From the NCBI RefSeq assembly GCF_000337775.1, contig NZ_AOLQ01000042.1:62001-126000 (forward strand): a DNA stretch of 64,000 bases, in the 5' to 3' direction. Position 1 is the first letter of the stretch, and the number at the start of each line of letters is the position of its first letter. The stretch comes from Haloarcula vallismortis ATCC 29715 (lineage in GTDB: Archaea > Halobacteriota > Halobacteria > Halobacteriales > Haloarculaceae). The notes below the pieces were generated by a model. It searched no databases and was not told the DNA's origin. It was given only the letters and a program-made list of their open reading frames with translations. Positions 1-64,000 of the stretch are shown one piece after another. The translations under genes and the position numbers were made by a program.

Positions 1-1009
1 CGGAGTACTCACAAACGGCGTCCGCAACGCCTTCCTCGACGGTGGCGTTTAGATTTGCTGGTTCCCGTTGGCGGTCATCGAGCGTCCGGCCGACGTGTCG
101 TGCGTTCTCGGAAAGCGCTGACAGGCGTTCCGTCGCCGAGACGACGGCGTCGAGATGTTCTCTGGCCGCTTCGTCGAACAGGCCTTGCTCCACGAGCCAC
201 TGCAGTCGGCCGCTGATAACATTGAGTTCGTTTCGGAGATTGTGGCGAAGCACACGGTTGACGACAGAGAGACGCTCTTCTCGGCGTTCGACATCGTTAC
301 GGAACTGGTGAATGTCGCGGGTTTGCTCTAAGAGTAGCGCCACGTTGGAAAGCGGCGCGCCGTACTCGATTGCTTCCTCCGGGGAGGTGTAGTACGGGTT
401 TGTACAGAGCGTCTCACGGTAGATGATCATCTCGTGGGTCTGCAGTGCTTTGCCCACCGCTTCTTCCGCAAACTGTTCGAGGCTGTACTGGCACAGTGCC
501 GTGACCGGCAGCTCCGGGCAAGCCTCGTCAAAGCGGTGCTCGAACTCCATGACCTCGTCGAAACTGCAATCGAGACCGAACGACCAGCTGTTCTCACCAG
601 CTACGCGGAGGCCGTCGTACCCGTCCGCGACGGCATCGGCCGCTATGTCGCGGAACGCGTCGACGCTCTCGACCGGGTCGAACGCACTGTCGGAGTAAAT
701 CTCGTTGGCGTCAATCAGTGTCAGTTGTCCGGCAGCCTGTAGCGAATCGACATCAAGCCCAACGCCGGTGAGTGCGTCCCGAATCGTCTCCACATCGTTT
801 TCGTCGAACAGATAAACGACTCGCTCGCCCTGCCGGATACCGCGGGCGACGTACGTCGTGATGACGCGTATCTGTTCAGCGTGCGTCCGATAAAACAGAG
901 CAAGGTGGCGGGGCAACTCGGTCGTGGCGAGCTGTGTTTGGAACTGCCGACGCCTGTCAGCGGCGGACGAGTCCGAGGCGTCCAACTCGTTCACCGGGGA
1001 CCCGGACAT
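1..1009 (-). CDS. MEDS-domain sensor histidine kinase (partial, 3' end beyond window)
   Basis: This reading frame is open from an ATG at 1009 to the window edge, so the C-terminus is missing. Residues from about 25 to 200 form a MEDS sensor domain, recognisable by a LALFYR start, a VVYLFDEN strand and a closing RETLCTNPYY motif. A HisKA-like helix follows with the phospho-acceptor motif RVLRHNLRNELNV. MEDS-kinases in haloarchaea are soluble sensors of unknown ligand. The ATPase domain should lie to the left of base 1. An in-frame ATG at 1021 is an alternative start. Family assignment is confident; the signal is unknown. Confidence 0.85.
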   Translation of the reverse strand, partial: MSGSPVNELDASDSSAADRRRQFQTQLATTELPRHLALFYRTHAEQIRVITTYVARGIRQGERVVYLFDENDVETIRDALTGVGLDVDSLQAAGQLTLIDANEIYSDSAFDPVESVDAFRDIAADAVADGYDGLRVAGENSWSFGLDCSFDEVMEFEHRFDEACPELPVTALCQYSLEQFAEEAVGKALQTHEMIIYRETLCTNPYYTSPEEAIEYGAPLSNVALLLEQTRDIHQFRNDVERREERLSVVNRVLRHNLRNELNVISGRLQWLVEQGLFDEAAREHLDAVVSATERLSALSENARHVGRTLDDRQREPANLNATVEEGVADAVCEYS

Positions 1010-1173
1010 GGTTACTATCATATGTTGAAACCCCCTTATTCCTTGGACTGTGAACGAACCACCGGAATTTAAACAAATCAACACCTCCGTCCGATTCGCG
1101 CCGGGCTGTGGCACTAGTGGATATATCCTCTCCACCGGAACCGGTGTGTTGTAGACAGCGACAGCGAGTCCGA

Positions 1174-1362
1174 CTACCCGACGAACGTCACGCCGTCACA
1201 GACCGGACACTCGACGGCGTCGGCGTTGGCAGCCGTGACTGTGTCGACAGCACCGTAGACGACTGCATGCGTTACCGGTTCGGGAATCTGGCGCTCACAG
1301 AGCGGGCACTCGACGACGCCCGCCCGCAGTCGGTCGCGGTCGATGCTGTGGCCGTCGGTCAC
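1174..1362 (-). CDS. Small zinc-knuckle protein, 62 aa
   Basis: A short protein with two CPxC pairs (CPLC near residue 20 and CPVC near residue 53), which could hold one zinc ion. Its ATG overlaps the stop of the upstream Rieske gene by 4 nt (ATGA), so the two are probably translated together. I do not recognise a family. The coupling suggests it serves the Rieske protein, perhaps in assembly or as a partner, but that is inference. Nothing in the sequence indicates catalysis. Confidence 0.6.
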   Translation of the reverse strand: MTDGHSIDRDRLRAGVVECPLCERQIPEPVTHAVVYGAVDTVTAANADAVECPVCDGVTFVG

Positions 1363-1760
1363 AGTTGGAGGTGGGACGTGGAACTCGGACCGTCGTCGTC
1401 ATCGATACCGCCCTCGTGGGCGAACGTGTAGTCGTCGTCGGTGAGGAACACATCGCCGTGGGTCTCGGATATATCGACGCCGGGGAGTGTCGTCCCGGCG
1501 GCGTCGCCGTTGTCGCAGCCGCCGCCACAGGCGTCGAACAGCGACCCGTGTCGGGGACAGATGAGCTGGTCGCCCCGCATCGGGACGCCTCGCCCGGTGT
1601 CGAACCGCTGTGCCTCGTGCGTACATCGGTTGACCCACGCTTCGACGCCGTCCTCGCAGGGGACGAGGACGACCTCTTCAAGATCGCCATATGCGTCTTT
1701 GGCAGTGAACAGCCACGACCCGTCCTCATGGACCGTCTCGACTGTGGTGAGTCGCTGCAC
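1359..1760 (-). CDS. Rieske [2Fe-2S] ferredoxin-like protein
   Basis: The 133-residue protein has both Rieske ligand boxes: C46-T-H48 and C68-P-R-H71, spaced as in small NirD/ferredoxin-type Rieske proteins. The start is a GTG at 1760. There is no signal peptide, so it should be a cytoplasmic electron carrier. A CGGGC cysteine cluster near residues 78-82 lies just after the second box and is unusual. The C-terminus is acidic and low in complexity. The following zinc-knuckle gene overlaps by 4 nt. The redox partner is not evident from the neighbours. Confidence 0.85.
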   Translation of the reverse strand: MQRLTTVETVHEDGSWLFTAKDAYGDLEEVVLVPCEDGVEAWVNRCTHEAQRFDTGRGVPMRGDQLICPRHGSLFDACGGGCDNGDAAGTTLPGVDISETHGDVFLTDDDYTFAHEGGIDDDDGPSSTSHLQL

Positions 1761-1821
1761 GACTGGCGCGTTAGGGTGCCGCTGGTATCAGCGTTACCGT
1801 CGCACGGCTATCCTGTCCGCG

Positions 1822-2298
1822 TCACTCACCGGCTTCCGCGGCGATGAGACGCACCAGTGCCGTAACGAACAGTTCGAACAGCCGCCAGATCAACACGCAA
1901 CTGACGACGAGCACGGCGAGGACAATGGCGACGAGCCACAGGAGGAGGCCGAACTGCAACTGGGTGAGCAGCCCCGTCGCCAGTCCGGCGACGAACCCGC
2001 CGAGGAAGAGACCGCCAGCGGCCTGGAGACAGCGCCGTTGCCAGTGGTCGAACGCCAGCGCGTCTTCGGCCCCAAGCAGCGACGGCAAAGCGATGCCGAG
2101 CCCGGCACCGCCCAGCGCGAGAATGAAAAAGACGCTACCGAACAGATACGAGAGTCCGCGGACGAACCCGTCGTCGGACGCCGACGCTGTCGGCATCGTC
2201 GAGAACGAGTACAGCACTGCCACCGTCACGACAGCGCCCGTGAGAACGAGCACACCTCGGATGGCAGTGACGGCGTACCGGCGCTTGTCCGCTGTCAT
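1822..2298 (-). CDS. Haloarchaeal membrane protein of unknown function, 158 aa
   Basis: I do not recognise the family with certainty. The protein has about four hydrophobic segments (roughly residues 11-31, 45-68, 88-110 and 116-150) separated by short polar loops, with an acidic loop near residue 42. The ATG at 2298 follows a positively charged MTADKRRY start, suggesting a cytoplasmic N-terminus. It stands alone: the Rieske gene downstream has its own start after 61 nt, and the next gene upstream is divergent. Confidence 0.65.
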   Translation of the reverse strand: MTADKRRYAVTAIRGVLVLTGAVVTVAVLYSFSTMPTASASDDGFVRGLSYLFGSVFFILALGGAGLGIALPSLLGAEDALAFDHWQRRCLQAAGGLFLGGFVAGLATGLLTQLQFGLLLWLVAIVLAVLVVSCVLIWRLFELFVTALVRLIAAEAGE

Positions 2299-2452
2299 CG
2301 TCTGACGATTGTAACATAACCGTCATAAATCTTCGGAGACGTATATATCTGGAGCCGACGCCAGTCGGTCTGTCCGAGCAGGGCTGTCAGCGTGACCCAC
2401 TGCGATGGGTGTATCCGAAGCGGTTATACGGCCACGCGCAAGTCTGGCAGGT

Positions 2453-3166
2453 ATGAGCGACTGGGCGGACTGGGACCATATCGTGAAGATAGACCCCGAT
2501 AAGACGCTGGTTGACGGAGAAACGTTCGAAGATGTCGCGGCGACGGGGACCGACGCCATCGAAGTCGGCGGGACCACCGGTATGACAGAGGAGAAGATGA
2601 AACGGGTCGTCGACGCCTGCGGGAAACACGACATCCCCGTGTACATCGAGCCGTCCAACCCCGCGTCCGTCGTCCACAGCGACCGTCACGACGGCTATCT
2701 CATCCCGGTCGTGATGAACGCCGGCGACGTGGCTTGGATCACCGGCGCGCACAAGGAGTGGATACGCATGGACGACGATATCGACTGGTCGCGGACCTTC
2801 ACCGAGGCCTACATCGTGATGAATCCGGAGGCGTCGGTGGCGTCCTACACGCAGGCCAACTGTGACCTCGATGCGGACGACGTGGCCGCCTACGCCGAGG
2901 CCGCCGAACACCTGCTGGGTCAGGAAATCGTCTACGTCGAGTACTCGGGGATGCTCGGCGACACTGACATCGTCGCCGCCGCTGCGGACATTCTCGACGA
3001 CGCGACGCTGTTCTATGGCGGCGGTATCCACGATTACGAGTCCGCCCGCACCATGGGACAGCACGCCGATACCATCGTCGTCGGCGACCTCGTCCACGAC
3101 GAAGGCGTCGATGCGGTGCGAGAGACGGTAAAAGGCGCGAAAGACGCGACGGCGACAGTCCGATAG
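2453..3166 (+). CDS. Geranylgeranylglyceryl phosphate synthase
   Basis: This enzyme makes the first ether bond of archaeal membrane lipids, joining sn-glycerol-1-phosphate to geranylgeranyl diphosphate. The 237-residue TIM barrel shows VKIDPDK (residues 11-17), IEVGGTTG (37-43), YVEYSG (161-166), FYGGGI (187-192) and a late IVVGD phosphate-binding strand, all typical of the PcrB/GGGPS family. I chose the ATG at 2453 over one at 2405 because a TATA-like box (TTATAC, 2423-2428) sits about 25 nt upstream, as in leaderless haloarchaeal genes. The stop is immediately followed by the convergent permease stop. Confidence 0.95.
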
Positions 3167-5371
3167 CTAGAACGCCAGCCGTTCGAGCAGCCGACCGACG
3201 ACGCCGCCGGGATGCGTTTTTCTGTCTACTTCCATCGACGCGTGGTCGCTGTCCTCGATTGCCGACTGCGCGGTTCCATCGTCGTCTGACGTGCGGGCCG
3301 AGAGTCCGCCGTCGTTCGCGTGTATCAGGAGGCTGCTGTCGCTATCAGCCGCGTCTATCGCAGCCGAAAGGTCGTCGCGGGCGACAAACGTTCGCTCCGT
3401 CGGCACGTCACAGAGGTCCAGCAGGTCGTCGTGATACGCTTCGAGTTGCGTCCGTTCCTCGGACGATTGCCGGTCGTCGAGCGGGTAGAGGAACTGGAGG
3501 TCGGCCCCGGTCTCCGTCGCGACGGCGTTGCCGACGCGGACTTTCAGCGGGTCATATGGGCCGCGGGTCGTGACGAGGGTGATGGTTTCCAGCGCTTCGA
3601 GGGGCTGTGCATCGACGGCGATGGTGTCACAGTCGGTCTGCTTTCGGATGCGGTCGATGCTATCGCCCAGCAGCGAGTCCTCGAACGACGCACCCCGTTC
3701 CACCAGGAGTACGTCGACGTCTCGTTCCTCGACGGCGTTGGCGACGGCCCGCTCCGGATGGTGGCTGACGAGTTCGCCGTACTCGACGGGGACATCGAAC
3801 TCGGCCGCCAGCGCATCGGTCCGGGACTCGAATTCGAGGTCGTCAGAGGACTGCACGCCCGAAGCGTAATCGAGGGGCTGCTGATCGGGGACCTCGTCGA
3901 ACTGGACGACGGAGAGACGGCTGTCGTCGGGCGAGAGCGCGGCGCCGACTTCCAGCAGTGTCGCTTCGCTCTGTCGCGAGGAGCCTTCGGGGAGCGCGAC
4001 AAGCACGGAGGCCTCTGCCGTTTTGTCGAGGCACTCTTCGGTCTGGTCGAGGGCGCGGTCGCCGATGCTCCGGCGGACGGACTCTTTGATCGCCCCTTCT
4101 CTGGTGACCCGCGGTCGGACGTACCCCAGATACCAGAGGAGGCTGACGACGACAATGCCGACAGCTCCGACCATCGCGATTAGCCCCATCTGCGTCAGCA
4201 AGGCGAATCCAGTTATGGTACCGAATATCGGCGTCCATGGGTACAGCGGGACCTCGAAGGAGGGGTCGTAGTCAGGGGCGTCGCTCTCTCGGAAGCCGAT
4301 GAGCGCGACGTTGATGAGCGCGAACACGAGAATCTTGAACGCGCTCGCGAGCTTCGCAATCTCCAGAATCGGAACGAAGAGGATGAGGAGCAACATCACA
4401 CCGCCGGTCAGCGTGATTGCGGTCACCGGCGTCCCGAACCGGTCGCTGACCGTGCTGAACAGTTCGGGTGCAAGCCCGTCGCGGCTCATCGCGAACGGGT
4501 AGCGAGACGAGGACAGGATACCGGCGTTGGCCGTGCTGACCAGCGCCAGAATCGCCGCGAGAACCACGGCCGCAATACCGGCGGTGCCAAGCGTCGCCTC
4601 GGCCGCGTCTGCAATCGGCGTCGTACTCCCGGCGAGCTGGTCGAGCGGGATGACGCCAACGACGACGGCGACGACGAGCACGTACAGCAGCGTCGTGAAG
4701 GCGAGCGAACCGAGCATCCCGAGCGGAATGACACGGTCCGGGTCCTCGACCTCCTCGGCGATAGAGGCTATCTTCGTCACGCCGGCGAAGGAGACGAACA
4801 CGAGGCCGGTCGCGGCGAAGATGCCGCTCGCCCCGTACTCCCACATCCCGCCGTAGCTCGCAGTGTTGACTGCCGGGCCGCCGCCAGCGACGAACCAGCC
4901 GATTGCCACGAGCATCACCGCGACGATACCGATCTGGAGCCGCCCGGTCTGTTCCGCGCCGAGGATGTTGACGAGGATGAGAACGGCAGCGAGCCCGATG
5001 GCAACCGGCTTGATTGGGAGGTCGAATAGCAACACGAGATACGGCACGCCGCCGACGAGCGCCAGCGCGCCCTTGAACGAGAGGGAGAACCACGTTCCGA
5101 GTCCCGAAACGGTGCCCAGCAGCGGCCCCATCGACCGCTCGATGTAGACGTAGGTGCCGCCGGCTTCGGGCATGGCGGTCGCCATCTCTGCCTTGCTGAG
5201 TGCCGCGGGAAGCACGAGCACACCTGCGAGGAGGTAGGCGGCGATAATGCCGGCCCCGGCGTCTTTCACCGCCAGCGCCGGCAAAATGAAGATGCCGCTG
5301 CCGACCATCGCACCGATGGATATCGCTACCACTGACAGCAGTCCGAGGTCGCGTTCCAGGTCCTTGGCCAT
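3167..5371 (-). CDS. APC-family amino acid permease with C-terminal USP-like domains
   Basis: The first ~430 residues form a 12-helix APC-superfamily transporter, with the IGAMVGSGIFILP motif in helix 1 and a conserved EAGGTYVYIE stretch. From about residue 440 to the end there are two cytoplasmic UspA-like segments, the first with VLVALPEGSSRQSEA and the second with ITLVTTRGPYD. Permease-USP fusions are common in haloarchaea and may sense nucleotide or stress state. The gene follows a TrkA-N-like gene by 2 nt, so the two are one operon. An Lrp-family regulator lies just upstream. The substrate is probably an amino acid but cannot be named. Confidence 0.88.
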   Translation of the reverse strand: MAKDLERDLGLLSVVAISIGAMVGSGIFILPALAVKDAGAGIIAAYLLAGVLVLPAALSKAEMATAMPEAGGTYVYIERSMGPLLGTVSGLGTWFSLSFKGALALVGGVPYLVLLFDLPIKPVAIGLAAVLILVNILGAEQTGRLQIGIVAVMLVAIGWFVAGGGPAVNTASYGGMWEYGASGIFAATGLVFVSFAGVTKIASIAEEVEDPDRVIPLGMLGSLAFTTLLYVLVVAVVVGVIPLDQLAGSTTPIADAAEATLGTAGIAAVVLAAILALVSTANAGILSSSRYPFAMSRDGLAPELFSTVSDRFGTPVTAITLTGGVMLLLILFVPILEIAKLASAFKILVFALINVALIGFRESDAPDYDPSFEVPLYPWTPIFGTITGFALLTQMGLIAMVGAVGIVVVSLLWYLGYVRPRVTREGAIKESVRRSIGDRALDQTEECLDKTAEASVLVALPEGSSRQSEATLLEVGAALSPDDSRLSVVQFDEVPDQQPLDYASGVQSSDDLEFESRTDALAAEFDVPVEYGELVSHHPERAVANAVEERDVDVLLVERGASFEDSLLGDSIDRIRKQTDCDTIAVDAQPLEALETITLVTTRGPYDPLKVRVGNAVATETGADLQFLYPLDDRQSSEERTQLEAYHDDLLDLCDVPTERTFVARDDLSAAIDAADSDSSLLIHANDGGLSARTSDDDGTAQSAIEDSDHASMEVDRKTHPGGVVGRLLERLAF

Positions 5372-5373
5372 AG

Positions 5374-5838
5374 TTACGCGGTTTCAGGCATCTGGAGTGT
5401 CGTTTCGACAGCGCGTTCCAGTTCCGTCGCCAGGACCTGCGAGCTACAGATCACTTCCGTGGCGACTGACTCGAACGCCGACCGATGCTGTGGGTCGTTG
5501 AGCACGACGACCACGGTTTCGACACCGAACTGCGTCCGAAGCAGTTGTGTCACAAGAAAGGCACCGTGGTCCGTCTGCATCGAAACAAGGGCGATGTCGG
5601 TCGTTTCAGCCCCGGCGTCCTGGAGAACAGCACGTTTTCGCCCGTCACCGACTACCACGCGGGTGTCGTCGGGTACTTGCCCGGCAACGCCGTCGTGGTC
5701 GGTGACGAGACAGGTATCGGCGTCTCGACTGAATGCCGTTACGACCGCAGACCCGACGTGGCGGTCGCTGATGACCAGTACCGACGGCGGGTCCACGTCG
5801 TCATCTACCTGTTCGCGGAGTCCTGTAAGAGATATCAT
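5374..5838 (-). CDS. TrkA-N-like regulatory protein with degenerate nucleotide loop
   Basis: The protein has the alternating strand-helix pattern of a TrkA-N/RCK Rossmann domain (PSVLVISDRHVGSAVV, DTRVVVGDGRKRAVL, IALVSMQTDHGAFLVT), but the glycine loop GxGxxG is replaced by SDRHVG, so nucleotide binding may be weak or altered. It ends 2 nt before the permease-USP gene and probably regulates that transporter. The start is placed at ATG 5838. A GTG at 5877 is a real alternative, because a TATA-like TTTATC lies about 24 nt before it. Confidence 0.75.
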   Translation of the reverse strand: MISLTGLREQVDDDVDPPSVLVISDRHVGSAVVTAFSRDADTCLVTDHDGVAGQVPDDTRVVVGDGRKRAVLQDAGAETTDIALVSMQTDHGAFLVTQLLRTQFGVETVVVVLNDPQHRSAFESVATEVICSSQVLATELERAVETTLQMPETA

Positions 5839-5930
5839 AGGGTTCGTGGAAGCCGGTCTTACCCAGCCGATACGCACCCATTGGTTCCGATAACCGATAA
5901 ATGGCTAGGCCTCAGTTCCGATTCCGAATC

Positions 5931-5962
5931 TATATACGTATATAATCAATTTTCGGAAAATT
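5931..5962. promoter_or_regulatory. Two adjacent AT-rich perfect palindromes (candidate Lrp operator)
   Basis: TATATACGTATATA (5931-5944) is a perfect 14-nt palindrome. AATTTTC-G-GAAAATT (5948-5962) is a perfect 7+7 inverted repeat with one central base. They lie directly after the Lrp gene stop and upstream of the TrkA-like/permease operon. Lrp/AsnC proteins bind such AT-rich dyads, so a regulatory role is plausible. Part of it could instead serve as an lrp terminator. Confidence 0.5.
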
Positions 5963-5965
5963 ATA

Positions 5966-6457
5966 CTACTTAGTCTCCGCGTCGGAATCGGTATGACCGA
6001 ACTGGTGGAATGGCCGTGTGTACTCGTTGCGGATGAGGTCTTCATCGACGACCTCCAGTCCGATATCGTTGAGGTCCCTGCCGATACGGCTCAGGTCGTT
6101 CCCGTCGGTTCCGACCACCTCGACGTGGACGTTGTCGGCCCCGGTCATGACCTCCCGGATGGCGACGACGCCGGACACGTCGAGTGCCCGCTGTGCGACC
6201 TCCTCGCGCTCGTGGATTGGTGCCGTACAGACGATGAGCGTGTGGAGTTGATACCCCGCGGCCTCGTAATCCACATCGACATCGTAGCCGGCGATGACGC
6301 CGGCTTCTTCGAGTTTCGTGATACGGTTCCGGACGGTTCGTGCCGAGACATCAAGCGATTCGGCAATCTCACTCGCCGAGGTGTGTCTCGCGTCCTGCTG
6401 GAGCGCATAGATGATGTTCCTGTCCAGGTCGTCGATGGGATACTCCGGATCGGCCAT
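5966..6457 (-). CDS. Lrp/AsnC family transcriptional regulator
   Basis: The N-terminal ~60 residues form a winged helix (LDRNIIYALQQDARHTSASEIAESL, then a recognition helix around VSARTVRNRITKLEEAGVI). The rest is an AsnC ligand-binding fold ending in a strand with DNVHVEVVGTD. The length of 163 residues is normal. It lies immediately upstream of, and in the same direction as, the TrkA-like/amino acid permease genes, making that operon its likely target. The effector is probably an amino acid, by family. Confidence 0.92.
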   Translation of the reverse strand: MADPEYPIDDLDRNIIYALQQDARHTSASEIAESLDVSARTVRNRITKLEEAGVIAGYDVDVDYEAAGYQLHTLIVCTAPIHEREEVAQRALDVSGVVAIREVMTGADNVHVEVVGTDGNDLSRIGRDLNDIGLEVVDEDLIRNEYTRPFHQFGHTDSDAETK

Positions 6458-6606
6458 ACTGAGTGTTTTGACGGCAGTCAGTACAAAGGTTCAGGATGTT
6501 GTCCCGGACGCCGTGGTTTCGTCTGGCTCTTTTCCACACTCAGCTGTGACTCGCAAGCAACACGACGGCCCGCTATGCAGATTCGAGGTATAGACGCCGC
6601 TGTGTC

Positions 6607-7179
6607 TCAGGAAAGCACCGACTGCTCGGTGAGTGTCACGGTTACTGACGGGTGGTACGCGACCCAGTCTGCATCCTCGCCTGTGCGGTAGGAGAGTGGA
6701 ACTGCGTCAAAGTAGCCTTGCAGCGTGTACGTGCCGGCATCTGAAACCCGCTGCCCGTCGAGTTCATACTGCCGCTCAATGGATTCATCAGCCCCCAGCG
6801 TCCCAGTGTGTGGATCATTACTTCTGCTTGCCCCGTTTGGCTGTATCTCGACGGTGGATGCCTTCTCATACTCGTCGGTCAACAGAAGGATGGCAACGGA
6901 CTCTGACGCATCCGCTGGCACCAGTCCTAACACCCCGAGTGGCCAGACGCCGGTGTTTTTGATCATAACGTCCTGTGTTCCAGTGTTTCGGAGCGTTATG
7001 TCTAGCTGACCCGGGCTTTCGATCGCGATATTCCGGTCAGCGACTGTCACATCGAGTGCGAGCGGGTGCGAATCGCCTTCGGTTTCCACGCTGGAGATAG
7101 TGTACTCGGTATCGCCGAGACAGCCGGCGAGACCGGACAGCGCCGCCGTCGACACGGTCAGATACTGGCGGCGATTCAT
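6607..7179 (-). CDS. Tat-exported lipoprotein of an ABC operon
   Basis: The N-terminus carries a twin-arginine motif (NRRQYL) and a lipobox LAGC with Cys20, typical of haloarchaeal Tat lipoproteins anchored outside the membrane. The mature part (~170 residues) is beta-rich and resembles an intracellular-proteinase-inhibitor or FixG-like Ig fold, with LDITLRNTGTQDVMIKNTG. It overlaps the upstream ABC ATPase gene by 4 nt, so it is the third gene of that operon. Its role in the transporter is unknown. It does not look like a solute-binding protein, because it is too small. Confidence 0.75.
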   Translation of the reverse strand: MNRRQYLTVSTAALSGLAGCLGDTEYTISSVETEGDSHPLALDVTVADRNIAIESPGQLDITLRNTGTQDVMIKNTGVWPLGVLGLVPADASESVAILLLTDEYEKASTVEIQPNGASRSNDPHTGTLGADESIERQYELDGQRVSDAGTYTLQGYFDAVPLSYRTGEDADWVAYHPSVTVTLTEQSVLS

Positions 7180-7925
7180 GCATCTCTCTCCGTAGTGGAG
7201 GCGGAGCCGTCAGTCAATGTCATGAAGATGTCCTCGACTGTCGCGTCAGACGAAAGGTCACAGGTGTCCCGGAGCGCCGGCAGGGTCCCCTCGACAATGA
7301 GGTCCCCCTCGTACAGAATCCCGATGCGGTCACAGACCAGATCGACTTGCCCGAGAACGTGACTGGAGAAGAACACCGTCGCACCGCGTTCGGACTCAGC
7401 TTCGACAACATCCCGAACCAGCGCGACGCCGTGAGGGTCAAGCCCGGTGAACGGCTCATCGAGAATCAGGAGATCCGGTGCCCCGACGAGACTCATTGCG
7501 AGCGCCAACCGCTGTTCCATGCCCTGTGAGAACTCGCCGGCGGGCCTTTCGACGGCGTCGGCCAGTCCGACACGCTCAAGCAGTGCTCGCGGGTCGTCAT
7601 CCGCACGCTTCGTATCGATTACCAGTTCGAGATGCCGCCGCGCGGACAGCGACTCATACGTCTCGAAGCGGTCCGGACAGATACCGACGCGCTGGTGACA
7701 GGCGACGACATCGTTCCACGGGTCGTGGCCCAGAACGCGCGCCGTCCCCGACGTTGGTTTGATATAATCCATCAGCAGATTGATTGTGGTCGACTTGCCA
7801 GCGCCGTTCGGGCCGAGGAAGCCGTACACCTCGCCCTGTTCGACAGTCATATTCAGCGCATCAATCGCGACAGTTTCGCCGTACTGCTTCGATAGCTCGT
7901 CGGTCTCGATTGCCGGCGGCGTCAT
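7176..7925 (-). CDS. ABC-2 type transporter ATP-binding protein
   Basis: This is a standard 249-residue ABC ATPase with Walker A GPNGAGKST, the Q-loop region, a signature motif in the variant form FSQGMEQRLALA, Walker B LLILDEPFTGLD and a switch histidine in SSHVLG. It resembles the CcmA/NosF exporters. It overlaps the permease gene upstream and the lipoprotein gene downstream by 4 nt each, giving the tightly coupled order permease-ATPase-lipoprotein. The substrate is not predictable. Confidence 0.93.
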   Translation of the reverse strand: MTPPAIETDELSKQYGETVAIDALNMTVEQGEVYGFLGPNGAGKSTTINLLMDYIKPTSGTARVLGHDPWNDVVACHQRVGICPDRFETYESLSARRHLELVIDTKRADDDPRALLERVGLADAVERPAGEFSQGMEQRLALAMSLVGAPDLLILDEPFTGLDPHGVALVRDVVEAESERGATVFFSSHVLGQVDLVCDRIGILYEGDLIVEGTLPALRDTCDLSSDATVEDIFMTLTDGSASTTERDA

Positions 7926-8821
7926 GCGAGGTCACCTCGCTTGAACCGATAGCCGGCCAGTACTAGCGGGACGACACCCCAGAAGAGCAGTATGACGAGG
8001 CCGAGCGATTCGTGGAGGTAGACCGGAACTGCCTGTCCGCTGAAGGCTGCATCAACGACGTACTCGTTGGTTGAGACACCGCGATACAGCACGTCGATGA
8101 CTGACGTGTACTGGCCACCGGAGTTTCCAACTCCGAGTATCCAGTTCGTTACTGTTCGGTACGCGCGCCCCGGCGAAACTCGGAGGATTGCGAACAACAG
8201 GCCGTCAGCCGGCGGGTCAAACGGATTGACTGCGTTGCCGGTCACGGCGGAGTAGATACCGACGCCGATGCGTTTCCACCCCAGCGTCAAAAGCAGAAAG
8301 AAACCGCCAAACAGCGCGCCAGTCACACGGACTGCACTGGTCGTGACTGCCGATGCCGCTGTTGCGACTGACACGAGCACAACGATATACAGCACCGTCA
8401 CCAGAAACACGCCGATGAAACGTAACGGGGAGAACAGCCCGAACTTGACGCCGCCAATGGTTCCGAGAACGACTGTCGACAGAGCGAACGGCACCACAGC
8501 GCCGACGCTCCGACCGCAGACTTTGCCGACAAGGATATCAGTCCGGGTAAGTGGCAGTCCAAGCAGAAACTTCAGACTGCCCGACGTGCGCTCCTCGATA
8601 ATCGACCGATACGTCAGCAACAGCACACCGAGCGGGAGGAGGACCGACCCGGCTACCTGAACGAAGCCGACCGTGACGTTCGGGCCAAGCACGTCCCAAC
8701 TCTCGTAGGTTGGACCATACCCCCAGACGACGAGCAGGGGCGCAAGTGTCCAGATTGCTTTCGATTTGAATAACGTGACCGCCTCTTTCCGTGCAACGGG
8801 AAACCATCGGGGGAGGGCCAT
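7922..8821 (-). CDS. ABC-2 type transporter permease (NosY-like)
   Basis: The 299-residue membrane protein has about six helices. Its first cytoplasmic region carries the ABC-2 permease hallmark, EERTSGSLKFLLGLPLTR. The first gene of a three-gene operon, it overlaps the ATPase gene by 4 nt. A TATA-like stretch (ATATGATATAC on the minus strand, about 8838-8852) lies some 25 nt before the ATG. It is divergent from aspS. It probably exports a small molecule or peptide, by family. Confidence 0.88.
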   Translation of the reverse strand: MALPRWFPVARKEAVTLFKSKAIWTLAPLLVVWGYGPTYESWDVLGPNVTVGFVQVAGSVLLPLGVLLLTYRSIIEERTSGSLKFLLGLPLTRTDILVGKVCGRSVGAVVPFALSTVVLGTIGGVKFGLFSPLRFIGVFLVTVLYIVVLVSVATAASAVTTSAVRVTGALFGGFFLLLTLGWKRIGVGIYSAVTGNAVNPFDPPADGLLFAILRVSPGRAYRTVTNWILGVGNSGGQYTSVIDVLYRGVSTNEYVVDAAFSGQAVPVYLHESLGLVILLFWGVVPLVLAGYRFKRGDLA

Positions 8822-9009
8822 GTGGTCGGGTTTGAAAGTATATCATATAAAATACACTACCAACGGCTGCTATGTTTACACAGAAGCGCGCTATCGCTTC
8901 GGTCGACCCAAAGGTGTTGTATTTTCTCGCGGCCAACCGCTGTTCCGAGAACGGATTCCCCTCGCCTCGAAAGACTGTTCTTAAGTTGTGGCCACAAGAA
9001 CGAACAGCC

Positions 9010-10314
9010 ATGGAAAACCGAACATACACGGCGGACGCGACGCCGGGTGACACGGTCACCGTCGCCGGCTGGGTCCACGAGATCCGAGACCTCGGTGGAA
9101 TCGCTTTCCTCATTCTTCGAGATACCACCGGGAAGATACAGGTCAAGTTCGAGAAAGACGAGATGGACGACGACCTCGTCGAGACGGGGCTGAACGTCCA
9201 GCGCGAATCGGTCATCTCTGTGACCGGGGACGTCGAAGAGGAGCCGCGCGCGCCCACTGGTGTCGAGGTCACGCCGGCGTCCGTCGACGTGATTTCGGAA
9301 GCCGACCCCGAACTGCCGCTTGACCCGTCGGGCAAGGTCGACGCCGAACTGCCGACCCGCCTCGACAACCGCACGCTCGACCTCCGCAAGGACGAAGTAA
9401 AGGCCATCTTCGAGATCCGCGCGGAAGTCCTCCGGTCGGTCCGCGAGGCGTTCCGGGAACTCAACTGTACAGAGATCAACACGCCGAAGATCGTCGCCAC
9501 GGGGACCGAGGGCGGCACCGAGCTGTTCCCCATCACCTACTTCGGTCAGGAAGCGTTCATGAACCAGAGCCCGCAGCTGTTCAAGCAGCTGATGGTCGGC
9601 TCCGGCCTCGAACGCGTCTTCGAGATCGGCCCGATCTTCCGCGCCGAGGAGCACAACACGCCGCGGCACCTCAACGAGGCGACCTCTATCGACTTCGAGT
9701 CGGCCTTCTACGACCACACCGAAGCGATGGACGCCTGCGAGCACGTCGTCAAGTCCGCCTACGAGGGCGTCGCCGAGAACTGTCAGAACCAGCTCGAAGC
9801 GCTCGGCCTCGAAGACGAGTTCGCAGCTCCCGAAGGTGACTTCCCGCGGCTCACCTACGAGGAGGCGCTCGACAAAATCAACGCCACCGGCGAGCTCGAC
9901 GAGCCGCTGGTGTGGGGCGACGACCTCTCGACGGAGGCCGAACACGTCCTCGGGCAAGAGGTCGGCGAGCACTACTTCATCACCGACTGGCCGAGCGAGA
10001 TCAAGCCGTTCTACATCAAGGACCACGACGACGACGAAGAAGTCTCGACTGGCTTCGACATGATGCATCCGTCGATGGAACTGGTCTCTGGCGGCCAGCG
10101 TGAACACCGCTTCGACCACCTCGTCGAAGGGTTCGAGCAGCAGGGCCTGGACCCAGAGGCCTTCGAGTACTACACCAAGATGTTCAAGTACGGCATGCCG
10201 CCCCACGCCGGCTGGGGCCTCGGCGGCGAGCGCCTCATCATGACGATGCTCGGGCTGGAAAACATTCGGGAAGCGGTGCTGTTCCCGCGAGATCGGCAGC
10301 GTCTGTCGCCGTAG
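9010..10314 (+). CDS. aspS: Aspartyl-tRNA synthetase, archaeal type
   Basis: The enzyme charges tRNA with aspartate (archaeal forms often also charge tRNA-Asn for amidation by GatCAB). The N-terminal OB fold ([13 protein letters not shown], residues ~18-30) binds the anticodon. Class II motif 2 is [19 protein letters not shown] (about 209-227) and motif 3 is GWGLGGERL (about 401-409). At 434 residues it has no bacterial insertion domain. The ATG at 9010 is chosen over upstream in-frame starts because a TATA-like TTCTTAAG lies ~27 nt before it and alignment begins there. A damaged copy of its last 35 nt lies 91 nt downstream. Confidence 0.96.
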
Positions 10315-10440
10315 GCGATGACGCGACTATTGAGCGGGAGCTTGTGAGGCGAGCGGAGCGAGTCTCACAGTGTTCCCGCGAGACAGACAGCGACTCTCTC
10401 CGTAGGGAGCGAGGTTCTGACCGCAGCGAAGAACCTCGGT
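10281..10440 (+). repeat. Partial duplication of the aspS 3' end with nested hairpins
   Basis: Bases 10281-10315, the end of aspS including its stop, match 10372-10406 at 29 of 35 positions. Between and after them are inverted repeats: GCGGGA...TCCCGC enclosing TGTGAG...CTCACA (about 10334-10379), and a perfect 8-bp stem GAGGTTCT/AGAACCTC (10411-10418 with 10430-10437). The tract continues to about 10475 with GCGAGCGGGAGCG-type purine-rich words. It could be an old slippage duplication or a transcript-end element. Confidence 0.75.
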
Positions 10441-10572
10441 AAAGCGAGCGGGAGCGTAGCGACACGCGAGCGCACTGTCTCACAGCAGGTATAGATAGCA
10501 ATCGATAGCTGTCAGAAGTGGACAGCCACAGGTCGATAACCGAACTGGACCACTGGGACGACCTGTCCGCGA

Positions 10573-10755
10573 CTAGGCGTTCGACGCCGCCTGTTTCAGA
10601 ATCTGTGGTGCGACCACAACTTCGAGCGCAGCGATACCGAGTGCGACATACTGTATCGTTCCCTCAAGCAAGAGGAACGCGACAGCCGCAACTACCGTGA
10701 CGCTGACCAGTGGGATACCGTAGCGAACGACCGGGTTTTCGAAAGGGGAGGGCAT
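10573..10755 (-). CDS. Small membrane protein, 60 aa, two helices
   Basis: The peptide has two hydrophobic segments (about residues 14-32 and 34-50) joined by a tight turn, and a short polar C-terminus. It starts at ATG 10755 with MPSPFENPVVRYGIP. I recognise no family, but small two-helix proteins of this kind are common in haloarchaea. Its neighbours (aspS convergent, halorhodopsin upstream in the same direction) give no functional clue. Coding status rests on hydrophobic patterning and codon bias only. Confidence 0.5.
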   Translation of the reverse strand: MPSPFENPVVRYGIPLVSVTVVAAVAFLLLEGTIQYVALGIAALEVVVAPQILKQAASNA

Positions 10756-10954
10756 ACAGACTAGTCAATTGAACGTTGTATCATATTCGTTTTTGACTTC
10801 GGTGGATTGTGAACGACCCGGAACGCCGGTGAGTGCCACTTGCGACAGCCACGGCCGCTGATTGGGTGGCCACCACGAAGGGTACTGAGTGGGCGCGGTT
10901 GGGAAGAACAGCGGTCGAGAGGTGTATAGAACGGACAAAATAAAGTGGAGCGTT

Positions 10955-10968
10955 CGCGTCTCGACGCG
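10955..10968 (-). terminator. Hairpin and T-rich end downstream of halorhodopsin
   Basis: CGCGTC (10955-10960) pairs with GACGCG (10963-10968) a few bases past the hop stop codon. On the minus strand a T-rich stretch ending in CTTTATTTTG follows. This suits an archaeal termination region, although archaea often need only the T tract. Confidence 0.5.
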
Positions 10969-10972
10969 TATC

Positions 10973-11803
10973 TCAGTCGTCCGCCGGGGCCGCGCCCCCA
11001 GAGCCGAGGCTCATCCCGGCCTGGGTGACGGTGTCCTCGTTAGCTGCCACCCAGCGCAGGAGCAGGAACGCGAAGACGTACTTCGCGAGGATGTCGAGGC
11101 CGGAGTAGCCCCACGAGGTGACGCCGACGCTCAGGAGCGCGACGCCTTCCGAGCCCAGTGCCCACAGAATCGGGTAGCCGAGCCACAGCACGACGGTCAG
11201 CAGCTTGAGCGTCCCGAATATCTCGCTCGTCCCGGCGGCTTCAGCGTCGGCCGGCCATTCGACGAGCAGGACGTACAGCACTGCGATGAAGAACGCGCAG
11301 CTGATACCGTAGAACACCCAGCGCAGCAGGTGCGATGAGGTGACGAGCGCGGCTGCGAGCCCGGTGATGCACATCCCGATATCCATCGTGATGGCGGTGA
11401 ACAGCGACGCCATGTCAGTGTCGGCGAGCAGGCCCAGCGCCAGGAGAATCATCGGTGTCGAGAACGTCCAGGTCAGGTAGCGGCCCCACGGCGACAGGAC
11501 CTCCTGACCGGCGAGTGCGTGACCCGGCGGCATCTGCAGGAACCCGACTGTCAGCCCCGAGGCCAGACCGGCGTAGCTGGAGATCGATACCAGCGGAACC
11601 AACATCGTTGCGACCCAGATGAGTTTCGCCCGTGACGATTCGAGTTCGCGGCCCATTGCGACGAACAGGAGGATTACGACTCCCGCAAGCGCAATGTTTA
11701 CCCAAAGCGAGGAGTTCAGGAGGAAGTTCGACTGAATCTCCCCAAGCACCTCGGACTGTGACGCCTGAAGTAGTGTCGTTGCGGCGGTACTGGCAGCTGG
11801 CAT
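10973..11803 (-). CDS. hop: Halorhodopsin, light-driven chloride pump
   Basis: This seven-helix retinal protein pumps chloride into the cell under light. In helix C the sequence RYLTWTFSTPMILLALGLL gives Arg108, Thr111, Ser115 and Ala122: the TSA pattern of chloride pumps instead of the D-T-D of bacteriorhodopsin. The retinal Schiff-base lysine is Lys241 in LDILAKYVFAF. Numbering closely matches Halobacterium halorhodopsin. The start at ATG 11803 has a TATA-like CTTAAG ~26 nt upstream (leaderless) and a Bat-type UAS just before that. A Bat-like regulator gene lies ~1.5 kb upstream. Confidence 0.95.
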   Translation of the reverse strand: MPAASTAATTLLQASQSEVLGEIQSNFLLNSSLWVNIALAGVVILLFVAMGRELESSRAKLIWVATMLVPLVSISSYAGLASGLTVGFLQMPPGHALAGQEVLSPWGRYLTWTFSTPMILLALGLLADTDMASLFTAITMDIGMCITGLAAALVTSSHLLRWVFYGISCAFFIAVLYVLLVEWPADAEAAGTSEIFGTLKLLTVVLWLGYPILWALGSEGVALLSVGVTSWGYSGLDILAKYVFAFLLLRWVAANEDTVTQAGMSLGSGGAAPADD

Positions 11804-11841
11804 ACATTCTATATACGAAACACTGACTTAAGACCGCATAG

Positions 11842-11856
11842 CCAAACGGTATCGGT
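11842..11856 (-). promoter_or_regulatory. Candidate Bat-responsive upstream activating sequence of hop
   Basis: Read on the minus strand the site is ACCGATACCGTTTGG. It matches the ACCnnnnnnnTTnGG skeleton that I recall for the bop-regulon UAS of Halobacterium. It ends about 9 nt before the TATA-like CTTAAG of hop, which fits activation by a Bat-type regulator. Confidence 0.55.
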
Positions 11857-11945
11857 ATTCGGTTTATTTTCGAATTTCCGAAACCAGTATCCGCTCTCGG
11901 GCAGTAACAGGGTAGCGGGTGATAGCCGCCCGCTCCGGGGTGAAC

Positions 11946-12707
11946 TCACTCCGGGAACAGTTCTTCCTCACGGTCGATAGCTTCGATGCGCGCGATATCG
12001 GCGTCTGTCAACTGGAGGTCAGCGGCGGCGAGGTTCGCTTCGAGATGGGACCGGGAGGATGCCTTCGGAATCGTGACGACGTTGTCGTAGCTGGTCACCC
12101 AGGCGATGCTGACCGCAGCAGGGGACGTATCGTGCTGGTCTGCGATATCCGCGATAGTCGGGTCCTCGAACACGCGACCGCCGGCCAGCGGTGCGTACGC
12201 GACCAGCGGGTAGCCGTGTTTCTGGGCGTCAGTGAGCAGTGATTTACGCCAGAACAGCGGATGGAACTCGACCTGATGTGCGTCGATCCCGTCGAGGAAC
12301 TCGCGCGCGACGGCCAACTGGTCCGGTTCGAAGTTCGAGAGTCCCACATGCTCGGCCAGTCCCGCCTCGCGGACAGCCTCGACAGCGGGCAGCGTCGTTT
12401 CGGGGTCGTAGTCGCCGCGCGGCCGGTGGACGTACAGTAGGTCGACGGCGTCGAGTCCGAGCCGTTCCAGGCTGGCTTCCGTGCTCGGACGGACGGCGGT
12501 CGCCCCGAGCGCGTCGATCCAGAGTTTCGTCGCGACAGTCAGGTCCGCCCGGTCGGCGTCGGCATCGGCGATGCCTGCACCCACGACGGCCTCGTTGTCG
12601 TATATCTGTGCGGTGTCGAAGTGGCGGTAGCCGCAGTCGATAGCTGTCCGAACGACAGCCTCGTTCTCGATACCCATCGTGCCGAGTCCGACCGGTGGGA
12701 GGTCCAT
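11946..12707 (-). CDS. Aldo/keto reductase
   Basis: A 253-residue TIM-barrel NADPH-dependent oxidoreductase. The catalytic tetrad is visible as Asp31 and Tyr36 (HFDTAQIYDNE), Lys61 (ATKLW) and His94 (LLYVHRP). The C-terminal cofactor segment VTIPKASSRSHLEAN is intact. It resembles the 2,5-diketo-gluconate reductase group, but the true substrate, a carbonyl compound, is unknown. It is transcribed in the same direction as hop, with 142 nt between them that contain the hop promoter, so it is probably not in one operon with hop. Confidence 0.88.
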   Translation of the reverse strand: MDLPPVGLGTMGIENEAVVRTAIDCGYRHFDTAQIYDNEAVVGAGIADADADRADLTVATKLWIDALGATAVRPSTEASLERLGLDAVDLLYVHRPRGDYDPETTLPAVEAVREAGLAEHVGLSNFEPDQLAVAREFLDGIDAHQVEFHPLFWRKSLLTDAQKHGYPLVAYAPLAGGRVFEDPTIADIADQHDTSPAAVSIAWVTSYDNVVTIPKASSRSHLEANLAAADLQLTDADIARIEAIDREEELFPE

Positions 12708-12786
12708 GCTCCGGCGTTGGCACCCGCATTAAAAAGCAGTAGCGGCTCCGACAGGCGACAGCCCCCAGATGCGGCCCGTCGGTCCG

Positions 12787-13194
12787 CTAGAAGTCGGTCC
12801 GCTGCGTGACAGCCGCCGCGTGGTCGGCCCACTTTTCGACGGTGGGCGAACCCCAGTACTTCACTGCGCCGCTTCGCTCGTCGTAGTCGATGAGTCCAAT
12901 TCGATGGAGCACCGGGAGGTGCTCCTCTTCGAGCTGTGTTCGGATAGCCGCGGGTGATGTGTCTGCTGCATCGACCGTGCTCGTGCCCCCCAGCTCCGAG
13001 ATTGCCGATGCGAGCGCCCCAACGTCAGCGGCCGTCCGGTCATCGTTCGCAAAGTAGCGACAGACGGCACGACGCCGCCAATCAGCCAAGATCTTGAATA
13101 CGTCATCTACATCCGCCGTAGACAGCGTTCTGTCTGACGGTGTCATCCCTCGCCACTGGTCACTTTGATACCCAACATTCCTTTGGTTGCTCAT
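12787..13194 (-). CDS. DUF7344-like haloarchaeal winged-helix protein
   Basis: The 135-residue protein has the pattern of small haloarchaeal ArsR-like regulators: DDVFKILADWRRRAVCRYF as first helices, an acidic linker, then LEEEHLPVLHRIGLIDYDERSGAVKYWG as recognition helix and wing. I recall this architecture as DUF7344. Start ATG 13194 is used, with MTPSDR at 13146 as an alternative. A perfect inverted repeat lies ~42 nt upstream at 13236-13255. Its position between hop and the Bat-like gene hints at a role in the same light or oxygen response, but this is inference. Confidence 0.75.
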   Translation of the reverse strand: MSNQRNVGYQSDQWRGMTPSDRTLSTADVDDVFKILADWRRRAVCRYFANDDRTAADVGALASAISELGGTSTVDAADTSPAAIRTQLEEEHLPVLHRIGLIDYDERSGAVKYWGSPTVEKWADHAAAVTQRTDF

Positions 13195-13235
13195 TTGTGC
13201 ACGTGAAATTAACAGCGCTATCCAGTATTAACTTT

Positions 13236-13255
13236 GTACCTAGAGGACTAGGTAC
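13236..13255. promoter_or_regulatory. Perfect inverted repeat upstream of the DUF7344-like gene
   Basis: GTACCTAG and CTAGGTAC form an 8+8 perfect dyad around AGGA. It sits beyond a TATA-like TTAATACT (around 13225) relative to the start at 13194, a position suited to an operator or activator site. Because the Bat-like gene ends at 13300 it could also act at that transcript's 3' end. Confidence 0.5.
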
Positions 13256-13299
13256 CCGTCTGACGCATAAGCTCCGCTCGCTGACGGTGTCACCATGGC

Positions 13300-15753
13300 T
13301 CAGTGCGACGTTTCAAACACAGCATCGATGAGATTCCGCTGCGCCCGCCGGAGGTGCTGATGGAGCGTCGGTGACGCGATACCGAGCCTGTCTGCCAGTT
13401 GCTCGGCGTTAGTATCCCGAGGCCAGTCATAATAGCCCGTCAGGAAGGCCGTTCTGAGGACTTCTTCCTGACGCTCGGTCAGGTGCTTGCGTGGGTCACT
13501 CTCAACGTCAGGTATGTCGCCTGTCTGCGCGCGCTCCTGCTTTGCCTTCAGCGTGATACCCGGCATCCGGTCAGAGACTGCGTCCTGTATCGCCCGAGTG
13601 TCAGCATCCGGTGAGGCCTCGACAGTAATCGAGAGCGTCCCGGCATCGGCAACTATCGTCTGGCAACGGGCACCGACATCCAGAAGCAGCGATTGGATGG
13701 TTTCTGTGACCTGAAGTTCGATAACGCCGCTGGCATCGTCTGAACGGACGACCCGCGAACCGAGGATGTCCGCGTGCGAACAGAGATGCGCAGAGACTGC
13801 ATCGGGCGGCCCCCCATGCACGGAGATATAGACCAGATGTGTCGGCTCAGTCTCGACAGACTCGATGACTTCGAGTCTGCATCCGTACGCATTCGCTGCC
13901 GAGACAAAGGGTATGTCAGCGCAGTCTGACTCAAATATCAGTTCAAGCGCGGCATCGTCAGACAGAAGTTGCCTGTTCTGGACCGCGGCAAGTGTGTATC
14001 CGACCATCTCACCGAGGACGGCGAAACTGTCGGCTATTCGACCACTGAACGCCGCTGGCTGGTCAGCGTACACACAGAGAACGCCGTGGACGGTGTTCCC
14101 CTGAACCAGCGGAATCGCTGCGGCAGATTTGAACCCCTGCTCGCGAGCGGCGGCTCCACACTGTTTGAATTCGGTTGGATCGCCACAGTCCTGTACCGTC
14201 TGGACCGTCCCTGTCACGAGGGCTGTTTCACACAGGACTCGGTCGTTCCCGTCACTAACGATGAGGTCGTCGAGAAAAACGTCGTCGTCGCCGGCCACCG
14301 TTTTTGGGACGAGACTGTCGTTCGCGCCCGCTCGCTCGCCGATCCACGCTAGCTCACAGAGGTCGGATTCGACAACGCGCTCACACACCGTTTCAGCAGT
14401 CTCCTGACGGGTCGCGGCACTACCTAAAGCGTAAATGAGGTCCTGTATGGCCATATTGACCCCGTTGAGCGTCGCCAGTTCGTCGCGCTGTCGTTCGATT
14501 GCATTCTGTCGCTTCCGTTCGTCAGTGATGTCCTGATGGATTCCGACTGCCCTGATCGCCTCGCCGTCGTCGTTCCACTCGAACACCTTTCCGATATCCC
14601 GAATCCATCGCCAGTCCCCGTCTTTCGTCCGCATCCGGAACTCGCTCTGATACAGTTCGATCTCACCGGACTTCAGTTCCGCGAGCGCCTGTTCCACTCG
14701 GTCGAGGTCGTCTGGATGGACGAGGTCGGCCCACGTCTCGTAGTGTGGCTCCAGTTCATCTCTCGTGTAGCCGAGCATGCCCGTCCAGCGCTCGTCGAAG
14801 GTGACATCGTTAGTTTTCGGGTTCCAGTCCCAGACACCGAGTTCCGCGCCCTCGAGTGCGAAATTCAATCGCTCGGTCATCTCCTGATACTCGCGCTCGC
14901 GGTTACAGCGCTCCGTGATATCTCGGGCGACGCCGATCAGCCCATTGTAGCCGCCATTCTCGTCGTGAAGCAACGTATAGTTGATTGATACGTCCCGTTC
15001 AGTGCCGTCTTTCCGACAAAACGTCAGATCGACAGTTGTACCCTCCCCCTCAGGTGCTTCGAGCAACGTTTCCACAGTCGCCTGCCCCGTCGAGAGCTCA
15101 CCGGGTGCCAGCACTTCCGAAGCGTGTTTGCCACACAGTTCAGCCGGTTCGTACCCGAGATTCACCGCAAACGACTCGTTGCAGAAGTCGATGACACCAC
15201 GTTCATCGAGCGTGTAGAGACCATCTTGTGCTTGCTCGACTAGGCGATCCAGCAGCGCAATGCGGGTATCACGCCGGGCGGTGCCGGTGATATCTCGCAG
15301 CAGGACAAGCGTGAGTCCCCCCGCGGCGTCCGGTAGCTCGTGCCCGCGTCGGAGGAGGTATTGGTCGCGTTCGCCGCCCGGAATCCGGACGGCAACCGGT
15401 TCACTTGCGGAGTCACGAAGCCGCTGTAACTGCCGACGGCCGCTTGACGTATCGGGAAGTGCTGCCTTCATCGCGTCGTAGAAGCGCTCGACGCGGCTGG
15501 TATCGTCAAGGCCATCAACGAACGCCGACACCGCTTCGCTCGACCACTGTACCGTCCCGTCATCTGCCAGAAGGACAGCGATTTCGCTCGCTTCAGCACG
15601 CGATTCGATTCCGGATACCGCATCCTGTAGCGCAGACTCGGTCCGGTCAGCCGACGCCGACACTACGCTGACGATCTTCTCCGCCAGAAACGTCAGCTGT
15701 TCGTCCCCCCCGTTTCCTAACGACCGTCTCCGCATCGTCGAAGACAGTCGCAA
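13300..15753 (-). CDS. Bat-like sensor/transcription regulator, main part (N-terminus displaced by frameshift)
   Basis: The 817-residue frame contains, in order, a degenerate PAS segment (about 55-165), PAS (165-280), PAS (290-410), a GAF-like domain (420-580), a BAT domain (590-730) and a C-terminal HTH_10 (LTERQEEVLRTAFLTGYYDWPR, about 752-812). This is the layout of Bat, the activator of retinal-protein genes. The first ~20 residues do not look native: the natural upstream sequence is in another frame (15647-16096), and removing one G from the G7 tract (15705-15711) would join them. Either the gene is disrupted, the site is phase-variable, or there is a sequencing error. Halorhodopsin is the obvious candidate target. 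Confidence 0.85.
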   Translation of the reverse strand: MRLSSTMRRRSLGNGGDEQLTFLAEKIVSVVSASADRTESALQDAVSGIESRAEASEIAVLLADDGTVQWSSEAVSAFVDGLDDTSRVERFYDAMKAALPDTSSGRRQLQRLRDSASEPVAVRIPGGERDQYLLRRGHELPDAAGGLTLVLLRDITGTARRDTRIALLDRLVEQAQDGLYTLDERGVIDFCNESFAVNLGYEPAELCGKHASEVLAPGELSTGQATVETLLEAPEGEGTTVDLTFCRKDGTERDVSINYTLLHDENGGYNGLIGVARDITERCNREREYQEMTERLNFALEGAELGVWDWNPKTNDVTFDERWTGMLGYTRDELEPHYETWADLVHPDDLDRVEQALAELKSGEIELYQSEFRMRTKDGDWRWIRDIGKVFEWNDDGEAIRAVGIHQDITDERKRQNAIERQRDELATLNGVNMAIQDLIYALGSAATRQETAETVCERVVESDLCELAWIGERAGANDSLVPKTVAGDDDVFLDDLIVSDGNDRVLCETALVTGTVQTVQDCGDPTEFKQCGAAAREQGFKSAAAIPLVQGNTVHGVLCVYADQPAAFSGRIADSFAVLGEMVGYTLAAVQNRQLLSDDAALELIFESDCADIPFVSAANAYGCRLEVIESVETEPTHLVYISVHGGPPDAVSAHLCSHADILGSRVVRSDDASGVIELQVTETIQSLLLDVGARCQTIVADAGTLSITVEASPDADTRAIQDAVSDRMPGITLKAKQERAQTGDIPDVESDPRKHLTERQEEVLRTAFLTGYYDWPRDTNAEQLADRLGIASPTLHQHLRRAQRNLIDAVFETSH

Positions 15754-16096
15754 CGCTGTCCGGCGTCGTGGCGTCGGTGTAGAGGACGACCGGATAGCGG
15801 TCGTTCGACACTAGCGAGTCCGGGATATCGCCCAGACCAGCGGGGTCAAGGACAAGACAGGAAACCACTGTCGACGCGGCGGCTTCGAGTGCCGCATCTG
15901 TCGTCGCCACGCTTGTGACTGTTATGTCGGCGTGGTGGTCCGCCAGCCCCTCGTGTATCCGCTCTCGTGCTGTCGCGTCAGTATCGAGATACACGACTTC
16001 GATGTCTCGACTGGCAGCGCCGGCCTGTCTCGCTCCCGCAAACGCAACGTCGTCGAGGTCGTTTCCGATCATCACCCTGGTATGCTGTTCAACCAC
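15647..16096 (-). CDS. N-terminal REC-like domain of the frameshifted Bat-like regulator
   Basis: Residues up to about 128 form a receiver-like domain: IEVVYLDTD (strand 1), CLVLDPAGL with the phospho-acceptor-position Asp, PVVLYTDA, and VVRKRG holding the conserved Lys. Beyond that the frame runs into arginine-rich, non-native sequence and stops. Over the last 107 nt it overlaps the larger Bat-like frame. Joining at the G7 tract gives ETVVRKRGDEQLTFLAEK, typical of REC-to-linker junctions in haloarchaeal sensors. The start may be GTG 16096 or, better, ATG 16072. Confidence 0.75.
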   Translation of the reverse strand: MVEQHTRVMIGNDLDDVAFAGARQAGAASRDIEVVYLDTDATARERIHEGLADHHADITVTSVATTDAALEAAASTVVSCLVLDPAGLGDIPDSLVSNDRYPVVLYTDATTPDSVATVFDDAETVVRKRGGRTADVSGGEDRQRSVGVG

Positions 16097-16129
16097 TTTA
16101 CTGAGGGATAATAACTGTTCGGCGGCGAC

Positions 16130-16146
16130 AGTGTCTAACTGACACT
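16130..16146. promoter_or_regulatory. Inverted repeat upstream of the Bat-like regulator
   Basis: AGTGTC (16130-16135) and GACACT (16141-16146) form a perfect 6+6 dyad around TAACT. It lies 34 nt before the first possible start (16096) and just upstream of a TATA-like TTATTATC on the minus strand (about 16107-16114). It could be an operator, possibly for autoregulation. Confidence 0.4.
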
Positions 16147-16310
16147 TATTCTACATTATTGGCGACCACAATAGGTGAGTGACCGGGACAGCACGCTTCC
16201 TGCCGTGGCGTCTCGAACGGGGGACAGTCGGACCGAACGCGTACTGTCGTTGGTCATCGCACCCCCGCTAGCTATCATCTCGGCCAGCAGGTCCAGTGAA
16301 ACGCCCGATA

Positions 16311-16937
16311 TCAGTCGACAGCGAACAGCCGCTCCCGGAGCGTCTCTGCGACATCGGTGAGATGGGCCTGTCCGAACGCCGCGACCAGCAGCGCTCCGAG
16401 CGAATTGAACATCGTATCCCGGACTGTGTCATCGAGACCATGCTGTGCAAGCGGCATCGTGACACCCGTCTCGGTGGCGACGATGTCCAGCGCGAACTCG
16501 AACAGTTCCCATAGCACCCCGAAGGAAAGTACGACGACGAAGATGTACACGAAAAAGACGCGCTTGGGGATGTGAATCGAATCGTTGTGGAGGTCGATAG
16601 TCCGGGCCGTCGTGTACCCGAACGCGGCGATGAGCGAGGCCGACATCGCGTGGGTGAGGTGGTCCCACCAGCCGATCTGTCCGTAGAGCCCGGCCGAGCC
16701 GAGCGTATGCAGAAACACCGCGGTCGTGACCCAGAGGGCGAGCCACGGGTCAAGCGCGAGGTTGTAGTTTCGCCGCATCACCGCGGGGAGAAACGTGACG
16801 AGCAGACCGACACCGCCGTTGGTTATCGGCTTTGGTTGGCCGGCAACAACGCCGTATCCGACCAGCGCACATAAGACGAGTTGCATTGCATGGGTGATCC
16901 GCCGCTGGTTCCGCATCGACGGTCGGGGCAGCCTCAT
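16311..16937 (-). CDS. DUF2238/YjdF-like membrane protein
   Basis: The 208-residue protein has about six helices and the DUF2238 signature residues GWWDHLTHAMSASLIA and, later, LWELFEFALD and DTVRDTMFNSLGA. Members are inner-membrane proteins of unknown function. ATG 16937 overlaps the stop of the upstream membrane gene (ATGA, 16934-16937), which fixes the start. A longer frame extending upstream to 17345 is only the shadow of that gene. The two membrane proteins may form a complex. Confidence 0.82.
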   Translation of the reverse strand: MRLPRPSMRNQRRITHAMQLVLCALVGYGVVAGQPKPITNGGVGLLVTFLPAVMRRNYNLALDPWLALWVTTAVFLHTLGSAGLYGQIGWWDHLTHAMSASLIAAFGYTTARTIDLHNDSIHIPKRVFFVYIFVVVLSFGVLWELFEFALDIVATETGVTMPLAQHGLDDTVRDTMFNSLGALLVAAFGQAHLTDVAETLRERLFAVD

Positions 16938-17575
16938 CGTCGCACCATCCGTCGGACGACGCGCCAGAGGCGGCGGTCCCGCCGTCTGAAGTAGCCATCG
17001 AACAACACACCTGCGACGAGGCCAGCGAGAGTGACGTACAGCCACTCGGCCATCAGCGCCTCGTTGGTCGTGAGATACGATGTGCCGAGAAACCGGTCGG
17101 CGTTCCACCGGAACACGGTCCAGGCGGCTGCCGCAGCGAGCGTCGTCAGCACAACGAGGCAGACGGCAAACCAGTGCGTGACTGTAAGTTCGGTGAACAT
17201 GTGCAGTTCGACGATACCGAGCAAGGCCAGCGCAGCGAGCGAGAGGTAGCTGGCGAACGTTCCGACAGTCCCGCCGACGAGTCCGCGGATGAGGATCGGC
17301 AGAGAGGCAAGCAAGAGCAGTTCCCACGGCAACATGACGCGCCACTCACGGTAGGCGACCGGCGGGACGAGAACGACAGCGCTCACAACGGCGACGAACA
17401 ACATCCACCGGTAGTCCAGATCGAGGACACTGTCGATGAACACACCCGGGAGAACGGCGACGAGCACCCATGCGATGATTGCGTTTGTTCGCCCATCACG
17501 AAAGAGACGCTCGACCGTCCCATCGAGGTCGATGTTGCCGAGGCTACTGTCGGGACGCTCGGACCCATCCGTCAT
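16934..17575 (-). CDS. Polytopic membrane protein, 213 aa, unknown function
   Basis: After a ~30-residue polar N-terminus the protein has about six hydrophobic segments and ends in an arginine-rich tail (FRRRDRRLWRVVRRMVRR), probably cytoplasmic. I do not recognise the family. It is translationally coupled to the DUF2238 gene by a 4-nt overlap, so a shared function is likely. It is divergent from the YdjM-like hydrolase gene, with 75 nt between the starts. Confidence 0.72.
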   Translation of the reverse strand: MTDGSERPDSSLGNIDLDGTVERLFRDGRTNAIIAWVLVAVLPGVFIDSVLDLDYRWMLFVAVVSAVVLVPPVAYREWRVMLPWELLLLASLPILIRGLVGGTVGTFASYLSLAALALLGIVELHMFTELTVTHWFAVCLVVLTTLAAAAAWTVFRWNADRFLGTSYLTTNEALMAEWLYVTLAGLVAGVLFDGYFRRRDRRLWRVVRRMVRR

Positions 17576-17650
17576 TGCATCTAAGTGGGGTACGACAGCG
17601 AATAAACCCAGCGACGTGTTTATACCGCTGACAGGCCGTTATACAGGTGT

Positions 17651-18253
17651 ATGATGCTGCCGACGCACGCGATAGCGGGGCTCGCCATCGCGACACCGCT
17701 GCTCGTCCTTGCGCCAGACCACGCCGTAGTAGCGCTCGCTGGCGGCCTCGTCGGCGGCGTTCTGCCCGACCTCGACCTGTACTCGGGCCATCGGCGCACG
17801 CTGCATTTCCCCAGCGGGTACACGCTCGCGGTGCTCCCGACCGCCGGGTTCGCCGCTATCCTCCAGACACCGCTGCTCGTCGCGCTCACGTTCGTACTGA
17901 TGGGCGCTGCCCTCCACTGCCGGATGGACCGGTACGGCGGCGGCCTCGAACTCCGTCCGTGGGAGGCCACGTCCGAGCGTGCCGTGTACGACCACGTCCG
18001 CGGCCGATGGCGGTCACCGAAGCGATGGATACTGTACGACGGGTCACCCGCGGACGTGGGACTGATGATACTCGTTGGCGCGCCGCTGTTCGTCGTTCTG
18101 GACGGACCGTTCCGGTGGGTCGTCGCCGCGGCCCTCCTCACCGGCGCGACCTACGGACTCCTGCGTCGTCGGCTAGCAGCCCTGGCGCCGGTCGTGTTCG
18201 GCAACGTTCCCGAATCGATTGCGGCCTACGTCCCGGACCGCTACCGGCAGTAA
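17651..18253 (+). CDS. YdjM/DUF457-type membrane-bound metal-dependent hydrolase
   Basis: The 200-residue membrane protein has the family's metal-site layout: His6 in LPTHAIAGLA, then GGVLPDLDLYSGHRRTLHF with two aspartates and a downstream HRR...H. Members are membrane hydrolases of unknown substrate. Two adjacent ATG codons (17651, 17654) can serve as start. A TATA-like TTTATACC lies ~27 nt upstream. The middle of the protein (RWRSPKRWILYDG) is basic and probably cytoplasmic. Confidence 0.78.
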   Translation: MMLPTHAIAGLAIATPLLVLAPDHAVVALAGGLVGGVLPDLDLYSGHRRTLHFPSGYTLAVLPTAGFAAILQTPLLVALTFVLMGAALHCRMDRYGGGLELRPWEATSERAVYDHVRGRWRSPKRWILYDGSPADVGLMILVGAPLFVVLDGPFRWVVAAALLTGATYGLLRRRLAALAPVVFGNVPESIAAYVPDRYRQ

Positions 18254-18277
18254 TGCTCGGCTACCACGCCGTTTTCC

Positions 18278-18529
18278 TCATTGCAGTCCCGCAAAAGAGT
18301 CCTCGGCAACGCCACGTAGCGTCAGCCACGTGTTGATACCTGCCCGCAGTGCGACGAGGTCAGTCGCCTTGACCGTAAGTTCGACGTGTTGCCCGTTCCG
18401 GCAGAGCCGCGCTGTCGTCCGGTCGCCCTCGATATCGTCGATTTCGGGACGGATGCTCCGCTCGATGGCGCGAGCCTGGTCAGTGCTGTCGTACTCGGCG
18501 GTGAGGTGGGTCTGATGTGGTGCAGTCAT
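18278..18529 (-). CDS. pcc1: KEOPS complex subunit Pcc1
   Basis: This 83-residue protein is a Pcc1-type dimerisation subunit of KEOPS, which makes the t6A37 modification of ANN-reading tRNAs. Visible features are the LTAEYDSTDQARAIERSIRPE helix and VELTVKATDLVALRAGINTWLTL. I chose ATG 18529, giving MTAPHQTHL, over an ATG 54 nt upstream. It follows rpoP and rpl37ae in the same direction, the usual archaeal grouping, although the 98-nt gap to rpoP could hold its own promoter. Confidence 0.88.
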   Translation of the reverse strand: MTAPHQTHLTAEYDSTDQARAIERSIRPEIDDIEGDRTTARLCRNGQHVELTVKATDLVALRAGINTWLTLRGVAEDSFAGLQ

Positions 18530-18627
18530 ACTGTTCGTGGGTAGGCATCGGTCGCAGGACTGCCCCAGAAAAGCCGCGTGCAACGTGGCGCAGTCGGCCG
18601 TCGACTGTCGGCCGCGAACCGACCGTC

Positions 18628-18762
18628 TCAGTTGACGTTGATCTCTTTGACGTCTGGCGACCGCTCCTTCAGCAGGACGCGGTGTCCGCAGTACGGGCAG
18701 CGGACGCCGCCGTACTCGTCCAGCGTCACGTCGCGCTTACAGCGTGAACACTTATAGCTCAT
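18628..18762 (-). CDS. rpoP: DNA-directed RNA polymerase subunit P (Rpb12-like)
   Basis: A 44-residue protein, [12 protein letters not shown] through [15 protein letters not shown] to a VKEINVN end. The four cysteines (CSRC and CPYC) form the zinc ribbon of archaeal RpoP, equivalent to eukaryotic Rpb12, which helps open the promoter. It lies 26 nt after rpl37ae on the same strand, the conserved archaeal order, and pcc1 follows. The size is exactly that expected for the family. Confidence 0.95.
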
Positions 18763-18788
18763 AGCTGAAAGATAGGGATGGAGGTCCT

Positions 18789-19067
18789 TTACTCCTCGTC
18801 TTCGGACAGTGCAGCCCGAATAGAGCGTCGAACAGTCTTGCCACCGGGCGTCTCCGGCTTGTAGCTGCCGCCGGTGAACTTGTAGTCACAGTACCCGCAC
18901 TGCCAGATGCCCGTGCCCTGACGGTCGACGCGGTCTTCGCCGCAGTTCGGACAGGCGTGGTCCTCGTTCATCTCCGATTCGATCTCCGCGACGCGGCGTC
19001 GGGACACGCGACCGTAGCGAGCCCCGAAACGGCCCGAGCTGCCGGTCTTTCCGCTCTTGCTAGCCAT
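18789..19067 (-). CDS. rpl37ae: 50S ribosomal protein L37Ae (eL43)
   Basis: The 92-residue protein starts [19 protein letters not shown], has the [19 protein letters not shown] zinc ribbon (C-x2-C and C-x2-C) and ends with the [12 protein letters not shown] acidic tail common in halophiles. ATG 19067 is the correct start; an upstream in-frame ATG at 19139 would add an unrelated segment overlapping the divergent gene's promoter. First gene of the rpl37ae-rpoP-pcc1 run. Confidence 0.96.
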
Positions 19068-19172
19068 AGTGGTCTGTTGTCCGCCGAGCGGCCACATAAG
19101 GCCTTCGAGATTCGGCTCCCGGCGGGCCCGCGGCGACATAACTCAAGAGGGAGGCGGGCAAACCGTCAGCTG

Positions 19173-19817
19173 ATGGCAGCGCTCGACGGGCTCCGAAGCC
19201 GCCTCCGCCGGCTCGCACCGACCACGAGCGGACGGCTTACGGCCTCGGAGTTCCTGCTTTCGGGAGCAGCGGCCGGACTGCTCGGCTGGGGCGGCACACA
19301 GGCGATAGCCTGGCTAGACCGCCCCGATAGCGCGCTGCTGGCTGCGGGGCTGTGGGTCGTGCTGATCGGTGGCTTCGTCGGCGTGACCGTCCTGCACGCG
19401 CCTGACTCGGTGCGCTTCTCCGACGCGATGTTCGCCTGGGGAGCGGTCAACACCACCGCGACGGCGCTGACTGTCGGCGGCCTCCTCGATGTCGTCCCCG
19501 AGCAACTGGCGTTCTGGCACGCGTGGGTCGGCGCGACGGCCGTTGGCTACTGCTGGACCGGCGGCGTTCTGGAAGGGGCCGGACGGCCCGCGCGCGGACG
19601 CGGCTACCTCGGTGCGGGCGTCGTCGGCCTCTGTCTGCTCGCTGTCGGAGCCGTAGCGTTTCCGCTGGTCGCCCCGACGGGGTATCTGGCACTCGCCGCA
19701 CTCCATGCGCTCCCGATGGTCCTCGATGTCCAAACGGCGTTTCCGGCGATTCGCCGGACTGGCGTCGTCGGAGTCGCGGTCGCCGCCGTGCTCGCTGTCG
19801 GCGTCATCGTGGCGTGA
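19173..19817 (+). CDS. Haloarchaeal polytopic membrane protein, 214 aa
   Basis: I do not recognise the family. There are about six hydrophobic segments between residues 25 and 214, with a conserved-looking AFWHAWVGATAVGYCWTGG stretch around 115-135 and an arginine-rich loop (GRPARGRGYLG). The start is ATG 19173, placed after a basic amphipathic N-terminus typical of these proteins. It is divergent from rpl37ae with 105 nt between the starts and convergent with the DUF2103 gene. Confidence 0.68.
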   Translation: MAALDGLRSRLRRLAPTTSGRLTASEFLLSGAAAGLLGWGGTQAIAWLDRPDSALLAAGLWVVLIGGFVGVTVLHAPDSVRFSDAMFAWGAVNTTATALTVGGLLDVVPEQLAFWHAWVGATAVGYCWTGGVLEGAGRPARGRGYLGAGVVGLCLLAVGAVAFPLVAPTGYLALAALHALPMVLDVQTAFPAIRRTGVVGVAVAAVLAVGVIVA

Positions 19818-19836
19818 CCGCGCGTCCGAAGCGGCG

Positions 19837-20565
19837 CTACTCCTGCAGTTCAGCTTCTCTGAGTGCCTCGTTCAGGTCGGCCCGGACGTGTTCGCCGAGT
19901 TCGCGGTCGCCGGCCGTCGTGACCACGCGGTTCTCCTGCACGCTGGAGCCGTCGCGGATGAGTACCCGGACATTGCCGTTGGCGTCGGCGCGAGTCGCCT
20001 TCGCACGGACCCCCGTGGGCGAACTCGCGCCGCCAGCGTCGATGGGGCCGGGGATGACCTTCTTGACGTGTGGGTGACCGGCGACGGTCTGGATGACCCG
20101 CTGGCCCGACCGGCCGCCGATGAGCGTCGAGTGGCTCCCGCCGAGTTTCTCCGCCGGCGCGGCGTCGACCACTTCCAGTGCGGGTTCGCCCTGTCGGTCG
20201 ATGACCCGCTGGACCGGGTCCTCGCCCTCGACGCGGAAGAACTCGTAGTGCAGTTGCGGGCGGACAGCGGCGATGACATCGCGTTCGCCGGTGACGTACA
20301 CCTCCTCCGGTCGTTTGCGCCGAACCTCGTCCGCGACGAGGCCGGCGAAGTTGCGGAGTTCGACGACGACGGTTTCGTCGCTTCCCTCGCCTTCGGGCGT
20401 CGTCGTCACCGTCCGCTGGCCGACGACCGACCCGTCCAGCAGTGATGTCACCGTCGCCCGCTCGCGGTCGAGTTTGAGGACGACGGCGTCCGTATTGGCA
20501 GTGTGACAGACCAGACAGTAGTCGCCCGGTCGGTCAAGCGGCGTGGCACACTGCCGACAGTCCAT
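19837..20565 (-). CDS. DUF2103 family predicted metal-binding protein
   Basis: The 242-residue protein begins with a zinc ribbon (CRQCATPLDRPGDYCLVC) and carries the DUF2103 core: KLGGSHSTLIGGRSGQRVI, VKKVIPGPI and a GNVRVLIRDGSSVQE strand near the end. The family is archaeal and functionally uncharacterised; the HST and GRSG residues look like a binding site. The neighbouring pantoate kinase gene, 62 nt upstream on the same strand, may be co-transcribed. The assignment is from memory of the family pattern. Confidence 0.78.
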   Translation of the reverse strand: MDCRQCATPLDRPGDYCLVCHTANTDAVVLKLDRERATVTSLLDGSVVGQRTVTTTPEGEGSDETVVVELRNFAGLVADEVRRKRPEEVYVTGERDVIAAVRPQLHYEFFRVEGEDPVQRVIDRQGEPALEVVDAAPAEKLGGSHSTLIGGRSGQRVIQTVAGHPHVKKVIPGPIDAGGASSPTGVRAKATRADANGNVRVLIRDGSSVQENRVVTTAGDRELGEHVRADLNEALREAELQE

Positions 20566-20627
20566 AGCTGTGGCTACGGGCCCGCGCTGATAAGCGAGAC
20601 GGTTCGAATATACTCCGGCGTGTGGCG

Positions 20628-21464
20628 TTAGCCCCCATCTTCGATGGTCGCACCGGGCGGATAGATGGCGGCGACAGTCGCGTCGTACCCCGCATCGGAG
20701 AGGCCGGTCCCGAGCGCGAACACCGTCTCGCCGAGCATCGCCATCGCGGCGTCCCCGCCGGCCTCGGCCACATCGTCGATGACTCCTTTCACCTCCGGCG
20801 TCAGCAGGTCCGCCTCGCGGGAGAACTGCCGGGCGGCCTGCATAAACGTCGACAGCGTCGGCTCTTTCACCACCTCCGAGAGCGCGCGTTCGCCGGCGGT
20901 CGTCAGCGCGTCCGTGTCGCCGCCGACCACGTCCGCCGTCGATAGCTCGCCGAGCGTGATATACTCGACGCGGCTACGTGCCGGGATGGCGTCGAGGTAG
21001 TTGTACTGCGGGCCGCCGGGTTCGAGTCGGAGCGGGACGCCACCGCGAGCCTGTGCGACAACGTCGCCGAGGCCCGAGCCGGACTGAACCTCCGCGCCGT
21101 GGGCGATGGTCACCAGTTCGTTGTACGAGAGTCCGTGGCCGAAGACGGCGTTGGCCGCCAGCGCAGTGCCGAGTGCCAGTCCGCCTGAAACGCCGAAGCC
21201 AGCCCCGAGCGGGAGCGGCGTTTCGGCAGTGACAGTCGCCGTGATTCGCAAGGCGTCCAGCACTCGCTCGACGGCCTCCACCTCAATCGGCTCGCCGTTC
21301 AGCGTTATCTCGGTCTCCGCGCCGCGGCCGACGGTAACGGAAACGCCGTCAGACAGGGCCAGCCCGCCCCCGCGGGAGCCGGTCTCGACCGGGTCCTCGC
21401 CCCGGTCAACGGTAAAAAAGCCCGTGATGTGGCCGGGAACGAACGCATGTGCTTCGTCGCTCAT
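20628..21464 (-). CDS. Pantoate kinase (GHMP family)
   Basis: The enzyme phosphorylates pantoate in the archaeal route to coenzyme A. The 278-residue protein begins with AFVPGHITGFF and contains the GHMP glycine-rich ATP loop PLGAGFGVSGGLALG, followed by GSGLGDVVAQARGG; this is the archaeal PoK pattern. ATG 21464 (MSDEAHAF) gives a native start. The frame is open much further upstream, but that part is antisense to the antitoxin/PIN pair and is not credible. The partner ligase gene is not in this window. Confidence 0.87.
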   Translation of the reverse strand: MSDEAHAFVPGHITGFFTVDRGEDPVETGSRGGGLALSDGVSVTVGRGAETEITLNGEPIEVEAVERVLDALRITATVTAETPLPLGAGFGVSGGLALGTALAANAVFGHGLSYNELVTIAHGAEVQSGSGLGDVVAQARGGVPLRLEPGGPQYNYLDAIPARSRVEYITLGELSTADVVGGDTDALTTAGERALSEVVKEPTLSTFMQAARQFSREADLLTPEVKGVIDDVAEAGGDAAMAMLGETVFALGTGLSDAGYDATVAAIYPPGATIEDGG

Positions 21465-21618
21465 TGCCTCTCCGTGGGACCCCGCGGCGTTAAGGATTGG
21501 TGGTCGGCCCTTCCGTTCGGATTGGCTTCCAGACAGCGCCGCTGGAGTGTCAAGAGTACGATAGGCGGTTCCCCGACCCGTAGTTTGATGTGCGTTTACG
21601 GCGGATGACTGTGCAAAC

Positions 21619-21921
21619 ATGCCGACAATCAGCGCGCGGCTCCCGAGCGAAGAGAAAGACGAACTGGACGACGTCGCCGAGTTACTTTCCGAAGACCGGT
21701 CGACCACGATTCGGAAGGCCCTCCGGGAGGGACTGGAAACCCTCAGGCTCCGTGTCGCTGTCGAGCAGTACCAGTCCGGCGACGTGTCGGCGGCCGAAGC
21801 CGCACAGCTTGCGGACCTCTCCATCGCGGAGTGGCTCGACGTGGCCCGCGAGCGGAACCTGACGACACAGCTTGAGCTATCCGATCTGGAGCTCGATGCT
21901 GACACAGCCGCGGAGCTATGA
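21619..21921 (+). CDS. Antitoxin-like protein (UPF0175/VapB-type)
   Basis: The 100-residue protein starts with a ribbon-helix-helix-like segment, ISARLPSEEKDELDDVAELL, then RSTTIRKALREGLETLRL, and has a UPF0175-type helix pair (YQSGDVSAAEAAQLADLSIAEWLDVARE). These proteins bind DNA and neutralise a partner nuclease. Its stop overlaps the start of the PIN-like gene by 4 nt, the classic arrangement of a type II toxin-antitoxin pair. A TATA-like TTTACGG lies ~22 nt upstream. Confidence 0.82.
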   Translation: MPTISARLPSEEKDELDDVAELLSEDRSTTIRKALREGLETLRLRVAVEQYQSGDVSAAEAAQLADLSIAEWLDVARERNLTTQLELSDLELDADTAAEL

Positions 21922-22427
21922 CCCGCATCTATGTCGGGCCGACGTCGCTGTACTCGCTGGGGCAAGTGGGAGAGCTGTCGTTGCTGGACGCCTTTGACGG
22001 CGACGTCGTCATTCCAGAGCCAGTCATCGACGAGGTTCAGGTCGAACCGACCGCGACAAACCTGACCGAATACCGTGAGAGCGGTATCGACACCGGCGTC
22101 GATGACGGCCACATCGACCAGGCCGGGTCCCTGCTCGGCGATTCCGACCTTGGAGCCGCCGTGACGGTGCTGGCCGGCGTACTGGCCCACCGTGATAGCG
22201 ATGACCGGTCCGCCGTGGCTGTCGTCTCTGAGGACCGCACCGTCCGCCGGATGGCGCAGGGCCTTGGCGCGGAGGTGACGAGCAGTTTCGGCGTCGTGGT
22301 CCGGGCCGCTATCGAGGACAAGTACCTCAAACCGACACAGGCAAAGCGGATCGTCAGGCGCATCGATCAACACGGGATGCATCTGACTGGTGAGTTGCGA
22401 GAACGGGCTGTCGGCGAGGTCGCGTAG
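21918..22427 (+). CDS. PIN-like protein (DUF3368-type), first Asp apparently lost
   Basis: The 169-residue protein matches DUF3368 PIN-like toxins in layout: PTSLYSLGQVGELSLLDAF, then VVIPEPVIDEV, DLGAAVTVLAG and AVVSEDRTVRRMAQGLG. The first metal-binding aspartate, expected before the ASPLI-equivalent, is replaced: the sequence reads YVGPTSLYSL. Activity as an RNase is therefore doubtful, and it may be a degenerate toxin held by its antitoxin partner or a regulator. It overlaps the antitoxin gene by 4 nt. Confidence 0.78.
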   Translation: MTRIYVGPTSLYSLGQVGELSLLDAFDGDVVIPEPVIDEVQVEPTATNLTEYRESGIDTGVDDGHIDQAGSLLGDSDLGAAVTVLAGVLAHRDSDDRSAVAVVSEDRTVRRMAQGLGAEVTSSFGVVVRAAIEDKYLKPTQAKRIVRRIDQHGMHLTGELRERAVGEVA

Positions 22428-22505
22428 GGCCGACCGGAGCCGGGCTGGCGTCAGCCCATCTATGCTGGGAGAAGGAACTAATAAACGTCGTCCGTACTCG
22501 TTACC

Positions 22506-22874
22506 GTGTCAAAACAACCCGCGCCTCAGTTTCTCGTGGCTTCGGCTAGTCTCTGCGTGCTGGGCTGTCTCGTCGGTGCGCTGCTCCCAATCGTCGTCGG
22601 GTCGTCCGCCGCGTTTACCGGCAGCGTGACTTCGAGCGGGCTTCTCGGCCTCGTTTTCACCGTTCGAAACCTCCAACTCCTTCGCGCGACCGGCGAGCCG
22701 AGTTTACCGCCGGCTGTCCTGACGACGGTCTTTGGCGGCTGGTTCATGCTTGCCCCGCTGTTGTACATGGATGTCGGATTTCTCGCCACTGCAGGGACAC
22801 AGCTCGCCGGAACAATCATCTCGACGTTCGGACTGTACACCACGGTCGCCGGACTGACCGACGGGCCAGCGTAG
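22506..22874 (+). CDS. Four-helix membrane protein, SPW-repeat-like
   Basis: The 122-residue protein consists almost entirely of four hydrophobic helices. The segment VFGGWFMLAPLLYMDVGFLA resembles an SPW repeat (small integral membrane repeats with W and P), but the first half matches less well. It starts at GTG 22506. A TATA-like TAATAAAC around 22478-22485 lies ~25 nt upstream, supporting a leaderless transcript. Function unknown. Confidence 0.62.
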   Translation: MSKQPAPQFLVASASLCVLGCLVGALLPIVVGSSAAFTGSVTSSGLLGLVFTVRNLQLLRATGEPSLPPAVLTTVFGGWFMLAPLLYMDVGFLATAGTQLAGTIISTFGLYTTVAGLTDGPA

Positions 22875-22887
22875 GTCGCCGCGAGCG

Positions 22888-23190
22888 CTAGTCGCCGACC
22901 GCCGCGGCTATTTCGGTGGTAACAGCATCGACAGCGCTCTCGATATCTGGATGTCGCCCCGTTCCGACGTCTTTGCACCCCTGTTTTCTATCGACCCGGA
23001 CCGCACTGTCGTCGAAAAGTTCGGGTCGAACAACGAGTTTGGCCGCAGCACAGACGCCGTCGTCGTCCGGTATCCGATACTCGACGATACCGCCGTTGGC
23101 ATCACTTCGCTGCCATGGTGCCGGCGGGTCCGGCAGTGCAGCGACCAACGCCTCCGGGTCAGCGGCCGTCTCCGGTGATGGGTGGGACAT
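22888..23190 (-). CDS. Conserved-looking haloarchaeal protein, 100 aa, unknown
   Basis: A soluble acidic protein with a central beta-rich part (GGIVEYRIPDDDGVCAAAKLVVRPELF) and an amphipathic C-terminal helix (IESAVDAVTTEIAAAVGD). I recognise no named family. ATG 23190 (MSHPSPETAADPEALVAALP) gives a natural haloarchaeal start, and the longer frame upstream looks non-coding. It is convergent with the SPW-like gene. Confidence 0.62.
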   Translation of the reverse strand: MSHPSPETAADPEALVAALPDPPAPWQRSDANGGIVEYRIPDDDGVCAAAKLVVRPELFDDSAVRVDRKQGCKDVGTGRHPDIESAVDAVTTEIAAAVGD

Positions 23191-23461
23191 ACCGTAGTAA
23201 GGGCTGTGAGACGCAAACGTGTTACGCCGAACCCACCGAGTGTTGTGTCCAGACGCCGGCATAGCGCCATGAGAGAAAGAATTACTCCAACCCCGCATTC
23301 CCGTGTCATTCTACTATCGGTGCGTGGATCTGACTCTGCCCCCAGTTCAGACGTTCTACGCCGATATCGGACGATTTGAACCCTGAGCCTGCCGTGGCTC
23401 CGACACCCACGTCCGGAGCTAGATGCATGGGTTTAACACTCCGGCTCCCAACTCTGAAGGT

Positions 23462-23851
23462 ATGCAGGGTAATCTTCCGCCTGAAGCACAGGAGAAGCTC
23501 GAGGAACTGCAGGACCTTCAGCAGACAGCACAGCAGGTCGCCGCACAGAAACAGCAGGCCGAGACAGAGCTCCAGGAGTCCCAGACGGCTCTTGACGAAC
23601 TCGACGACATTGACGAGGACGCGACCATGTACCGCGAGGTCGGCGAGCTCCTCGTGAAGACCGAGTTCGACGAGGCACAGGACGACCTCGAAGAGAAGGT
23701 CAACAGCCTCGAAGTCCGCGTCGAGACGCTCGAAAAGCAGGAAGAGCGCGTCCAGGAGCAGTTCGAAGAGCTCCAGAGCGAGCTCCAGCAGATGCTCGGC
23801 GGCGCAGGCGGCGCGGGTCCGGCCGGCGGCCCCGGCGCTGGCGGCGCATAA
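23462..23851 (+). CDS. pfdB: Prefoldin subunit beta
   Basis: Prefoldin beta subunits form the tentacled hexamer that holds unfolded proteins for the thermosome. The 129-residue protein has the two long coiled-coil helices (about residues 8-48 and 75-115) joined by the beta-hairpin region [22 protein letters not shown]. The tail is a glycine/alanine-rich stretch. ATG 23462 has a TATA-like TTTAACA ~27 nt upstream. The next gene is a DUF3194 protein, its usual neighbour in archaea. Confidence 0.95.
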
Positions 23852-23855
23852 GGCG

Positions 23856-24092
23856 ATGCCGACAGACGATGAGGTCGTCGAGACGGCCTCAGCCGCCGCC
23901 GAAGACGTTGTCTTCTCTCGATACGACGTCGGCGCGGTTGAGGACCTCGACGTGACTGTCACCTTCGAAGATGGCGTACTGGACGTCGACGTGTACGTCA
24001 ACGCGCCCGACAGTCGTCAGAACGAGGCACAGGTCGCGGACGACGCCGCCCTTGCCGCCCGGGGTGCCGTCGACGACCTGTTCGAGGAATAG
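23856..24092 (+). CDS. DUF3194 family protein
   Basis: The 78-residue acidic protein has the DUF3194 pattern: a helix (VETASAAAEDVVFSRY), then two strands in DLDVTVTFEDGVLDVDVYVN, and a last helix. It begins 4 nt after pfdB and is surely in the same operon; this pfdB-DUF3194 pairing is widespread in archaea. Function is unknown, but a link to prefoldin or to the ribosome/KEOPS genes usually found with it is likely. Confidence 0.85.
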   Translation: MPTDDEVVETASAAAEDVVFSRYDVGAVEDLDVTVTFEDGVLDVDVYVNAPDSRQNEAQVADDAALAARGAVDDLFEE

Positions 24093-24145
24093 GAACCCGC
24101 AACGGCGCGGGCAGTCACTCGGTGTTCTACCGACGCCACAACCCG

Positions 24146-24472
24146 TCAGTCGTGGCTATCGACGGCTGGGTCTCCGGTCCGGTCGCTCGCGAACCCGGTT
24201 CGGAACGCAATCCAGCCGAGCACTGAGACGAACAGTATCGGCGGGAGAATCATGAACCCCCACAGCGGGTCCAGCCCCCAGCCGAGGAGCAGGGCCAAGT
24301 CGAACAGTCCGATAGCGAGAAACGGCGCAACGAACATGAGGGCTCGCTTCCGGTTCATTCCGCCCGACGACTCCGACGCCGACGAGTCCTCGTCACCCGC
24401 AAGGAGGTCTGCTGTCGTGCGGTCACGGGTTCCGTTGTCGTCGTGGACGCTGGACTCGGCGGTGTCTTCCAT
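24146..24472 (-). CDS. Small membrane protein with acidic N-terminal tail
   Basis: The 108-residue protein has an acidic, disordered-looking first 38 residues, then NRKRALMFVAPFLAIGLFDLALLLGWGLDPLWGFMILPP and another hydrophobic stretch, giving two or three helices, and an acidic tail. No family recognised. ATG 24472 chosen. It is convergent with the pfdB-DUF3194 operon and stands alone. Confidence 0.6.
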   Translation of the reverse strand: MEDTAESSVHDDNGTRDRTTADLLAGDEDSSASESSGGMNRKRALMFVAPFLAIGLFDLALLLGWGLDPLWGFMILPPILFVSVLGWIAFRTGFASDRTGDPAVDSHD

Positions 24473-24550
24473 ACACCTCTTTCGGAGTTCAGCAAGCAAA
24501 AAAACCGCGCTTGATCAGTCGGTCGGGGAGAGCCGTCAGGTCAGAGGGGA

Positions 24551-25075
24551 TTACGCGTCGCTGTCGCCCGCAGTGGACTGTTCGTCGTCAGCATCCGTGT
24601 CATCGGTGGACTCCTCGTCAGCATCCACGTCGTCAGTGGACTCCGCGTCAACGCCTTCAGACGCCGATTCGGTCTCGTTTGCGGCCCCGTCGCTCTCGTC
24701 ACCGGGGGTCAGGTCGCTGATCTGTGCGCCCAGGTCGCCCGCGAGGTCGCCAGCCTGCTTCTGTCCGATAAGCGTGTGAATCTCGCTGACGAAGTCAGGG
24801 ACCTGCTCGGGGAGGTCCGACGGCGGGCCGCGCTGGTCGCCTGCCTGACCGGCGTCAGCGGGCGGGCCACGGCGGTCAGCCGCCTCGGCAGCGCCATCAG
24901 ATTCGTTCTCGCCTGCGTTCGCTGTTTCATTCGCCGCCTGCTCGGCGGCGCTGTCTGCCTGTGCGTTGTTCGCGTGGTCGTCGGCCTGTGTGCTTGCTGC
25001 GCCGGGCAGTGCCGCCGCCGAGCCCGTGATGACGAGCACGGCAAGCAGGCCGCCGGCAATCGTAGTGAGTTTCAT
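24551..25075 (-). CDS. Secreted acidic low-complexity protein
   Basis: A Sec-type signal peptide is clear (MKLTTIAGGLLAVLVITGSA, cleavage near residues 22-28). The mature protein (~147 residues) is rich in Ala, Asp, Glu and Ser. A short ordered segment (LPEQVPDFVSEIHTLIGQK, about residues 85-103) precedes repeated D/E/S/T blocks such as DADEESTDD. It may be a surface or extracellular polyanion. There is no Cys or anchor. ATG 25075 is chosen because the signal sequence begins there. Function unknown. Confidence 0.68.
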   Translation of the reverse strand: MKLTTIAGGLLAVLVITGSAAALPGAASTQADDHANNAQADSAAEQAANETANAGENESDGAAEAADRRGPPADAGQAGDQRGPPSDLPEQVPDFVSEIHTLIGQKQAGDLAGDLGAQISDLTPGDESDGAANETESASEGVDAESTDDVDADEESTDDTDADDEQSTAGDSDA

Positions 25076-25386
25076 TGTGATCGTTGCCTCCGCTCGTCTC
25101 TCTGGCCCAGTAGCATATGAAGGGGGCAAGCCGAAAAGACGGATTAAGACGAATTTGCCCGGATTGAGCGCTCTATTGTCCGATTTAATTCGGTTTAATC
25201 CGGATTCGACGGGGGCTCACTGCGCTGTCGGGCCGAAACCGGACTGCTGAGCGGGACAGCGGGCTGGCACGTCGCGCGGCCAGACCGTCGACGAAGCCCT
25301 CGAAGCGGGGACGCGCCAGGCACGCCACAGGCCCCTGAAACCGCCGCCGGGGTAGCTTTTCATACCCGCGAGCCCAACACTGGCCC
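25076..25386. other. 311-nt intergenic region with an AT-rich repeat cluster
   Basis: No credible gene is seen. At 25140-25202 there is an island much richer in A/T than its surroundings, bounded by CGGATTAA (25140-25147) and its reverse complement TTAATCCG (25195-25202), with further GGATT words inside and at 25203. This is probably the promoter/operator area of the divergent secreted-protein gene. A TATA-like TTTTCATACC at about 25356-25365 belongs to the nuclease gene that starts at 25387. Confidence 0.5.
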
Positions 25387-25848
25387 ATGGAACACGATGC
25401 CACGGTCGAAGGGGTCGGGGTCGGCGTCAGCGAGGAAGGGGGCGGCACGCCGGTCGTTCTGCTCCGAGCGCGCGAGGAGATCGTCCCTATCTTCGTCAGT
25501 AAGGACCAGGCCCAGTCAATGCAACTGGCGATGGCCGGCGAGCCCTTCGAGCGCCCGCTCACCCACGACCTGCTGGTCGAGATGGTGACGGAATTCGGGG
25601 CCGCCATCGACCGGGTTCGTATCGACGACCTGGCTGACGGAACCTTCTACGGGAAGATTGACGCGGAGCAGTACACCGACGACCGGCGCAAGGACATGGT
25701 GTTCGACGCCCGCCCGTCTGACGCCATCGCGATTGCCCTTCGGGTTGACTGTCCGGTCGTCGTCACGGACGAGGTCGTCGACGAGGCCGGGCGGCCGCCG
25801 GAGCAGTTCGATCAGGGCGGGAGCGGCAGTGAGGACCTCGGGCTGTGA
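25387..25848 (+). CDS. Bifunctional nuclease family protein (DUF151)
   Basis: The 153-residue protein has the BFN/DUF151 fold: PVVLLRAREEIVPIFVSKDQAQSM near the start, then RPLTHDLLVEMV, and a late DARPSDAIAIALRVDCPVVV. Relatives show DNase/RNase activity in plants and hydrolase-like structure in bacteria, but the archaeal role is unknown. Start ATG 25387 lies ~26 nt after a TATA-like TTCATACC. It is followed by a HAD gene in the same direction after 43 nt. Confidence 0.9.
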   Translation: MEHDATVEGVGVGVSEEGGGTPVVLLRAREEIVPIFVSKDQAQSMQLAMAGEPFERPLTHDLLVEMVTEFGAAIDRVRIDDLADGTFYGKIDAEQYTDDRRKDMVFDARPSDAIAIALRVDCPVVVTDEVVDEAGRPPEQFDQGGSGSEDLGL

Positions 25849-25891
25849 GGACGCGAAACCTTTCTGCGTCTGTCCGCGGTAACAGTACGTG

Positions 25892-26566
25892 ATGGGGTAC
25901 GAATCGGTCATCTTCGACAACGACGGCGTGTTGCTGACGCTGACGGACATGGATGCACACTACGTCGGCGCGCGTCAAGCGTTCGAGAAACTGGGGGTGG
26001 TCTCGCCGTCGACAGCCCACGTTGAGGCGATGAGCATCGGCGTGACGGTACCCGAACTCACCGACATCTGTACTCAGTACGATATCGACCCCGAGCAGTT
26101 CTTCCGGGCTCGCGACGAGGCACTGACCGCGGTGCAGCGGGCGCTTATCCGCGCCGGCGAGAAACAACCCTACGCCGACGTATCCGTGCTTGACCGACTT
26201 GACTGCCCGCTGGGCGTGGTTTCCTCGAACCAGCGCGATACCGTCGCCTTCGCCTTCGAGCATTTCGACATCGGCCACTACTTCGACACCGTCTGGGCGC
26301 GCGAACCGACAGTCGAGAGCCTTCGGCGGAAGAAGCCGCGGCCGTACTACATCGAGCGGGCGATGGCGGACCTCGACGTCAGTGACGCCCTGTTCGTCGG
26401 CGACAACGAATCCGACATCGAGGCGGCACACCGCGCCGGCATCGACTCGGCGTTCATCCGTCGCCCACACCGGGTCGACACCCAACTCGATGTGACGCCG
26501 GACTACGACGTGTCCGGGCTCGAAGACGTGGTTCGGATCGCCGGTCGACGCAGCGGGAGCGACTGA
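25892..26566 (+). CDS. HAD-superfamily hydrolase (phosphoglycolate phosphatase-like)
   Basis: A 224-residue HAD enzyme. Motif I is IFDNDGVL with nucleophile Asp9 and acid/base Asp11, motif II is GVVSSN, the motif III lysine is in RRKKPRPYYI, and motif IV is LFVGDNESDIEAAHRAG. The cap domain is helical (subclass IA). It cleaves small phosphate esters; the substrate is unknown. ATG 25892 is used, with GTG 25889 directly before it also possible. Confidence 0.88.
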   Translation: MGYESVIFDNDGVLLTLTDMDAHYVGARQAFEKLGVVSPSTAHVEAMSIGVTVPELTDICTQYDIDPEQFFRARDEALTAVQRALIRAGEKQPYADVSVLDRLDCPLGVVSSNQRDTVAFAFEHFDIGHYFDTVWAREPTVESLRRKKPRPYYIERAMADLDVSDALFVGDNESDIEAAHRAGIDSAFIRRPHRVDTQLDVTPDYDVSGLEDVVRIAGRRSGSD

Positions 26567-26656
26567 GCCGTATCCAGACCTAACTGATACGCACCGTTTG
26601 TGTTCTGGTACGTATACTGAAAGCAACCTTTCCCATGGCAAGTGCCGTGGAACGGT

Positions 26657-29110
26657 ATGGAGAAGCCGGTCGGTGGAACGGATGAGAACGAACAAGCGGC
26701 ACGTGACACACCGGCACAGCAGTCCCCCCCTGTGCTGTTGGAGACGCTCGCCGCGCGAATGCCCGAGCCGGTGGTCGTTGCCGCCGCGAACGGGGAGATA
26801 CAGACCGGGAACGATCACCTCTGTGATCTCCTTGACTCAGACCCATCTGACATCTTTGGAAGCCGGATAGGCGCATTCTTCCCGGATTTGACTGACGTTG
26901 ACCTCAGGGCCCATTGCAGCCAGTCGCCGGGAACACCGCTGACGTCGTCGTGTTCTGCCGGCGACACGGAGCGGTGGGTCGAAATCGCCTTCGAGCCCCA
27001 GCAGTGGGACGGCGAGGAACTGTATCTTGGTATCGTCCACGACATCACCGAACGCCACGAGCGGACGGAGATGCTCGAACAGTACGAGCGCATCGTCGAG
27101 ACCATCGAGGACGGCATCTACACGCTCGACGAGTCGTTCACGATGCAGACGGTCAACAGCGCCGTCGAGTCGATGACCGGCTACGACAAGGACACGCTGG
27201 TCGGGTCGAACGCGACGCTGCTGGCGGACGAATCCGTTATCGAGGAGGCCGCGGAGATGTCACGGCAGTTCATCGAGGGCGAACGCGACGTGGGGACGCT
27301 GACGACGGACCTCAGAACGGCTGACGGGGACACGCTCCCGATAGAGACCAAGTTCACGACGTACGACCGCGAAGACGGGAGCTACCGGCAAGTCGGCGTC
27401 GTCCGTGACATCTCGGACCGGAAGCGGTTCGAGGAGACGCTCGCGGCGCTACACGAGTCGACCCGAAAGCTGCTACACACGGAAACGAAGACTGCCGTAG
27501 CAGAGCAGATACTCGACACCGCCGTCGGCGTGTTGGAGTTACCAGACGTAGAGATTTACCTGTTCGACCGGAGCGACAACACGCTTCGAAGCGTCGGCGA
27601 CGCCGAGACGGACCGGAGCGCGTCTATCGGACCGGGCGGGAGCACGGTATGGGACGTGTTCGTGCAAGATAGTCCGGTCGAAATTGCGCCTGGCGAACGC
27701 ATCGACCTCGGGGCGGGACCGGTGACAGCTGACGCGAAGCGACTCTGTCTCCCGCTCGAAGACCACGGCGTGTTCTACATCGAGCTGGGCGAGCAACACG
27801 GCGACACCAGAACGCGCGAGATGGTAGACCTTCTTGCCGCCAGTGCGGAAGCCGCACTCGCGCGCGTCGACCGCGAGACGACGCTCCGCGAGCGTGAGGC
27901 CGAACGCCGCGAACAGAACCGCGAACTGCGGCGGCTCAAGCAGGTCAACGCGATTATCCGCCGGATCGATCAGGTGCTCGTCGACGCGGAGACAACCGAG
28001 GAGATCGAGCAGGCGGTGTGTGACCAGCTGGCTGACTCCCAGTGGTTCTCTTTCGCCTGGCTCGGCCGACAGGATGCGACAGAACTCGTCCCCCGTGCGT
28101 GGGCGGGCGACACCGCGAGCTATCTGGACGCCATCTCGCTGTCGCTCGAACGCGATGGCGGACCGCCGGCCGTCCAGACAGCCCAGTCCGAAGCGATGAC
28201 CGTTGTCCCGTCAGCGGCCGACAACCTCCGGGGCGACCACTGGCGAACCGAGGCACTCTCCCGCGAGTTCCAATCGGCGCTCAGTATTCCACTTGAGTAC
28301 GACAGCTTCGTCTACGGCGTCCTGACAGTGTACGCCGACCAGGAAGGCGGGTTCGACGAGATGCTGCAGGAGGTGTTCGCCGAACTGGGCGAGACTATCG
28401 CAAACGCGATACGGGAGGTCGAATCCCGACAGCGACGGGCGGGCGACGGCACTGTCGAACTCGAACTGTCGCTGTCGGCCCCCCAGTCGTTCCTGACCCA
28501 CCTCGCAGACCGCGTCGGTGTCTCGGTCGTCTGTGAGGGGGCCGTCCAGCGCAGCGACGGTGCGATCCGTCTTTTCCTCGCTATTTCGGACTGTGACCCC
28601 GAGGTCGTCGAGGAACAACTGCTGTCGATGGCGCGCGTCGACACCGCGCGACCGATATCGACCGATCAGTTGGACGGGCTTTACGAGGTCGTCGTGACAG
28701 GCCAGACCGTCGCGGAGACGTTGCTGGAGCAGGGCGGGCGGTTGAAATCTATCCGAACGTCGACGGGTGGACTCACGGCGACGGTTGTCGTTTCGGGTGA
28801 AACCGATGTCCGACAGTTCGTCGAACAGCTCGGCGAGCGCTACGCCAACGTCACGCTGATTGCGCGCCGTGACAGCACACAGTCTGACAGTCAGCGAGAC
28901 GGGACAGTCCGGTCGGCACTGGAGGAGCAACTCACTGACAGACAGTTTGAAGTCCTCCAGACGGCGTATCTGAGTGGCTTTTTCGACTGGCCCCGAGAGA
29001 CGACCGGACAGGAGATCGCATCCAGCCTCGACGTGTCACAGCCGACGGTTAACCGCCACCTCCGCGTCAGCGAGCGAAAACTCCTCGAACTCGTGTTCGG
29101 GGATAGCTAA
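26657..29110 (+). CDS. Bat-like sensor/transcription regulator (PAS-PAS-GAF-GAF-BAT-HTH_10)
   Basis: The 817-residue protein contains PAS-like domains (about 30-145 and 145-260), a GAF-like domain (265-395), a coiled coil rich in Arg/Glu (395-430), a second GAF (430-590), a BAT domain (595-740) and the HTH_10 segment LTDRQFEVLQTAYLSGFFDWPR at the end (about 757-812). Bat-type proteins sense redox or light through PAS/GAF domains and bind DNA. It is an intact paralogue of the frameshifted gene at 13300-16096. ATG 26657 is chosen; an ATG at 26642 is in frame. Targets are unknown, with HalOD1 and terpene-synthase genes downstream. Confidence 0.88.
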   Translation: MEKPVGGTDENEQAARDTPAQQSPPVLLETLAARMPEPVVVAAANGEIQTGNDHLCDLLDSDPSDIFGSRIGAFFPDLTDVDLRAHCSQSPGTPLTSSCSAGDTERWVEIAFEPQQWDGEELYLGIVHDITERHERTEMLEQYERIVETIEDGIYTLDESFTMQTVNSAVESMTGYDKDTLVGSNATLLADESVIEEAAEMSRQFIEGERDVGTLTTDLRTADGDTLPIETKFTTYDREDGSYRQVGVVRDISDRKRFEETLAALHESTRKLLHTETKTAVAEQILDTAVGVLELPDVEIYLFDRSDNTLRSVGDAETDRSASIGPGGSTVWDVFVQDSPVEIAPGERIDLGAGPVTADAKRLCLPLEDHGVFYIELGEQHGDTRTREMVDLLAASAEAALARVDRETTLREREAERREQNRELRRLKQVNAIIRRIDQVLVDAETTEEIEQAVCDQLADSQWFSFAWLGRQDATELVPRAWAGDTASYLDAISLSLERDGGPPAVQTAQSEAMTVVPSAADNLRGDHWRTEALSREFQSALSIPLEYDSFVYGVLTVYADQEGGFDEMLQEVFAELGETIANAIREVESRQRRAGDGTVELELSLSAPQSFLTHLADRVGVSVVCEGAVQRSDGAIRLFLAISDCDPEVVEEQLLSMARVDTARPISTDQLDGLYEVVVTGQTVAETLLEQGGRLKSIRTSTGGLTATVVVSGETDVRQFVEQLGERYANVTLIARRDSTQSDSQRDGTVRSALEEQLTDRQFEVLQTAYLSGFFDWPRETTGQEIASSLDVSQPTVNRHLRVSERKLLELVFGDS

Positions 29111-29318
29111 TTCTGTCGGAAGAGCAGTTCGCACCTGGCGTTCGGCGAGAGTGTTTTACGCGGGTTGACGCTCGCGGACGCGTGTGTCCACAGTGTACGT
29201 ACCTCTGTCCGACAGTATGGGCCGTCGCTATACTGTTAGTGGCCAAACGGGCGGGCTGTATCTGTATAGCCACAATCACCTTTTCAATCACTGATCAAAG
29301 GACAAACAGCGACGAACG

Positions 29319-29618
29319 ATGTCACAGGCAAAACTGGTCTACAGACCGACACCCAACGAACCGTTGAGCGAAACCATCGTCCACGCCGTGGCCGACACGC
29401 TGGGTGTCGACCCCGTCGACCTCGATGATCGAATCAGTGATTGTATCGACCCTGACGCGCTGGACCGGCTATTCCGTCCAAACACGGATCACGCTCCAAG
29501 TCCTGATGGGCTGGTCGTGTTCAGTATGGCGGGCTGTCGCATCGAAGTCGAGGGGAACCGTTCAGTGCTGGTGACACCGTCCCGTGACGTTTCGGCCGCA
29601 ACCGGACTCGAAGCGTAA
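29319..29618 (+). CDS. HalOD1 output domain protein
   Basis: The 99-residue protein is a stand-alone HalOD1 domain: LSETIVHAVADTLGVDPVDLDDRISDCIDPDALDRLF (as several short motifs), then DGLVVFSMAGCRIEVEGNRSVLVTP. HalOD1 is a haloarchaeal output domain of unknown mechanism, usually seen alone or with receiver domains. The start at 29319 gives MSQAKLVYRPTPNEP. Its neighbours are a Bat-like regulator upstream and a terpene-synthase-like gene downstream. Similar short words (TATACTGnnAGTGG) flank it at about 29229 and 29648. Confidence 0.85.
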   Translation: MSQAKLVYRPTPNEPLSETIVHAVADTLGVDPVDLDDRISDCIDPDALDRLFRPNTDHAPSPDGLVVFSMAGCRIEVEGNRSVLVTPSRDVSAATGLEA

Positions 29619-29876
29619 CTCGACACCACGGCTGTTCTGCTGGCGCCCTATACTGCGAGTGGTACTGCCGCTGACAGACGTATTATTGTCACCTTATTTT
29701 CCCTTCTGAGCTGTGCATCGATGGTAATTTTCAGTAAGTAGATATTTCTTTCACGGTAGCAATTTAAAAACTGGTACGTAACCTGAATTAAAACCGGTCA
29801 AATGCTTTGTTAACAGTACACTACTAGCAGGCTACGCGTCAGTACCACTATAAGCTCAACTTCGCCTTTCGAACGT
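29619..29876. promoter_or_regulatory. AT-rich promoter region of the sORF/terpene-synthase transcript
   Basis: This 258-nt stretch is clearly richer in A/T than the rest of the window (for example ATTTAAAAAC and GAATTAAAACC around 29760-29796). Nothing coding is seen. A TATA-like CTATAAGC (29848-29855) lies ~25 nt before the ATG at 29877. The length and composition suggest a regulated promoter or laterally acquired DNA. Confidence 0.5.
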
Positions 29877-30047
29877 ATGGACCTCGGACACCAACTGATC
29901 GAAACCGGCTCGCAGTCGGGCAAGAGCGCCAAGGCAGTGACCGTTCAATCCGGAGAAGTAGAAACAGCAAACCACCAGTTAATTTCACATTATTCGACTG
30001 ACTGTGCCGAGATACAGGGTGCAAGCGTCGGGGGGCAGTCACGATGA
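29877..30047 (+). CDS. 56-aa ORF coupled to the terpene-synthase-like gene
   Basis: The ORF runs from ATG 29877 (MDLGHQLIETGSQSGKSAK) to a TGA at 30045-30047 that overlaps the next gene's ATG (ATGA). Its start lies ~25 nt after a TATA-like box, so it should be the first, leaderless ORF of the transcript. The peptide is polar, with one Cys and several Ser/Gln, no membrane segment and no known family. It could be a real small protein or a translational coupler for the next gene. Confidence 0.55.
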   Translation: MDLGHQLIETGSQSGKSAKAVTVQSGEVETANHQLISHYSTDCAEIQGASVGGQSR

Positions 30048-31012
30048 GCGTCGAGTCACCTGCTGTTGATGCACAGAGCCTTCTCGAAGAGGTTCGGACA
30101 ACCAGCCTCCCGGACCAGGTTGCAGAACTGGCAGACGAGTACGAACGGGTCTGTGGCGAGCGTGATCGGTTCCTCTGGCAGTGGATCTACTCGCTGTTCC
30201 CTGAGTTTACTCTCTCCTCTGTCCATCCAGACCACGCGGACCACGTCCGGACGCAGAAGACGATACTCACGATGTACGTCACGATTCTGGACGATATCGT
30301 CGAGAACGACGGGGACCGAGACACCTTCGAAGAGGCCCGACGTCTCGTTCAGGACCCATCGGCCGTGGACCCGAGCCGTACCGCGGTAAGTGAAGAATAC
30401 TTTGCCTTTATCGAGCGTGTGTGGCGGGAGTTCGAGAGCGGACTGACTGACGCGCCGCGCGTCGACGAGTTCTACGACGTGTTCACCTACGATATGCGAC
30501 AGACGCTGAACGCGATGGACTACAGCGCGGTCGTCAACGAGAACCCCCGAATCGCGAATCTCAGCGGGGCGGAAACCTATGGGGCACATAACATGGTAAT
30601 GTTCCCCTACGCGGCTGTTGACCTCATGTATTCGCCGGATTTCGAGCTCGCCGATTACGGCACGGTTCGGGACCTCATCTGGGATCTCCAGGAGATGGCC
30701 CGGATCGGCAACTGGCTCACGACCTGGGAACGGGAGGTCAAAGAAGGTGACTACACCGCCGGGATCGTCGTGCTGGCCCTTCAGGAAGGGTTCGTCACCC
30801 CGGAAGAGCTGGAAAACCCGGATGGGAAAGCCGAACTCATCGACAAAATCAAAGCTGAACAGTTCGAGACCAAGTTCCGAGAGCGGTGGGCCGACATCTA
30901 CCAGTCCGTGCGTGACCGCGAGTTTGACACGGACAGCGTCGACCTCGACGCGCTGGTGCAGGGCATGGAAACCGTGTTCCAGTACCACGAGGCCAGCCGC
31001 GGACACAAGTAA
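30044..31012 (+). CDS. Class I terpene-synthase-like protein
   Basis: The 322-residue, mainly helical protein carries two metal-binding motifs in the expected places: DDIVE (residues 83-87, DDxxE type) after a helix TMYVTIL, and an NSE-like triad Asn223-Leu225-Thr227-Glu231 in IGNWLTTWEREVKEGD, followed by KEGD as in bacterial terpene cyclases. Their spacing of 140 residues is normal. The Arg expected ~46 residues before the NSE motif seems replaced (SGAETYG, 174-180). The substrate would be a prenyl diphosphate. The gene overlaps the 56-aa ORF by 4 nt. Function is an inference; a non-catalytic member is possible. Confidence 0.68.
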   Translation: MSVESPAVDAQSLLEEVRTTSLPDQVAELADEYERVCGERDRFLWQWIYSLFPEFTLSSVHPDHADHVRTQKTILTMYVTILDDIVENDGDRDTFEEARRLVQDPSAVDPSRTAVSEEYFAFIERVWREFESGLTDAPRVDEFYDVFTYDMRQTLNAMDYSAVVNENPRIANLSGAETYGAHNMVMFPYAAVDLMYSPDFELADYGTVRDLIWDLQEMARIGNWLTTWEREVKEGDYTAGIVVLALQEGFVTPEELENPDGKAELIDKIKAEQFETKFRERWADIYQSVRDREFDTDSVDLDALVQGMETVFQYHEASRGHK

Positions 31013-31069
31013 CGAGCGCTTCCCGTGGTCCGCGGAGCGGACTGATTCTACGTACGTGAGTGATAGCAG

Positions 31070-32638
31070 TCAGTCGTCGGCGACGAGCGGTTCCTCGTCG
31101 TCGGCGACGAGGCGGTCCATCGCATCAACCATCGCGCGCACCGAGGCTCGGGTGATATCCGAGTCGCTGGCAGAGACGACAACGTGATCATCACCGCGTG
31201 ACATCTCGATTTCGACGGTGACTAGCGCGTCCGTCCCGCCCGTGATAGCGTCGACGTGGTAGTCTTCAAGCGTTGCGTCGGCGGTGTGGGACAGCGCCGT
31301 CTCGGCAGCGTTCATCGCGGCGTCGACCGGCCCGGAGCCGACTGCTGCCTCCTTGCGCTCCTCGCCGTCGACCGAGAGTCGGACGCTCGCAGTCGGCGTA
31401 TCGGAGCCGGAAACAGCCGTCAAGCCGAGCAGTTCGACCCGGCGGTCGCGGGCGTCGCCGGTGACCTCGTCGGCGATAGTCAGGAGGTCGGCGTCGGTGA
31501 CGCGCTTGCCGCGGTCGCCGATCTCCTTGACACGGCTGACAATCTCTGAGAGCTGGTCATCGGTGACCTCGACGTCGTGTTCGTCGAGAGCGGCCTCGAC
31601 ACCGGCTCGGCCCGCGTGCTTGCCGAGCGCGAGGCGGCGCTCGCGGCCCACCTTCTCCGGCGGGTACGGCTCGTACATCGAGTCGTCCTTGAGCGTGCCG
31701 TCGGTGTGGATGCCGGACTCGTGGGTGAATGCGTTCTCGCCGACCACCGCCTTGTTAGGGGCCAGCGGGATGCCGGTCCGGTTGGCGATGAGCTGTGCGA
31801 GGTCGTACACCTGGGTTAGGTCCATCGACTCGACGCCGTAGCCGTGGTCGAGCGCGATGGCCACCTCTTCGAGAGCGACGTTACCGGCCCGCTCGCCGAT
31901 GCCGTTTATTGTTCCGTGGACGAGGTCCGCGCCCGCTGCAATAGAAACTAGAGCGTTGGTCACCGCAAGCCCTAGATCATCGTGGGTGTGAGTGCTGACC
32001 GGACCCAGATCCGAGAGCCGCGAGACGCATTCGAGCGCGCGGTCTGGCGTCGCGTGGCCGACGGTGTCGGCCCAGCAGACCCGGTCTGCGCCGGCCTCAA
32101 CGGCCGCTCCGAGCAGTTCTTCGAGGTAGTCCAGGTCGGCCCGCGAGCCGTCCTCACCGATGACCTCGACCCAGAGGCCGTGATCGACGGCGTACTCCAC
32201 CAGTTCGACGGTGTTGTCGACGTTCTCGGCCTTGGAAGTGCCGACCTTCTGCTCGACGTGCTTGTCGCTCGCCGGGACGACGAGGTTGATGCCGTCGACA
32301 CCACACTCGAGCGCGAGGTCGATGTCGTTCTGGATACCGCGACAGAAGCTGGTGACAGTGCTGTCGAGGTCAAGCCCCGCGACGCGGGAAATCGTCTCGC
32401 GCTCGCCGGGGCCGGTACAGGCGCTCCCGGCTTCGACGACGTCGATACGCGCCGCATCGAGCGAGCGGGCGATATCGGCCTTGTCGTCCGGCGTCAGCGA
32501 GACGCCGGGGGCCTGTTCACCGTCGCGCAGTGTCGTGTCGAGAAACTGTACCTCACCGACATCTGAGAGCGCACGCATCGCTGGGTGCCCCTCGAACAGT
32601 GTGTTCTGACTCACAGAAGATGCTCCATCACGCGCCAC
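31070..32638 (-). CDS. 2-isopropylmalate/(R)-citramalate synthase family enzyme
   Basis: The 522-residue enzyme condenses acetyl-CoA with a 2-oxoacid in leucine or isoleucine synthesis. The TIM barrel has [14 protein letters not shown], the metal ligands HTHDD (HxH), [12 protein letters not shown] and an [12 protein letters not shown] segment. The C-terminal ~130 residues form the regulatory LeuA dimer domain, so feedback control is likely. LeuA and CimA cannot be told apart by eye. GTG 32638 is the longest start; ATG 32578 ([12 protein letters not shown]) is the alternative. A 23-codon ORF overlaps the GTG start. Confidence 0.85.
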
Positions 32639-32699
32639 GAATTTCGCGGCCAGCCGCCTCGCGGCGACTTCCTCTATCCTCCGTCGGGTGTTCCGACAT
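32628..32699 (-). CDS. 23-aa upstream ORF overlapping the leuA/cimA start
   Basis: The ORF begins at ATG 32699 (MSEHPTEDRGSRREAAGRE) and ends with TGA inside the first codons of the synthase, in another frame. A TATA-like TTTTAGA (32728-32734 on the minus strand) lies ~30 nt upstream, so it may be the first ORF of the transcript. It has no leucine and one isoleucine, so classical codon attenuation is unlikely. It also looks like a halophilic N-terminus, so a frameshifted extension of the synthase cannot be excluded. Confidence 0.4.
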   Translation of the reverse strand: MSEHPTEDRGSRREAAGREIRGA

Positions 32700-32771
32700 A
32701 GTGGTGACTACTCTACTCTTCACCGTCTAAAAGGTGACGGAACAGACTACCACACCACACACCTGTCGTGT

Positions 32772-33119
32772 TCAGGATTCCAGACGCACCGTATCGCCCT
32801 CAGAAACGTCCGACGCCGTGCCACCGGGCAGTTCGATGACAGTGTCTGCAGTCGCATAGCCGACCGACCGCCACGGCTGCAGGGTTTCGACGGCCTGGAC
32901 CTCCTCGTCAACGAGCCAGAGCACGTCGAGTGGGAACCGGACAAACAGCATGTGAATGAACTGCCTGCTGGCGTGGTCGAAAGGGAAGACGAGCGCGTAG
33001 TCGTCGGGAATCGATGACCGGAACATCAGGCCCCGGCCCTGTTCGAGTATCGACTCGGCGTATTCCACCTCTGTTGCGAGAGGGCGAGCCGCGCCGTCGG
33101 GGTCGTGGACGAGATGCAT
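32772..33119 (-). CDS. DUF192 family protein
   Basis: The 115-residue protein fits DUF192: VEYAESILEQGRGLMFRSSIPDDYALVFPF, FIHMLFVRFPLDVLWLVDE, and a C-terminal VIELPGGTASDVSEGDTV. The family is small, beta-rich and of unknown function, often outside the membrane in bacteria; no signal peptide is visible here. ATG 33119 gives the family's usual length, while an ATG at 33182 would add a 21-residue extension. It is divergent from the HNH-like gene. Confidence 0.87.
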   Translation of the reverse strand: MHLVHDPDGAARPLATEVEYAESILEQGRGLMFRSSIPDDYALVFPFDHASRQFIHMLFVRFPLDVLWLVDEEVQAVETLQPWRSVGYATADTVIELPGGTASDVSEGDTVRLES

Positions 33120-33200
33120 ACCACCGCGGAAGTCGTAGGCAGTCAAAAAGTCTTCTGTCGGAACAGAGGGTTTGAGGGGCACGGGTACTCACTGTGTCGC

Positions 33201-33749
33201 ATGGAGAAGGCTCCCGGGGGAACGTCCGTCGGCGTCGACGACCCGTACGATCACGTGAAGCGGTGTGACTTCGTTACCAGCGAAGGGAAATGCCGCTGGG
33301 CGCGCGAACACGGCCGTCACGACCCTGAATTCGCCAACGAGCGGAGCGCTGACGACTTTCGTTGTCCGGCGGCGGTTGCACCCGACGACGCGGACGCAGA
33401 CGCGGAGCCAGAATGGGACTGGGCGGACTGCCCGCATTTCCGCTCCCGGAATCACGACCGGGAGTGTGTCCGCTGCGGACTCGAAGAGCGGCGGATGGCC
33501 CACTCAGACGAGCGGCCGCTACTGGAGGAACACCACCTCTCGTACCGTGACGGTAGCGACGAGCTATCGCATGAAATAACGGTATTTCTCTGCCGGTGGT
33601 GTCACGCGAAGATTCACCAGTCGTGGGCGCGACTCGACGACGACGTGAATCCAGACCCCGAGGCTATTGCACAGCGTGAGCAGCGCCGCTCTAGGGAACA
33701 ATCCGAATTGGGCTTTGAGTCGGCCGCCGACCGCTACAACGACTCGTAG
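33201..33749 (+). CDS. HNH-like zinc protein, haloarchaeal
   Basis: The 182-residue protein has an N-terminal Cys/His cluster (CDFVTSEGKCRWAREHGRH, later C55 and C77) and a second part resembling an HNH fold: C89-x2-C92, E110-H111-H112 and C131-x2-C134-H135-x3-H139. The EHH...CxxCHxxIH pattern is that of HNH endonucleases, with the middle Asn not obvious. It may bind or cut nucleic acid. No operon partner: the DUF192 gene is divergent and the histidine kinase after it has its own promoter. Confidence 0.7.
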   Translation: MEKAPGGTSVGVDDPYDHVKRCDFVTSEGKCRWAREHGRHDPEFANERSADDFRCPAAVAPDDADADAEPEWDWADCPHFRSRNHDRECVRCGLEERRMAHSDERPLLEEHHLSYRDGSDELSHEITVFLCRWCHAKIHQSWARLDDDVNPDPEAIAQREQRRSREQSELGFESAADRYNDS

Positions 33750-33820
33750 CCACTCCCCAGTATCAAAGTTGATAGTTGGTGGCAGACGGATAAGTATGAT
33801 CACAGTAACTGAGTAGTATA

Positions 33821-34918
33821 GTGACCTCTCCGGCGCTCACGAAACAGTCGCTGGGGACGGGGTATGTCGTCGCAACTGGTGTTGTCATTACCGGCGCACT
33901 GCTCGCCCACGGCATCTCTACCGTCCACCTGTCCCTGGTTGACATGGTCATTCTCGGCGTGGGGTTGACACCGGCGTTAGCCCTAGTAACGGCGAACTAT
34001 TGGCTTCCAGTGAGCGGACTGTCCGGTGACCAGATATGGACTGCCGCGGAGTGGTGCGGGCTGGGTATCGCGCTGTTTACGCTCATCAAAATCGTCGTAC
34101 TGCTCGCTCCGATACCGCAGTCTTCGATGATCCCGTCGATACTCGCAAGCGGGGTCGCAGTCGGCGGATTCGGCGGAATTTTGTTCGGATGGCTGCTCGA
34201 ACTTCGGCGGTCCCGACGTCGACTCGCCCAGAGCAACGAAGTGTTGTTCCGAGTGTTCAGGCATGACCTCCGAAACAATCTCAATGTCGCACTCGGACAC
34301 CTCGGCGAACTGCAGCGGGAGACGGCAGAGCGTGGCAGTCCGAAATCACGTGCCCACGTTGAACAGTTGAGCGAGACTATCGATGGCATCATCGGCACCA
34401 CGGAGAAGGCGAGACAGATAGAGTTCGCGTTCGATGCGGACCGCCGCGCTCGGGAGCCGATTGACCTCGTCCCATGTGTCAGAGAACAGGCGAAGAAGAT
34501 CACAGAGACACACCCAGAGGCCACCGTCGAGCTCGACCTCCCTGAGCAGTCGCAGGTGTACGCCGACTGGATGCTCGACATCGTGTTCCGGAACGTTATC
34601 GAGAACGCAGTCGTCCACTGTGAGGAGACGCCGACACTGTATATCTCGGTCGAAGAACGCGGTCGAACCGTGTTCGTCCACATCGGCGATAACTGTCCGT
34701 CGATTCCACAGCACGAACGGGATGTCCTCAACAGCGGTGTGGAGACGCAACTGTGCCACTCAAAGGGCGTTGGACTGTGGCTGACGACATGGATCGTGGA
34801 GAGTTACGGCGGGGCGGTACACCTCACAACCACGGGCGACGGCAACACCGTGACGCTGGAACTGTGTGGCCCGACAGTTCTCGACGAGATTCGACAGACC
34901 CTCCGAGAGTGGCCCTAA
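33821..34918 (+). CDS. Membrane-bound sensor histidine kinase
   Basis: The 365-residue kinase has about four membrane helices in the first 127 residues, then a HisKA helix with the phospho-acceptor His148 in FRVFRHDLRNNLNVALGHL, and an ATPase domain with the N box VIENAVVH (about 267-274), a G1-like DNCPSIP and a G2-like KGVGLWLTTWIV. It starts at GTG 33821; a TATA-like GATAAGTATG lies ~27 nt upstream. No response regulator is adjacent. The sensed signal is probably in or at the membrane. Confidence 0.88.
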   Translation: MTSPALTKQSLGTGYVVATGVVITGALLAHGISTVHLSLVDMVILGVGLTPALALVTANYWLPVSGLSGDQIWTAAEWCGLGIALFTLIKIVVLLAPIPQSSMIPSILASGVAVGGFGGILFGWLLELRRSRRRLAQSNEVLFRVFRHDLRNNLNVALGHLGELQRETAERGSPKSRAHVEQLSETIDGIIGTTEKARQIEFAFDADRRAREPIDLVPCVREQAKKITETHPEATVELDLPEQSQVYADWMLDIVFRNVIENAVVHCEETPTLYISVEERGRTVFVHIGDNCPSIPQHERDVLNSGVETQLCHSKGVGLWLTTWIVESYGGAVHLTTTGDGNTVTLELCGPTVLDEIRQTLREWP

Positions 34919-34986
34919 ACCGACCACGAAGGGACCCATCGACCGCATCAGGAGATATATACGCCTTCGCGGCCTTCGCGTCAGTA

Positions 34987-35556
34987 ATGACTCGAATCGA
35001 CGTTATCGACAATCACGGACAGTTCACACATCTGGAGCAACGCGCGCTTCGTGATATGGGCGTCGACGTCTCGCTCAGAGACAACACGACCCCACCCGAA
35101 GAGATTGACGCCGACGGCATCGTCCTCTCGGGCGGTCCGGACATGGACGATATCGGGAACTGTCCCGAGTACCTCGACCTCGACGTCCCTGTGCTCGGCA
35201 TCTGTCTAGGTATGCAACTCATCGCCGACGAACTCGGCGGCCGGGTCGGCGGCGGCGAGTACGGCGGCTACGCGGACGTGACGGTTGACATTCTCGATGA
35301 GGACGACCCGCTCCTCGGTTCGCTGTATCCCGAAACGCGTGTGTGGGCCAGCCACGCTGACGAAGTAAAGGAAGTCCCACCGGGATTCGAGCGAACCGCG
35401 ACATCCGACGTCTGTGGCGTCGAAGCGATGAGTAACACGGACGAAGCAATATACGGCGTCCAGTGGCATCCAGAGGTCGCCCACACCGAAGAGGGCGAGG
35501 AAGTGTTCGAGAACTTCCTGTCGGTGTGTGACCAACAGTCTGTCGCCCGCCAGTAA
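34987..35556 (+). CDS. guaA: GMP synthase glutamine amidotransferase subunit
   Basis: This subunit releases ammonia from glutamine for the conversion of XMP to GMP. The class I amidotransferase triad is visible: Cys73 in GICLGMQ, His161 and Glu163 in VQWHPEV. At 189 residues it is the stand-alone archaeal A subunit; the ATP-pyrophosphatase subunit is encoded elsewhere. ATG 34987 lies ~27 nt after the TATA-like ATATATAC (34954-34961). The DUF2070 gene follows after 55 nt. Confidence 0.95.
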   Translation: MTRIDVIDNHGQFTHLEQRALRDMGVDVSLRDNTTPPEEIDADGIVLSGGPDMDDIGNCPEYLDLDVPVLGICLGMQLIADELGGRVGGGEYGGYADVTVDILDEDDPLLGSLYPETRVWASHADEVKEVPPGFERTATSDVCGVEAMSNTDEAIYGVQWHPEVAHTEEGEEVFENFLSVCDQQSVARQ

Positions 35557-35611
35557 CCGCTGGCGAAGAATGTAACTGGTTTTATATTCGCTCGTAGGAT
35601 GTGATACAAAA

Positions 35612-37468
35612 ATGACGGCGACACAGGGTAATCTTGCTGGTCTTTCGCGGTTTATTTTCAGGGCTCCGACATGGTACACGAGCCTAGCCTTCGCGTTGCT
35701 CATCGCTGCGATGACCGGCATCGTTGCGTTCGACTCACGGTTCATCCTTGATGACGCCTGGCAGGGCGTGTTTCTCATTGGCCTGCCGACCTCAATTGCC
35801 AGTGCGGTGACACCGTGGGTCGACCGGCAGTTGGGCGGGCAACTCACCCCGAACCGGGCTACCCTGCTTGCAGTCATCTGTGAACTCATCACCATCGCGA
35901 TGCTGACCGTTGCCGGCCTCATCGCCATTTCTACTGTCCGCCTCGGGCAGAACTTCGTCTTCGACGTATTGTTAGTCGCGCTCGCGTCGATATTCGCGTT
36001 CCGGCTGCTGATACTGATGGCCGTCTCGCGGCACTCACTCCTGAAAGCGGCGATTCCGGCTAGCGTCCAGACCGTCACTGCTGCTGGACTGCTGGCGATA
36101 TACAGCGGGGCGACCGCGTTCATTCTCGAAGATCCGATGCTCCGGGAGTACCTTTCGCGCCCGGAAGAGGTCCCGCCACAGGTACAGGGGTTCATCCCGG
36201 AGGATTTCATCATTCTCGCCGTTATTTGTGTCATCTACGCGCTGGCAGTCTGGCTGTTTCTGGTCGTCATCGACCAACCGTGGCGCTCCTCGCTGGGTGT
36301 TTCCGCACTGGATTTCCTCCGGGGCTTCATCGGCCACATCGCCGAGGGCACGCGCGAACTGGAGGAGTTCTTCGAAGACATCGGCGAAGAGGCCGTCGTT
36401 CCGGTCACCTTGCTGTCGGTCCGTCGTCCAAGCGGTGAGGAGAAAGCCCGGTTCCTCTTGCCGATGATTCACCCCGGTCCGATGGGTGAAATCGGCGGCG
36501 GGAACCTCCCCAGACGCGTCGCCGAGTCGGCTGACGGCCTCGCCTTCCCGCCACACGCGACTGCCGGACATGACTTCAATCTCGTCACAGAGCGGGAAGT
36601 CGACAAGATCCTGTCGACGGCTGAGACGGCGTATCAGAACATCGAATACGACGGCCATGCGACGGCAGGCCACCAAGTCACCGAGGGCGAGGCCACGCTG
36701 ACGGGACAGGCCTTCGGCTCCGACGCGCTCATCGTGAACACGTACGCGCCGGGCTGTGCGGACGACGTGGAGTACGCCGTTGGACTGTCGGCGATGTCAG
36801 AAGCGCGGGCAGACGGGCTGGACGACGTGCTGCTGGTCGACGCACACAACTGCAACGACGGGCTCGAAGGCGATGACCTCGGCCACGTCGTGCCCGGCAG
36901 TCAGCGGTCCTTCGACATGCTTCACGGAGCCGGACAGCTCGGTAGCTTGCTCACGGACGCCGAAACTGGCCAGCTTCGCTGTGGCATTGCCTGGGACGCA
37001 ACTCCCTGGGAGCCCGAGGACGGCATCGGCCCGCTTGGCATCCGAGTCTGTGTCTTCGAGGTCAACGACCAGCGGACGGCGTACGTACTCATCGACGGCA
37101 ACAACATGGAACCGGGCCTCCGTCAGCGCATTATCGACGCCGTCAGCGGCGTCGATATGATCGAAGTGATGACTAGCGACACGCACATCGTCAATACTGT
37201 CGAAGCAGAGAATCAGGTCGGACAGGCCATCCCCGAGAAGGAGATTGTTGCGCTCATCGAAGACCTCGTCGACAGAGCCGTCGCCGACCTCGAACCCGTC
37301 GAGGCCGGGATGGCGAGCGAACAGGTGACTGTGACAGTGTTTGGCAACGACCGAACCGAGACGCTGGCTTCGACCGCCAACGCCATGGTGTCGATGGGTG
37401 GTGCGCTTGCCGCGGCATTTATTCTCGTCGTCATGGCGATCAGCGTGCTGATTTTCTTGCTGACCTGA
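35612..37468 (+). CDS. DUF2070 family membrane protein
   Basis: A large archaeal membrane protein of 618 residues. It has about six helices in the first ~235 residues, then a ~330-residue soluble domain with the family's conserved motifs MIHPGPMGEIGGGNLPRR, HATAGHDFN, VDAHNCNDG and DGNNMEPGLR, and a last helix at the C-terminus. The histidines and aspartates suggest a metal-dependent hydrolase active site. The family (archaeal, COG3356-like) has no assigned function. Confidence 0.88.
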   Translation: MTATQGNLAGLSRFIFRAPTWYTSLAFALLIAAMTGIVAFDSRFILDDAWQGVFLIGLPTSIASAVTPWVDRQLGGQLTPNRATLLAVICELITIAMLTVAGLIAISTVRLGQNFVFDVLLVALASIFAFRLLILMAVSRHSLLKAAIPASVQTVTAAGLLAIYSGATAFILEDPMLREYLSRPEEVPPQVQGFIPEDFIILAVICVIYALAVWLFLVVIDQPWRSSLGVSALDFLRGFIGHIAEGTRELEEFFEDIGEEAVVPVTLLSVRRPSGEEKARFLLPMIHPGPMGEIGGGNLPRRVAESADGLAFPPHATAGHDFNLVTEREVDKILSTAETAYQNIEYDGHATAGHQVTEGEATLTGQAFGSDALIVNTYAPGCADDVEYAVGLSAMSEARADGLDDVLLVDAHNCNDGLEGDDLGHVVPGSQRSFDMLHGAGQLGSLLTDAETGQLRCGIAWDATPWEPEDGIGPLGIRVCVFEVNDQRTAYVLIDGNNMEPGLRQRIIDAVSGVDMIEVMTSDTHIVNTVEAENQVGQAIPEKEIVALIEDLVDRAVADLEPVEAGMASEQVTVTVFGNDRTETLASTANAMVSMGGALAAAFILVVMAISVLIFLLT

Positions 37469-37535
37469 CGACCCGTCGACCGGCTACGACCCGCTTGGAC
37501 CCACCGCTATCGTTTGGAGTTGGTCCGTCAGAAAG

Positions 37536-37620
37536 CGCCGAGGAGGAGATTTGAACTCCTGAGTCCGTGAGGACAGTTGCTCTCGAAGCAACCGCCTTGG
37601 CCAGGCTAGGCTACCTCGGC
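37536..37620 (-). tRNA. tRNA-Ser(CGA)
   Basis: The minus strand folds into a complete class II tRNA of 85 nt. Acceptor GCCGAGG pairs with CCTCGGC with a G discriminator; the D arm is GCCTAGCCTGGCCAAGGC; the anticodon arm is GTTGC-TTCGAGA-GCAAC with anticodon CGA; the long variable arm is TGTCCTCACGGACTC; and the T arm AGGAG-TTCAAAT-CTCCT is intact. It reads the serine codon UCG. The CCA end is not encoded. No intron. Confidence 0.95.
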
Positions 37621-37705
37621 TCATCCATCAGTACCGCCGTTTGCTCTTTAGGGGTTTCGATTTCGGACTCGACACCCCTTTATCGGACCCGTAACATGAC
37701 AGGCT

Positions 37706-38653
37706 ATGGACGCTACCGAGGCAAGCGAGGCGTCGAGTCAGATCCTCGATGAGATCGGGAGTGCCGTCATCGCTGACCGCGGCTTCTTCGAGACGGTGCT
37801 GCTGGGTGTGGTCGCGAAGGGCCACGTCCTGCTTGAGGACGTGCCCGGCACAGGGAAGACGCTGACCGCCCGCAGCGTCGCGACCGCGCTAGGATTGTCT
37901 TTCTCCCGCATTCAGTTCACGCCGGACCTTCTCCCGGCCGACATCACGGGCACACACATCTTCAACGAGGAGTCTCGGAGCTTCGAATTCACCGAGGGGC
38001 CGGTGTTCGCCAACGTCCTGTTGGCCGACGAGATCAACCGCGCGCCGCCAAAGACCCAGTCCGCGCTGCTGGAAGCGATGGAAGAAGGACAGGTCACCGT
38101 CGACGGGGACACCTACGACCTGCCCGAACCGTTCTTCGTCATCGCCACCCAGAACCCCGTCGACATGGAGGGGACTTTCGAACTCCCCGAAGCGCAGGTC
38201 GACCGGTTCCTGGCAAAGACCTCGCTTGGCTACCCTGACGACGAGGGCGAGGTCGAGCTCCTCCGGCGGCGTGCCGGCCGGACGACACAGAGTCCGACCG
38301 TGGAACCGGTACTCGATGCGGCATCCGTCGAAGAACTCCGGAGCGTTCCGGAGACAGTCACAGTCGACGACGACCTGCTGCAGTACATGGCCGACCTTGT
38401 CCGGGCGACCCGTGACGACTACCGGGTGGACGTTGGAGTTTCACCGCGGGGGACCCAGCGGCTGTTCGAAGCGACGCGAGCGATAGCGACAATCGCCGGC
38501 CGAGAGTACGTTGCGCCAGACGACATCAAGCGGGTCGCACAGCCGGTGCTGGCACACAGACTCGTTTTGACGCCGGACGCCCGTGTCGAGCAGGTCGACA
38601 AGGGAACCGTCATCCAGAGCGTGCTCGATGAGGTCCCCGTTCCGACGGTCTAA
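37706..38653 (+). CDS. MoxR-type AAA+ ATPase
   Basis: The 315-residue ATPase has Walker A EDVPGTGKT (44-52), Walker B VLLADEINRA (about 107-116), the ATQNP sensor 1 segment and VSPRGTQRL as sensor 2. MoxR proteins act as chaperones with VWA/DUF58 partners in activating metalloenzymes or surface proteins. Here no DUF58 or VWA gene follows; the next gene is convergent and overlaps the stop. A TATA-like CTTTATC lies ~26 nt before ATG 37706. Confidence 0.93.
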   Translation: MDATEASEASSQILDEIGSAVIADRGFFETVLLGVVAKGHVLLEDVPGTGKTLTARSVATALGLSFSRIQFTPDLLPADITGTHIFNEESRSFEFTEGPVFANVLLADEINRAPPKTQSALLEAMEEGQVTVDGDTYDLPEPFFVIATQNPVDMEGTFELPEAQVDRFLAKTSLGYPDDEGEVELLRRRAGRTTQSPTVEPVLDAASVEELRSVPETVTVDDDLLQYMADLVRATRDDYRVDVGVSPRGTQRLFEATRAIATIAGREYVAPDDIKRVAQPVLAHRLVLTPDARVEQVDKGTVIQSVLDEVPVPTV

Positions 38654-39060
38654 CCCCACGTCCAGTGGGCGTCCAGCGCGTACCGGTACACGCCGGTGAT
38701 AACGATTGCAGCGCCGTTGCCGATGAGATAGTCGACGCCACCCCAGGTGACGAACGCGTAGAGGAGCCCTAACTGGAGGGGGATCGCGGTCCCGCGAACG
38801 AGATTGGTCTTCCCCAGCCCCCGTATGTACTCCCGCATCGTCGAGTGCTGTGAGCGGTGGAAGGTCCAGGCGTTGTTGAGGACGTACTGCAGCAGGATCG
38901 TACACTCGATAGCGATGGCGGCTGCGAGGATGTAGTTCAGCCCCCCAATGTCGGTAAACGTCCACAGCAGGGCTTGCTGGACGGATGCCGCGACCACACC
39001 GACAAGGAAAAACCGGACGAGTTGCTGTCGCCGGGCCGGTGTGACGACAGCAGACGCCAT
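38650..39060 (-). CDS. GtrA family membrane protein
   Basis: The 136-residue protein has four helices in the GtrA pattern: RFFLVGVVAASVQQALLW at the start, LQYVLNNAWTFHR in the middle, and a final YRYALDAHWTW. GtrA proteins are thought to move polyprenyl-linked sugars across the membrane or assist surface polysaccharide synthesis. It lies 6 nt after the sulfatase gene on the same strand, so both are likely co-transcribed and may act in surface glycan handling. Confidence 0.87.
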   Translation of the reverse strand: MASAVVTPARRQQLVRFFLVGVVAASVQQALLWTFTDIGGLNYILAAAIAIECTILLQYVLNNAWTFHRSQHSTMREYIRGLGKTNLVRGTAIPLQLGLLYAFVTWGGVDYLIGNGAAIVITGVYRYALDAHWTWG

Positions 39061-39066
39061 ACGGCC

Positions 39067-40485
39067 TTACTGATAACCGAGTGCCTTTAACCGTGCTGTT
39101 ATCTCGTCGGATGCCTCGGTGTTTCCGGTCCCCGTCCCGTCGCTGTCGAGCGTGGCGAGGTGGTCGGCGACAGCCTCGGACAGTCGGTCAAGCACTGTTG
39201 CCGGCGGGTCGGCGTCCGACGAGTCTGCACAGAGATCGACCTGCTCCTCGGGGTCGTTCGTCCGGTCGTACAGCTCTTGGTGACCCGACTCCGTGAACTC
39301 GATGTACGTGTACCGCTCGTCGCGTGCGCTGAGCATGAGTTCGCCGTCCGCGCGGCTCCGCGGAATTGGCTGGCTGGTGACGCTCTCGCCGCGGACCGCC
39401 GCGGAAACGATGGGACCGCGGTCCTCGATGTCCTCGCCGTGGATCGCCGGGGCGACAGAGGCCCCGTTCCACTCGGCTGCCGGCGAGAGCGACAGGAGGT
39501 CACACACCGTCGGCGCGATAGTATCGAGGCCGACCGGCGTTTCGACCGACTGTGACTCGCTTTCCGGCGTCGAGACGATGTAGGGGACGTCGATGAGTTC
39601 CCGATAGAGCTTGGGGTAGTGGGCGAGGTGGCCGTGTTCGAGGAACTCCTCGCCGTGGTCGCCGGCGACGACGACAGCCGTGTCGTCGCGATGGCCCTCG
39701 GTTTCAAGCGTGTCGAGCAGCCGCCCGATGCTGGCGTCCACCTGACGGACCGTCGCCTCGTACAGCGTCCGCAACGTCTGAAGCGTCCGGTCGTCGACCT
39801 CCCAGCCCAGCCCCGTTCGGAGGTGAGAGCTGAGCATCCGAAGGACGCCGAAGTGGTTGTCCGACACCTCGCGGATGTGCCGCGGGGCCGGTACGTACGG
39901 CGTGTGCGTGTCCATGTAGTGGACCCACAGGAAGAACGGCCCGTCGGTCGTCTCCAAGAACTCGGTGGCGTGGTCTTCGAGGTCACCCATCCGGGACACG
40001 TCGGCGAAGGGGCGTTCGTCGGACCCGCCGCTGAGAACGGTCGCGGCGCGCCGGAACGGTGAGGTTCCCAACTGGACCCACGCCTGAACGGTCGGATGTG
40101 CCGCCAGGTACTTGCTGTAGCCGCCGCTGTCGACGAACGGCTCGAACTCGTCGAACCCGCGGTCGTACCCCCAGTGGTCCGTGAGGAAGCCGTTCGCGGC
40201 GTTGAACCCCGCCGTTTCGAGCTCGGCGTCCGATACCTGTTCGGCCAGCGTCGGCGTCGACGCCAGACCGATGTCCTCGCTCTCCGCGAACACTGGCCGT
40301 GACCCGTGAATGCTGGGAAACGAGAACGGTGTCCAGTTCCCCTGTGCAACGGCGTTTTCGAAGACGACGCCCGACTCGGCGAGCGAGTCCATGACAGGAG
40401 AGACGCTGTCAGCCCCACCCAGTGCGTCCGCCCGCAGCGAATCTACCGTGACCAGCACTACGTTGTCGGTTGCCGGGGCCGTCAT
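39067..40485 (-). CDS. Sulfatase / alkaline phosphatase superfamily protein
   Basis: The 472-residue protein starts with the metal-binding strand NVVLVTVDSLRAD (Asp15). The nucleophile region NWTPFSFPSIHGSRP suggests Ser55 in an S-x-P-S context, so it would be a serine-type rather than cysteine-type sulfatase; which Ser/Thr is used is tentative. Further motifs are HYMDTHTPY and VVAGDHGEEFLEHGH. No signal peptide is seen. ATG 40485 is chosen, ~25 nt after a TATA-like CATTAAGG on the minus strand. It may act on sulfated or phosphorylated glycans with the adjacent GtrA. Confidence 0.87.
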   Translation of the reverse strand: MTAPATDNVVLVTVDSLRADALGGADSVSPVMDSLAESGVVFENAVAQGNWTPFSFPSIHGSRPVFAESEDIGLASTPTLAEQVSDAELETAGFNAANGFLTDHWGYDRGFDEFEPFVDSGGYSKYLAAHPTVQAWVQLGTSPFRRAATVLSGGSDERPFADVSRMGDLEDHATEFLETTDGPFFLWVHYMDTHTPYVPAPRHIREVSDNHFGVLRMLSSHLRTGLGWEVDDRTLQTLRTLYEATVRQVDASIGRLLDTLETEGHRDDTAVVVAGDHGEEFLEHGHLAHYPKLYRELIDVPYIVSTPESESQSVETPVGLDTIAPTVCDLLSLSPAAEWNGASVAPAIHGEDIEDRGPIVSAAVRGESVTSQPIPRSRADGELMLSARDERYTYIEFTESGHQELYDRTNDPEEQVDLCADSSDADPPATVLDRLSEAVADHLATLDSDGTGTGNTEASDEITARLKALGYQ

Positions 40486-40705
40486 TGTCGACTCACATGC
40501 CCCCTTAATGATAATAGTACCGACGTATCGCGCCCGCAAGCAGGGGTTTGCACCCAGTATGTGCCACCAAATTTTCTCATACCCCTTATACCAGACACTG
40601 AATACTGAACGTTCCGGATAAATTCAGGCGGCTATAATAGAACCATACGCTGATAAGGTAGAATTAAACCCTCACTTCGACAATGCGTAGGCCAGAACAT
40701 ATTCG

Positions 40706-41230
40706 ATGACCGACCCGATTCAGTTTCGGTCCTACGACGACCGGGACGCCGACGCTGTCTGGCGTCTCCACGAGTTGGCGATACGAGCGACCGGCAACGA
40801 CCCCAGCGACATCCCCGGAACGTCGGACCTGCAAAACATCGAGACGCGGTATTTCGACACTGGCGGTGCGTTTCTCGTCGGCGTCGTTCCCGGTGACGAC
40901 GAACTCCCGGGGACATTCGATGGCGGCCTCGCAGCGATGGGTGGCTTCCTGCCGAACGAAGCCGGGCACGCGGACGAGCGCACCGTGCCCGGCGCGGCCG
41001 AAATCCACCGAATGCGGGTCGCTCCGTCCCGGCAGCGGCGCGGTTACGGTCGCAGCCTCCTCCACAAACTCGAGCAACAGGTGGTCGAGCGGGGATACGA
41101 GGTTCTGCTTGCGACGACATCTCAGAGCCAGCCCGCTGCGGTCGCGTTCTACCGCGACGAGGGATATCAGGAGGCCGGCCGGTCGACACAGGGCGAGTAC
41201 GAACTCATCCACTTCGAAAAACAGCTCTAA
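40706..41230 (+). CDS. GNAT family N-acetyltransferase
   Basis: The 174-residue protein has the GNAT acetyl-CoA site at EIHRMRVAPSRQRRGYGRSLL (RxxGxG/A motif) followed by VLLATTSQSQPAAVAFYRDEGY. An acidic loop between residues 60 and 95 is longer than usual. The acceptor substrate is unknown. It is convergent with ubiB, with a 19-nt gap. A TATA-like GAATTAAA at about 40661 is some 40 nt upstream of the ATG, so a short leader is possible. Confidence 0.9.
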   Translation: MTDPIQFRSYDDRDADAVWRLHELAIRATGNDPSDIPGTSDLQNIETRYFDTGGAFLVGVVPGDDELPGTFDGGLAAMGGFLPNEAGHADERTVPGAAEIHRMRVAPSRQRRGYGRSLLHKLEQQVVERGYEVLLATTSQSQPAAVAFYRDEGYQEAGRSTQGEYELIHFEKQL

Positions 41231-41249
41231 CCGCAGCGCCGGACAGCGT

Positions 41250-42968
41250 TTAGTCGCCGCTGTAGGCGTCGTCGGTGTCCTCGCCGAAGGAGGTGTTGAG
41301 CCCGCCCGGACTCTCTCGGTCTTGCTCGCGCATGCTCTGGCGCGTGAACTGGGGTTTGGCGCGGACGGCCTTCTTCGAGCGGAACGACCACCACAGCGCC
41401 AGAGACAGGCCGACGGTTCCGGCGATACCGACACCAGTGGCCGGCAGCGACGCCTGCGTGTAGAGGAACGCCGTCGAGAACAGCGTGCTCGCAAGCAACA
41501 TCCCGAGAATGAGCCGCTTGGTCATCGTCGCGAGCAGGCCGTCGGAGTCCTCGATGTCGGCCTGTACCCGGAAGTCCTCCCGCTCGACCCTGTCGAGGGC
41601 GGACTCCAGTTTCGGCGGGATTCGAACAGCTGACCGGGCGGCATCAGACACTTCTGTCGCTCTGTCCTCGACGAAGTTCCGCACGCCCTCGGCGATGTAT
41701 CCCTCCTCGCGGAGGTAGTCCGTGGCGACGCCAATGAAGTCGAAGTCCTCGTCGAGAGTGACACAGACGCCCTCGACGACCGTGGCGACGCGCAACACGA
41801 GCGCCAGGTTCGCCGGCAGCCGGAGCGGGAACTCGTAGATGGTGTCTTCGACCTGCTGGATGATCTGCTGGACGCGATACTGCTCGATGTCCTCGCCGCG
41901 GGCGTCGGCGATAGCCAGTTCCATCACGTCACCCATCACCTGCCGGTCGGCTTCCGGCGAGAGCGTCCCCATCTCGATGAGGGCGTCGAGGATGGCGTCG
42001 ATGTCCTGATCGGCGACGGCGGCGTAGAAGTCGATGATCTTGTCCTGTACGAACGGGTCGACCCGGCCAGACATCCCGAAGTCATAGAAGACGAGCGTCC
42101 CGTCGTCCTGCACCGCGAGGTTCCCGGGATGGGGGTCAGCGTGGAACACGCCGTCATCGATGATCATCTGGAGGTACGCCCGCTGGAGCGTCTCGGCCAG
42201 TTCCGTCCGGTCGATACCGCCCGCGTCGAGGCTGTCGATGTCGTTGATCTTCGTGCCGGGGACGTACTCCATCGTCAGGACGCGCCGCGTGGAGTGGGAC
42301 TCCTTGACCTTGGGGATACAGATGCGGTCGTTATCCCTGAAGTTCTCCCGGATTTCTGTGAGCATGCGGCCCTCTCGCTGGTAGTCCATCTCCTCGCGGA
42401 TGGTTTTCGAGAACTCGTCGGCTAGCGTCTCCAGCGAGAACGACCGGGAGTCGTCGATGAAATACATCAGCAGGGGGAGCGACCAGCGGACGACCCGGAG
42501 GTCGGCCTCGACGAGCGCTTCGATGCCGGGGCGGCGAATCTTGACGGCGACCTTCTCGCCGTCGATCTCCGCCAGATACACCTGTCCAAGCGACGCGCCG
42601 CTTATCGCCTCCGTCTCGAACTCGTCGAAGCGGTCGTCGACAGAGCCCAGTTCGTCCTCGATGACGACCTGTGCCTCGTCCCAGTCCGCCGGTGGCACGC
42701 GGTCCTGAAGCTTGGAAAACTCCTCGATATACTCCGGCGGCAGGACGTCCGGCCGGGTCGAGAGAATCTGTCCGAGTTTGATAAAGGTCGGGCCGAGCGT
42801 CAGCAGCGAATCAAGCAGCTGCTGTGCACGTTTGCGACGCTGCTCAGATGTGACGCGGCGCGATGAGCCGATCACGAAGAACCGTTTCCGGTCTCGTGCG
42901 TACGCGACCAACAGGGGCAGGAAGTGGCGTGCGACGACGAGGAACCGCCAGTACGCGCGAAGATTCAC
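41250..42968 (-). CDS. UbiB/ABC1 family atypical kinase
   Basis: The 572-residue protein has the ADCK/UbiB hallmarks: the KxGQ motif (K64-L-G-Q67), LQDRVPP, an alanine/glycine loop ISGASLGQVY in place of the P-loop, Lys143 in VAVKIRRPG, HADPHPGN (~277-284) and DFG (~296-298). Two helices lie near residues 495-535. Relatives support quinone or isoprenoid lipid metabolism; here menaquinone or archaeal lipids are plausible. It follows hsp20 by 18 nt and is probably in one transcript with it and the GIDE gene. Confidence 0.93.
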   Translation of the reverse strand: MNLRAYWRFLVVARHFLPLLVAYARDRKRFFVIGSSRRVTSEQRRKRAQQLLDSLLTLGPTFIKLGQILSTRPDVLPPEYIEEFSKLQDRVPPADWDEAQVVIEDELGSVDDRFDEFETEAISGASLGQVYLAEIDGEKVAVKIRRPGIEALVEADLRVVRWSLPLLMYFIDDSRSFSLETLADEFSKTIREEMDYQREGRMLTEIRENFRDNDRICIPKVKESHSTRRVLTMEYVPGTKINDIDSLDAGGIDRTELAETLQRAYLQMIIDDGVFHADPHPGNLAVQDDGTLVFYDFGMSGRVDPFVQDKIIDFYAAVADQDIDAILDALIEMGTLSPEADRQVMGDVMELAIADARGEDIEQYRVQQIIQQVEDTIYEFPLRLPANLALVLRVATVVEGVCVTLDEDFDFIGVATDYLREEGYIAEGVRNFVEDRATEVSDAARSAVRIPPKLESALDRVEREDFRVQADIEDSDGLLATMTKRLILGMLLASTLFSTAFLYTQASLPATGVGIAGTVGLSLALWWSFRSKKAVRAKPQFTRQSMREQDRESPGGLNTSFGEDTDDAYSGD

Positions 42969-42986
42969 CGGCTTGCCACCTCTGGG

Positions 42987-43343
42987 TCAGTCCCCGTCGA
43001 TCGGGATTGTCGTACTCGGCGCGGCTGTTGCCTTCGGGAGGCGGAGTTCGAGGACGCCGTTTTCCACGGTCCCCTCACCGCCCTGACCGGTCGTGTCCGG
43101 CGGGAGCGGGAGTTCTGCGTCGAGGAACACGGAGCGGTCCTCGCGGACGAACGTGAACTCTCCGGGCACGTCTTTGCTCCGTTGCCCGTCGATACGAAGA
43201 CGGCCCCCTTCTACAGTCACATCGATTGTCTCCGCGGTCACGCCCGGAAGATCGAGCACGAGCAGGTATTCGTCCTCGGATTCGAGCACGTCCGCGAACA
43301 CGGCGTCGGGCAGGTCCCGAAGCGCTTCACGCAGGGCAGACAT
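42987..43343 (-). CDS. Hsp20/alpha-crystallin family small heat-shock protein
   Basis: The 118-residue protein has an alpha-crystallin domain: LLVLDLPGVTAETIDVTVEGGRLRI, REDRSVFLDAELPLP and the family's GVLELRLPK motif near the end. The N-terminal arm is very short, and there is an IPI-type tail (TTIPIDGD) that usually docks neighbouring subunits. It prevents aggregation of unfolded proteins. Its position between GIDE and ubiB suggests a membrane or lipid stress role. ATG 43343 chosen over upstream in-frame starts that look non-coding. Confidence 0.9.
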   Translation of the reverse strand: MSALREALRDLPDAVFADVLESEDEYLLVLDLPGVTAETIDVTVEGGRLRIDGQRSKDVPGEFTFVREDRSVFLDAELPLPPDTTGQGGEGTVENGVLELRLPKATAAPSTTIPIDGD

Positions 43344-43390
43344 ACGCTCGTCTAGGTGGTACGCTGTGGTAAACCCGACGGTCTCCGCTA

Positions 43391-44200
43391 CTACAGGAGC
43401 ACAGAAATAAGCGCGGCGCTGCCGAAGAAGACGGCGATGAGACCGAACGCGACTTCGGCGATAGTGCCTCGAACAATTCGCCGGGCAGTGCCACGCTCGC
43501 TGGTGTCGGAGATGACGAACACTGGCGTTCCGTCGCCGTCCCCGATGATAGCGTCGACCAGATCGCTCCCCCATTCTGTTGCAGGGCCACGCATCGCCTG
43601 GCCGTAGACATACACATCCTCCCCAGCGTCCAGCCGGCGCTCGGTAAAGCGCTGTTTGTTTCCTAGGCTGATCTCCGTCACGAGCAGGTTTACTGACCCA
43701 TCCTGTGCCTCGACGCCCTCCGTTCGCTCGACGTAGTCAGCCAGGCGCTCGGGGAGTTCAGTCCCGGGCGACACTGTCACCGACTGGGACTCGAACCGCA
43801 CGTCCGCTCCGTCCGGATTCACGCGAACGCGGGCGTTTCCGTCGTCTACGATGAAGTCGACGCCGTCCTGCCCCTCGTCCAATGTCTCCCAGTGTGAGTG
43901 TTTCCCCGACGACCGGTACTCCTCGACCTCGTAGGTGTAGGCCAGACACTCGCTGCCGGTGAAGGGGGCCGTGACGGTCCCGGCCTCCTCGTTGGCGACG
44001 GCTGTACCGGTGATTTCGACGGGGCCAGTGTGGCCATCGAGTGAGCGCACTGGGACCGGGTCGTTCCGGAGGATATGAAACACCGTTCGAAGTTCCTGAC
44101 CACCGCGGACCAGAAGGAAACCGCCGATAGCCAAGAACGTGATGGCGACCAGTTGCGGGAGGACCATACGTCGATGCCGGACCCGACCGAGGAAAAACAT
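43391..44200 (-). CDS. GIDE-domain membrane protein
   Basis: The 269-residue protein has one N-terminal helix (about 13-33), a ~200-residue beta-rich domain and one C-terminal helix (about 245-268). The middle matches the GIDE domain known from mitochondrial MUL1/MAPL: VEITGTAVANEEAGTVTAPFTGSECLAYTYEVEE, and later DVYVYGQAM. The RING finger of the eukaryotic proteins is absent, as usual in archaea. Start may be 44200 or ATG 44167 (MVLPQLVAIT). It heads a run with hsp20 and ubiB. Confidence 0.82.
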   Translation of the reverse strand: MFFLGRVRHRRMVLPQLVAITFLAIGGFLLVRGGQELRTVFHILRNDPVPVRSLDGHTGPVEITGTAVANEEAGTVTAPFTGSECLAYTYEVEEYRSSGKHSHWETLDEGQDGVDFIVDDGNARVRVNPDGADVRFESQSVTVSPGTELPERLADYVERTEGVEAQDGSVNLLVTEISLGNKQRFTERRLDAGEDVYVYGQAMRGPATEWGSDLVDAIIGDGDGTPVFVISDTSERGTARRIVRGTIAEVAFGLIAVFFGSAALISVLL

Positions 44201-44311
44201 TCCCAGTTACTCCATCACACGGCAGGGATACCGTGGCTACTATGGCCAGTGAAGTGTCGGGACCCCGCGACTACGCAGGGCACTTTTGACACCGCAGTCG
44301 CTAGTACGGGT

Positions 44312-45238
44312 ATGGCTGGCCCCTCACCGTCGGATACTGCGTCGCTCTCGCTGGAGACCGCCCGTCGCCGAATCGGCAGTGTCGCCGGTCCCATTGACCG
44401 GACGGATAGGATTCCGCTCTCCGTCGCTGTCGGACGCATTCTGGCGACAGATGCGACGGCGAACGAACCTGTCGAGGGGGCCCAAATAAGCGTCGGAGAC
44501 GCCGTTTTCGATCACGGCCACCAGATACGACCCGGTGACGTGGGACTGCTGCGGGCAACCGGCGTCTCCGAGCTGCTCGTCCGCCAGCGACCGCAGGTCG
44601 GCATCCTGCCGACAGGCGATGAATTCCAAGCGGATACCAGCGTGGCCAGCACGGTCGAGACGGCGGGATTCACGCTTGCACAGTACGTCGACCGATGGGG
44701 CGGCAAGGTGACCTATCGAGATCCCGTGGCCGACGACCCGCCGGCGCTCCGGATGGCCGTCCAGCGCGACCTCACCCGTGATATGATCGTCGTTACCGGA
44801 ACGGAACCGGGCGATACGGTCCGAGAAATCGTCGCCGAACTCGGCGAGGTGCTTGCGGACCGCCTCGCAATCGACCCCGGCCGTCAGGCCGGACTAGCCG
44901 TCGTCGAGAACCGACCGGTGGTACTGCTGCCGGAGTCGGCAAGCGCGGCCCGCGTCGGCGCTGTCAAACTCGTTCGTCCGCTGTTGAAGACGTTTGCCCA
45001 CGCCCCGCTATCTGCTCATCCAGAGACACGAGCGACGCTGGCAGCGCACGTCGACAGTCAGACCGGTATCGAGACGTTTGCACCGGTCGCTGTAAGCGAC
45101 GGGGCGGCAACACCGCTGTCCGGGGGTGAACTCACGACGGCGACCCGGGCCGACGGCTGGGTGTCCGTGCCCGCCGACGAGGCTGGTATCGATGCCGGAA
45201 CGACCGTCACCGTCGGGGACTGGGACTACCTGCCCTGA
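44312..45238 (+). CDS. Reduced MoeA-like protein lacking catalytic motifs
   Basis: The 308-residue protein is recognisably related to MoeA (molybdenum insertion): ETARRRIGSV, VGRILATDATANEPV, then IRPGDVGLLRATGVSELLVRQRPQVGILPTGDEF and a C-terminal beta domain. About 80-100 residues are missing between residues 56 and 70, including the DGYA-containing lobe. The GGVSVGDYD motif reads GTEPGDTVRE (163-172) and LPGNP reads LPESA (206-210). It therefore probably cannot do the MoeA reaction, and may bind molybdopterin or have a regulatory role. ATG 44312 lies ~27 nt after a TATA-like CTTTTGA. Confidence 0.8.
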   Translation: MAGPSPSDTASLSLETARRRIGSVAGPIDRTDRIPLSVAVGRILATDATANEPVEGAQISVGDAVFDHGHQIRPGDVGLLRATGVSELLVRQRPQVGILPTGDEFQADTSVASTVETAGFTLAQYVDRWGGKVTYRDPVADDPPALRMAVQRDLTRDMIVVTGTEPGDTVREIVAELGEVLADRLAIDPGRQAGLAVVENRPVVLLPESASAARVGAVKLVRPLLKTFAHAPLSAHPETRATLAAHVDSQTGIETFAPVAVSDGAATPLSGGELTTATRADGWVSVPADEAGIDAGTTVTVGDWDYLP

Positions 45239-45873
45239 GACGACATCAGGTCGACCAACGTGGCGACGCGTCTGTCGCCGCGCACGCACCGCCCCGTCTC
45301 CGCCGGGGACCGCCGACCAACGTGGACGCCATCAAGGCCCGCGTTCCACGCTGCACCGATGTCTGACGGATTATCTCCTGCCAGCACGCCGCTGTGGCCG
45401 TTGTACCAGACACCCAGCTCCCGCATCGCCAGTTCGACCGGTTTTGGGTCGGGCTTCCAGCCGATATCGTCGTCACAACAGACGACCGTTTCGAACCAGT
45501 CGGCGATGTCGAGATGGTCCAGCACCGGTTCGGTGAGGTACTGCTGGCAGTGTGTGACCAGTCCGACCGGTGTATCGAGGGTGGCGAGGAACGCCTCGGC
45601 GTCGTCATAGAGGTACGTCGCCTCGGCCCGGGCGACGGGGTCTTCCTCCTCGTGGAACAACCGCCAGAACTCCTGTTGGTCGACGCCACGCTCCGCAAGC
45701 GTCCGTGACCGTGTCCCACCGAATCCGTACCAGAGCGCATCCCGTTCCCGGTCGGTGAACTCGACGCCGAGGCGGTCGCCGACGGCACCCATCACCTTCC
45801 GGGGGTAGGCTGGCTCGATGTCGACGAGCGTCCCGTCGAGGTCAAACAGCCAGAAGTCGTAATCGGTGGTCAT
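45226..45873 (-). CDS. HAD-superfamily hydrolase
   Basis: A 215-residue HAD phosphatase of subclass IA. Motif I is WLFDLDGTLVD (Asp11, Asp13), motif II is VGLVTH, the motif III lysine is in GWKPDPKP, and motif IV is VLAGDNPSDIGAAWNAG. It resembles phosphoglycolate phosphatase/Gph-type enzymes; the substrate is not known. Its last 13 nt overlap the convergent MoeA-like gene's end. Confidence 0.9.
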   Translation of the reverse strand: MTTDYDFWLFDLDGTLVDIEPAYPRKVMGAVGDRLGVEFTDRERDALWYGFGGTRSRTLAERGVDQQEFWRLFHEEEDPVARAEATYLYDDAEAFLATLDTPVGLVTHCQQYLTEPVLDHLDIADWFETVVCCDDDIGWKPDPKPVELAMRELGVWYNGHSGVLAGDNPSDIGAAWNAGLDGVHVGRRSPAETGRCVRGDRRVATLVDLMSSQGR

Positions 45874-45980
45874 GAGGATACATCACTTGGCGATTCTATA
45901 ATAAAGTCTTTCGGGCCCTACGACCGGTTTTGCCGCGTATAACCGCTCTGTAGCCAGTGACTACGCAGCAGTGTCTCGTT

Positions 45981-46406
45981 TCATTCTACCCGAATCGAGC
46001 TACCGAGATACTTGTTGAGTACGTCGCTGACCGAACTGGCATTGAACAGGGCCAGATTGTCGGCAATCTCTGCTTTTACCGCCTCTAGATGCGTCTTGTC
46101 GGTCCTGAGTTCGCTAAACGACGCCGAGACGACCGGACAGCCGAGTTCGTCTTCGACGAGCCGACGGAAGTGCGGTTCGTCAGCGAGTTTGCCCCGCCAG
46201 AGCATGTCACGGAAGAACAGCCAGCCGCTGGTCCCAGGGTCGTCAGCCGTCCGATACAGCGTCGTTTCGAACCGATCAGGCTCGATCCACAGCCCAGTCG
46301 TGTCCAGCTCCAGTCGAAGTTCGACCCGAAAAACGTACCGGGCAGTCGCACCATCGGGCTCAGTCGGCTGGAGCGATGCGAGTCCATCGGTCGTGTCCAC
46401 GGTCAC
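45981..46406 (-). CDS. LWR-salt protein family member
   Basis: The 141-residue protein belongs to a haloarchaea-specific family that I recall as LWR-salt, named for a conserved Leu-Trp-Arg: here GWLFFRDMLWRGKLADEPHF. The N-terminal half is beta-rich (ARYVFRVELRLELDTTGLW). Function unknown. It starts 4 nt after the pterin-4a-carbinolamine dehydratase gene and is the last gene of the hemA operon run, so it may be co-regulated with tetrapyrrole synthesis. Confidence 0.8.
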   Translation of the reverse strand: MTVDTTDGLASLQPTEPDGATARYVFRVELRLELDTTGLWIEPDRFETTLYRTADDPGTSGWLFFRDMLWRGKLADEPHFRRLVEDELGCPVVSASFSELRTDKTHLEAVKAEIADNLALFNASSVSDVLNKYLGSSIRVE

Positions 46407-46410
46407 ACCG

Positions 46411-46689
46411 TCAGTCGTGGATGCCGTTCAACCGTTCGGCGAGGGCAATGTCGTTCTCGGTGATGCCACCGGCGTCGTGGGTCGTGAGTCGGACTTCAAC
46501 TTCGCCCCAACGGATGGTCATCTCCGGGTGATGCCACGCGTCCTCAGCGAGGCCAGCCGCGGCACTCAGAAAGCCCGACGCGTCCAGATAGCCGTCGAAC
46601 TCGAACACGCGGACGATTTCGTCGTCTTCACGGGCCCACGCCTCGGGTAGTCGGTCACTAATCTCTTCATCAGAGAGCAGGTCTGCCAT
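46411..46689 (-). CDS. Pterin-4a-carbinolamine dehydratase family protein
   Basis: The 92-residue protein has the PCD fold pattern: LLSDEEISDRLPEAWARE, a central helix, then the active-site segment WHHPEMTIRWGEVEVRLTTHDAGG with two adjacent histidines, and a last helix. PCDs dehydrate pterin carbinolamine or act in molybdopterin metabolism; archaea lack aromatic amino acid hydroxylases of the usual type, so the role is uncertain. ATG 46689 chosen. It follows hemA by 41 nt and precedes the LWR gene by 4 nt. Confidence 0.9.
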   Translation of the reverse strand: MADLLSDEEISDRLPEAWAREDDEIVRVFEFDGYLDASGFLSAAAGLAEDAWHHPEMTIRWGEVEVRLTTHDAGGITENDIALAERLNGIHD

Positions 46690-46730
46690 ATCAGCTACGT
46701 CGGGCGGGGTGGGCAAAAAGGTGGGCGTGG

Positions 46731-48077
46731 TCAGTCGTCGGAGAGGCGGTCGAGCACCGCGTTCGGGATGTCATCGCGCATCCCGTCAGGAATGTCTTCG
46801 ACTGACATATTCTGGGTAAACTCGGACTGAGAGGCTTGGTCGGGGCCGCCAAAGTCCGGGTCAAACAGCTCCAGCGCCGTGTGAATCGTCGACCAGTCGT
46901 CCTCCTCCGCGGCGTCGCGCAGGCTCTTGGTCGGCGCGGCGAGAATCTGCGAGACGATGGCGTCTGCCATTGCTTCGATGACTTCCGCCTGGTCCTCGTC
47001 GAAGTCAGCCGCCGAAAGTGCGCTGTTTATCTCTGCCGCCTTGACCTGTTCGGCGCTCTCGTACATCGTCGAGATGACCCTGTCTGCGCGCTTTCGCTTG
47101 TACTGCGTGAGCAGTCGGTCGAACTCCTCGTCGACGATACGCTCGACCGCTTCGGCGGCTCGTTGTCGCTTGTTCCGTGTTTCAGCGGTCACCGACTCCA
47201 GCGCGTCGAGGTCGTACACCGTCACCGACGGGAGTCGGTCCGCACCGGCCGGGACATCACGCGGCTGGGCAATGTCGACAATCGACACCTCGCCAACGTC
47301 GCTGAAGGTCCCGATATCGAACACCTGGTCGCCGCTTCCCGTCGCCGAAATGACGGCACTGGCTTCGGAGACAGCCGCTTCGATGCCGTCGAGTGCAACC
47401 GCACTGGCGTCGATATCGACCGATTCGGCGACGTGTTCGGCATGTGGAACTGTCCGGTTGGCCACGAGCAGTCGGTCTACCTCCTCGCTGAGTGCCTCTG
47501 CGGCAAGTTGGCCCATCTCGCCGGCCCCGACGACGAGCGCTGTCTTATCGACCAGCGAACTCTCCTGTTTGAGAAGACGAACCGCGGCGGAGGCAATCGA
47601 GACGACGCCTTCGTTGATTTTCGTCTCCGTGCGGGCGCGCTCGCCGACGTGAATCGCTTTCGTGACACCGTCTTCCAGCATCGGCCCGATACCGCCGACG
47701 CCGCGGGCGGTCTCGTAGGCGGTCCGGAGCTGGCCGAGGATCTGGTCTTCGCCCAGCACAATCGATTCGAGCCCGGCGGCCACCCGGAGCAAGTGGCGGA
47801 GGCTCTCCTCGTGCCCCATCTCGACGACAACTTCGTCGGGCACGGCGCGGGTGAACAGTTCCAGCGCGTCGAGCCCGTCCGCGTGATCAGAGACGACGAC
47901 GTACCCCTCCGTACGGTTACACGTCTGCAGCGCAATCGCCTCTTCGACCGCGGGGTTCGCGAGCAGGGATTCGACGGCGTGGCGCTCGCTGTCCGCCGCA
48001 GCAGTCTCTAATTGGTCGACGCTTGCGCGCTCATGGGAGATACAGACCCCAACGATTGCACCAGTGTCCCCTCTCAC
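46731..48077 (-). CDS. hemA: Glutamyl-tRNA reductase
   Basis: First enzyme of the C5 route to tetrapyrroles: it reduces Glu-tRNA to glutamate-1-semialdehyde. The catalytic Cys53 is in ALQTCNRTE. The NADPH-binding loop is VVGAGEMGQLAAEAL, and GEDQILGQLRTAYE and the long C-terminal dimerisation helix are present. At 448 residues it is normal size. It starts at GTG 48077, overlapping the stop of the precorrin-2 dehydrogenase gene (GTGA), so the genes are translationally coupled. Part of a heme/siroheme operon. Confidence 0.95.
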   Translation of the reverse strand: MRGDTGAIVGVCISHERASVDQLETAAADSERHAVESLLANPAVEEAIALQTCNRTEGYVVVSDHADGLDALELFTRAVPDEVVVEMGHEESLRHLLRVAAGLESIVLGEDQILGQLRTAYETARGVGGIGPMLEDGVTKAIHVGERARTETKINEGVVSIASAAVRLLKQESSLVDKTALVVGAGEMGQLAAEALSEEVDRLLVANRTVPHAEHVAESVDIDASAVALDGIEAAVSEASAVISATGSGDQVFDIGTFSDVGEVSIVDIAQPRDVPAGADRLPSVTVYDLDALESVTAETRNKRQRAAEAVERIVDEEFDRLLTQYKRKRADRVISTMYESAEQVKAAEINSALSAADFDEDQAEVIEAMADAIVSQILAAPTKSLRDAAEEDDWSTIHTALELFDPDFGGPDQASQSEFTQNMSVEDIPDGMRDDIPNAVLDRLSDD

Positions 48078-48721
48078 GTTTGATCACCAGGTAACTCTCC
48101 GATCACGTCTCTAGCTACTTGCTCTCCCTTGTACCTGCCACTATCTAAAGCCTTCCAAACTTCCCGTGACCTGACAACGAACCTGACGGCGTCGCGCCGT
48201 TCGGCCGCCGGGACCCCCCGGTCGCGCAGGTCCTCACGGAGGTCGCCAACGAGTGCCGCCATCAGACCGGCGTTGTCGAACTCATCTTCGAAACGCTCGC
48301 GGAGGTGTTTCGACAGTGCCGGCGCGCGCCCACCGGTCGCAATCGCCAGTGTCACAGGGTCGTCCCGAACCGTCGCCGGAACGACGACGTTGCCGAACGA
48401 CTGGTCACCGTGGTCGTCAGCACGGTTGACGAGCACGCCGTGGGCCTTGGCGGCCGCGCTGAAGGCGTCGTTCAGGTCCGGGTCGTCCGTCGCAGCGACC
48501 ACCAGCGCCGGGTCGGTCCGCTCGACCCAGTCCCGTGCCTCTTCGGGGGTCGGTGCGGCACGGACCTGCTCCGCGCCCGCGAACGCTCGGTCGCCGAACT
48601 CGGGGCTGAGGACGACGACATCCGCCTCTGTGGCGAACGTTCGGGCCTTGCGCGCACCGACCGGCCCACCGCCAACGATGAGGACCGTCTCGTCCTCGAA
48701 GTCGTGCATGAGTGGGATCAT
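48074..48721 (-). CDS. Precorrin-2 dehydrogenase / sirohydrochlorin ferrochelatase-like
   Basis: The 215-residue protein matches the SirC/Met8p-type NAD-dependent dehydrogenase of siroheme synthesis: VLIVGGGPVGARKARTF at the start, then ALVVAATDDPDLNDAFS, VNRADD and FGNVVVPATV, followed by a helical domain. ATG 48721 is chosen because GGAGG sits 9 nt before it; an ATG at 48751 is less likely. It lies between ahbAB and hemA, consistent with the archaeal alternative heme pathway through siroheme. Confidence 0.9.
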   Translation of the reverse strand: MIPLMHDFEDETVLIVGGGPVGARKARTFATEADVVVLSPEFGDRAFAGAEQVRAAPTPEEARDWVERTDPALVVAATDDPDLNDAFSAAAKAHGVLVNRADDHGDQSFGNVVVPATVRDDPVTLAIATGGRAPALSKHLRERFEDEFDNAGLMAALVGDLREDLRDRGVPAAERRDAVRFVVRSREVWKALDSGRYKGEQVARDVIGELPGDQT

Positions 48722-48755
48722 CGGCGGGACCCTCCTGTGCTCCAGACGCACACGG

Positions 48756-49811
48756 TCACGCCGTCTCTGCGTTCTGCCGCGCTCGTTCGTCCAGCCTGAT
48801 ACCCGTTTTCTTCAGGATGCGCGTCGAGAACAGCGTGTCCCAATCAGCCGCAGTTACGTCCCAGTGTTCTGCCATCCGCTCGCGGACCTGCTGGATGCGC
48901 TCTTGACTCTCCGCTTCGCTTCGCCCGTGTGTCATCGCGAAGAAGTTGTACGGCCAGACGCCGTCGTGGCGGGGCCGTTCGTAGCAGTGGGTCACGAAGT
49001 CGAACTCGGCGATGGCCGGGCCGACCTCGTCGATGACCTCGTCCGGCACGTCCCAGACGGTCATCCCGTTCTCGCTGTAGCCCAGCGCGTAGTGGTTCGG
49101 GATGACGCCGACCCGGCGGACTTTCCCTTCCATGTTGAACCGCTGTATCGTCTCCAGCACCCACTCGACATCGGCGTCGATTTCTTCGGCCACGTCGGCG
49201 TAGGGCGTGGCAGTAACCGGGAGGCCGTCCTGAATCTCCAGCACGAGGTCCAGTTCGTCGGCGGTGAGCGACCGCTGCTCGGTCGGCGTCACTTCCGGTC
49301 CGAGGTCTGAGCAGTCGATATCCTGGGTCTGTGGTCCCTCGACGGGGAACTTCGCACCGACGTGGAACTCCTGCTGTTTCGGGAGGTTGTACGTTTCCTC
49401 GCCGGTCTCGGCCTCGATCTCGGTCAGGACTTCCTCGACCCGCCCTTCCTCGGCCACCGAAACCACGAACCACATATTCAGATGCGGATGTTCTCGCTCG
49501 TAGTTGTGCGCGACCTCCGGGTACGCGTTTACGATTTCGGCGTGTTCGTCGTAGCTGTCCTCGGGGGCGTGGGTCGCGACAAGTGTGGCGGTGCCGCCGA
49601 TCGCTTCGGCGTTGATGAGTGCCCCGAACCGAGTGAGCACGCCTGCGTCGTCGAGGTCCTGTACCCGTGATAACAGCTCGTCCGCGTCGATGTCGACGCC
49701 GTGGTCAGCGAGGGCCGCCGCGGCCGGTTCGAACGGCCGTTCGACGACCGGGAAGCCGCCCTGAAAGGCGTTCAACACCGCCCGGTCTACCGTCCCGAGG
49801 TCTTCGCTCAT
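48756..49811 (-). CDS. ahbAB: Siroheme decarboxylase, fused AhbA-AhbB
   Basis: The 350-residue protein consists of two Lrp/AsnC-like halves. The first (about 1-165) contains LGTVDRAVLNAFQGGFPVVERPF and a strand with HPHLNMWFVV; the second (about 185-345) contains LDLVLEIQDGLPVTATPYA, RRVGVIPNHYALGYSENGMTVW and FVTHCYERPRHDGVWPYNFFAMTHG. This is the siroheme decarboxylase pair AhbA/AhbB joined in one chain, converting siroheme to didecarboxysiroheme on the way to heme. It is not a transcription factor in spite of the fold. It is the first gene of the run leading to hemA. Confidence 0.92.
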   Translation of the reverse strand: MSEDLGTVDRAVLNAFQGGFPVVERPFEPAAAALADHGVDIDADELLSRVQDLDDAGVLTRFGALINAEAIGGTATLVATHAPEDSYDEHAEIVNAYPEVAHNYEREHPHLNMWFVVSVAEEGRVEEVLTEIEAETGEETYNLPKQQEFHVGAKFPVEGPQTQDIDCSDLGPEVTPTEQRSLTADELDLVLEIQDGLPVTATPYADVAEEIDADVEWVLETIQRFNMEGKVRRVGVIPNHYALGYSENGMTVWDVPDEVIDEVGPAIAEFDFVTHCYERPRHDGVWPYNFFAMTHGRSEAESQERIQQVRERMAEHWDVTAADWDTLFSTRILKKTGIRLDERARQNAETA

Positions 49812-49922
49812 AGCAGAAGCTGGGGGTTCTGCGAATAAAAACAGTCCGGGACAGTCGAGCACACGCGGGCCGCGTGTCCGGGTCGCCGGAGCGTTTTACC
49901 CCTTTGCACCCCTACCTCGCGT

Positions 49923-50213
49923 GTGGTAATCTCGACGGCCGAACTGGCGGTCCGGCTGCTGGTCTACCTGTTTGTCCTGATAGGGGTGCCGCTGTGGTTC
50001 GTCCTCATGTTCCGGCTTATGGACTACGCCGCCCACGACACGCTCGTCGAGCAGTTCAGCGGCCAGCGCAACGGCCGCGACACCGGCCAGCTCAACGCGT
50101 ACTTCGAACAGGCCGCCGTCGAGGCGACAACCTGTCGTATCTGCGGCGCGGCCAACGGCCCGGACTACACCTACTGTCACAACTGCCAAGAGCGGCTGTC
50201 GGCCACCGATTGA
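49923..50213 (+). CDS. Membrane-anchored zinc-ribbon protein, 96 aa
   Basis: One N-terminal helix (about residues 6-30) anchors the protein, and the C-terminus carries a zinc ribbon, CRICGAANGPDYTYCHNC (two C-x2-C pairs). It starts at GTG 49923. The family resembles small haloarchaeal zinc-ribbon membrane proteins (a DUF7577-like pattern, uncertain). It is divergent from ahbAB and convergent with the DUF5778 gene. Function unknown. Confidence 0.72.
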   Translation: MVISTAELAVRLLVYLFVLIGVPLWFVLMFRLMDYAAHDTLVEQFSGQRNGRDTGQLNAYFEQAAVEATTCRICGAANGPDYTYCHNCQERLSATD

Positions 50214-50218
50214 TGCGG

Positions 50219-50629
50219 TTACTCGCCTTCGACGCCGGTGACTGCATAGCCAGCGTCCTCGATGGCGGCGAGAATCCCGTCGTGGTCGGCGCTGGCCTCG
50301 TAGTAAAACACCAGGTCGAAGGAGCCGTTCCGCAGGAGCTGCTGGCACTCCCAGACGAACTCCTCGCCGTCCAGCGTGAGGCCCTGGTGCTGGTTCGACG
50401 CGAACTCGGGGTCGTCGCTGCCCGAGTAGACGTACGTGTCCGTCGGGTCAAGGCCCGCGCCCTCTGCGATGAGTTCACCGACCTCGATGGTGGCCTGCAT
50501 CATCTCTATCTCGTCGCTGCCGTCGTACTCCGTGTGGACGACAGCGCCGTTGAGCTGAATCTCTCCCGGCTCAAGCAGCTGTTTGGTTCGCCGGTAAAGG
50601 TCGTCGTCGAGTGCGTCGGCCTCGCTCAT
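50219..50629 (-). CDS. DUF5778-like haloarchaeal protein
   Basis: The 136-residue acidic protein begins MSEADALDDDLYRRTKQLLEPGEI and contains DEIEMMQATIEVGELIAEG and FVWECQQLLRNGSFDLVFYYEAS. I recall this as the haloarchaeal family DUF5778; its function is unknown. The alternating helix-strand pattern suggests a small alpha/beta fold. It stands alone, convergent with the zinc-ribbon gene. Confidence 0.75.
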   Translation of the reverse strand: MSEADALDDDLYRRTKQLLEPGEIQLNGAVVHTEYDGSDEIEMMQATIEVGELIAEGAGLDPTDTYVYSGSDDPEFASNQHQGLTLDGEEFVWECQQLLRNGSFDLVFYYEASADHDGILAAIEDAGYAVTGVEGE

Positions 50630-50802
50630 ACCATGCGGTCGGTGTTGCTGTCCCTAAGGCACTTCGGATTCAAAGCGCTGATGCGTCTACCCGAAGATAT
50701 TCCGTTCGAGAGGCAACACAGCGGTAGCGGTGGGAACCCACGCGCTGCCGAGTAGCACCGCTCGGTCGGTCGCGAACCCGTGGAAAAGCGAGCCGCCCTC
50801 GC

Positions 50803-50997
50803 TTACAGTCGCGTGAGGTTCTTCGCCCGCGGGCCTTTGTCTGCCTGTTCGATCTCGAATTCGACTTCTTGCCCTTCTTCTAGGTCCGGGCCGCCGACGT
50901 CTTCCATGTGGAAGAACACGTCTTCGTCGGCATCGTCGGTTTCGATGAAACCGTAGCCACCCGTGTCGTTGAAGAAGTCTACAGTGCCTGTCGCCAT
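50803..50997 (-). CDS. Cold-shock domain protein (second of a tandem pair)
   Basis: A 64-residue OB-fold protein, [22 protein letters not shown], with the RNP1-like GYGFIET and RNP2-like VFFHMEDV motifs that bind single-stranded RNA or DNA. The halophilic form has many more acids than bacterial CspA. It lies 2 nt after an almost identical copy, from which it differs at about six residues. Both are surely co-transcribed. Confidence 0.95.
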   Translation of the reverse strand: MATGTVDFFNDTGGYGFIETDDADEDVFFHMEDVGGPDLEEGQEVEFEIEQADKGPRAKNLTRL

Positions 50998-50999
50998 GG

Positions 51000-51194
51000 T
51001 TACAGCCGCGTGAGGTTTTTCGCGCGCGGGCCTTTGTCGGCCTGCTCAATCTCGAATTCCACTTCTTGCCCCTCCTCGAGGTCAGGACCGTCGATGTCCT
51101 CCATGTGGAAGAAGACGTCCTCGTCGGAGTCTTCGGTATCGATGAAACCGTAACCGCCTGTGTCGTTGAAGAAGTCTACCGTACCGGTCGCCAT
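51000..51194 (-). CDS. Cold-shock domain protein (first of a tandem pair)
   Basis: A 64-residue cold-shock OB fold, [22 protein letters not shown], with GYGFIDT and VFFHMEDI motifs and the same C-terminus as its neighbour ([13 protein letters not shown]). It acts as an RNA chaperone by family. As the first gene it is probably driven by the AT-rich stretch before it, where a TATA-like TTTTAATA lies at about 51222-51230 on the minus strand. The tandem copy after it differs mostly at silent positions. Confidence 0.95.
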
Positions 51195-51321
51195 TGCAGT
51201 TCGAACGTAAAGCCGGGGTGTATTAAAACTATGCGCATATATTTCGCCGGATTAGGCGGGAAATAACTGTACCCAACCCCTTCCACAAAGCCCTTATTGG
51301 GTGGTTGAAATGTATACAACG

Positions 51322-52236
51322 ATGCTATCGAGGGGGAAGCGATTGGGCTATGCGGCCTACGAGCGACTGCTCCAGTGGGAACTGTCAGGAACGCCGGACC
51401 ACGTCGCCGTCATTCAGGACGGCAACCGGCGCTACGCCGAGAAACAGGGGACCGAGAAGCAGAAGGGGCACACCGAGGGGGCCGAAACGACGGAGGCGCT
51501 CCTGAACTGGTGTGACGAACTCGACATCCGCGAAGTGACCCTGTACGCGTTCTCGACGGAGAACTTCGACCGCGACCCCGAGGAGCGCGAGCACATCTTC
51601 GATCTGGTCGAACAGAAGCTCCGGACGTTCGCCGACGCCGACCGGGTCCACGAGGCCGGCGTCTGCATCCGCGCTATCGGAGAGCGGGAGATGCTTCCCG
51701 AGCGGGTCCTGGATGCCATCGACTACGCCGAGAGGCGCACGGCGCAGTACGACCAGCTCAACCTCAACGTCGCGCTGGCCTACGGCGGCCGGGCGGAACT
51801 GCTCGGCGCGGCCCGCGACGTCGCCACTGCTGTCGAGAACGAGGCCCTCGACCCGACCGATGTCTCCGCGGAAACCATCGAGAAGCGGCTCTACGAGGGA
51901 CCGACCCGCGACGTCGACCTCATCGTCCGGACCGGCGGCGACGAGCGCACCTCGAATTTCCTGCCGTGGCACGCCAACGGCAACGAGGCCGCCACGTTCT
52001 TCTGTACCCCCTACTGGCCGGAGTTCCGGAAAGTCGACTTCCTGCGGGCGATTCGAACCTACCAGAACCGAGAGCAGTCCTGGCGGACGACCCGTGCCGA
52101 GCGGTCGCTCGCACTGATTCGTGCCATCGAACAGTCGGAACTACCGACGGCCAAGCGGATGCTCGGACGGTTCCGCGACGCGCTTCCGAGTACGGAACGC
52201 GAGCAACTCGACGAAGAGTACGACCTCGCAGACTGA
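51322..52236 (+). CDS. uppS: cis-prenyltransferase, catalytic type (UppS/DHDDS-like)
   Basis: The enzyme extends farnesyl or geranylgeranyl diphosphate with cis-isoprene units to make the lipid carrier for glycosylation. The catalytic Asp33 is in VAVIQDGNRRYAEKQG; further motifs are LYAFSTENF (74-82), LAYGGRAEL (152-160) and VDLIVRTGGDERTSNFLPW (198-216). The C-terminal part after this is divergent (HANGNEAATFFCTPYWPEF) and lacks the final RxG motif. ATG 51322 is preferred because the TATA-like CTTATTG lies ~28 nt upstream; GTG 51301 and ATG 51310 are in frame. A complementary homologue is convergent to it, 4 nt away. Confidence 0.92.
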   Translation: MLSRGKRLGYAAYERLLQWELSGTPDHVAVIQDGNRRYAEKQGTEKQKGHTEGAETTEALLNWCDELDIREVTLYAFSTENFDRDPEEREHIFDLVEQKLRTFADADRVHEAGVCIRAIGEREMLPERVLDAIDYAERRTAQYDQLNLNVALAYGGRAELLGAARDVATAVENEALDPTDVSAETIEKRLYEGPTRDVDLIVRTGGDERTSNFLPWHANGNEAATFFCTPYWPEFRKVDFLRAIRTYQNREQSWRTTRAERSLALIRAIEQSELPTAKRMLGRFRDALPSTEREQLDEEYDLAD

Positions 52237-52240
52237 TATG

Positions 52241-52885
52241 CTAGCGGCCGAATCGCCGCTGTCGCTCCTGATAGTCCCGTAACGCCCGCAGGTAGTCCCG
52301 CAGTCTGAAGTTCTGCCAGTTCACGTCGGTGAAGTACAGTTCCGAGTACACGGACTGCCAGATCATGAAATCGGAGAGCCGTTCGGCCCCGGTCTTGATG
52401 ACCAGATCCGGGTCGGTCGGGAAGACGAGGTGCTCCTCGACCGCAGTCTCGTCGATATCGTTCGGGTCGAGGGTCCCCTCGTCGACGCTTTCGGAGAGCT
52501 TCTGGACCGCCGTCGCGAACTCCGATTGCCCGCCCAGACCGATTGAAATCTGGATCGGCGCGTCGGCCGTCGTCTCGTCGTCCGGTACTCTGACCGCTAT
52601 CTCCTGTGGCGCGGTGACGCTCTCGAGTTCGCGCTGCAGCGTCGGAATCGCCTCCTCGTCGAGGACGCTCACGTAGACGACGACGGTGTCGGTGCCGTAC
52701 TGGACAGCCCAGTCGAAGAATCGTTCCAAGGTCCGATATGCACCGTCGCCCAGCAAGTCCCGTTCTGTAATCACCAGCGCGACCGTCTCGGGCAGGTCGG
52801 CGTCGCTGCGCCGAACGCGCGTTGCGAGATATCGGTCGTATAGTCCCACGCCCGCCGGTATGCTGACAGCCACAGTAAATCCCAC
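52241..52885 (-). CDS. Degenerate cis-prenyltransferase homologue (candidate NgBR-like partner)
   Basis: The ~214-residue protein aligns with UppS over its whole length but lacks the N-terminal DGNRR motif: VALVITERDLLGDGAYRT stands where VAVIQDGNRRYA is found. The rest of the fold is canonical: ISIGLGGQSEF, DPDLVIKTGAERLSDFMIW and SVYSELYFTDVNWQNF, ending in RRFGR with an RxG motif. This is the pattern of the non-catalytic subunit (NgBR/Nus1) of heteromeric cis-prenyltransferases. The start is uncertain: GTG 52885 has GGAGG ~10 nt before it, with GTG 52873 and 52849 as alternatives. Confidence 0.82.
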   Translation of the reverse strand: MGFTVAVSIPAGVGLYDRYLATRVRRSDADLPETVALVITERDLLGDGAYRTLERFFDWAVQYGTDTVVVYVSVLDEEAIPTLQRELESVTAPQEIAVRVPDDETTADAPIQISIGLGGQSEFATAVQKLSESVDEGTLDPNDIDETAVEEHLVFPTDPDLVIKTGAERLSDFMIWQSVYSELYFTDVNWQNFRLRDYLRALRDYQERQRRFGR

Positions 52886-52944
52886 GGTACCGTCGCCTCC
52901 ACAGTTCGGAAAGGGTAAGTGCCTCTCGGGGATACCGGTGGGAC

Positions 52945-54303
52945 GTGACTGGCACAGTCCGTCGGGCAGGCGCGTTCGCCGCCGTGGGGACCCTCGCGGT
53001 CGCCGTCCCGGCCGCAACGGGCTTTGGCTCGCTCGAACTCGCGACTGTCGCCGCTATCGCACCCTTCGTCATCGTCGCCGCGCTCGGCGTAACGGTCATC
53101 GGACAGGACTCGCGGTTGTTCGAACTGTTCGCGCGCCCCGGCGACTACGAGGACGGGAAACTGTACGGCTTGGCGGCCTTCTCGCTTGCCGCCGCCGGAC
53201 TCGCGTTGCTTGCCGTCCGCTTCAGTTTACCAGTGCCGGTGTTCGTCGGCGTCGTTGTCATCGTCGCCTACGGCAACCTCGGCCAGCGGCTCGCGTACAC
53301 CGTCCGCGCAGACGAGGTGGTCGCAACCGCGGGCTTCGTCCTCGTCGGCTTCGTCGCTGGCGTCGCAGGGCAGGTCGTCGGCACGCAGATACAGGCCGCT
53401 GTCGGCGAGGGAGCGGCCGCCGTCGACCTGCCACTCGTGCTGTTTCTCGCCGCCAGCGGCGCGTTCGTCGCCGCCCTGCTTCGCTCGGTCCTGTTCGAAC
53501 GGGACGACCCGCTGGTGATGCTCACCGTGGGACTGCTGCTGTGGCTGTTTTTCGAGCTCGACCCGTCAGTGACGGCACAGCGCGTCGTCATCGCGCTCGC
53601 CGTGACAGTCCTGCTTGGATACCTTTCCTACGCACTTGACACGGCGTCTCTCCCGGGGATGCTCACCGGCGTCCTCCTGGCGTTTCTGACTATCGTACTC
53701 GGCGGCTTCGGCTGGTTCGCCATGCTGATAACCTTCTTCGGGCTCGGTGGCCTCTCGACGAAGTATCGCTACGACGAGAAACTGGACCGCGGCATCGCCG
53801 AGGAAAACGAGGGCGCACGCGGGAGTGGGAACGTGCTCGCGAACTCCATCGTCGCGCTGTTCGCCGTCGTCGCGGCAGCGGCGAGTCCGAGCCACATTAC
53901 TGTCGACCCGTTGCTGTTCTTCTATGCCTTCGCCGGGGCCGTCGCCGCGGCGATGACCGATACGTTCTCCAGTGAGTTCGGCGGGCTCTACGACAACCCA
54001 CGGCTCATCACGACGCTCAGACCCGTCGAGCCGGGCACTGACGGCGGCGTGACCTGGCAAGGCGTAGTTGCCGGGGCTGTCGGCGCGGGCATCATCGCCG
54101 GCATCGCCGCGCTCACGCAGGACATCAGCACGGCCGGCAGCGGCGTCATCCTCCTCTGTGGGCTGGTCGGCATGATCGTCGACAGCCTGCTGGGCGCGAC
54201 CGTCGAGGGCTCTGTCGTCGGCAATCAGGGCGTCAATATGCTCGCGACCCTGGCAGCCGCGCTAACGGGTGCGAGCGTCGTGTTGGTCGTCGGCCTCCTA
54301 TGA
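52945..54303 (+). CDS. DUF92/TMEM19-VTE6-like membrane protein
   Basis: The 452-residue protein has about 12-14 helices. Its C-terminal half matches DUF92: GGFGWFAMLITFFGLGGLSTKYRYDEK, GARGSGNVLANSIVAL, MTDTFSSEFGG, and IVDSLLGATVEG. Plant members (VTE6) phosphorylate phytyl phosphate, so this may be a kinase for an isoprenyl phosphate. The first ~210 residues are an extra membrane domain. It starts at GTG 52945, divergent from the cis-prenyltransferase-like gene, which supports a joint role in polyprenol-phosphate supply. The kinase assignment is inference. Confidence 0.85.
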   Translation: MTGTVRRAGAFAAVGTLAVAVPAATGFGSLELATVAAIAPFVIVAALGVTVIGQDSRLFELFARPGDYEDGKLYGLAAFSLAAAGLALLAVRFSLPVPVFVGVVVIVAYGNLGQRLAYTVRADEVVATAGFVLVGFVAGVAGQVVGTQIQAAVGEGAAAVDLPLVLFLAASGAFVAALLRSVLFERDDPLVMLTVGLLLWLFFELDPSVTAQRVVIALAVTVLLGYLSYALDTASLPGMLTGVLLAFLTIVLGGFGWFAMLITFFGLGGLSTKYRYDEKLDRGIAEENEGARGSGNVLANSIVALFAVVAAAASPSHITVDPLLFFYAFAGAVAAAMTDTFSSEFGGLYDNPRLITTLRPVEPGTDGGVTWQGVVAGAVGAGIIAGIAALTQDISTAGSGVILLCGLVGMIVDSLLGATVEGSVVGNQGVNMLATLAAALTGASVVLVVGLL

Positions 54304-54716
54304 TTCGCGAGGCCCGCTCCGAGGACGAAGCCCAGCTCCGGGCGATTCAGATGAATACGCTTGACGAGCCGTGGCCGGAACTACTCGGTGTCGGAGTCGA
54401 CGGCCCGCCGCTCGTGCTAGTGCTCGACATCGGCGAACCGCTCGGCTATGCGCTTGTGGTTCCGGACCATCCGGTCGCGTATCTGGCGGAGTTCGCTATC
54501 GCGCCCGGCAAACAGGGGCAGGGACTCGGCACGACACTGATGGGCGGACTGCTCGACAGACTCCAGGCTGGCGGATTCGAGACGGTGAGACTCACCGCGC
54601 GTGCGGACGATGAACGAGCGCGTGGCTTTTACGACGGGTTTGGGTTCGCTGTCGCCGACGAACTACCCGGCCACTACGACGACGGCGACGGAGTATTGCT
54701 CGTTCGGGACCTCTAA
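54300..54716 (+). CDS. GNAT family N-acetyltransferase, small
   Basis: The 138-residue protein has the GNAT motif FAIAPGKQGQGLGTTLMGGL, then VRLTARADDERARGFYDGFGF. It resembles RimI-type protein or small-molecule acetyltransferases; the substrate is unknown. ATG 54300 overlaps the DUF92 stop by 4 nt (ATGA), so they are translationally coupled. The end overlaps the convergent dnaG gene by 4 nt. Confidence 0.88.
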   Translation: MIREARSEDEAQLRAIQMNTLDEPWPELLGVGVDGPPLVLVLDIGEPLGYALVVPDHPVAYLAEFAIAPGKQGQGLGTTLMGGLLDRLQAGGFETVRLTARADDERARGFYDGFGFAVADELPGHYDDGDGVLLVRDL

Positions 54717-56050
54717 CCCTCGATGCGAACCTGCACAGCCGTCGGCTGTTTGACGTACTCGCCGTGGCCGGCAGCAACGACAACATCGACGCCGCGCTGG
54801 GCGGCGATGTCGAGGAGCTTCTGCGTGCAGTCGGCATCGATAACGACAGTCTTTGGAACGTCCTCGGTGGCTTCAAGCAACGAGACGACATCATCGGCGT
54901 CACCCTCCGCGAGCAGCGCCGCGTCCTCGTCGACCAGTCTGGCCGTCCCGCTGTGGTCCTGAATGACGGCATCGATGTGGTCCGAGAGCGAGGGGATGGT
55001 CGGTTCGTCGCCGCTTTCGGTCGTCTCCTCGTCGGTCGTCGCATCCGTCACAGCGGCCGCGTTCGAACTGTCTGTGACGGTCGTCACGTCATCGGCTGTC
55101 TCGGCTTGCGCCGACCCAGTCTGTCCGCTGGGTGCAGACTGGCTGTCAGCAGTCTCCTCCGACACTGGAGTCGCCACGGCACCGCCGTCGGCGGTCGTCG
55201 ACTCGCCGGCATGTGACATCTCCTCACGGATGCTGTCGAGGCTCTTGGCGCTTGCGACCGTCTCGTAGGGGACCTTGTCCCGGAGTGCTGACATCACCTC
55301 GCTCCGGGAGAGGTCCTCGACGGACTTCTCAGGGGGCGTGACAGCGACGTAGTCTACGTCACCGACTTGCGCGAGTTCCTTCAATATGAGGTCCCCACCG
55401 CGGTCGCCGTCGAGGAACGAAGTCACCGTACGGTCGGCCGTCAGCTCCGCGATGGCGTCGGGCACATCCGTTCCCTCGACCGCCACGGCGTTCTTGATGC
55501 CGTATTTCAGCAGTTGCATCACGTCCGAGCGGCCTTCGACGACGACGATAGCGTCGGAGTCAGCCACCCGTGGCCCTGCTGGGAGCCCCTCGTATTCGGT
55601 CACGTCGGCGACCCGGACCTGCTGTCTGACTGTCTCGACGATGTCCGCGGTCTGAATCGACTTCTCCTCGAAGTCGTTCAGGAGTTCTGTCGCGCGCTCG
55701 ACGACCTCGCGGCGTTTGGCGCTGCGAACGTCCTCAATCTCGGAGACCTCGATCTCGGCGCGACACGGGCCGACCTGTTCGATGGTTTCCAGTGCCGCGG
55801 CGAGAATCGCTGTCTCGACCCTATCGAGGCCGCTTGCGACGGTTATCTCGCCAAAGGACTGTCCTCCTTCGGAGCGTATCTCCACGTCGATGCGACCGAC
55901 CTTCTTCGAGTCCTGCAGGTCCCGCAGGTCCAGTTCGTCGCCGAGCAGCCCTTCCGTCTGGCCGAACACCGCGCCGACGACGTCGCTCCGTTCGACGACT
56001 CCTGCCGCCGTGATGTCGGCATGTATCAGATATTTCGCCGTATCTTGCAT
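54713..56050 (-). CDS. dnaG: Archaeal DnaG-like primase
   Basis: The 445-residue protein is the archaeal DnaG, which has RNA-binding and exosome-linked roles besides its primase-like domain. The TOPRIM domain has Glu172 in AIVVVEGRSDV and Asp214/Asp216 in SFLDGDRGGD. The N-terminus (MQDTAKYLIHADITAAGVVE) and the FGQTEGLLGDELDLRDLQ segment are family hallmarks. A ~75-residue acidic, Ser/Thr-rich linker (about 285-360) separates the C-terminal domain that associates with the exosome. The stop overlaps the convergent GNAT gene. Confidence 0.95.
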   Translation of the reverse strand: MQDTAKYLIHADITAAGVVERSDVVGAVFGQTEGLLGDELDLRDLQDSKKVGRIDVEIRSEGGQSFGEITVASGLDRVETAILAAALETIEQVGPCRAEIEVSEIEDVRSAKRREVVERATELLNDFEEKSIQTADIVETVRQQVRVADVTEYEGLPAGPRVADSDAIVVVEGRSDVMQLLKYGIKNAVAVEGTDVPDAIAELTADRTVTSFLDGDRGGDLILKELAQVGDVDYVAVTPPEKSVEDLSRSEVMSALRDKVPYETVASAKSLDSIREEMSHAGESTTADGGAVATPVSEETADSQSAPSGQTGSAQAETADDVTTVTDSSNAAAVTDATTDEETTESGDEPTIPSLSDHIDAVIQDHSGTARLVDEDAALLAEGDADDVVSLLEATEDVPKTVVIDADCTQKLLDIAAQRGVDVVVAAGHGEYVKQPTAVQVRIEG

Positions 56051-56225
56051 GATTGTCCTGTTTTCCAGCCCGTCGAGCGCTGTTCCGACGGACTGCTGTC
56101 ACTATACTGATGTTGGATAGTACAGCAGAATAACCTTGCGCACGCGACTCGATGGTCAAATCCTCCCACAGTTACGTCGTAATCTGACACTGCCGCTGTG
56201 AAACGTTCGTTCCCAGACAGGTCAG

Positions 56226-56936
56226 TCACTCCAGTAACGGCGTCATGCCGTCGATACCCGCCTGGATGGCCTCGACCGGGTCCTCGGGGTCGTCGTGTTC
56301 GAAGACGAGCCATGCAGTCCCGGCCTCGCGGGCCGCATCGACGACGGCCTGAAGCGGGACGACGCCTTCACCGAGGGCTGTTGGCTCGCCGTCCGCTGTC
56401 ATGTCTTTGAGGTGGACGACGGGAACGCGCCCGTCGAGTCGCCGAATCAATGCGACGGGGTCCTGGCCCGCCGCGTGCGCCCAGCCGGCGTCAAGCTCAA
56501 AGCCAATCGAGGTCTGGTCGGCGAGCGCGTCGAAGGCGGTGCCCGCCCCGAGCGGGACGAACTCGTGGTCGTGGTTGTGATACAGCAACGGCCGGTCCAC
56601 GTCTTCGGCGAGCATCCCGAGCAGCGTCGCCGTCGACTCGACAGCGCCCTCGCTTGCGAAATGGTCGGCGTCGAGGTGCGGGAGAACGATGTACGGCGCG
56701 TCGAGTGTCCAGACCTGGTTGCCAACGGTGCGGGTGTCGGACTGCAGCTCTTCCAGTTGGACGTGGACGCCGGCAATGCCGAGTCCCGCGTCGTCGAGCG
56801 CGCGCCGGGACGCACCCGGGTCACCGATACCAGCGAACTCTACGCCGTCGTAGCCAGCGGCTGCGATACGGTCGAGCACGTCCGAGAGACGTTCCCGGAG
56901 GTCCCGAAGCGTCCAGAGCTGTATCGCTGTTTGCAT
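56226..56936 (-). CDS. Sugar phosphate isomerase/epimerase-like TIM-barrel protein
   Basis: The 236-residue protein belongs to the xylose-isomerase-like TIM barrels: MQTAIQLWTLRD, AGYDGVEFAGIG, then metal-ligand regions LLYHNHDHEFVPL, IGFELDAGWAHAAG, VVHLKDM and a late WLVFEHDDPEDP. The glutamate, aspartate and histidines are at the expected strand ends. Substrate unknown, probably a sugar or polyol. It stands alone, divergent from the tRNA-binding-domain gene. Confidence 0.88.
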   Translation of the reverse strand: MQTAIQLWTLRDLRERLSDVLDRIAAAGYDGVEFAGIGDPGASRRALDDAGLGIAGVHVQLEELQSDTRTVGNQVWTLDAPYIVLPHLDADHFASEGAVESTATLLGMLAEDVDRPLLYHNHDHEFVPLGAGTAFDALADQTSIGFELDAGWAHAAGQDPVALIRRLDGRVPVVHLKDMTADGEPTALGEGVVPLQAVVDAAREAGTAWLVFEHDDPEDPVEAIQAGIDGMTPLLE

Positions 56937-56987
56937 ACCACCGCTGCGAACGCTGTCATAAAATAAGTGGACGTACTACCGGGGGGC

Positions 56988-57332
56988 ATGGGATTCACTG
57001 AGACGGAGATCGACCCCGCACGGTTCCTCGAAGACGTAGAGATGCGTATCGGCGAGATCGTCGATGTCGAACCGTTCCCCGAAGCCCGCAAAGACGTGTA
57101 CAAGCTCGACGTGGACTTCGGCGACGAGACGCGCCAGTCCGCTGCGGGACTGACAGACGTGTACGACCCCGAAGACCTGCTCGGTTCGCAGGTCGTCGCC
57201 GTCGTCAACCTCGGGACAGTCTCCATTGCTGGCTTCGAGAGCGAATGTCTGGTCACTGGCGTCGACAGCGAGGAGGGCGTCGTCCACCTGACCCCCGAGC
57301 GGGAGGTCGAACCCGGCACCCGGGTGTATTGA
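56988..57332 (+). CDS. tRNA-binding-domain protein (CsaA / MetRS C-terminal-like)
   Basis: The 114-residue OB-fold protein resembles CsaA and the C-terminal tRNA-binding domain of methionyl-tRNA synthetase: EMRIGEIVDVEPFPEARKDVYKLDVDFG, VVAVVNLGTVSIAGFESECLV and VVHLTPEREVEPGTRVY. It may bind tRNA or act as a chaperone. ATG 56988 lies ~26 nt after a TATA-like CATAAAATAAG. A 21-nt hairpin follows downstream at 57357-57377. Confidence 0.87.
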   Translation: MGFTETEIDPARFLEDVEMRIGEIVDVEPFPEARKDVYKLDVDFGDETRQSAAGLTDVYDPEDLLGSQVVAVVNLGTVSIAGFESECLVTGVDSEEGVVHLTPEREVEPGTRVY

Positions 57333-57356
57333 AACCGATTCTGTGACAGGGGCGTA

Positions 57357-57377
57357 TTGAAGAAGATAGTTCTTCAA
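57357..57377. terminator. Perfect 8-bp hairpin after the tRNA-binding-domain gene
   Basis: TTGAAGAA (57357-57364) and TTCTTCAA (57370-57377) pair perfectly around GATAG, 24 nt past the stop codon. No clear T-run follows, so it may be a transcript-end structure or an operator for the DUF3311 gene that starts at 57436. Confidence 0.45.
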
Positions 57378-57435
57378 CCAGAGTGGCTGAAGGTTCGTTA
57401 CCCATTAGTACCGGCAGCGGCTAGCCTGTCGTAAT

Positions 57436-57645
57436 ATGAGTACGGTCAGGGCCGCTGTGTGGACAGTCGTCGCGCTCGTGTTGATGGCGCTGGCAGTGCC
57501 GTGGTTCCTCTGGGACACCAGCGCAATCGCCGCGGGACTCCCTGTGTGGCTGTGGTGGCACATCGGGTGGATGGTGCTCGCGAGCGTCGTCTTCGCCGTC
57601 TTCGCGCGCACCGACTGGGGCCTCGGTGTCGAGGAGGTGCGGTAG
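57436..57645 (+). CDS. DUF3311 family small membrane protein
   Basis: The 69-residue protein has two helices and the DUF3311 pattern AVPWFLWDTS...LPVWLWWHIGWMV. Such proteins are encoded next to sodium/solute symporters and are thought to be small subunits. It ends one base before the symporter's GTG start, so the two are in one operon. A TATA-like CATTAGTAC lies ~27 nt before ATG 57436. Confidence 0.9.
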   Translation: MSTVRAAVWTVVALVLMALAVPWFLWDTSAIAAGLPVWLWWHIGWMVLASVVFAVFARTDWGLGVEEVR

Positions 57646-57646
57646 C

Positions 57647-59173
57647 GTGGCCGACACCGCGCTCCAGTTGGGCATCGTCGGCGCGTACATGGTCGTCGCG
57701 CTCGCGGTCGGTGTGGTCGCGTACCGTCTGACCGACCGGACCGCCGAGGACTACTACCTCGCCAGCCGGACGCTCGGGACGGTGGTCCTGCTGTTTACCA
57801 CTTTCGCGACGCTACTGTCGGCGTTTACGTTCTTCGGCGGCCCGAACCTCGCGTTCAGCGCCGGCCCCGAATGGATTCTCGTGATGGGACTGATGGACGG
57901 CGTTATTTTTGCTGTTCTCTGGTACGTGCTCGGGTACAAGCAGTGGCTGGTCGGCAAGCGCCACGGCTACGTGACGCTTGGTGAGATGCTGGGCGACCGG
58001 TTCGGATCGACGGCGCTCCGCGTTGTTGTCGCCGCTGTGAGTCTGGTCTGGCTGTTCCCATACGTCATGCTCCAGCAGAAAGGGGCGGGGCAGGCCATCG
58101 TCGGACTCACGAACGGCGCGGTCCCGTTCTGGGTCGGGGCCGGCGGCATCACGCTGTTTATGATTCTCTACGTCGCGCTCTCAGGGATGCGCGGCGTCGC
58201 CTGGACTGACACACTTCAGGGGCTATTCATGCTCTCGCTGATCTGGGTCGCCGTCGCCTGGGTCCTCTCTGCCGTCGGCGGCGCTGGGGAGGCGACGGCC
58301 CTGCTGGCGTCCGAGGAACCCGCCTTCGTCGGTCTCGGGGGCGGCCTCTACACGCCACAGTACATCATCTCGACCGCGGTCAGCATCGCTTTCGGCGTGA
58401 CGATGTTCCCGCAGATCAATCAGCGTTTCTTCGCCGCCGGTTCGAAGAAGGTGCTCAAGCGCACGTTCGCGCTCTGGCCAGTGCTGGTCCTGCTCCTGTT
58501 CGTCCCGGCGTTCATGCTGGGCGCGTGGGCGGCCGGCCTCGGCGTAACGGTTCCGGAGGGTGGCAACGTCATCCCCGCGCTGCTGGGCGAGTACACGCCG
58601 ACGTGGTTCACTGCGCTGGTCATCGCTGGTGCGATGGCCGCGATGATGTCCTCCAGCGACTCGATGCTGCTGTCGGGGTCGTCGTACCTGACCCGTGACC
58701 TTTACCGGCCGCTGACCGGCCGCGGCGACGCCAGCGACGAACAGACCGACCGCCGCGAGGCGCTCGTCGCCCGCGTCGGCGTCGTCATCTTTGCCACCCT
58801 TTCGTTCATTGCGAGCCTCTACACGCCAGGGACGCTGGTCCAGATTGGCGACACCGCCTTCAGCGGTTTCGCCCAGTTGACCGTCCCGGTCGCACTGGCG
58901 CTCTACTGGCAGGGGACGACACGCTCAGGGATGTACGCCGGCGTGGTCGGCAGCCAGATGTTCTACGGCCTGCACGTCTTCCCGGTCGTCGCGACGCTTG
59001 GGGAACTGGTCGGCCTCGACGTCGCCCTCCCGGCGACGTACATGGGCTGGACGCCCGGCGTCGTGGGCATCCTCGTCGGTCTCTTGCTGACGGTCGCCGT
59101 CTCGCTGGTGACCGCTCCCGCTTCGACCGAGGACCGCACGGCCTACGCTGTCTCCGGCGTCGAAAGCGACTGA
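57647..59173 (+). CDS. Sodium:solute symporter (SSS family)
   Basis: The 508-residue transporter has about 13 helices. SSS features are EDYYLASRTLGTVVLLFTTFATLLSAFTFFGGP in the first helices and AMMSSSDSMLLSGSSYLTRDLYRP for the sodium site in helix 8-9. It starts at GTG 57647, with GGAGG 10 nt upstream inside the DUF3311 gene, one base after which it begins. The substrate is not visible; pantothenate, proline or organic acids are typical for the group. Confidence 0.92.
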   Translation: MADTALQLGIVGAYMVVALAVGVVAYRLTDRTAEDYYLASRTLGTVVLLFTTFATLLSAFTFFGGPNLAFSAGPEWILVMGLMDGVIFAVLWYVLGYKQWLVGKRHGYVTLGEMLGDRFGSTALRVVVAAVSLVWLFPYVMLQQKGAGQAIVGLTNGAVPFWVGAGGITLFMILYVALSGMRGVAWTDTLQGLFMLSLIWVAVAWVLSAVGGAGEATALLASEEPAFVGLGGGLYTPQYIISTAVSIAFGVTMFPQINQRFFAAGSKKVLKRTFALWPVLVLLLFVPAFMLGAWAAGLGVTVPEGGNVIPALLGEYTPTWFTALVIAGAMAAMMSSSDSMLLSGSSYLTRDLYRPLTGRGDASDEQTDRREALVARVGVVIFATLSFIASLYTPGTLVQIGDTAFSGFAQLTVPVALALYWQGTTRSGMYAGVVGSQMFYGLHVFPVVATLGELVGLDVALPATYMGWTPGVVGILVGLLLTVAVSLVTAPASTEDRTAYAVSGVESD

Positions 59174-59263
59174 TTGAGGAGGGTCGTTCGACACGGGAAC
59201 CACCGGACGACAGCCGTCGGCAGACATGTAAACCTACAAAAGCGTCCGGGCCAAAGTACCGGT

Positions 59264-59692
59264 ATGGACTCCGATAAGAACGTCGGCGGTCGCGACCGCC
59301 TGATTCGAGCGGTGCTTGCAGTCGTCCTGACAATCGTCTCCCTGCGCTGGCTTCGCAGCGGGAAGCGCAAGCGCGGGCTGCTGGCCGGCGTCGGTGCGCT
59401 CGGCCTGGGCTTCAACGCCTCAACGGGCTACTGTGGATTCAACGACACGCTCGATATCGACACAACGGCGAGTACGGGCGACGACGTGTTCGCGCCGGAT
59501 GCGGACGACGAGCCGGCAAGCGACGAGTCAACGGGCGTGAGCGTGGACTTTACATCCTCTGACGATGCCGAAGCCTCGAACGGTCACGCCAGCGGCGAGC
59601 TGACCTGCGCCGTCTGTGAGGACCCCATCGTGCCCGGGGAGCGGCGTGGGCCGAACGACCAGGGCGCTATCGTCCACGAAAGCTGCGAGTAA
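59264..59692 (+). CDS. DUF2892-like membrane protein with C-terminal zinc site
   Basis: The 142-residue protein starts with a DUF2892-like region: GGRDRLIRAVLAVVLTIVSLRW, then LLAGVGALGLGFNASTGYCGFND, i.e. two helices and the GYC motif. After a ~55-residue acidic linker there is a possible zinc site, CAVCEDPIVPGERR...VHESC. This combination resembles a sensor or scaffold at the membrane; function unknown. ATG 59264 lies ~27 nt after a TATA-like CCTACAAAAG. Confidence 0.72.
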   Translation: MDSDKNVGGRDRLIRAVLAVVLTIVSLRWLRSGKRKRGLLAGVGALGLGFNASTGYCGFNDTLDIDTTASTGDDVFAPDADDEPASDESTGVSVDFTSSDDAEASNGHASGELTCAVCEDPIVPGERRGPNDQGAIVHESCE

Positions 59693-59763
59693 CGCCCTTC
59701 GGTGGGCGCACGCGGCGGACCGAGTCTGGTTCTTTTTATAACCGCCGCTCCAGTCATTCATGT

Positions 59764-60681
59764 ATGCAGACCCACATCGTCCCGGTCGGGTTCGATTACG
59801 ACCGGCTCATCGCGCCGCTCGTGCGCGAACAACTCGATGTCGACCGCGTCGTCCTGCTCGAAGGCGCGGTCGGCAGCGAGGCCAACGTCGAGTACTCGCG
59901 CAACCTCGCCGAGAAGCTCGAAAAGGACTACCAGAACCTACTCGGGGCCGAAACCGAGCGGTTCGTCGTCGCCGACGTGTACAATTACGACGAGGCCTTC
60001 GAGCAGGCATTCGAGCTCATCAACGCCGAACTCGACGCGGGCAGCGAGGTGTGGGTCAACGTCTCCGCGATGCCCCGAACCGTCTCCTTCGCCTTTGCGA
60101 CTGCGGCCCACTCGATTATGGTCGAACGCGAGGGCGACCGGGACCGCATCCACACCTACTACACAGTCCCAGAGAAGTATCTGGAGACGGAGCTCGCCGA
60201 GGAGCTGCGCAAGCAGATCGATATGCTGGAGGACCTGCGTGCCGGCGAAGAAGTCAACGAGCGCGTCGACGAACGGCTCGAAACCGCCCGGGACCTGCTG
60301 GCGGAGTTCGACGAGCGTGGGACGACCATCGGCGCGAAGGAGATCGACGGCTCACACGTCGTCGAACTGCCGGTTGCCTCCTTCTCGAATGTCAAGCCCT
60401 TCGAGGAGGTCATCCTCTTTACGCTGGGCGAACACGGTGAGTTCGAGTCCGTCTCCGAACTGGCCCAGCAGTTGGCTCGGGACCTGGGTGAGGAGTACAC
60501 CGACTCCTTCCGCTCGAAGGTCATCTACAACGTCGACCGGCTCGGCCCAGGCGGGAAGGGATACATCGAGCAGGAGGAACACGGGAAGTCCTACCGGACG
60601 ACCCTCTCCCGCATCGGGCAGCTGTGGGTCCGTGCCCACTCCGCGGAGGACCGCGAACACCGCGAGCCCGACCTGCCGTAA
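59764..60681 (+). CDS. CARF-like transcriptional regulator (DUF6293 / HFX_2341 type)
   Basis: The 305-residue protein has an N-terminal Rossmann-like CARF domain (THIVPVGFDYDRLIAPL; EVWVNVSAMPRTVSFAFATA at the ligand loop) and a C-terminal winged helix (VILFTLGEHGEFESVSELAQQL to RIGQLWVRAHS). I recall this as the HFX_2341/DUF6293 family. CARF domains bind cyclic oligoadenylates or other nucleotides; no CRISPR locus lies in the window, so the ligand here is open. A TATA-like TTTTTATAA lies ~27 nt before ATG 59764. It precedes the TumE/TumA-like pair. Confidence 0.82.
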   Translation: MQTHIVPVGFDYDRLIAPLVREQLDVDRVVLLEGAVGSEANVEYSRNLAEKLEKDYQNLLGAETERFVVADVYNYDEAFEQAFELINAELDAGSEVWVNVSAMPRTVSFAFATAAHSIMVEREGDRDRIHTYYTVPEKYLETELAEELRKQIDMLEDLRAGEEVNERVDERLETARDLLAEFDERGTTIGAKEIDGSHVVELPVASFSNVKPFEEVILFTLGEHGEFESVSELAQQLARDLGEEYTDSFRSKVIYNVDRLGPGGKGYIEQEEHGKSYRTTLSRIGQLWVRAHSAEDREHREPDLP

Positions 60682-60686
60682 GTAAC

Positions 60687-60734
60687 TGTTGTAGTTCGTA
60701 CCAACACTTTTGCTGTTGGAGTGAGTACCAACAC
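60687..60734. promoter_or_regulatory. Repeat operator of the TumE/TumA-like pair
   Basis: GTACCAACAC occurs at 60698-60707 and again at 60725-60734, 27 nt apart, with the second copy ending 2 nt before the ATG at 60737. Between them TGTTGG (60714-60719) forms an inverted repeat with CCAACA (60701-60706), and TGTTG recurs at 60687-60691. This pattern suits cooperative autorepression by the antitoxin. Confidence 0.65.
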
Positions 60735-60736
60735 CT

Positions 60737-61048
60737 ATGGCCGGGGACGATGAGGCGCGGCTCGTCATCGAAGTCACGAAGGATTTCGGTGACCGCTATG
60801 CCGAGATCACCGCGTATCAGGTCCCCAAATCGGACCGCTATCCGGAGGGCATCAAGTACTCAATGCAGTACGGGAACGCTGCGGGCGAAACTGTCGTTCG
60901 ATACGATAACTTCCCCGACCATCCCGACGCCGCACACCATCACAAGCACCGGGCCGACGGGACAGTAACTGACATTGAGTTCGACGGCATACAGACGCTC
61001 TTCCAGCGGTTCAAATCCGAGGTGATCGAATATGGGCACGACTGGTAA
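60737..61048 (+). CDS. TumE-type toxin-like protein (DUF6516)
   Basis: The 103-residue protein has the TumE/DUF6516 pattern: a beta-rich start (ARLVIEVTKDFGDRYAEITAYQVP), SMQYGNAAGETVVRYDNFPDHPDAAHHHKHRADG with a His cluster, and TDIEFDGIQTLFQRFKSEV. Such proteins are predicted toxins paired with HTH antitoxins. The gene overlaps the antitoxin gene by 17 nt. Toxicity has not been shown by anything visible here; it rests on the family and gene order. Confidence 0.82.
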   Translation: MAGDDEARLVIEVTKDFGDRYAEITAYQVPKSDRYPEGIKYSMQYGNAAGETVVRYDNFPDHPDAAHHHKHRADGTVTDIEFDGIQTLFQRFKSEVIEYGHDW

Positions 61049-61445
61049 CACGACGGACAGGACACTCCACATCAGATTCCGCGAGGGAAGTGACGACGAC
61101 ATTGAAGACGCACTCGCCGCGCTCGACCAAGGGGAAACACCGGAGTCGCACTTCGAAGTGGTGTATCACGACCCGGCGGATGTCCATCGAGTCACGCGGC
61201 CGAAATCGCTCGAACTCCTGCGGGCAATCGTCCAGCACGAACCTGAAAGCATCCGTGAGACGGCCCGGCTCGTGGACCGAGATGTCAGTCAGGTACACCG
61301 AAACCTGAACGAACTCGAGGAACTGCACCTCGTCGACCTCACCGACGACGGGCAGTCGAAGCGCCCGTCGGTCTGGTACGACGCTATCGACATCGACCTG
61401 CCGCTCGTGACGCCGGATGTCGGCTCAGACGAGGCAACCGCGTAA
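61032..61445 (+). CDS. HTH antitoxin-like protein (TumA / HVO_A0114 type)
   Basis: The 137-residue protein has a beta-rich N-terminal part (TLHIRFREGSDDDIEDALAAL), then a MarR-like winged helix (PKSLELLRAIVQHEPESIRETARLVDRDVSQVHRNLNELEELHLVDLTDDG). It resembles the HVO_A0114 family of DNA-binding proteins that are coupled to TumE genes. Its start lies inside the toxin gene (17-nt overlap), so translation is coupled. It is likely to repress the pair at the GTACCAACAC repeats. Confidence 0.82.
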   Translation: MGTTGNTTDRTLHIRFREGSDDDIEDALAALDQGETPESHFEVVYHDPADVHRVTRPKSLELLRAIVQHEPESIRETARLVDRDVSQVHRNLNELEELHLVDLTDDGQSKRPSVWYDAIDIDLPLVTPDVGSDEATA

Positions 61446-61482
61446 GTCACTCCCCCGGACATCGCCGGTGAAAACCGAAGTC

Positions 61483-61489
61483 ATTAATC
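61483..61489 (+). promoter_or_regulatory. TATA-like box for the leader-valS transcript
   Basis: ATTAATC is centred ~29 nt before ATG 61515. A transcript from here would begin a few bases before that ATG and make the 33-codon leader ORF the first translated unit, with valS 150 nt further on. I see no better TATA-like box directly before valS. Confidence 0.6.
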
Positions 61490-61514
61490 CTGCCGTTGGT
61501 GGAATACTACATAC

Positions 61515-61616
61515 ATGGTGCGTCGACTCGCTTCCGATCTGGTTCTCGCGCCCGTCGGTGTAGGGGCCTCCACGCCCCACACTACCTCCACAAATCGACG
61601 CACGCACCGCCGATAA
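61515..61616 (+). CDS. 33-aa leader ORF upstream of valS
   Basis: The ORF runs from ATG 61515 (MVRRLASDLVLAPVGVGAS) to a TAA at 61614-61616. It has valine at positions 2, 10, 14 and 16 of 33. A TATA-like box ~29 nt upstream places its ATG at the very start of the mRNA, so it should be efficiently translated. The same RNA folds into strong stems whose formation a ribosome on this ORF would affect. A role in valine- or tRNA-Val-dependent attenuation of valS is the natural guess, unproven. The basic C-terminus is THRR. Confidence 0.6.
   Translation: MVRRLASDLVLAPVGVGASTPHTTSTNRRTHRR
61518..61603 (+). promoter_or_regulatory. Structured valS leader (two nested stems)
   Basis: An outer stem pairs GTGCGTCGA (61518-61526) with TCGACGCAC (61595-61603), 9 bp without mismatch. 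An inner hairpin pairs GTGT-GGGGC (61558-61567, one bulged A) with GCCCCACAC (61574-61582) around a CTCCAC loop. The stems lie within the leader ORF, so translation and folding exclude each other. Confidence 0.65.
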
Positions 61617-61664
61617 CCACGCCGCAGTCCGATGCGACTCGGGTGTTACACCCACAGTTTGAAT

Positions 61665-64000
61665 ATGAGTGACACACAGGACCCACCGCAGGACGAATCG
61701 ACTACAGACGAACAAGAGGACGCCCTCGACGGAGAGTACGACCCTCGCGAGGTAGAGCCGGAGTGGCAGGACCAGTGGGTCGCGGACAAGACCTACGCCT
61801 ACGACGAGGACGCTGACACCCGTTTCACTATCGACACGCCGCCGCCGACAGTGTCCGGGAACCTCCACATGGGCCACCTCTACCAGTTCACGCTGCAGGA
61901 CTTCGTCGCCCGCTACCACCGGATGGCCGACGACACGGTGTATTTCCCCTTCGGCTACGACGACAACGGCATCGCTTCGGAACGCCTCACCGAGCGCGAA
62001 CTCGACATTCGACATCAAGATTACCCACGGCAGGAGTTTCAGGAGAAGTGCCGGACAGTGTGTACGGAGTTCGAAGACGAGTTCACCGAGGACGTCCAGT
62101 CGCTGGCGATCTCCATCGACTGGGACAACACCTACAAGACCATCGCGCCGGACGTCCAGCGCGTCTCCCAGCTTTCCTTCCTCGATCTCTACGAGCAGGG
62201 CCGGGAGTACCGTCAGCGTGCGCCGACTATCTGGTGTCCGGACTGCGAAACCGCGATTTCGCAGGTGGAGCAGGAGGACAAGGACAAGCACACGAAGTTC
62301 AACGACATCGCCTTCGATCTGGTCGAAACCGGCGAGGGACCAGCCGACGAAGACGCGACCTTCACCATCTCGACGACCCGACCCGAACTGCTGCCGGCGT
62401 GTGTCGCCGTCTTCGTCCACCCCGAGGACGACGAGAACCAGCACCTCGTCGGCGGCAGTGCACGAGTGCCGATCTTCGAGCAGGAGGTTCCCGTTATCGC
62501 CGACGAGCGCGTCGACATGGAGACCGGCAGCGGCATCGTGATGTGCTGTACCTTTGGCGATCAAAACGACATCGAGTGGTATCAGGCGCATGACCTGCCG
62601 CTCCGGCTCGCCATCGACGAGTCCGCGACGATGACGGACGTGGCCGGTGAGTACGAGGGGATGCACACCACCGAGGCCCGCGAGGCCATCATCGAGGACC
62701 TCGACGAAGAAGGGTCGCTACTGGAGAGCCGCGACCACGACCACACCGTGCAGGTCCACGAGCGCTGTGAAGAGGAGGTCGAGTACCTCGTCACCGAGCA
62801 GTGGTACATCGAACTGCTCGATAAGAAGGATGAGTACATCGAGGCGGGCCGCCAGATGGACTGGTTCCCCGAGAAGATGGCGACCCGCTACGAGCACTGG
62901 ATCGAAGGACTCGAATGGGACTGGTGTATCTCTCGGCAGCGCGACTCGGGCATCCCGATTCCGGTGTGGTACTGCGACGACTGCGGCGAACCCGTGATGG
63001 CTGAGCGCGAGCAGCTCCCAGTTGACCCGCTGTCGGACGACCCGCCGGTCGACGCCTGTCCTCACTGCGGCCATGACTCGCTGACACCCGAGGAGGACGT
63101 GTTCGACACATGGGCGACATCGTCACTGACGCCGCTCGTGAATGCTGGGTGGGACTGGGACAGCGACGCCGAAGAGTTTACCTGGGACAACCCCGAGCTG
63201 TACCCGTTCGACCTCCGCCCGCAGGGGCACGACATCATCTCCTTCTGGCTGTTCCACACCGTCGTCAAGTGCTACGAACACACCGGCGAGGTGCCCTTCG
63301 AGAACGTGATGATAAACGGAATGGTGCTGGACGAGAACCGCGAGGCGATGTCCAAATCGAAGGGCAACGTCATCCCGCCCAGCGAAGTGCTCGAAGAGTT
63401 CCCGGTCGACGCCACGCGCTACTGGGCCGCCGGCACCTCAATCGGAGACGACTTCCCGTACAAGGAGGGCGACCTCGAAGCCGGCGAGCGGCTCCTCCAG
63501 AAGCTCTGGAACGCCTCGCGGCTGGTCGACCAGCTGACGCCCGCAAGCCAGCCTGCCGAACCTGAAGACCTTGCGGCGGTCGACGAGTGGCTGCTGGCCG
63601 AACTGGACGCGACCGTGGCGTCGGTCACGACGAAGTTCGAAGACTACGAGTTCTCGAAGGCCCGGAACGAGCTCCGCTCTTTCTTCTGGAACACGTTCTG
63701 TGACGACTACCTCGAAATCGCCAAGCAGCGGTTGTCCGATGGTGGTGACACCTCGACCGAGTTCACGCTCCTGCACGCTCATCGGACCTTCCTGCAACTG
63801 TTCGCGCCGTTCCTCCCACACATCACGGAGGAGCTGTGGGAGCGGTGCTATAGCGAGAGCGAGGCGCAACGCGCCTCGGAACAATCGAGCGGACAGGGTC
63901 CGCGAGACGAGGATAGCTCCATCCACACGACGGACTGGCCGACGGCGGGCGGCTACGACGCCGACCTCGAAGCGGGCGAGACAGCGATGGAGGTCGTCTC
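61665..64000 (+). CDS. valS: Valyl-tRNA synthetase (partial, 3' end beyond window)
   Basis: The frame is open from ATG 61665 to the edge (778 codons). The class I signatures are GNLHMGHLYQ (HIGH) near residue 65 and AMSKSKGN (KMSKS) near 563, with the large editing domain between (STTRPELLPACVAVF). The anticodon-binding helical domain has started (WNASRLVDQL, ITEELWERCY). Near residues 731-745 there is a short acidic insertion encoded by palindromic DNA. It is preceded by a leader ORF and structured leader, suggesting control by valine charging. Confidence 0.96.
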   Translation, partial: MSDTQDPPQDESTTDEQEDALDGEYDPREVEPEWQDQWVADKTYAYDEDADTRFTIDTPPPTVSGNLHMGHLYQFTLQDFVARYHRMADDTVYFPFGYDDNGIASERLTERELDIRHQDYPRQEFQEKCRTVCTEFEDEFTEDVQSLAISIDWDNTYKTIAPDVQRVSQLSFLDLYEQGREYRQRAPTIWCPDCETAISQVEQEDKDKHTKFNDIAFDLVETGEGPADEDATFTISTTRPELLPACVAVFVHPEDDENQHLVGGSARVPIFEQEVPVIADERVDMETGSGIVMCCTFGDQNDIEWYQAHDLPLRLAIDESATMTDVAGEYEGMHTTEAREAIIEDLDEEGSLLESRDHDHTVQVHERCEEEVEYLVTEQWYIELLDKKDEYIEAGRQMDWFPEKMATRYEHWIEGLEWDWCISRQRDSGIPIPVWYCDDCGEPVMAEREQLPVDPLSDDPPVDACPHCGHDSLTPEEDVFDTWATSSLTPLVNAGWDWDSDAEEFTWDNPELYPFDLRPQGHDIISFWLFHTVVKCYEHTGEVPFENVMINGMVLDENREAMSKSKGNVIPPSEVLEEFPVDATRYWAAGTSIGDDFPYKEGDLEAGERLLQKLWNASRLVDQLTPASQPAEPEDLAAVDEWLLAELDATVASVTTKFEDYEFSKARNELRSFFWNTFCDDYLEIAKQRLSDGGDTSTEFTLLHAHRTFLQLFAPFLPHITEELWERCYSESEAQRASEQSSGQGPRDEDSSIHTTDWPTAGGYDADLEAGETAMEVV
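63860..63878. repeat. Palindrome inside valS, within an apparent in-frame insertion
   Basis: CGAGGCGC-AAC-GCGCCTCG is a perfect 8+8 inverted repeat. It lies in a stretch (about 63850-63912) that encodes SESEAQRASEQSSGQGPRDED, between normal ValRS sequence ELWERCY and SSIHTTDW. Two CAA codons within five residues are uncommon here, where CAG is preferred. It may be a small inserted element tolerated in a surface loop. Confidence 0.5.

Follow-up and report, generated by a model that had tools for sequence, protein, structure and literature searches.

Does a haloarchaeal gene that encodes both Mg2+-binding motifs of the class I terpene cyclases specify a working terpene synthase, and what is to be made of the sensory and regulatory genes that lie beside it? 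Terpenes constitute the largest class of natural products, and archaeal membranes are themselves built of isoprenoids, the lipids being made from geranylgeranyl diphosphate (GGPP). Terpene cyclases have nonetheless been regarded as almost absent from Archaea. The gene considered here occupies positions 30044–31012 of the window, the whole 64,000-nucleotide stretch of Haloarcula vallismortis ATCC 29715 DNA that was analysed; all coordinates refer to this window, and all features described within it lie on the + strand. The combined evidence from profile searches, structure prediction, comparative genomics and gene neighbourhoods suggests that the gene product is probably a signal-controlled terpene synthase.

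Profile match, predicted fold and metal-binding motifs

The 322-aa protein matches the Pfam family PF19086 (Terpene_syn_C_2) with 34.5 bits against a curated cut-off of 23.7 (E = 2.3e-8), and the same profile recognises 38 of 78 diverse members of the synthase family at E <= 1e-3. NCBIfam contains no model that covers the protein, a sequence search of the PDB returned no significant match, and the PF03936 profile found nothing in this genome, nor in any of the control genomes, so that its silence carries no information. Fold comparison alone retrieved structural relatives. An AlphaFold2 model built from a 78-sequence alignment (pLDDT 94.8, pTM 0.92) consists entirely of helix, as had been anticipated from the sequence, and class I terpene synthases make up nearly all of its best 50 Foldseek matches in the PDB, at E 4.9e-5 to 1.7e-3, and every one of the 28 matches at E <= 0.001. 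The leading matches are 10-epi-cubebol synthase, hydropyrene synthase, geosmin synthase and aristolochene synthase. TM-scores are moderate (0.46–0.61), as expected at sequence identities of 10–18%.

Both metal-binding motifs are found where they were first read, and in the predicted model they lie on the helices expected for a class I terpene synthase. The Asp-rich motif D83-D84-I-V-E87, of the form DDxx[E/D] (codons at 30290–30304), closes the helix formed by residues 62–87. The second motif, N223-W-L-T-T227-W-E-R-E231 (30710–30736), is of the NSE/NTE type, begins 140 residues beyond DDIVE, is followed by V-K-E-G-D and is carried on helix 202–233, with a broken helix (173–184/186–195) between the two. 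Across 97 distinct haloarchaeal homologues, the DDxx(x)D/E motif is retained almost without exception (D83 in 93, D84 in 97, and E or D at position 87 in 97), as is the (N/D)xxx(S/T)xxxE triad (N223 in 97, T227 in 96, E231 in 97). Residues W224, W228, R230 and D236 are unchanged in 97/97, R40, W45, W47, D193, R209 and R220 are likewise invariant, and the family signature can be written NWxxTWxRE. The original prediction had proposed a profile search, a structure prediction and an inspection of D83, D84, N223 and E231 in orthologues as checks on its assignment of a terpene cyclase; a profile match above the cut-off, a class I terpene synthase fold in the model and the conservation of all four residues now support that identity.

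The same observations bear on the idea that the protein is instead a trans-prenyl diphosphate synthase or a condensing enzyme of the squalene/phytoene type. Such enzymes belong to the same alpha-fold superfamily, and two prenyl diphosphate synthases do appear among the weaker Foldseek matches. The protein, however, combines a single Asp-rich motif with an NTE motif rather than carrying two DDxxD motifs, its Pfam match is to a terpene synthase family with none to PF00348, and its best structural matches are terpene synthases, which leaves a condensing enzyme highly improbable.

Comparison with characterised PF19086 enzymes (the N-domain of geosmin synthase and the 10-epi-cubebol and hydropyrene synthases) reveals a common fold, an Asp-rich motif, an N-x3-S/T-x3-E motif with a basic residue before the Glu (here the invariant R230) and a length of about 320 aa. 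The family differs from these enzymes in its low identity to them (about 10–18%), in its sensor-linked gene neighbourhoods, in the Trp that replaces the usual Asp after the first Asn, at a non-ligand position, and in having neither a conserved Arg sensor nor an RY pair. Residues 170–184, the region in which an Arg diphosphate sensor would normally lie, include no conserved Arg (R178 is present in 31/97 homologues), the stretch of Sat1646 that aligns to this region contains no RR either, and the 97-homologue alignment shows no RY pair at the C-terminus. An earlier suggestion that the Arg sensor had been replaced thus holds in part: a conserved Arg appears to be missing from the expected position, but that position is variable and no single residue has taken its place.

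Variability at the Arg sensor and C-terminal RY positions might also be accommodated if the protein had the terpene synthase fold but served for sensing or for simple diphosphate hydrolysis, binding prenyl diphosphates and reporting isoprenoid supply to the neighbouring regulator instead of producing a terpene. The window contains no tailoring enzymes and no dedicated prenyl diphosphate synthase beside the synthase gene, and this lack of tailoring genes, together with the constant company of regulators and the receiver fusions described below, fits such a role as well. Even very diverged members of the family keep all of the metal ligands, however, which a mere binder would hardly need, and R230 is likewise invariant among the 97 haloarchaeal homologues. 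A sensor or hydrolase is accordingly an improbable reading, and the protein is treated in what follows as a probable synthase.

Distribution and history of the family

Synthase homologues occur in 119 of 391 Halobacteria genomes (~30%), spread over 38 of 86 genera. Of the 32 genomes in the window's own GTDB genus, 19 have the gene, and the named relatives, at 92–96% identity, are Haloarcula species. Because the synthase is 92–97% identical across most of this genus and is old in Halobacteria, the lateral acquisition raised as a possibility in the original prediction would not have been recent, although the tree suggests transfer among haloarchaeal families.

A phylum-wide search uncovered several further synthase families on the methanogen side, and diverged relatives are present also in bacterial MAGs and in one Methanohalobium MAG, whereas the viral contigs searched contained no relatives. 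MAG labels are unreliable guides to the host, as illustrated by the contig L188, which is named Lysobacteraceae yet has 30% G+C. Nearly all methanogen and bacterial relatives retain the metal ligands. In the diverged members from Methanosarcina-like genomes (L246–L252), these take the form DDSCD plus N-x3-T-x2-[RK]-E; the two of these proteins tested against Pfam, L246 and L249, were not recognised. The relative at L245 is degenerate. Separately, the MAG copies at L244, L253 and L254, all from one methanogen-phylum family, are split or broken by stop codons and are possibly decaying genes.

Linkage of the synthase to Bat and HalOD1

Two regulatory genes precede the synthase in the window. The first (26642–29110) encodes an 822-aa Bat-type regulator with PAS, GAF, BAT and HTH_10 domains, identified by Pfam (BAT, PF15915, 2.4e-31; HTH_10, PF04967, 5.7e-19; plus PAS/GAF). 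The second (29319–29618) encodes a stand-alone HalOD1 protein of 99 aa (PF18545, E = 6.7e-23). The HalOD1 protein also has a sub-threshold match to the NCBIfam model for DdfA, a disk-determining factor (53.7 of 70 bits), a likeness through which a link to cell shape is conceivable.

Gene contexts were drawn from 161 loci, in 152 of which the synthase gene was located; 118 loci with synthases <90% identical to one another were kept, and neighbours were counted by offset. Full-length Bat-like genes number 30 at offset 1, eight at offset 2 and none at offsets 5–7, in counts that rest on heuristic gene calls and are not independent, related loci having inherited their gene order. In the synthase tree, the window protein falls inside a 43-member clade (support 96), and an orthologous Bat lies within three genes of the synthase in 38 of the 43 loci, divergently in 24, upstream on the same strand in 10 and downstream on the same strand in four. 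HalOD1 is present at 32 of the Bat-linked loci, and at 29 of these it comes immediately after Bat in the same orientation. All 37 full-length Bat genes beside other synthases fit the window's Bat better than seven same-genome paralogues, a result that holds when the comparison is length-matched, and the distance matrices of Bat and synthase agree closely in a mirror-tree analysis (r = 0.93; 0/2000 permutations). 'Bat' matches shorter than 700 aa fit other paralogues or are PAS kinases and were not counted as Bat, and the neighbours at L121 and L158 were set aside on the same basis, the long neighbour at L121 fitting another paralogue weakly. The Bat/HalOD1-related control originally put forward is thus strongly backed at the level of gene neighbourhood.

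It might be argued that the terpene synthase is active but belongs to ordinary secondary metabolism, and that its sensory neighbours are incidental, haloarchaea having many such genes. Bat, HalOD1 and PAS kinases are indeed numerous, with 18 BAT matches (~8 of them strong BAT genes) and nine HalOD1 matches in the window's own genome, and the Bat–HalOD1 pair persists at sites without a synthase. At four syntenic sites in the Haloarcula group (L209, L210, L211 and L214), the pair adjoins a LeuA/CimA-like gene and the synthase is absent; at two more (L212 and L213), Bat alone is kept and both HalOD1 and the synthase are absent. Retention of Bat at these six sites implies that it has a use without the synthase, and it probably either has other targets or the synthase-less sites represent recent losses. 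Against incidental proximity, ~8 strong BAT genes per genome predict a chance adjacency to the synthase of around 1%, the same Bat orthologue remains linked to the synthase in all three arrangements and across many genera, with matched distance matrices, and the enrichment is limited to adjacent genes.

Promoter region and upstream small ORF

The interval between HalOD1 and the genes that follow is AT-rich, as the original prediction had noted for the promoter region, with 44.6% G+C in 29619–29876 compared with 62.9% for the whole window. Three elements of this region were followed through 15 close genomes (L001–L015, one being the window's own copy). A 56-codon ORF (29877–30047) overlaps the synthase start in an ATGA and is open in 15/15, with a length of 47–56 codons and a stop codon that always falls 4–11 nt past the synthase start. 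A TATA-like box, TATAAG (29849–29854), lies 23–28 nt before the ATG of the small ORF and is near-identical in 15/15 (CGTCAGTACCACT(A/T)TAAG or near), at a spacing appropriate to a leaderless transcript, whose predicted start would fall at about 29877. Farther upstream, about 100 bp before the small ORF, an invariant 15-bp element, AAAAACTGGTACGTA (29766–29780), is identical in all 15 and is a candidate regulator site. Its 14-bp core occurs only once in the whole genome, and the element is confined to near relatives. No DNA motif common to the upstream regions of all Bat-linked synthases was found, the top k-mers either corresponding to the ATGGCACAC start region or being restricted to relatives. 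A bacterial-type promoter scan was disregarded as not relevant to archaea.

The overlapping small ORF and its TATA-like box had both been predicted, and both are preserved in frame and position. Variable sites in the ORF are spread evenly over the three codon positions (22/27/26), however, so there is no sign that the sequence of the encoded peptide matters, and a conserved peptide is not supported. The ORF is probably a leaderless upstream ORF acting as a leader, at most a translated one.

Sensors at other loci and receiver–synthase fusions

An association of synthase with sensor extends beyond the Bat clade. At non-Bat loci, PAS/histidine kinase genes occupy 14 of 153 positions adjacent to the synthase versus 6 of 534 at a distance of 4–7 genes (p = 5e-6). 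With methanogen and bacterial neighbours included, the Pfam domain HATPase_c is found in 16 of 122 adjacent proteins versus no more than 2 of 105 five genes away. Kinase–synthase pairs occur in Methanosarcinaceae: six of the seven diverged synthases from Methanosarcina-like genomes come immediately after a PAS-HisKA_2 kinase gene in the same orientation, and the synthases at L246 and L249 both adjoin such kinases; at L238 and L239, a PAS kinase lies downstream of the synthase. Two low-G+C contigs from MAGs labelled bacterial place the synthase 6–32 nt before a 7TM histidine kinase. On one of them, L188 (195–5055), the synthase and its kinase, here divided among several ORFs, stand in a row with genes for a methyltransferase and a polyprenyl diphosphate synthase, an array that may represent a complete terpene operon; the contig also carries MraZ. 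No sensor adjoins the synthase in a large Natrialbaceae clade or in the methanogens L240–L243. These counts, too, are not independent, given the shared gene order of related loci, but the sensor partners differ between clades and the sensor theme recurs.

One further locus, from an unclassified archaeal MAG (L178, 6676–8960), has a FIST-domain sensory gene that overlaps the start of the synthase and is surrounded by TrmB-like regulators.

In a few cases, synthase and signalling domain are joined in one polypeptide. A single ORF in L068 (the same locus as L159) encodes a receiver (REC, 8.5e-17), a HalX domain and a PF19086 synthase, and a single ORF in L154, from a Halodesulfurarchaeum MAG, encodes a receiver (PF00072, 3.4e-18) followed by the synthase (E = 3.7e-122 to the family profile). 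The L154 fusion is predicted to form two folded domains, an alpha/beta domain resembling a receiver and a synthase domain modelled with confidence (pLDDT about 97 for this part), along with a long helix. L157, cut by a contig end, begins with the apparent end of a receiver and continues into the synthase, and a PAS kinase adjoins both L154 and L157. Such fusions are rare: among the 391 genomes, only that of L068 has receiver sequence in an open frame with the synthase, and the window's copy is not a REC fusion. Long N-terminal extensions in L061, L063, L066, L067, L073 and L215 were rejected as fusions because they add no Pfam domain and/or have a basic, non-haloarchaeal composition, and the C-terminal extension of L170 was rejected on the same grounds.

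These data return to the question of incidental neighbours. Several clades have no sensor beside the synthase, as expected of chance company, but the fusion of receiver domains to the synthase and the recurrence of the pattern in methanogens and on bacterial contigs argue against it, as does the Bat linkage. An ordinary metabolic synthase with unrelated neighbours is therefore judged unlikely.

Proposed mechanism and relation to known systems

The interpretation favoured here, with confidence somewhat better than even, is that the protein is a working class I archaeal synthase whose expression is switched by the Bat–HalOD1 pair and which serves as an effector of signal transduction. By its likeness to class I enzymes, we infer that Mg2+ held by D83/D84/E87 and N223/T227/E231 would allow the protein to bind and ionise an isoprenyl diphosphate, GGPP being the most likely substrate as the abundant precursor of archaeal lipids, and that the resulting carbocation would yield a terpene or terpene alcohol. 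A stimulus may be sensed by the PAS/GAF domains of Bat and could, by analogy with Halobacterium Bat, be redox, oxygen or light. The conserved linkage suggests that the HTH_10 domain of the regulator would act at the AT-rich promoter to switch synthase expression, the direction and nature of this regulation being likewise putative. The cue sensed through Bat, or elsewhere through a kinase, would then set the amount of terpene made. At other loci, the synthase would act as a signal-transduction effector, either in a pair with a PAS-histidine kinase or through fusion to a receiver.

A close precedent is the Halobacterium bop cluster (bat, brp, bop, blp and crtB1), in which Bat activates bop at low oxygen and is encoded near crtB1 (PMC2253796); for this reason, redox or light is a reasonable first guess for the stimulus. 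Both systems place a Bat-type regulator near an isoprenoid gene, crtB1 encoding phytoene synthase, but the bop cluster is directed at bacteriorhodopsin and at carotenoid/retinal synthesis, whereas the window locus pairs Bat with a class I terpene synthase and HalOD1. Response regulators of REC-HalX architecture are established in archaea (PMC5847659), and the N-terminus of L068 has the same receiver and HalX domains, differing in the synthase fused behind the receiver.

Haloarchaeal genome papers report 'terpene' clusters (PMC8600319), and a 2024–25 preprint by Samusevich et al. (bioRxiv 10.1101/2024.01.29.577750), as cited in PMC12797696, reports terpene synthases in Archaea, to which extent it parallels the present family. 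The synthase itself thus adds a member to a class already known. Its conserved linkage with sensors and the fusions to receivers appear undescribed so far as can be judged from a literature search for terpene synthases with receiver domains, which returned nothing relevant and whose scope excluded preprints and many journals; the string 'terpen' is likewise absent from the main text of a 2018 census of archaeal two-component systems (PMC5847659).

A broader and more tentative proposal, somewhat less likely than not, is that signal transduction in archaea has terpene synthesis as an output: a synthase domain under the control of Bat/HalOD1, histidine kinases or direct receiver phosphorylation would make a diffusible terpene serving as a signal or stress metabolite, a form of two-component output for which the literature searched gave no description. 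The family as a whole is present in ~30% of the sampled haloarchaeal genomes and in Methanosarcina, whose good genetics make the terpene product and its use directly testable. Sensor-linked or fused relatives in haloarchaea, methanogens and a few bacteria suggest that the terpene is made in response to a sensed signal. If this is true, the sensor pairing and the fusions to receivers would place terpene production among regulated responses, and archaea might use the terpene to signal chemically to one another.
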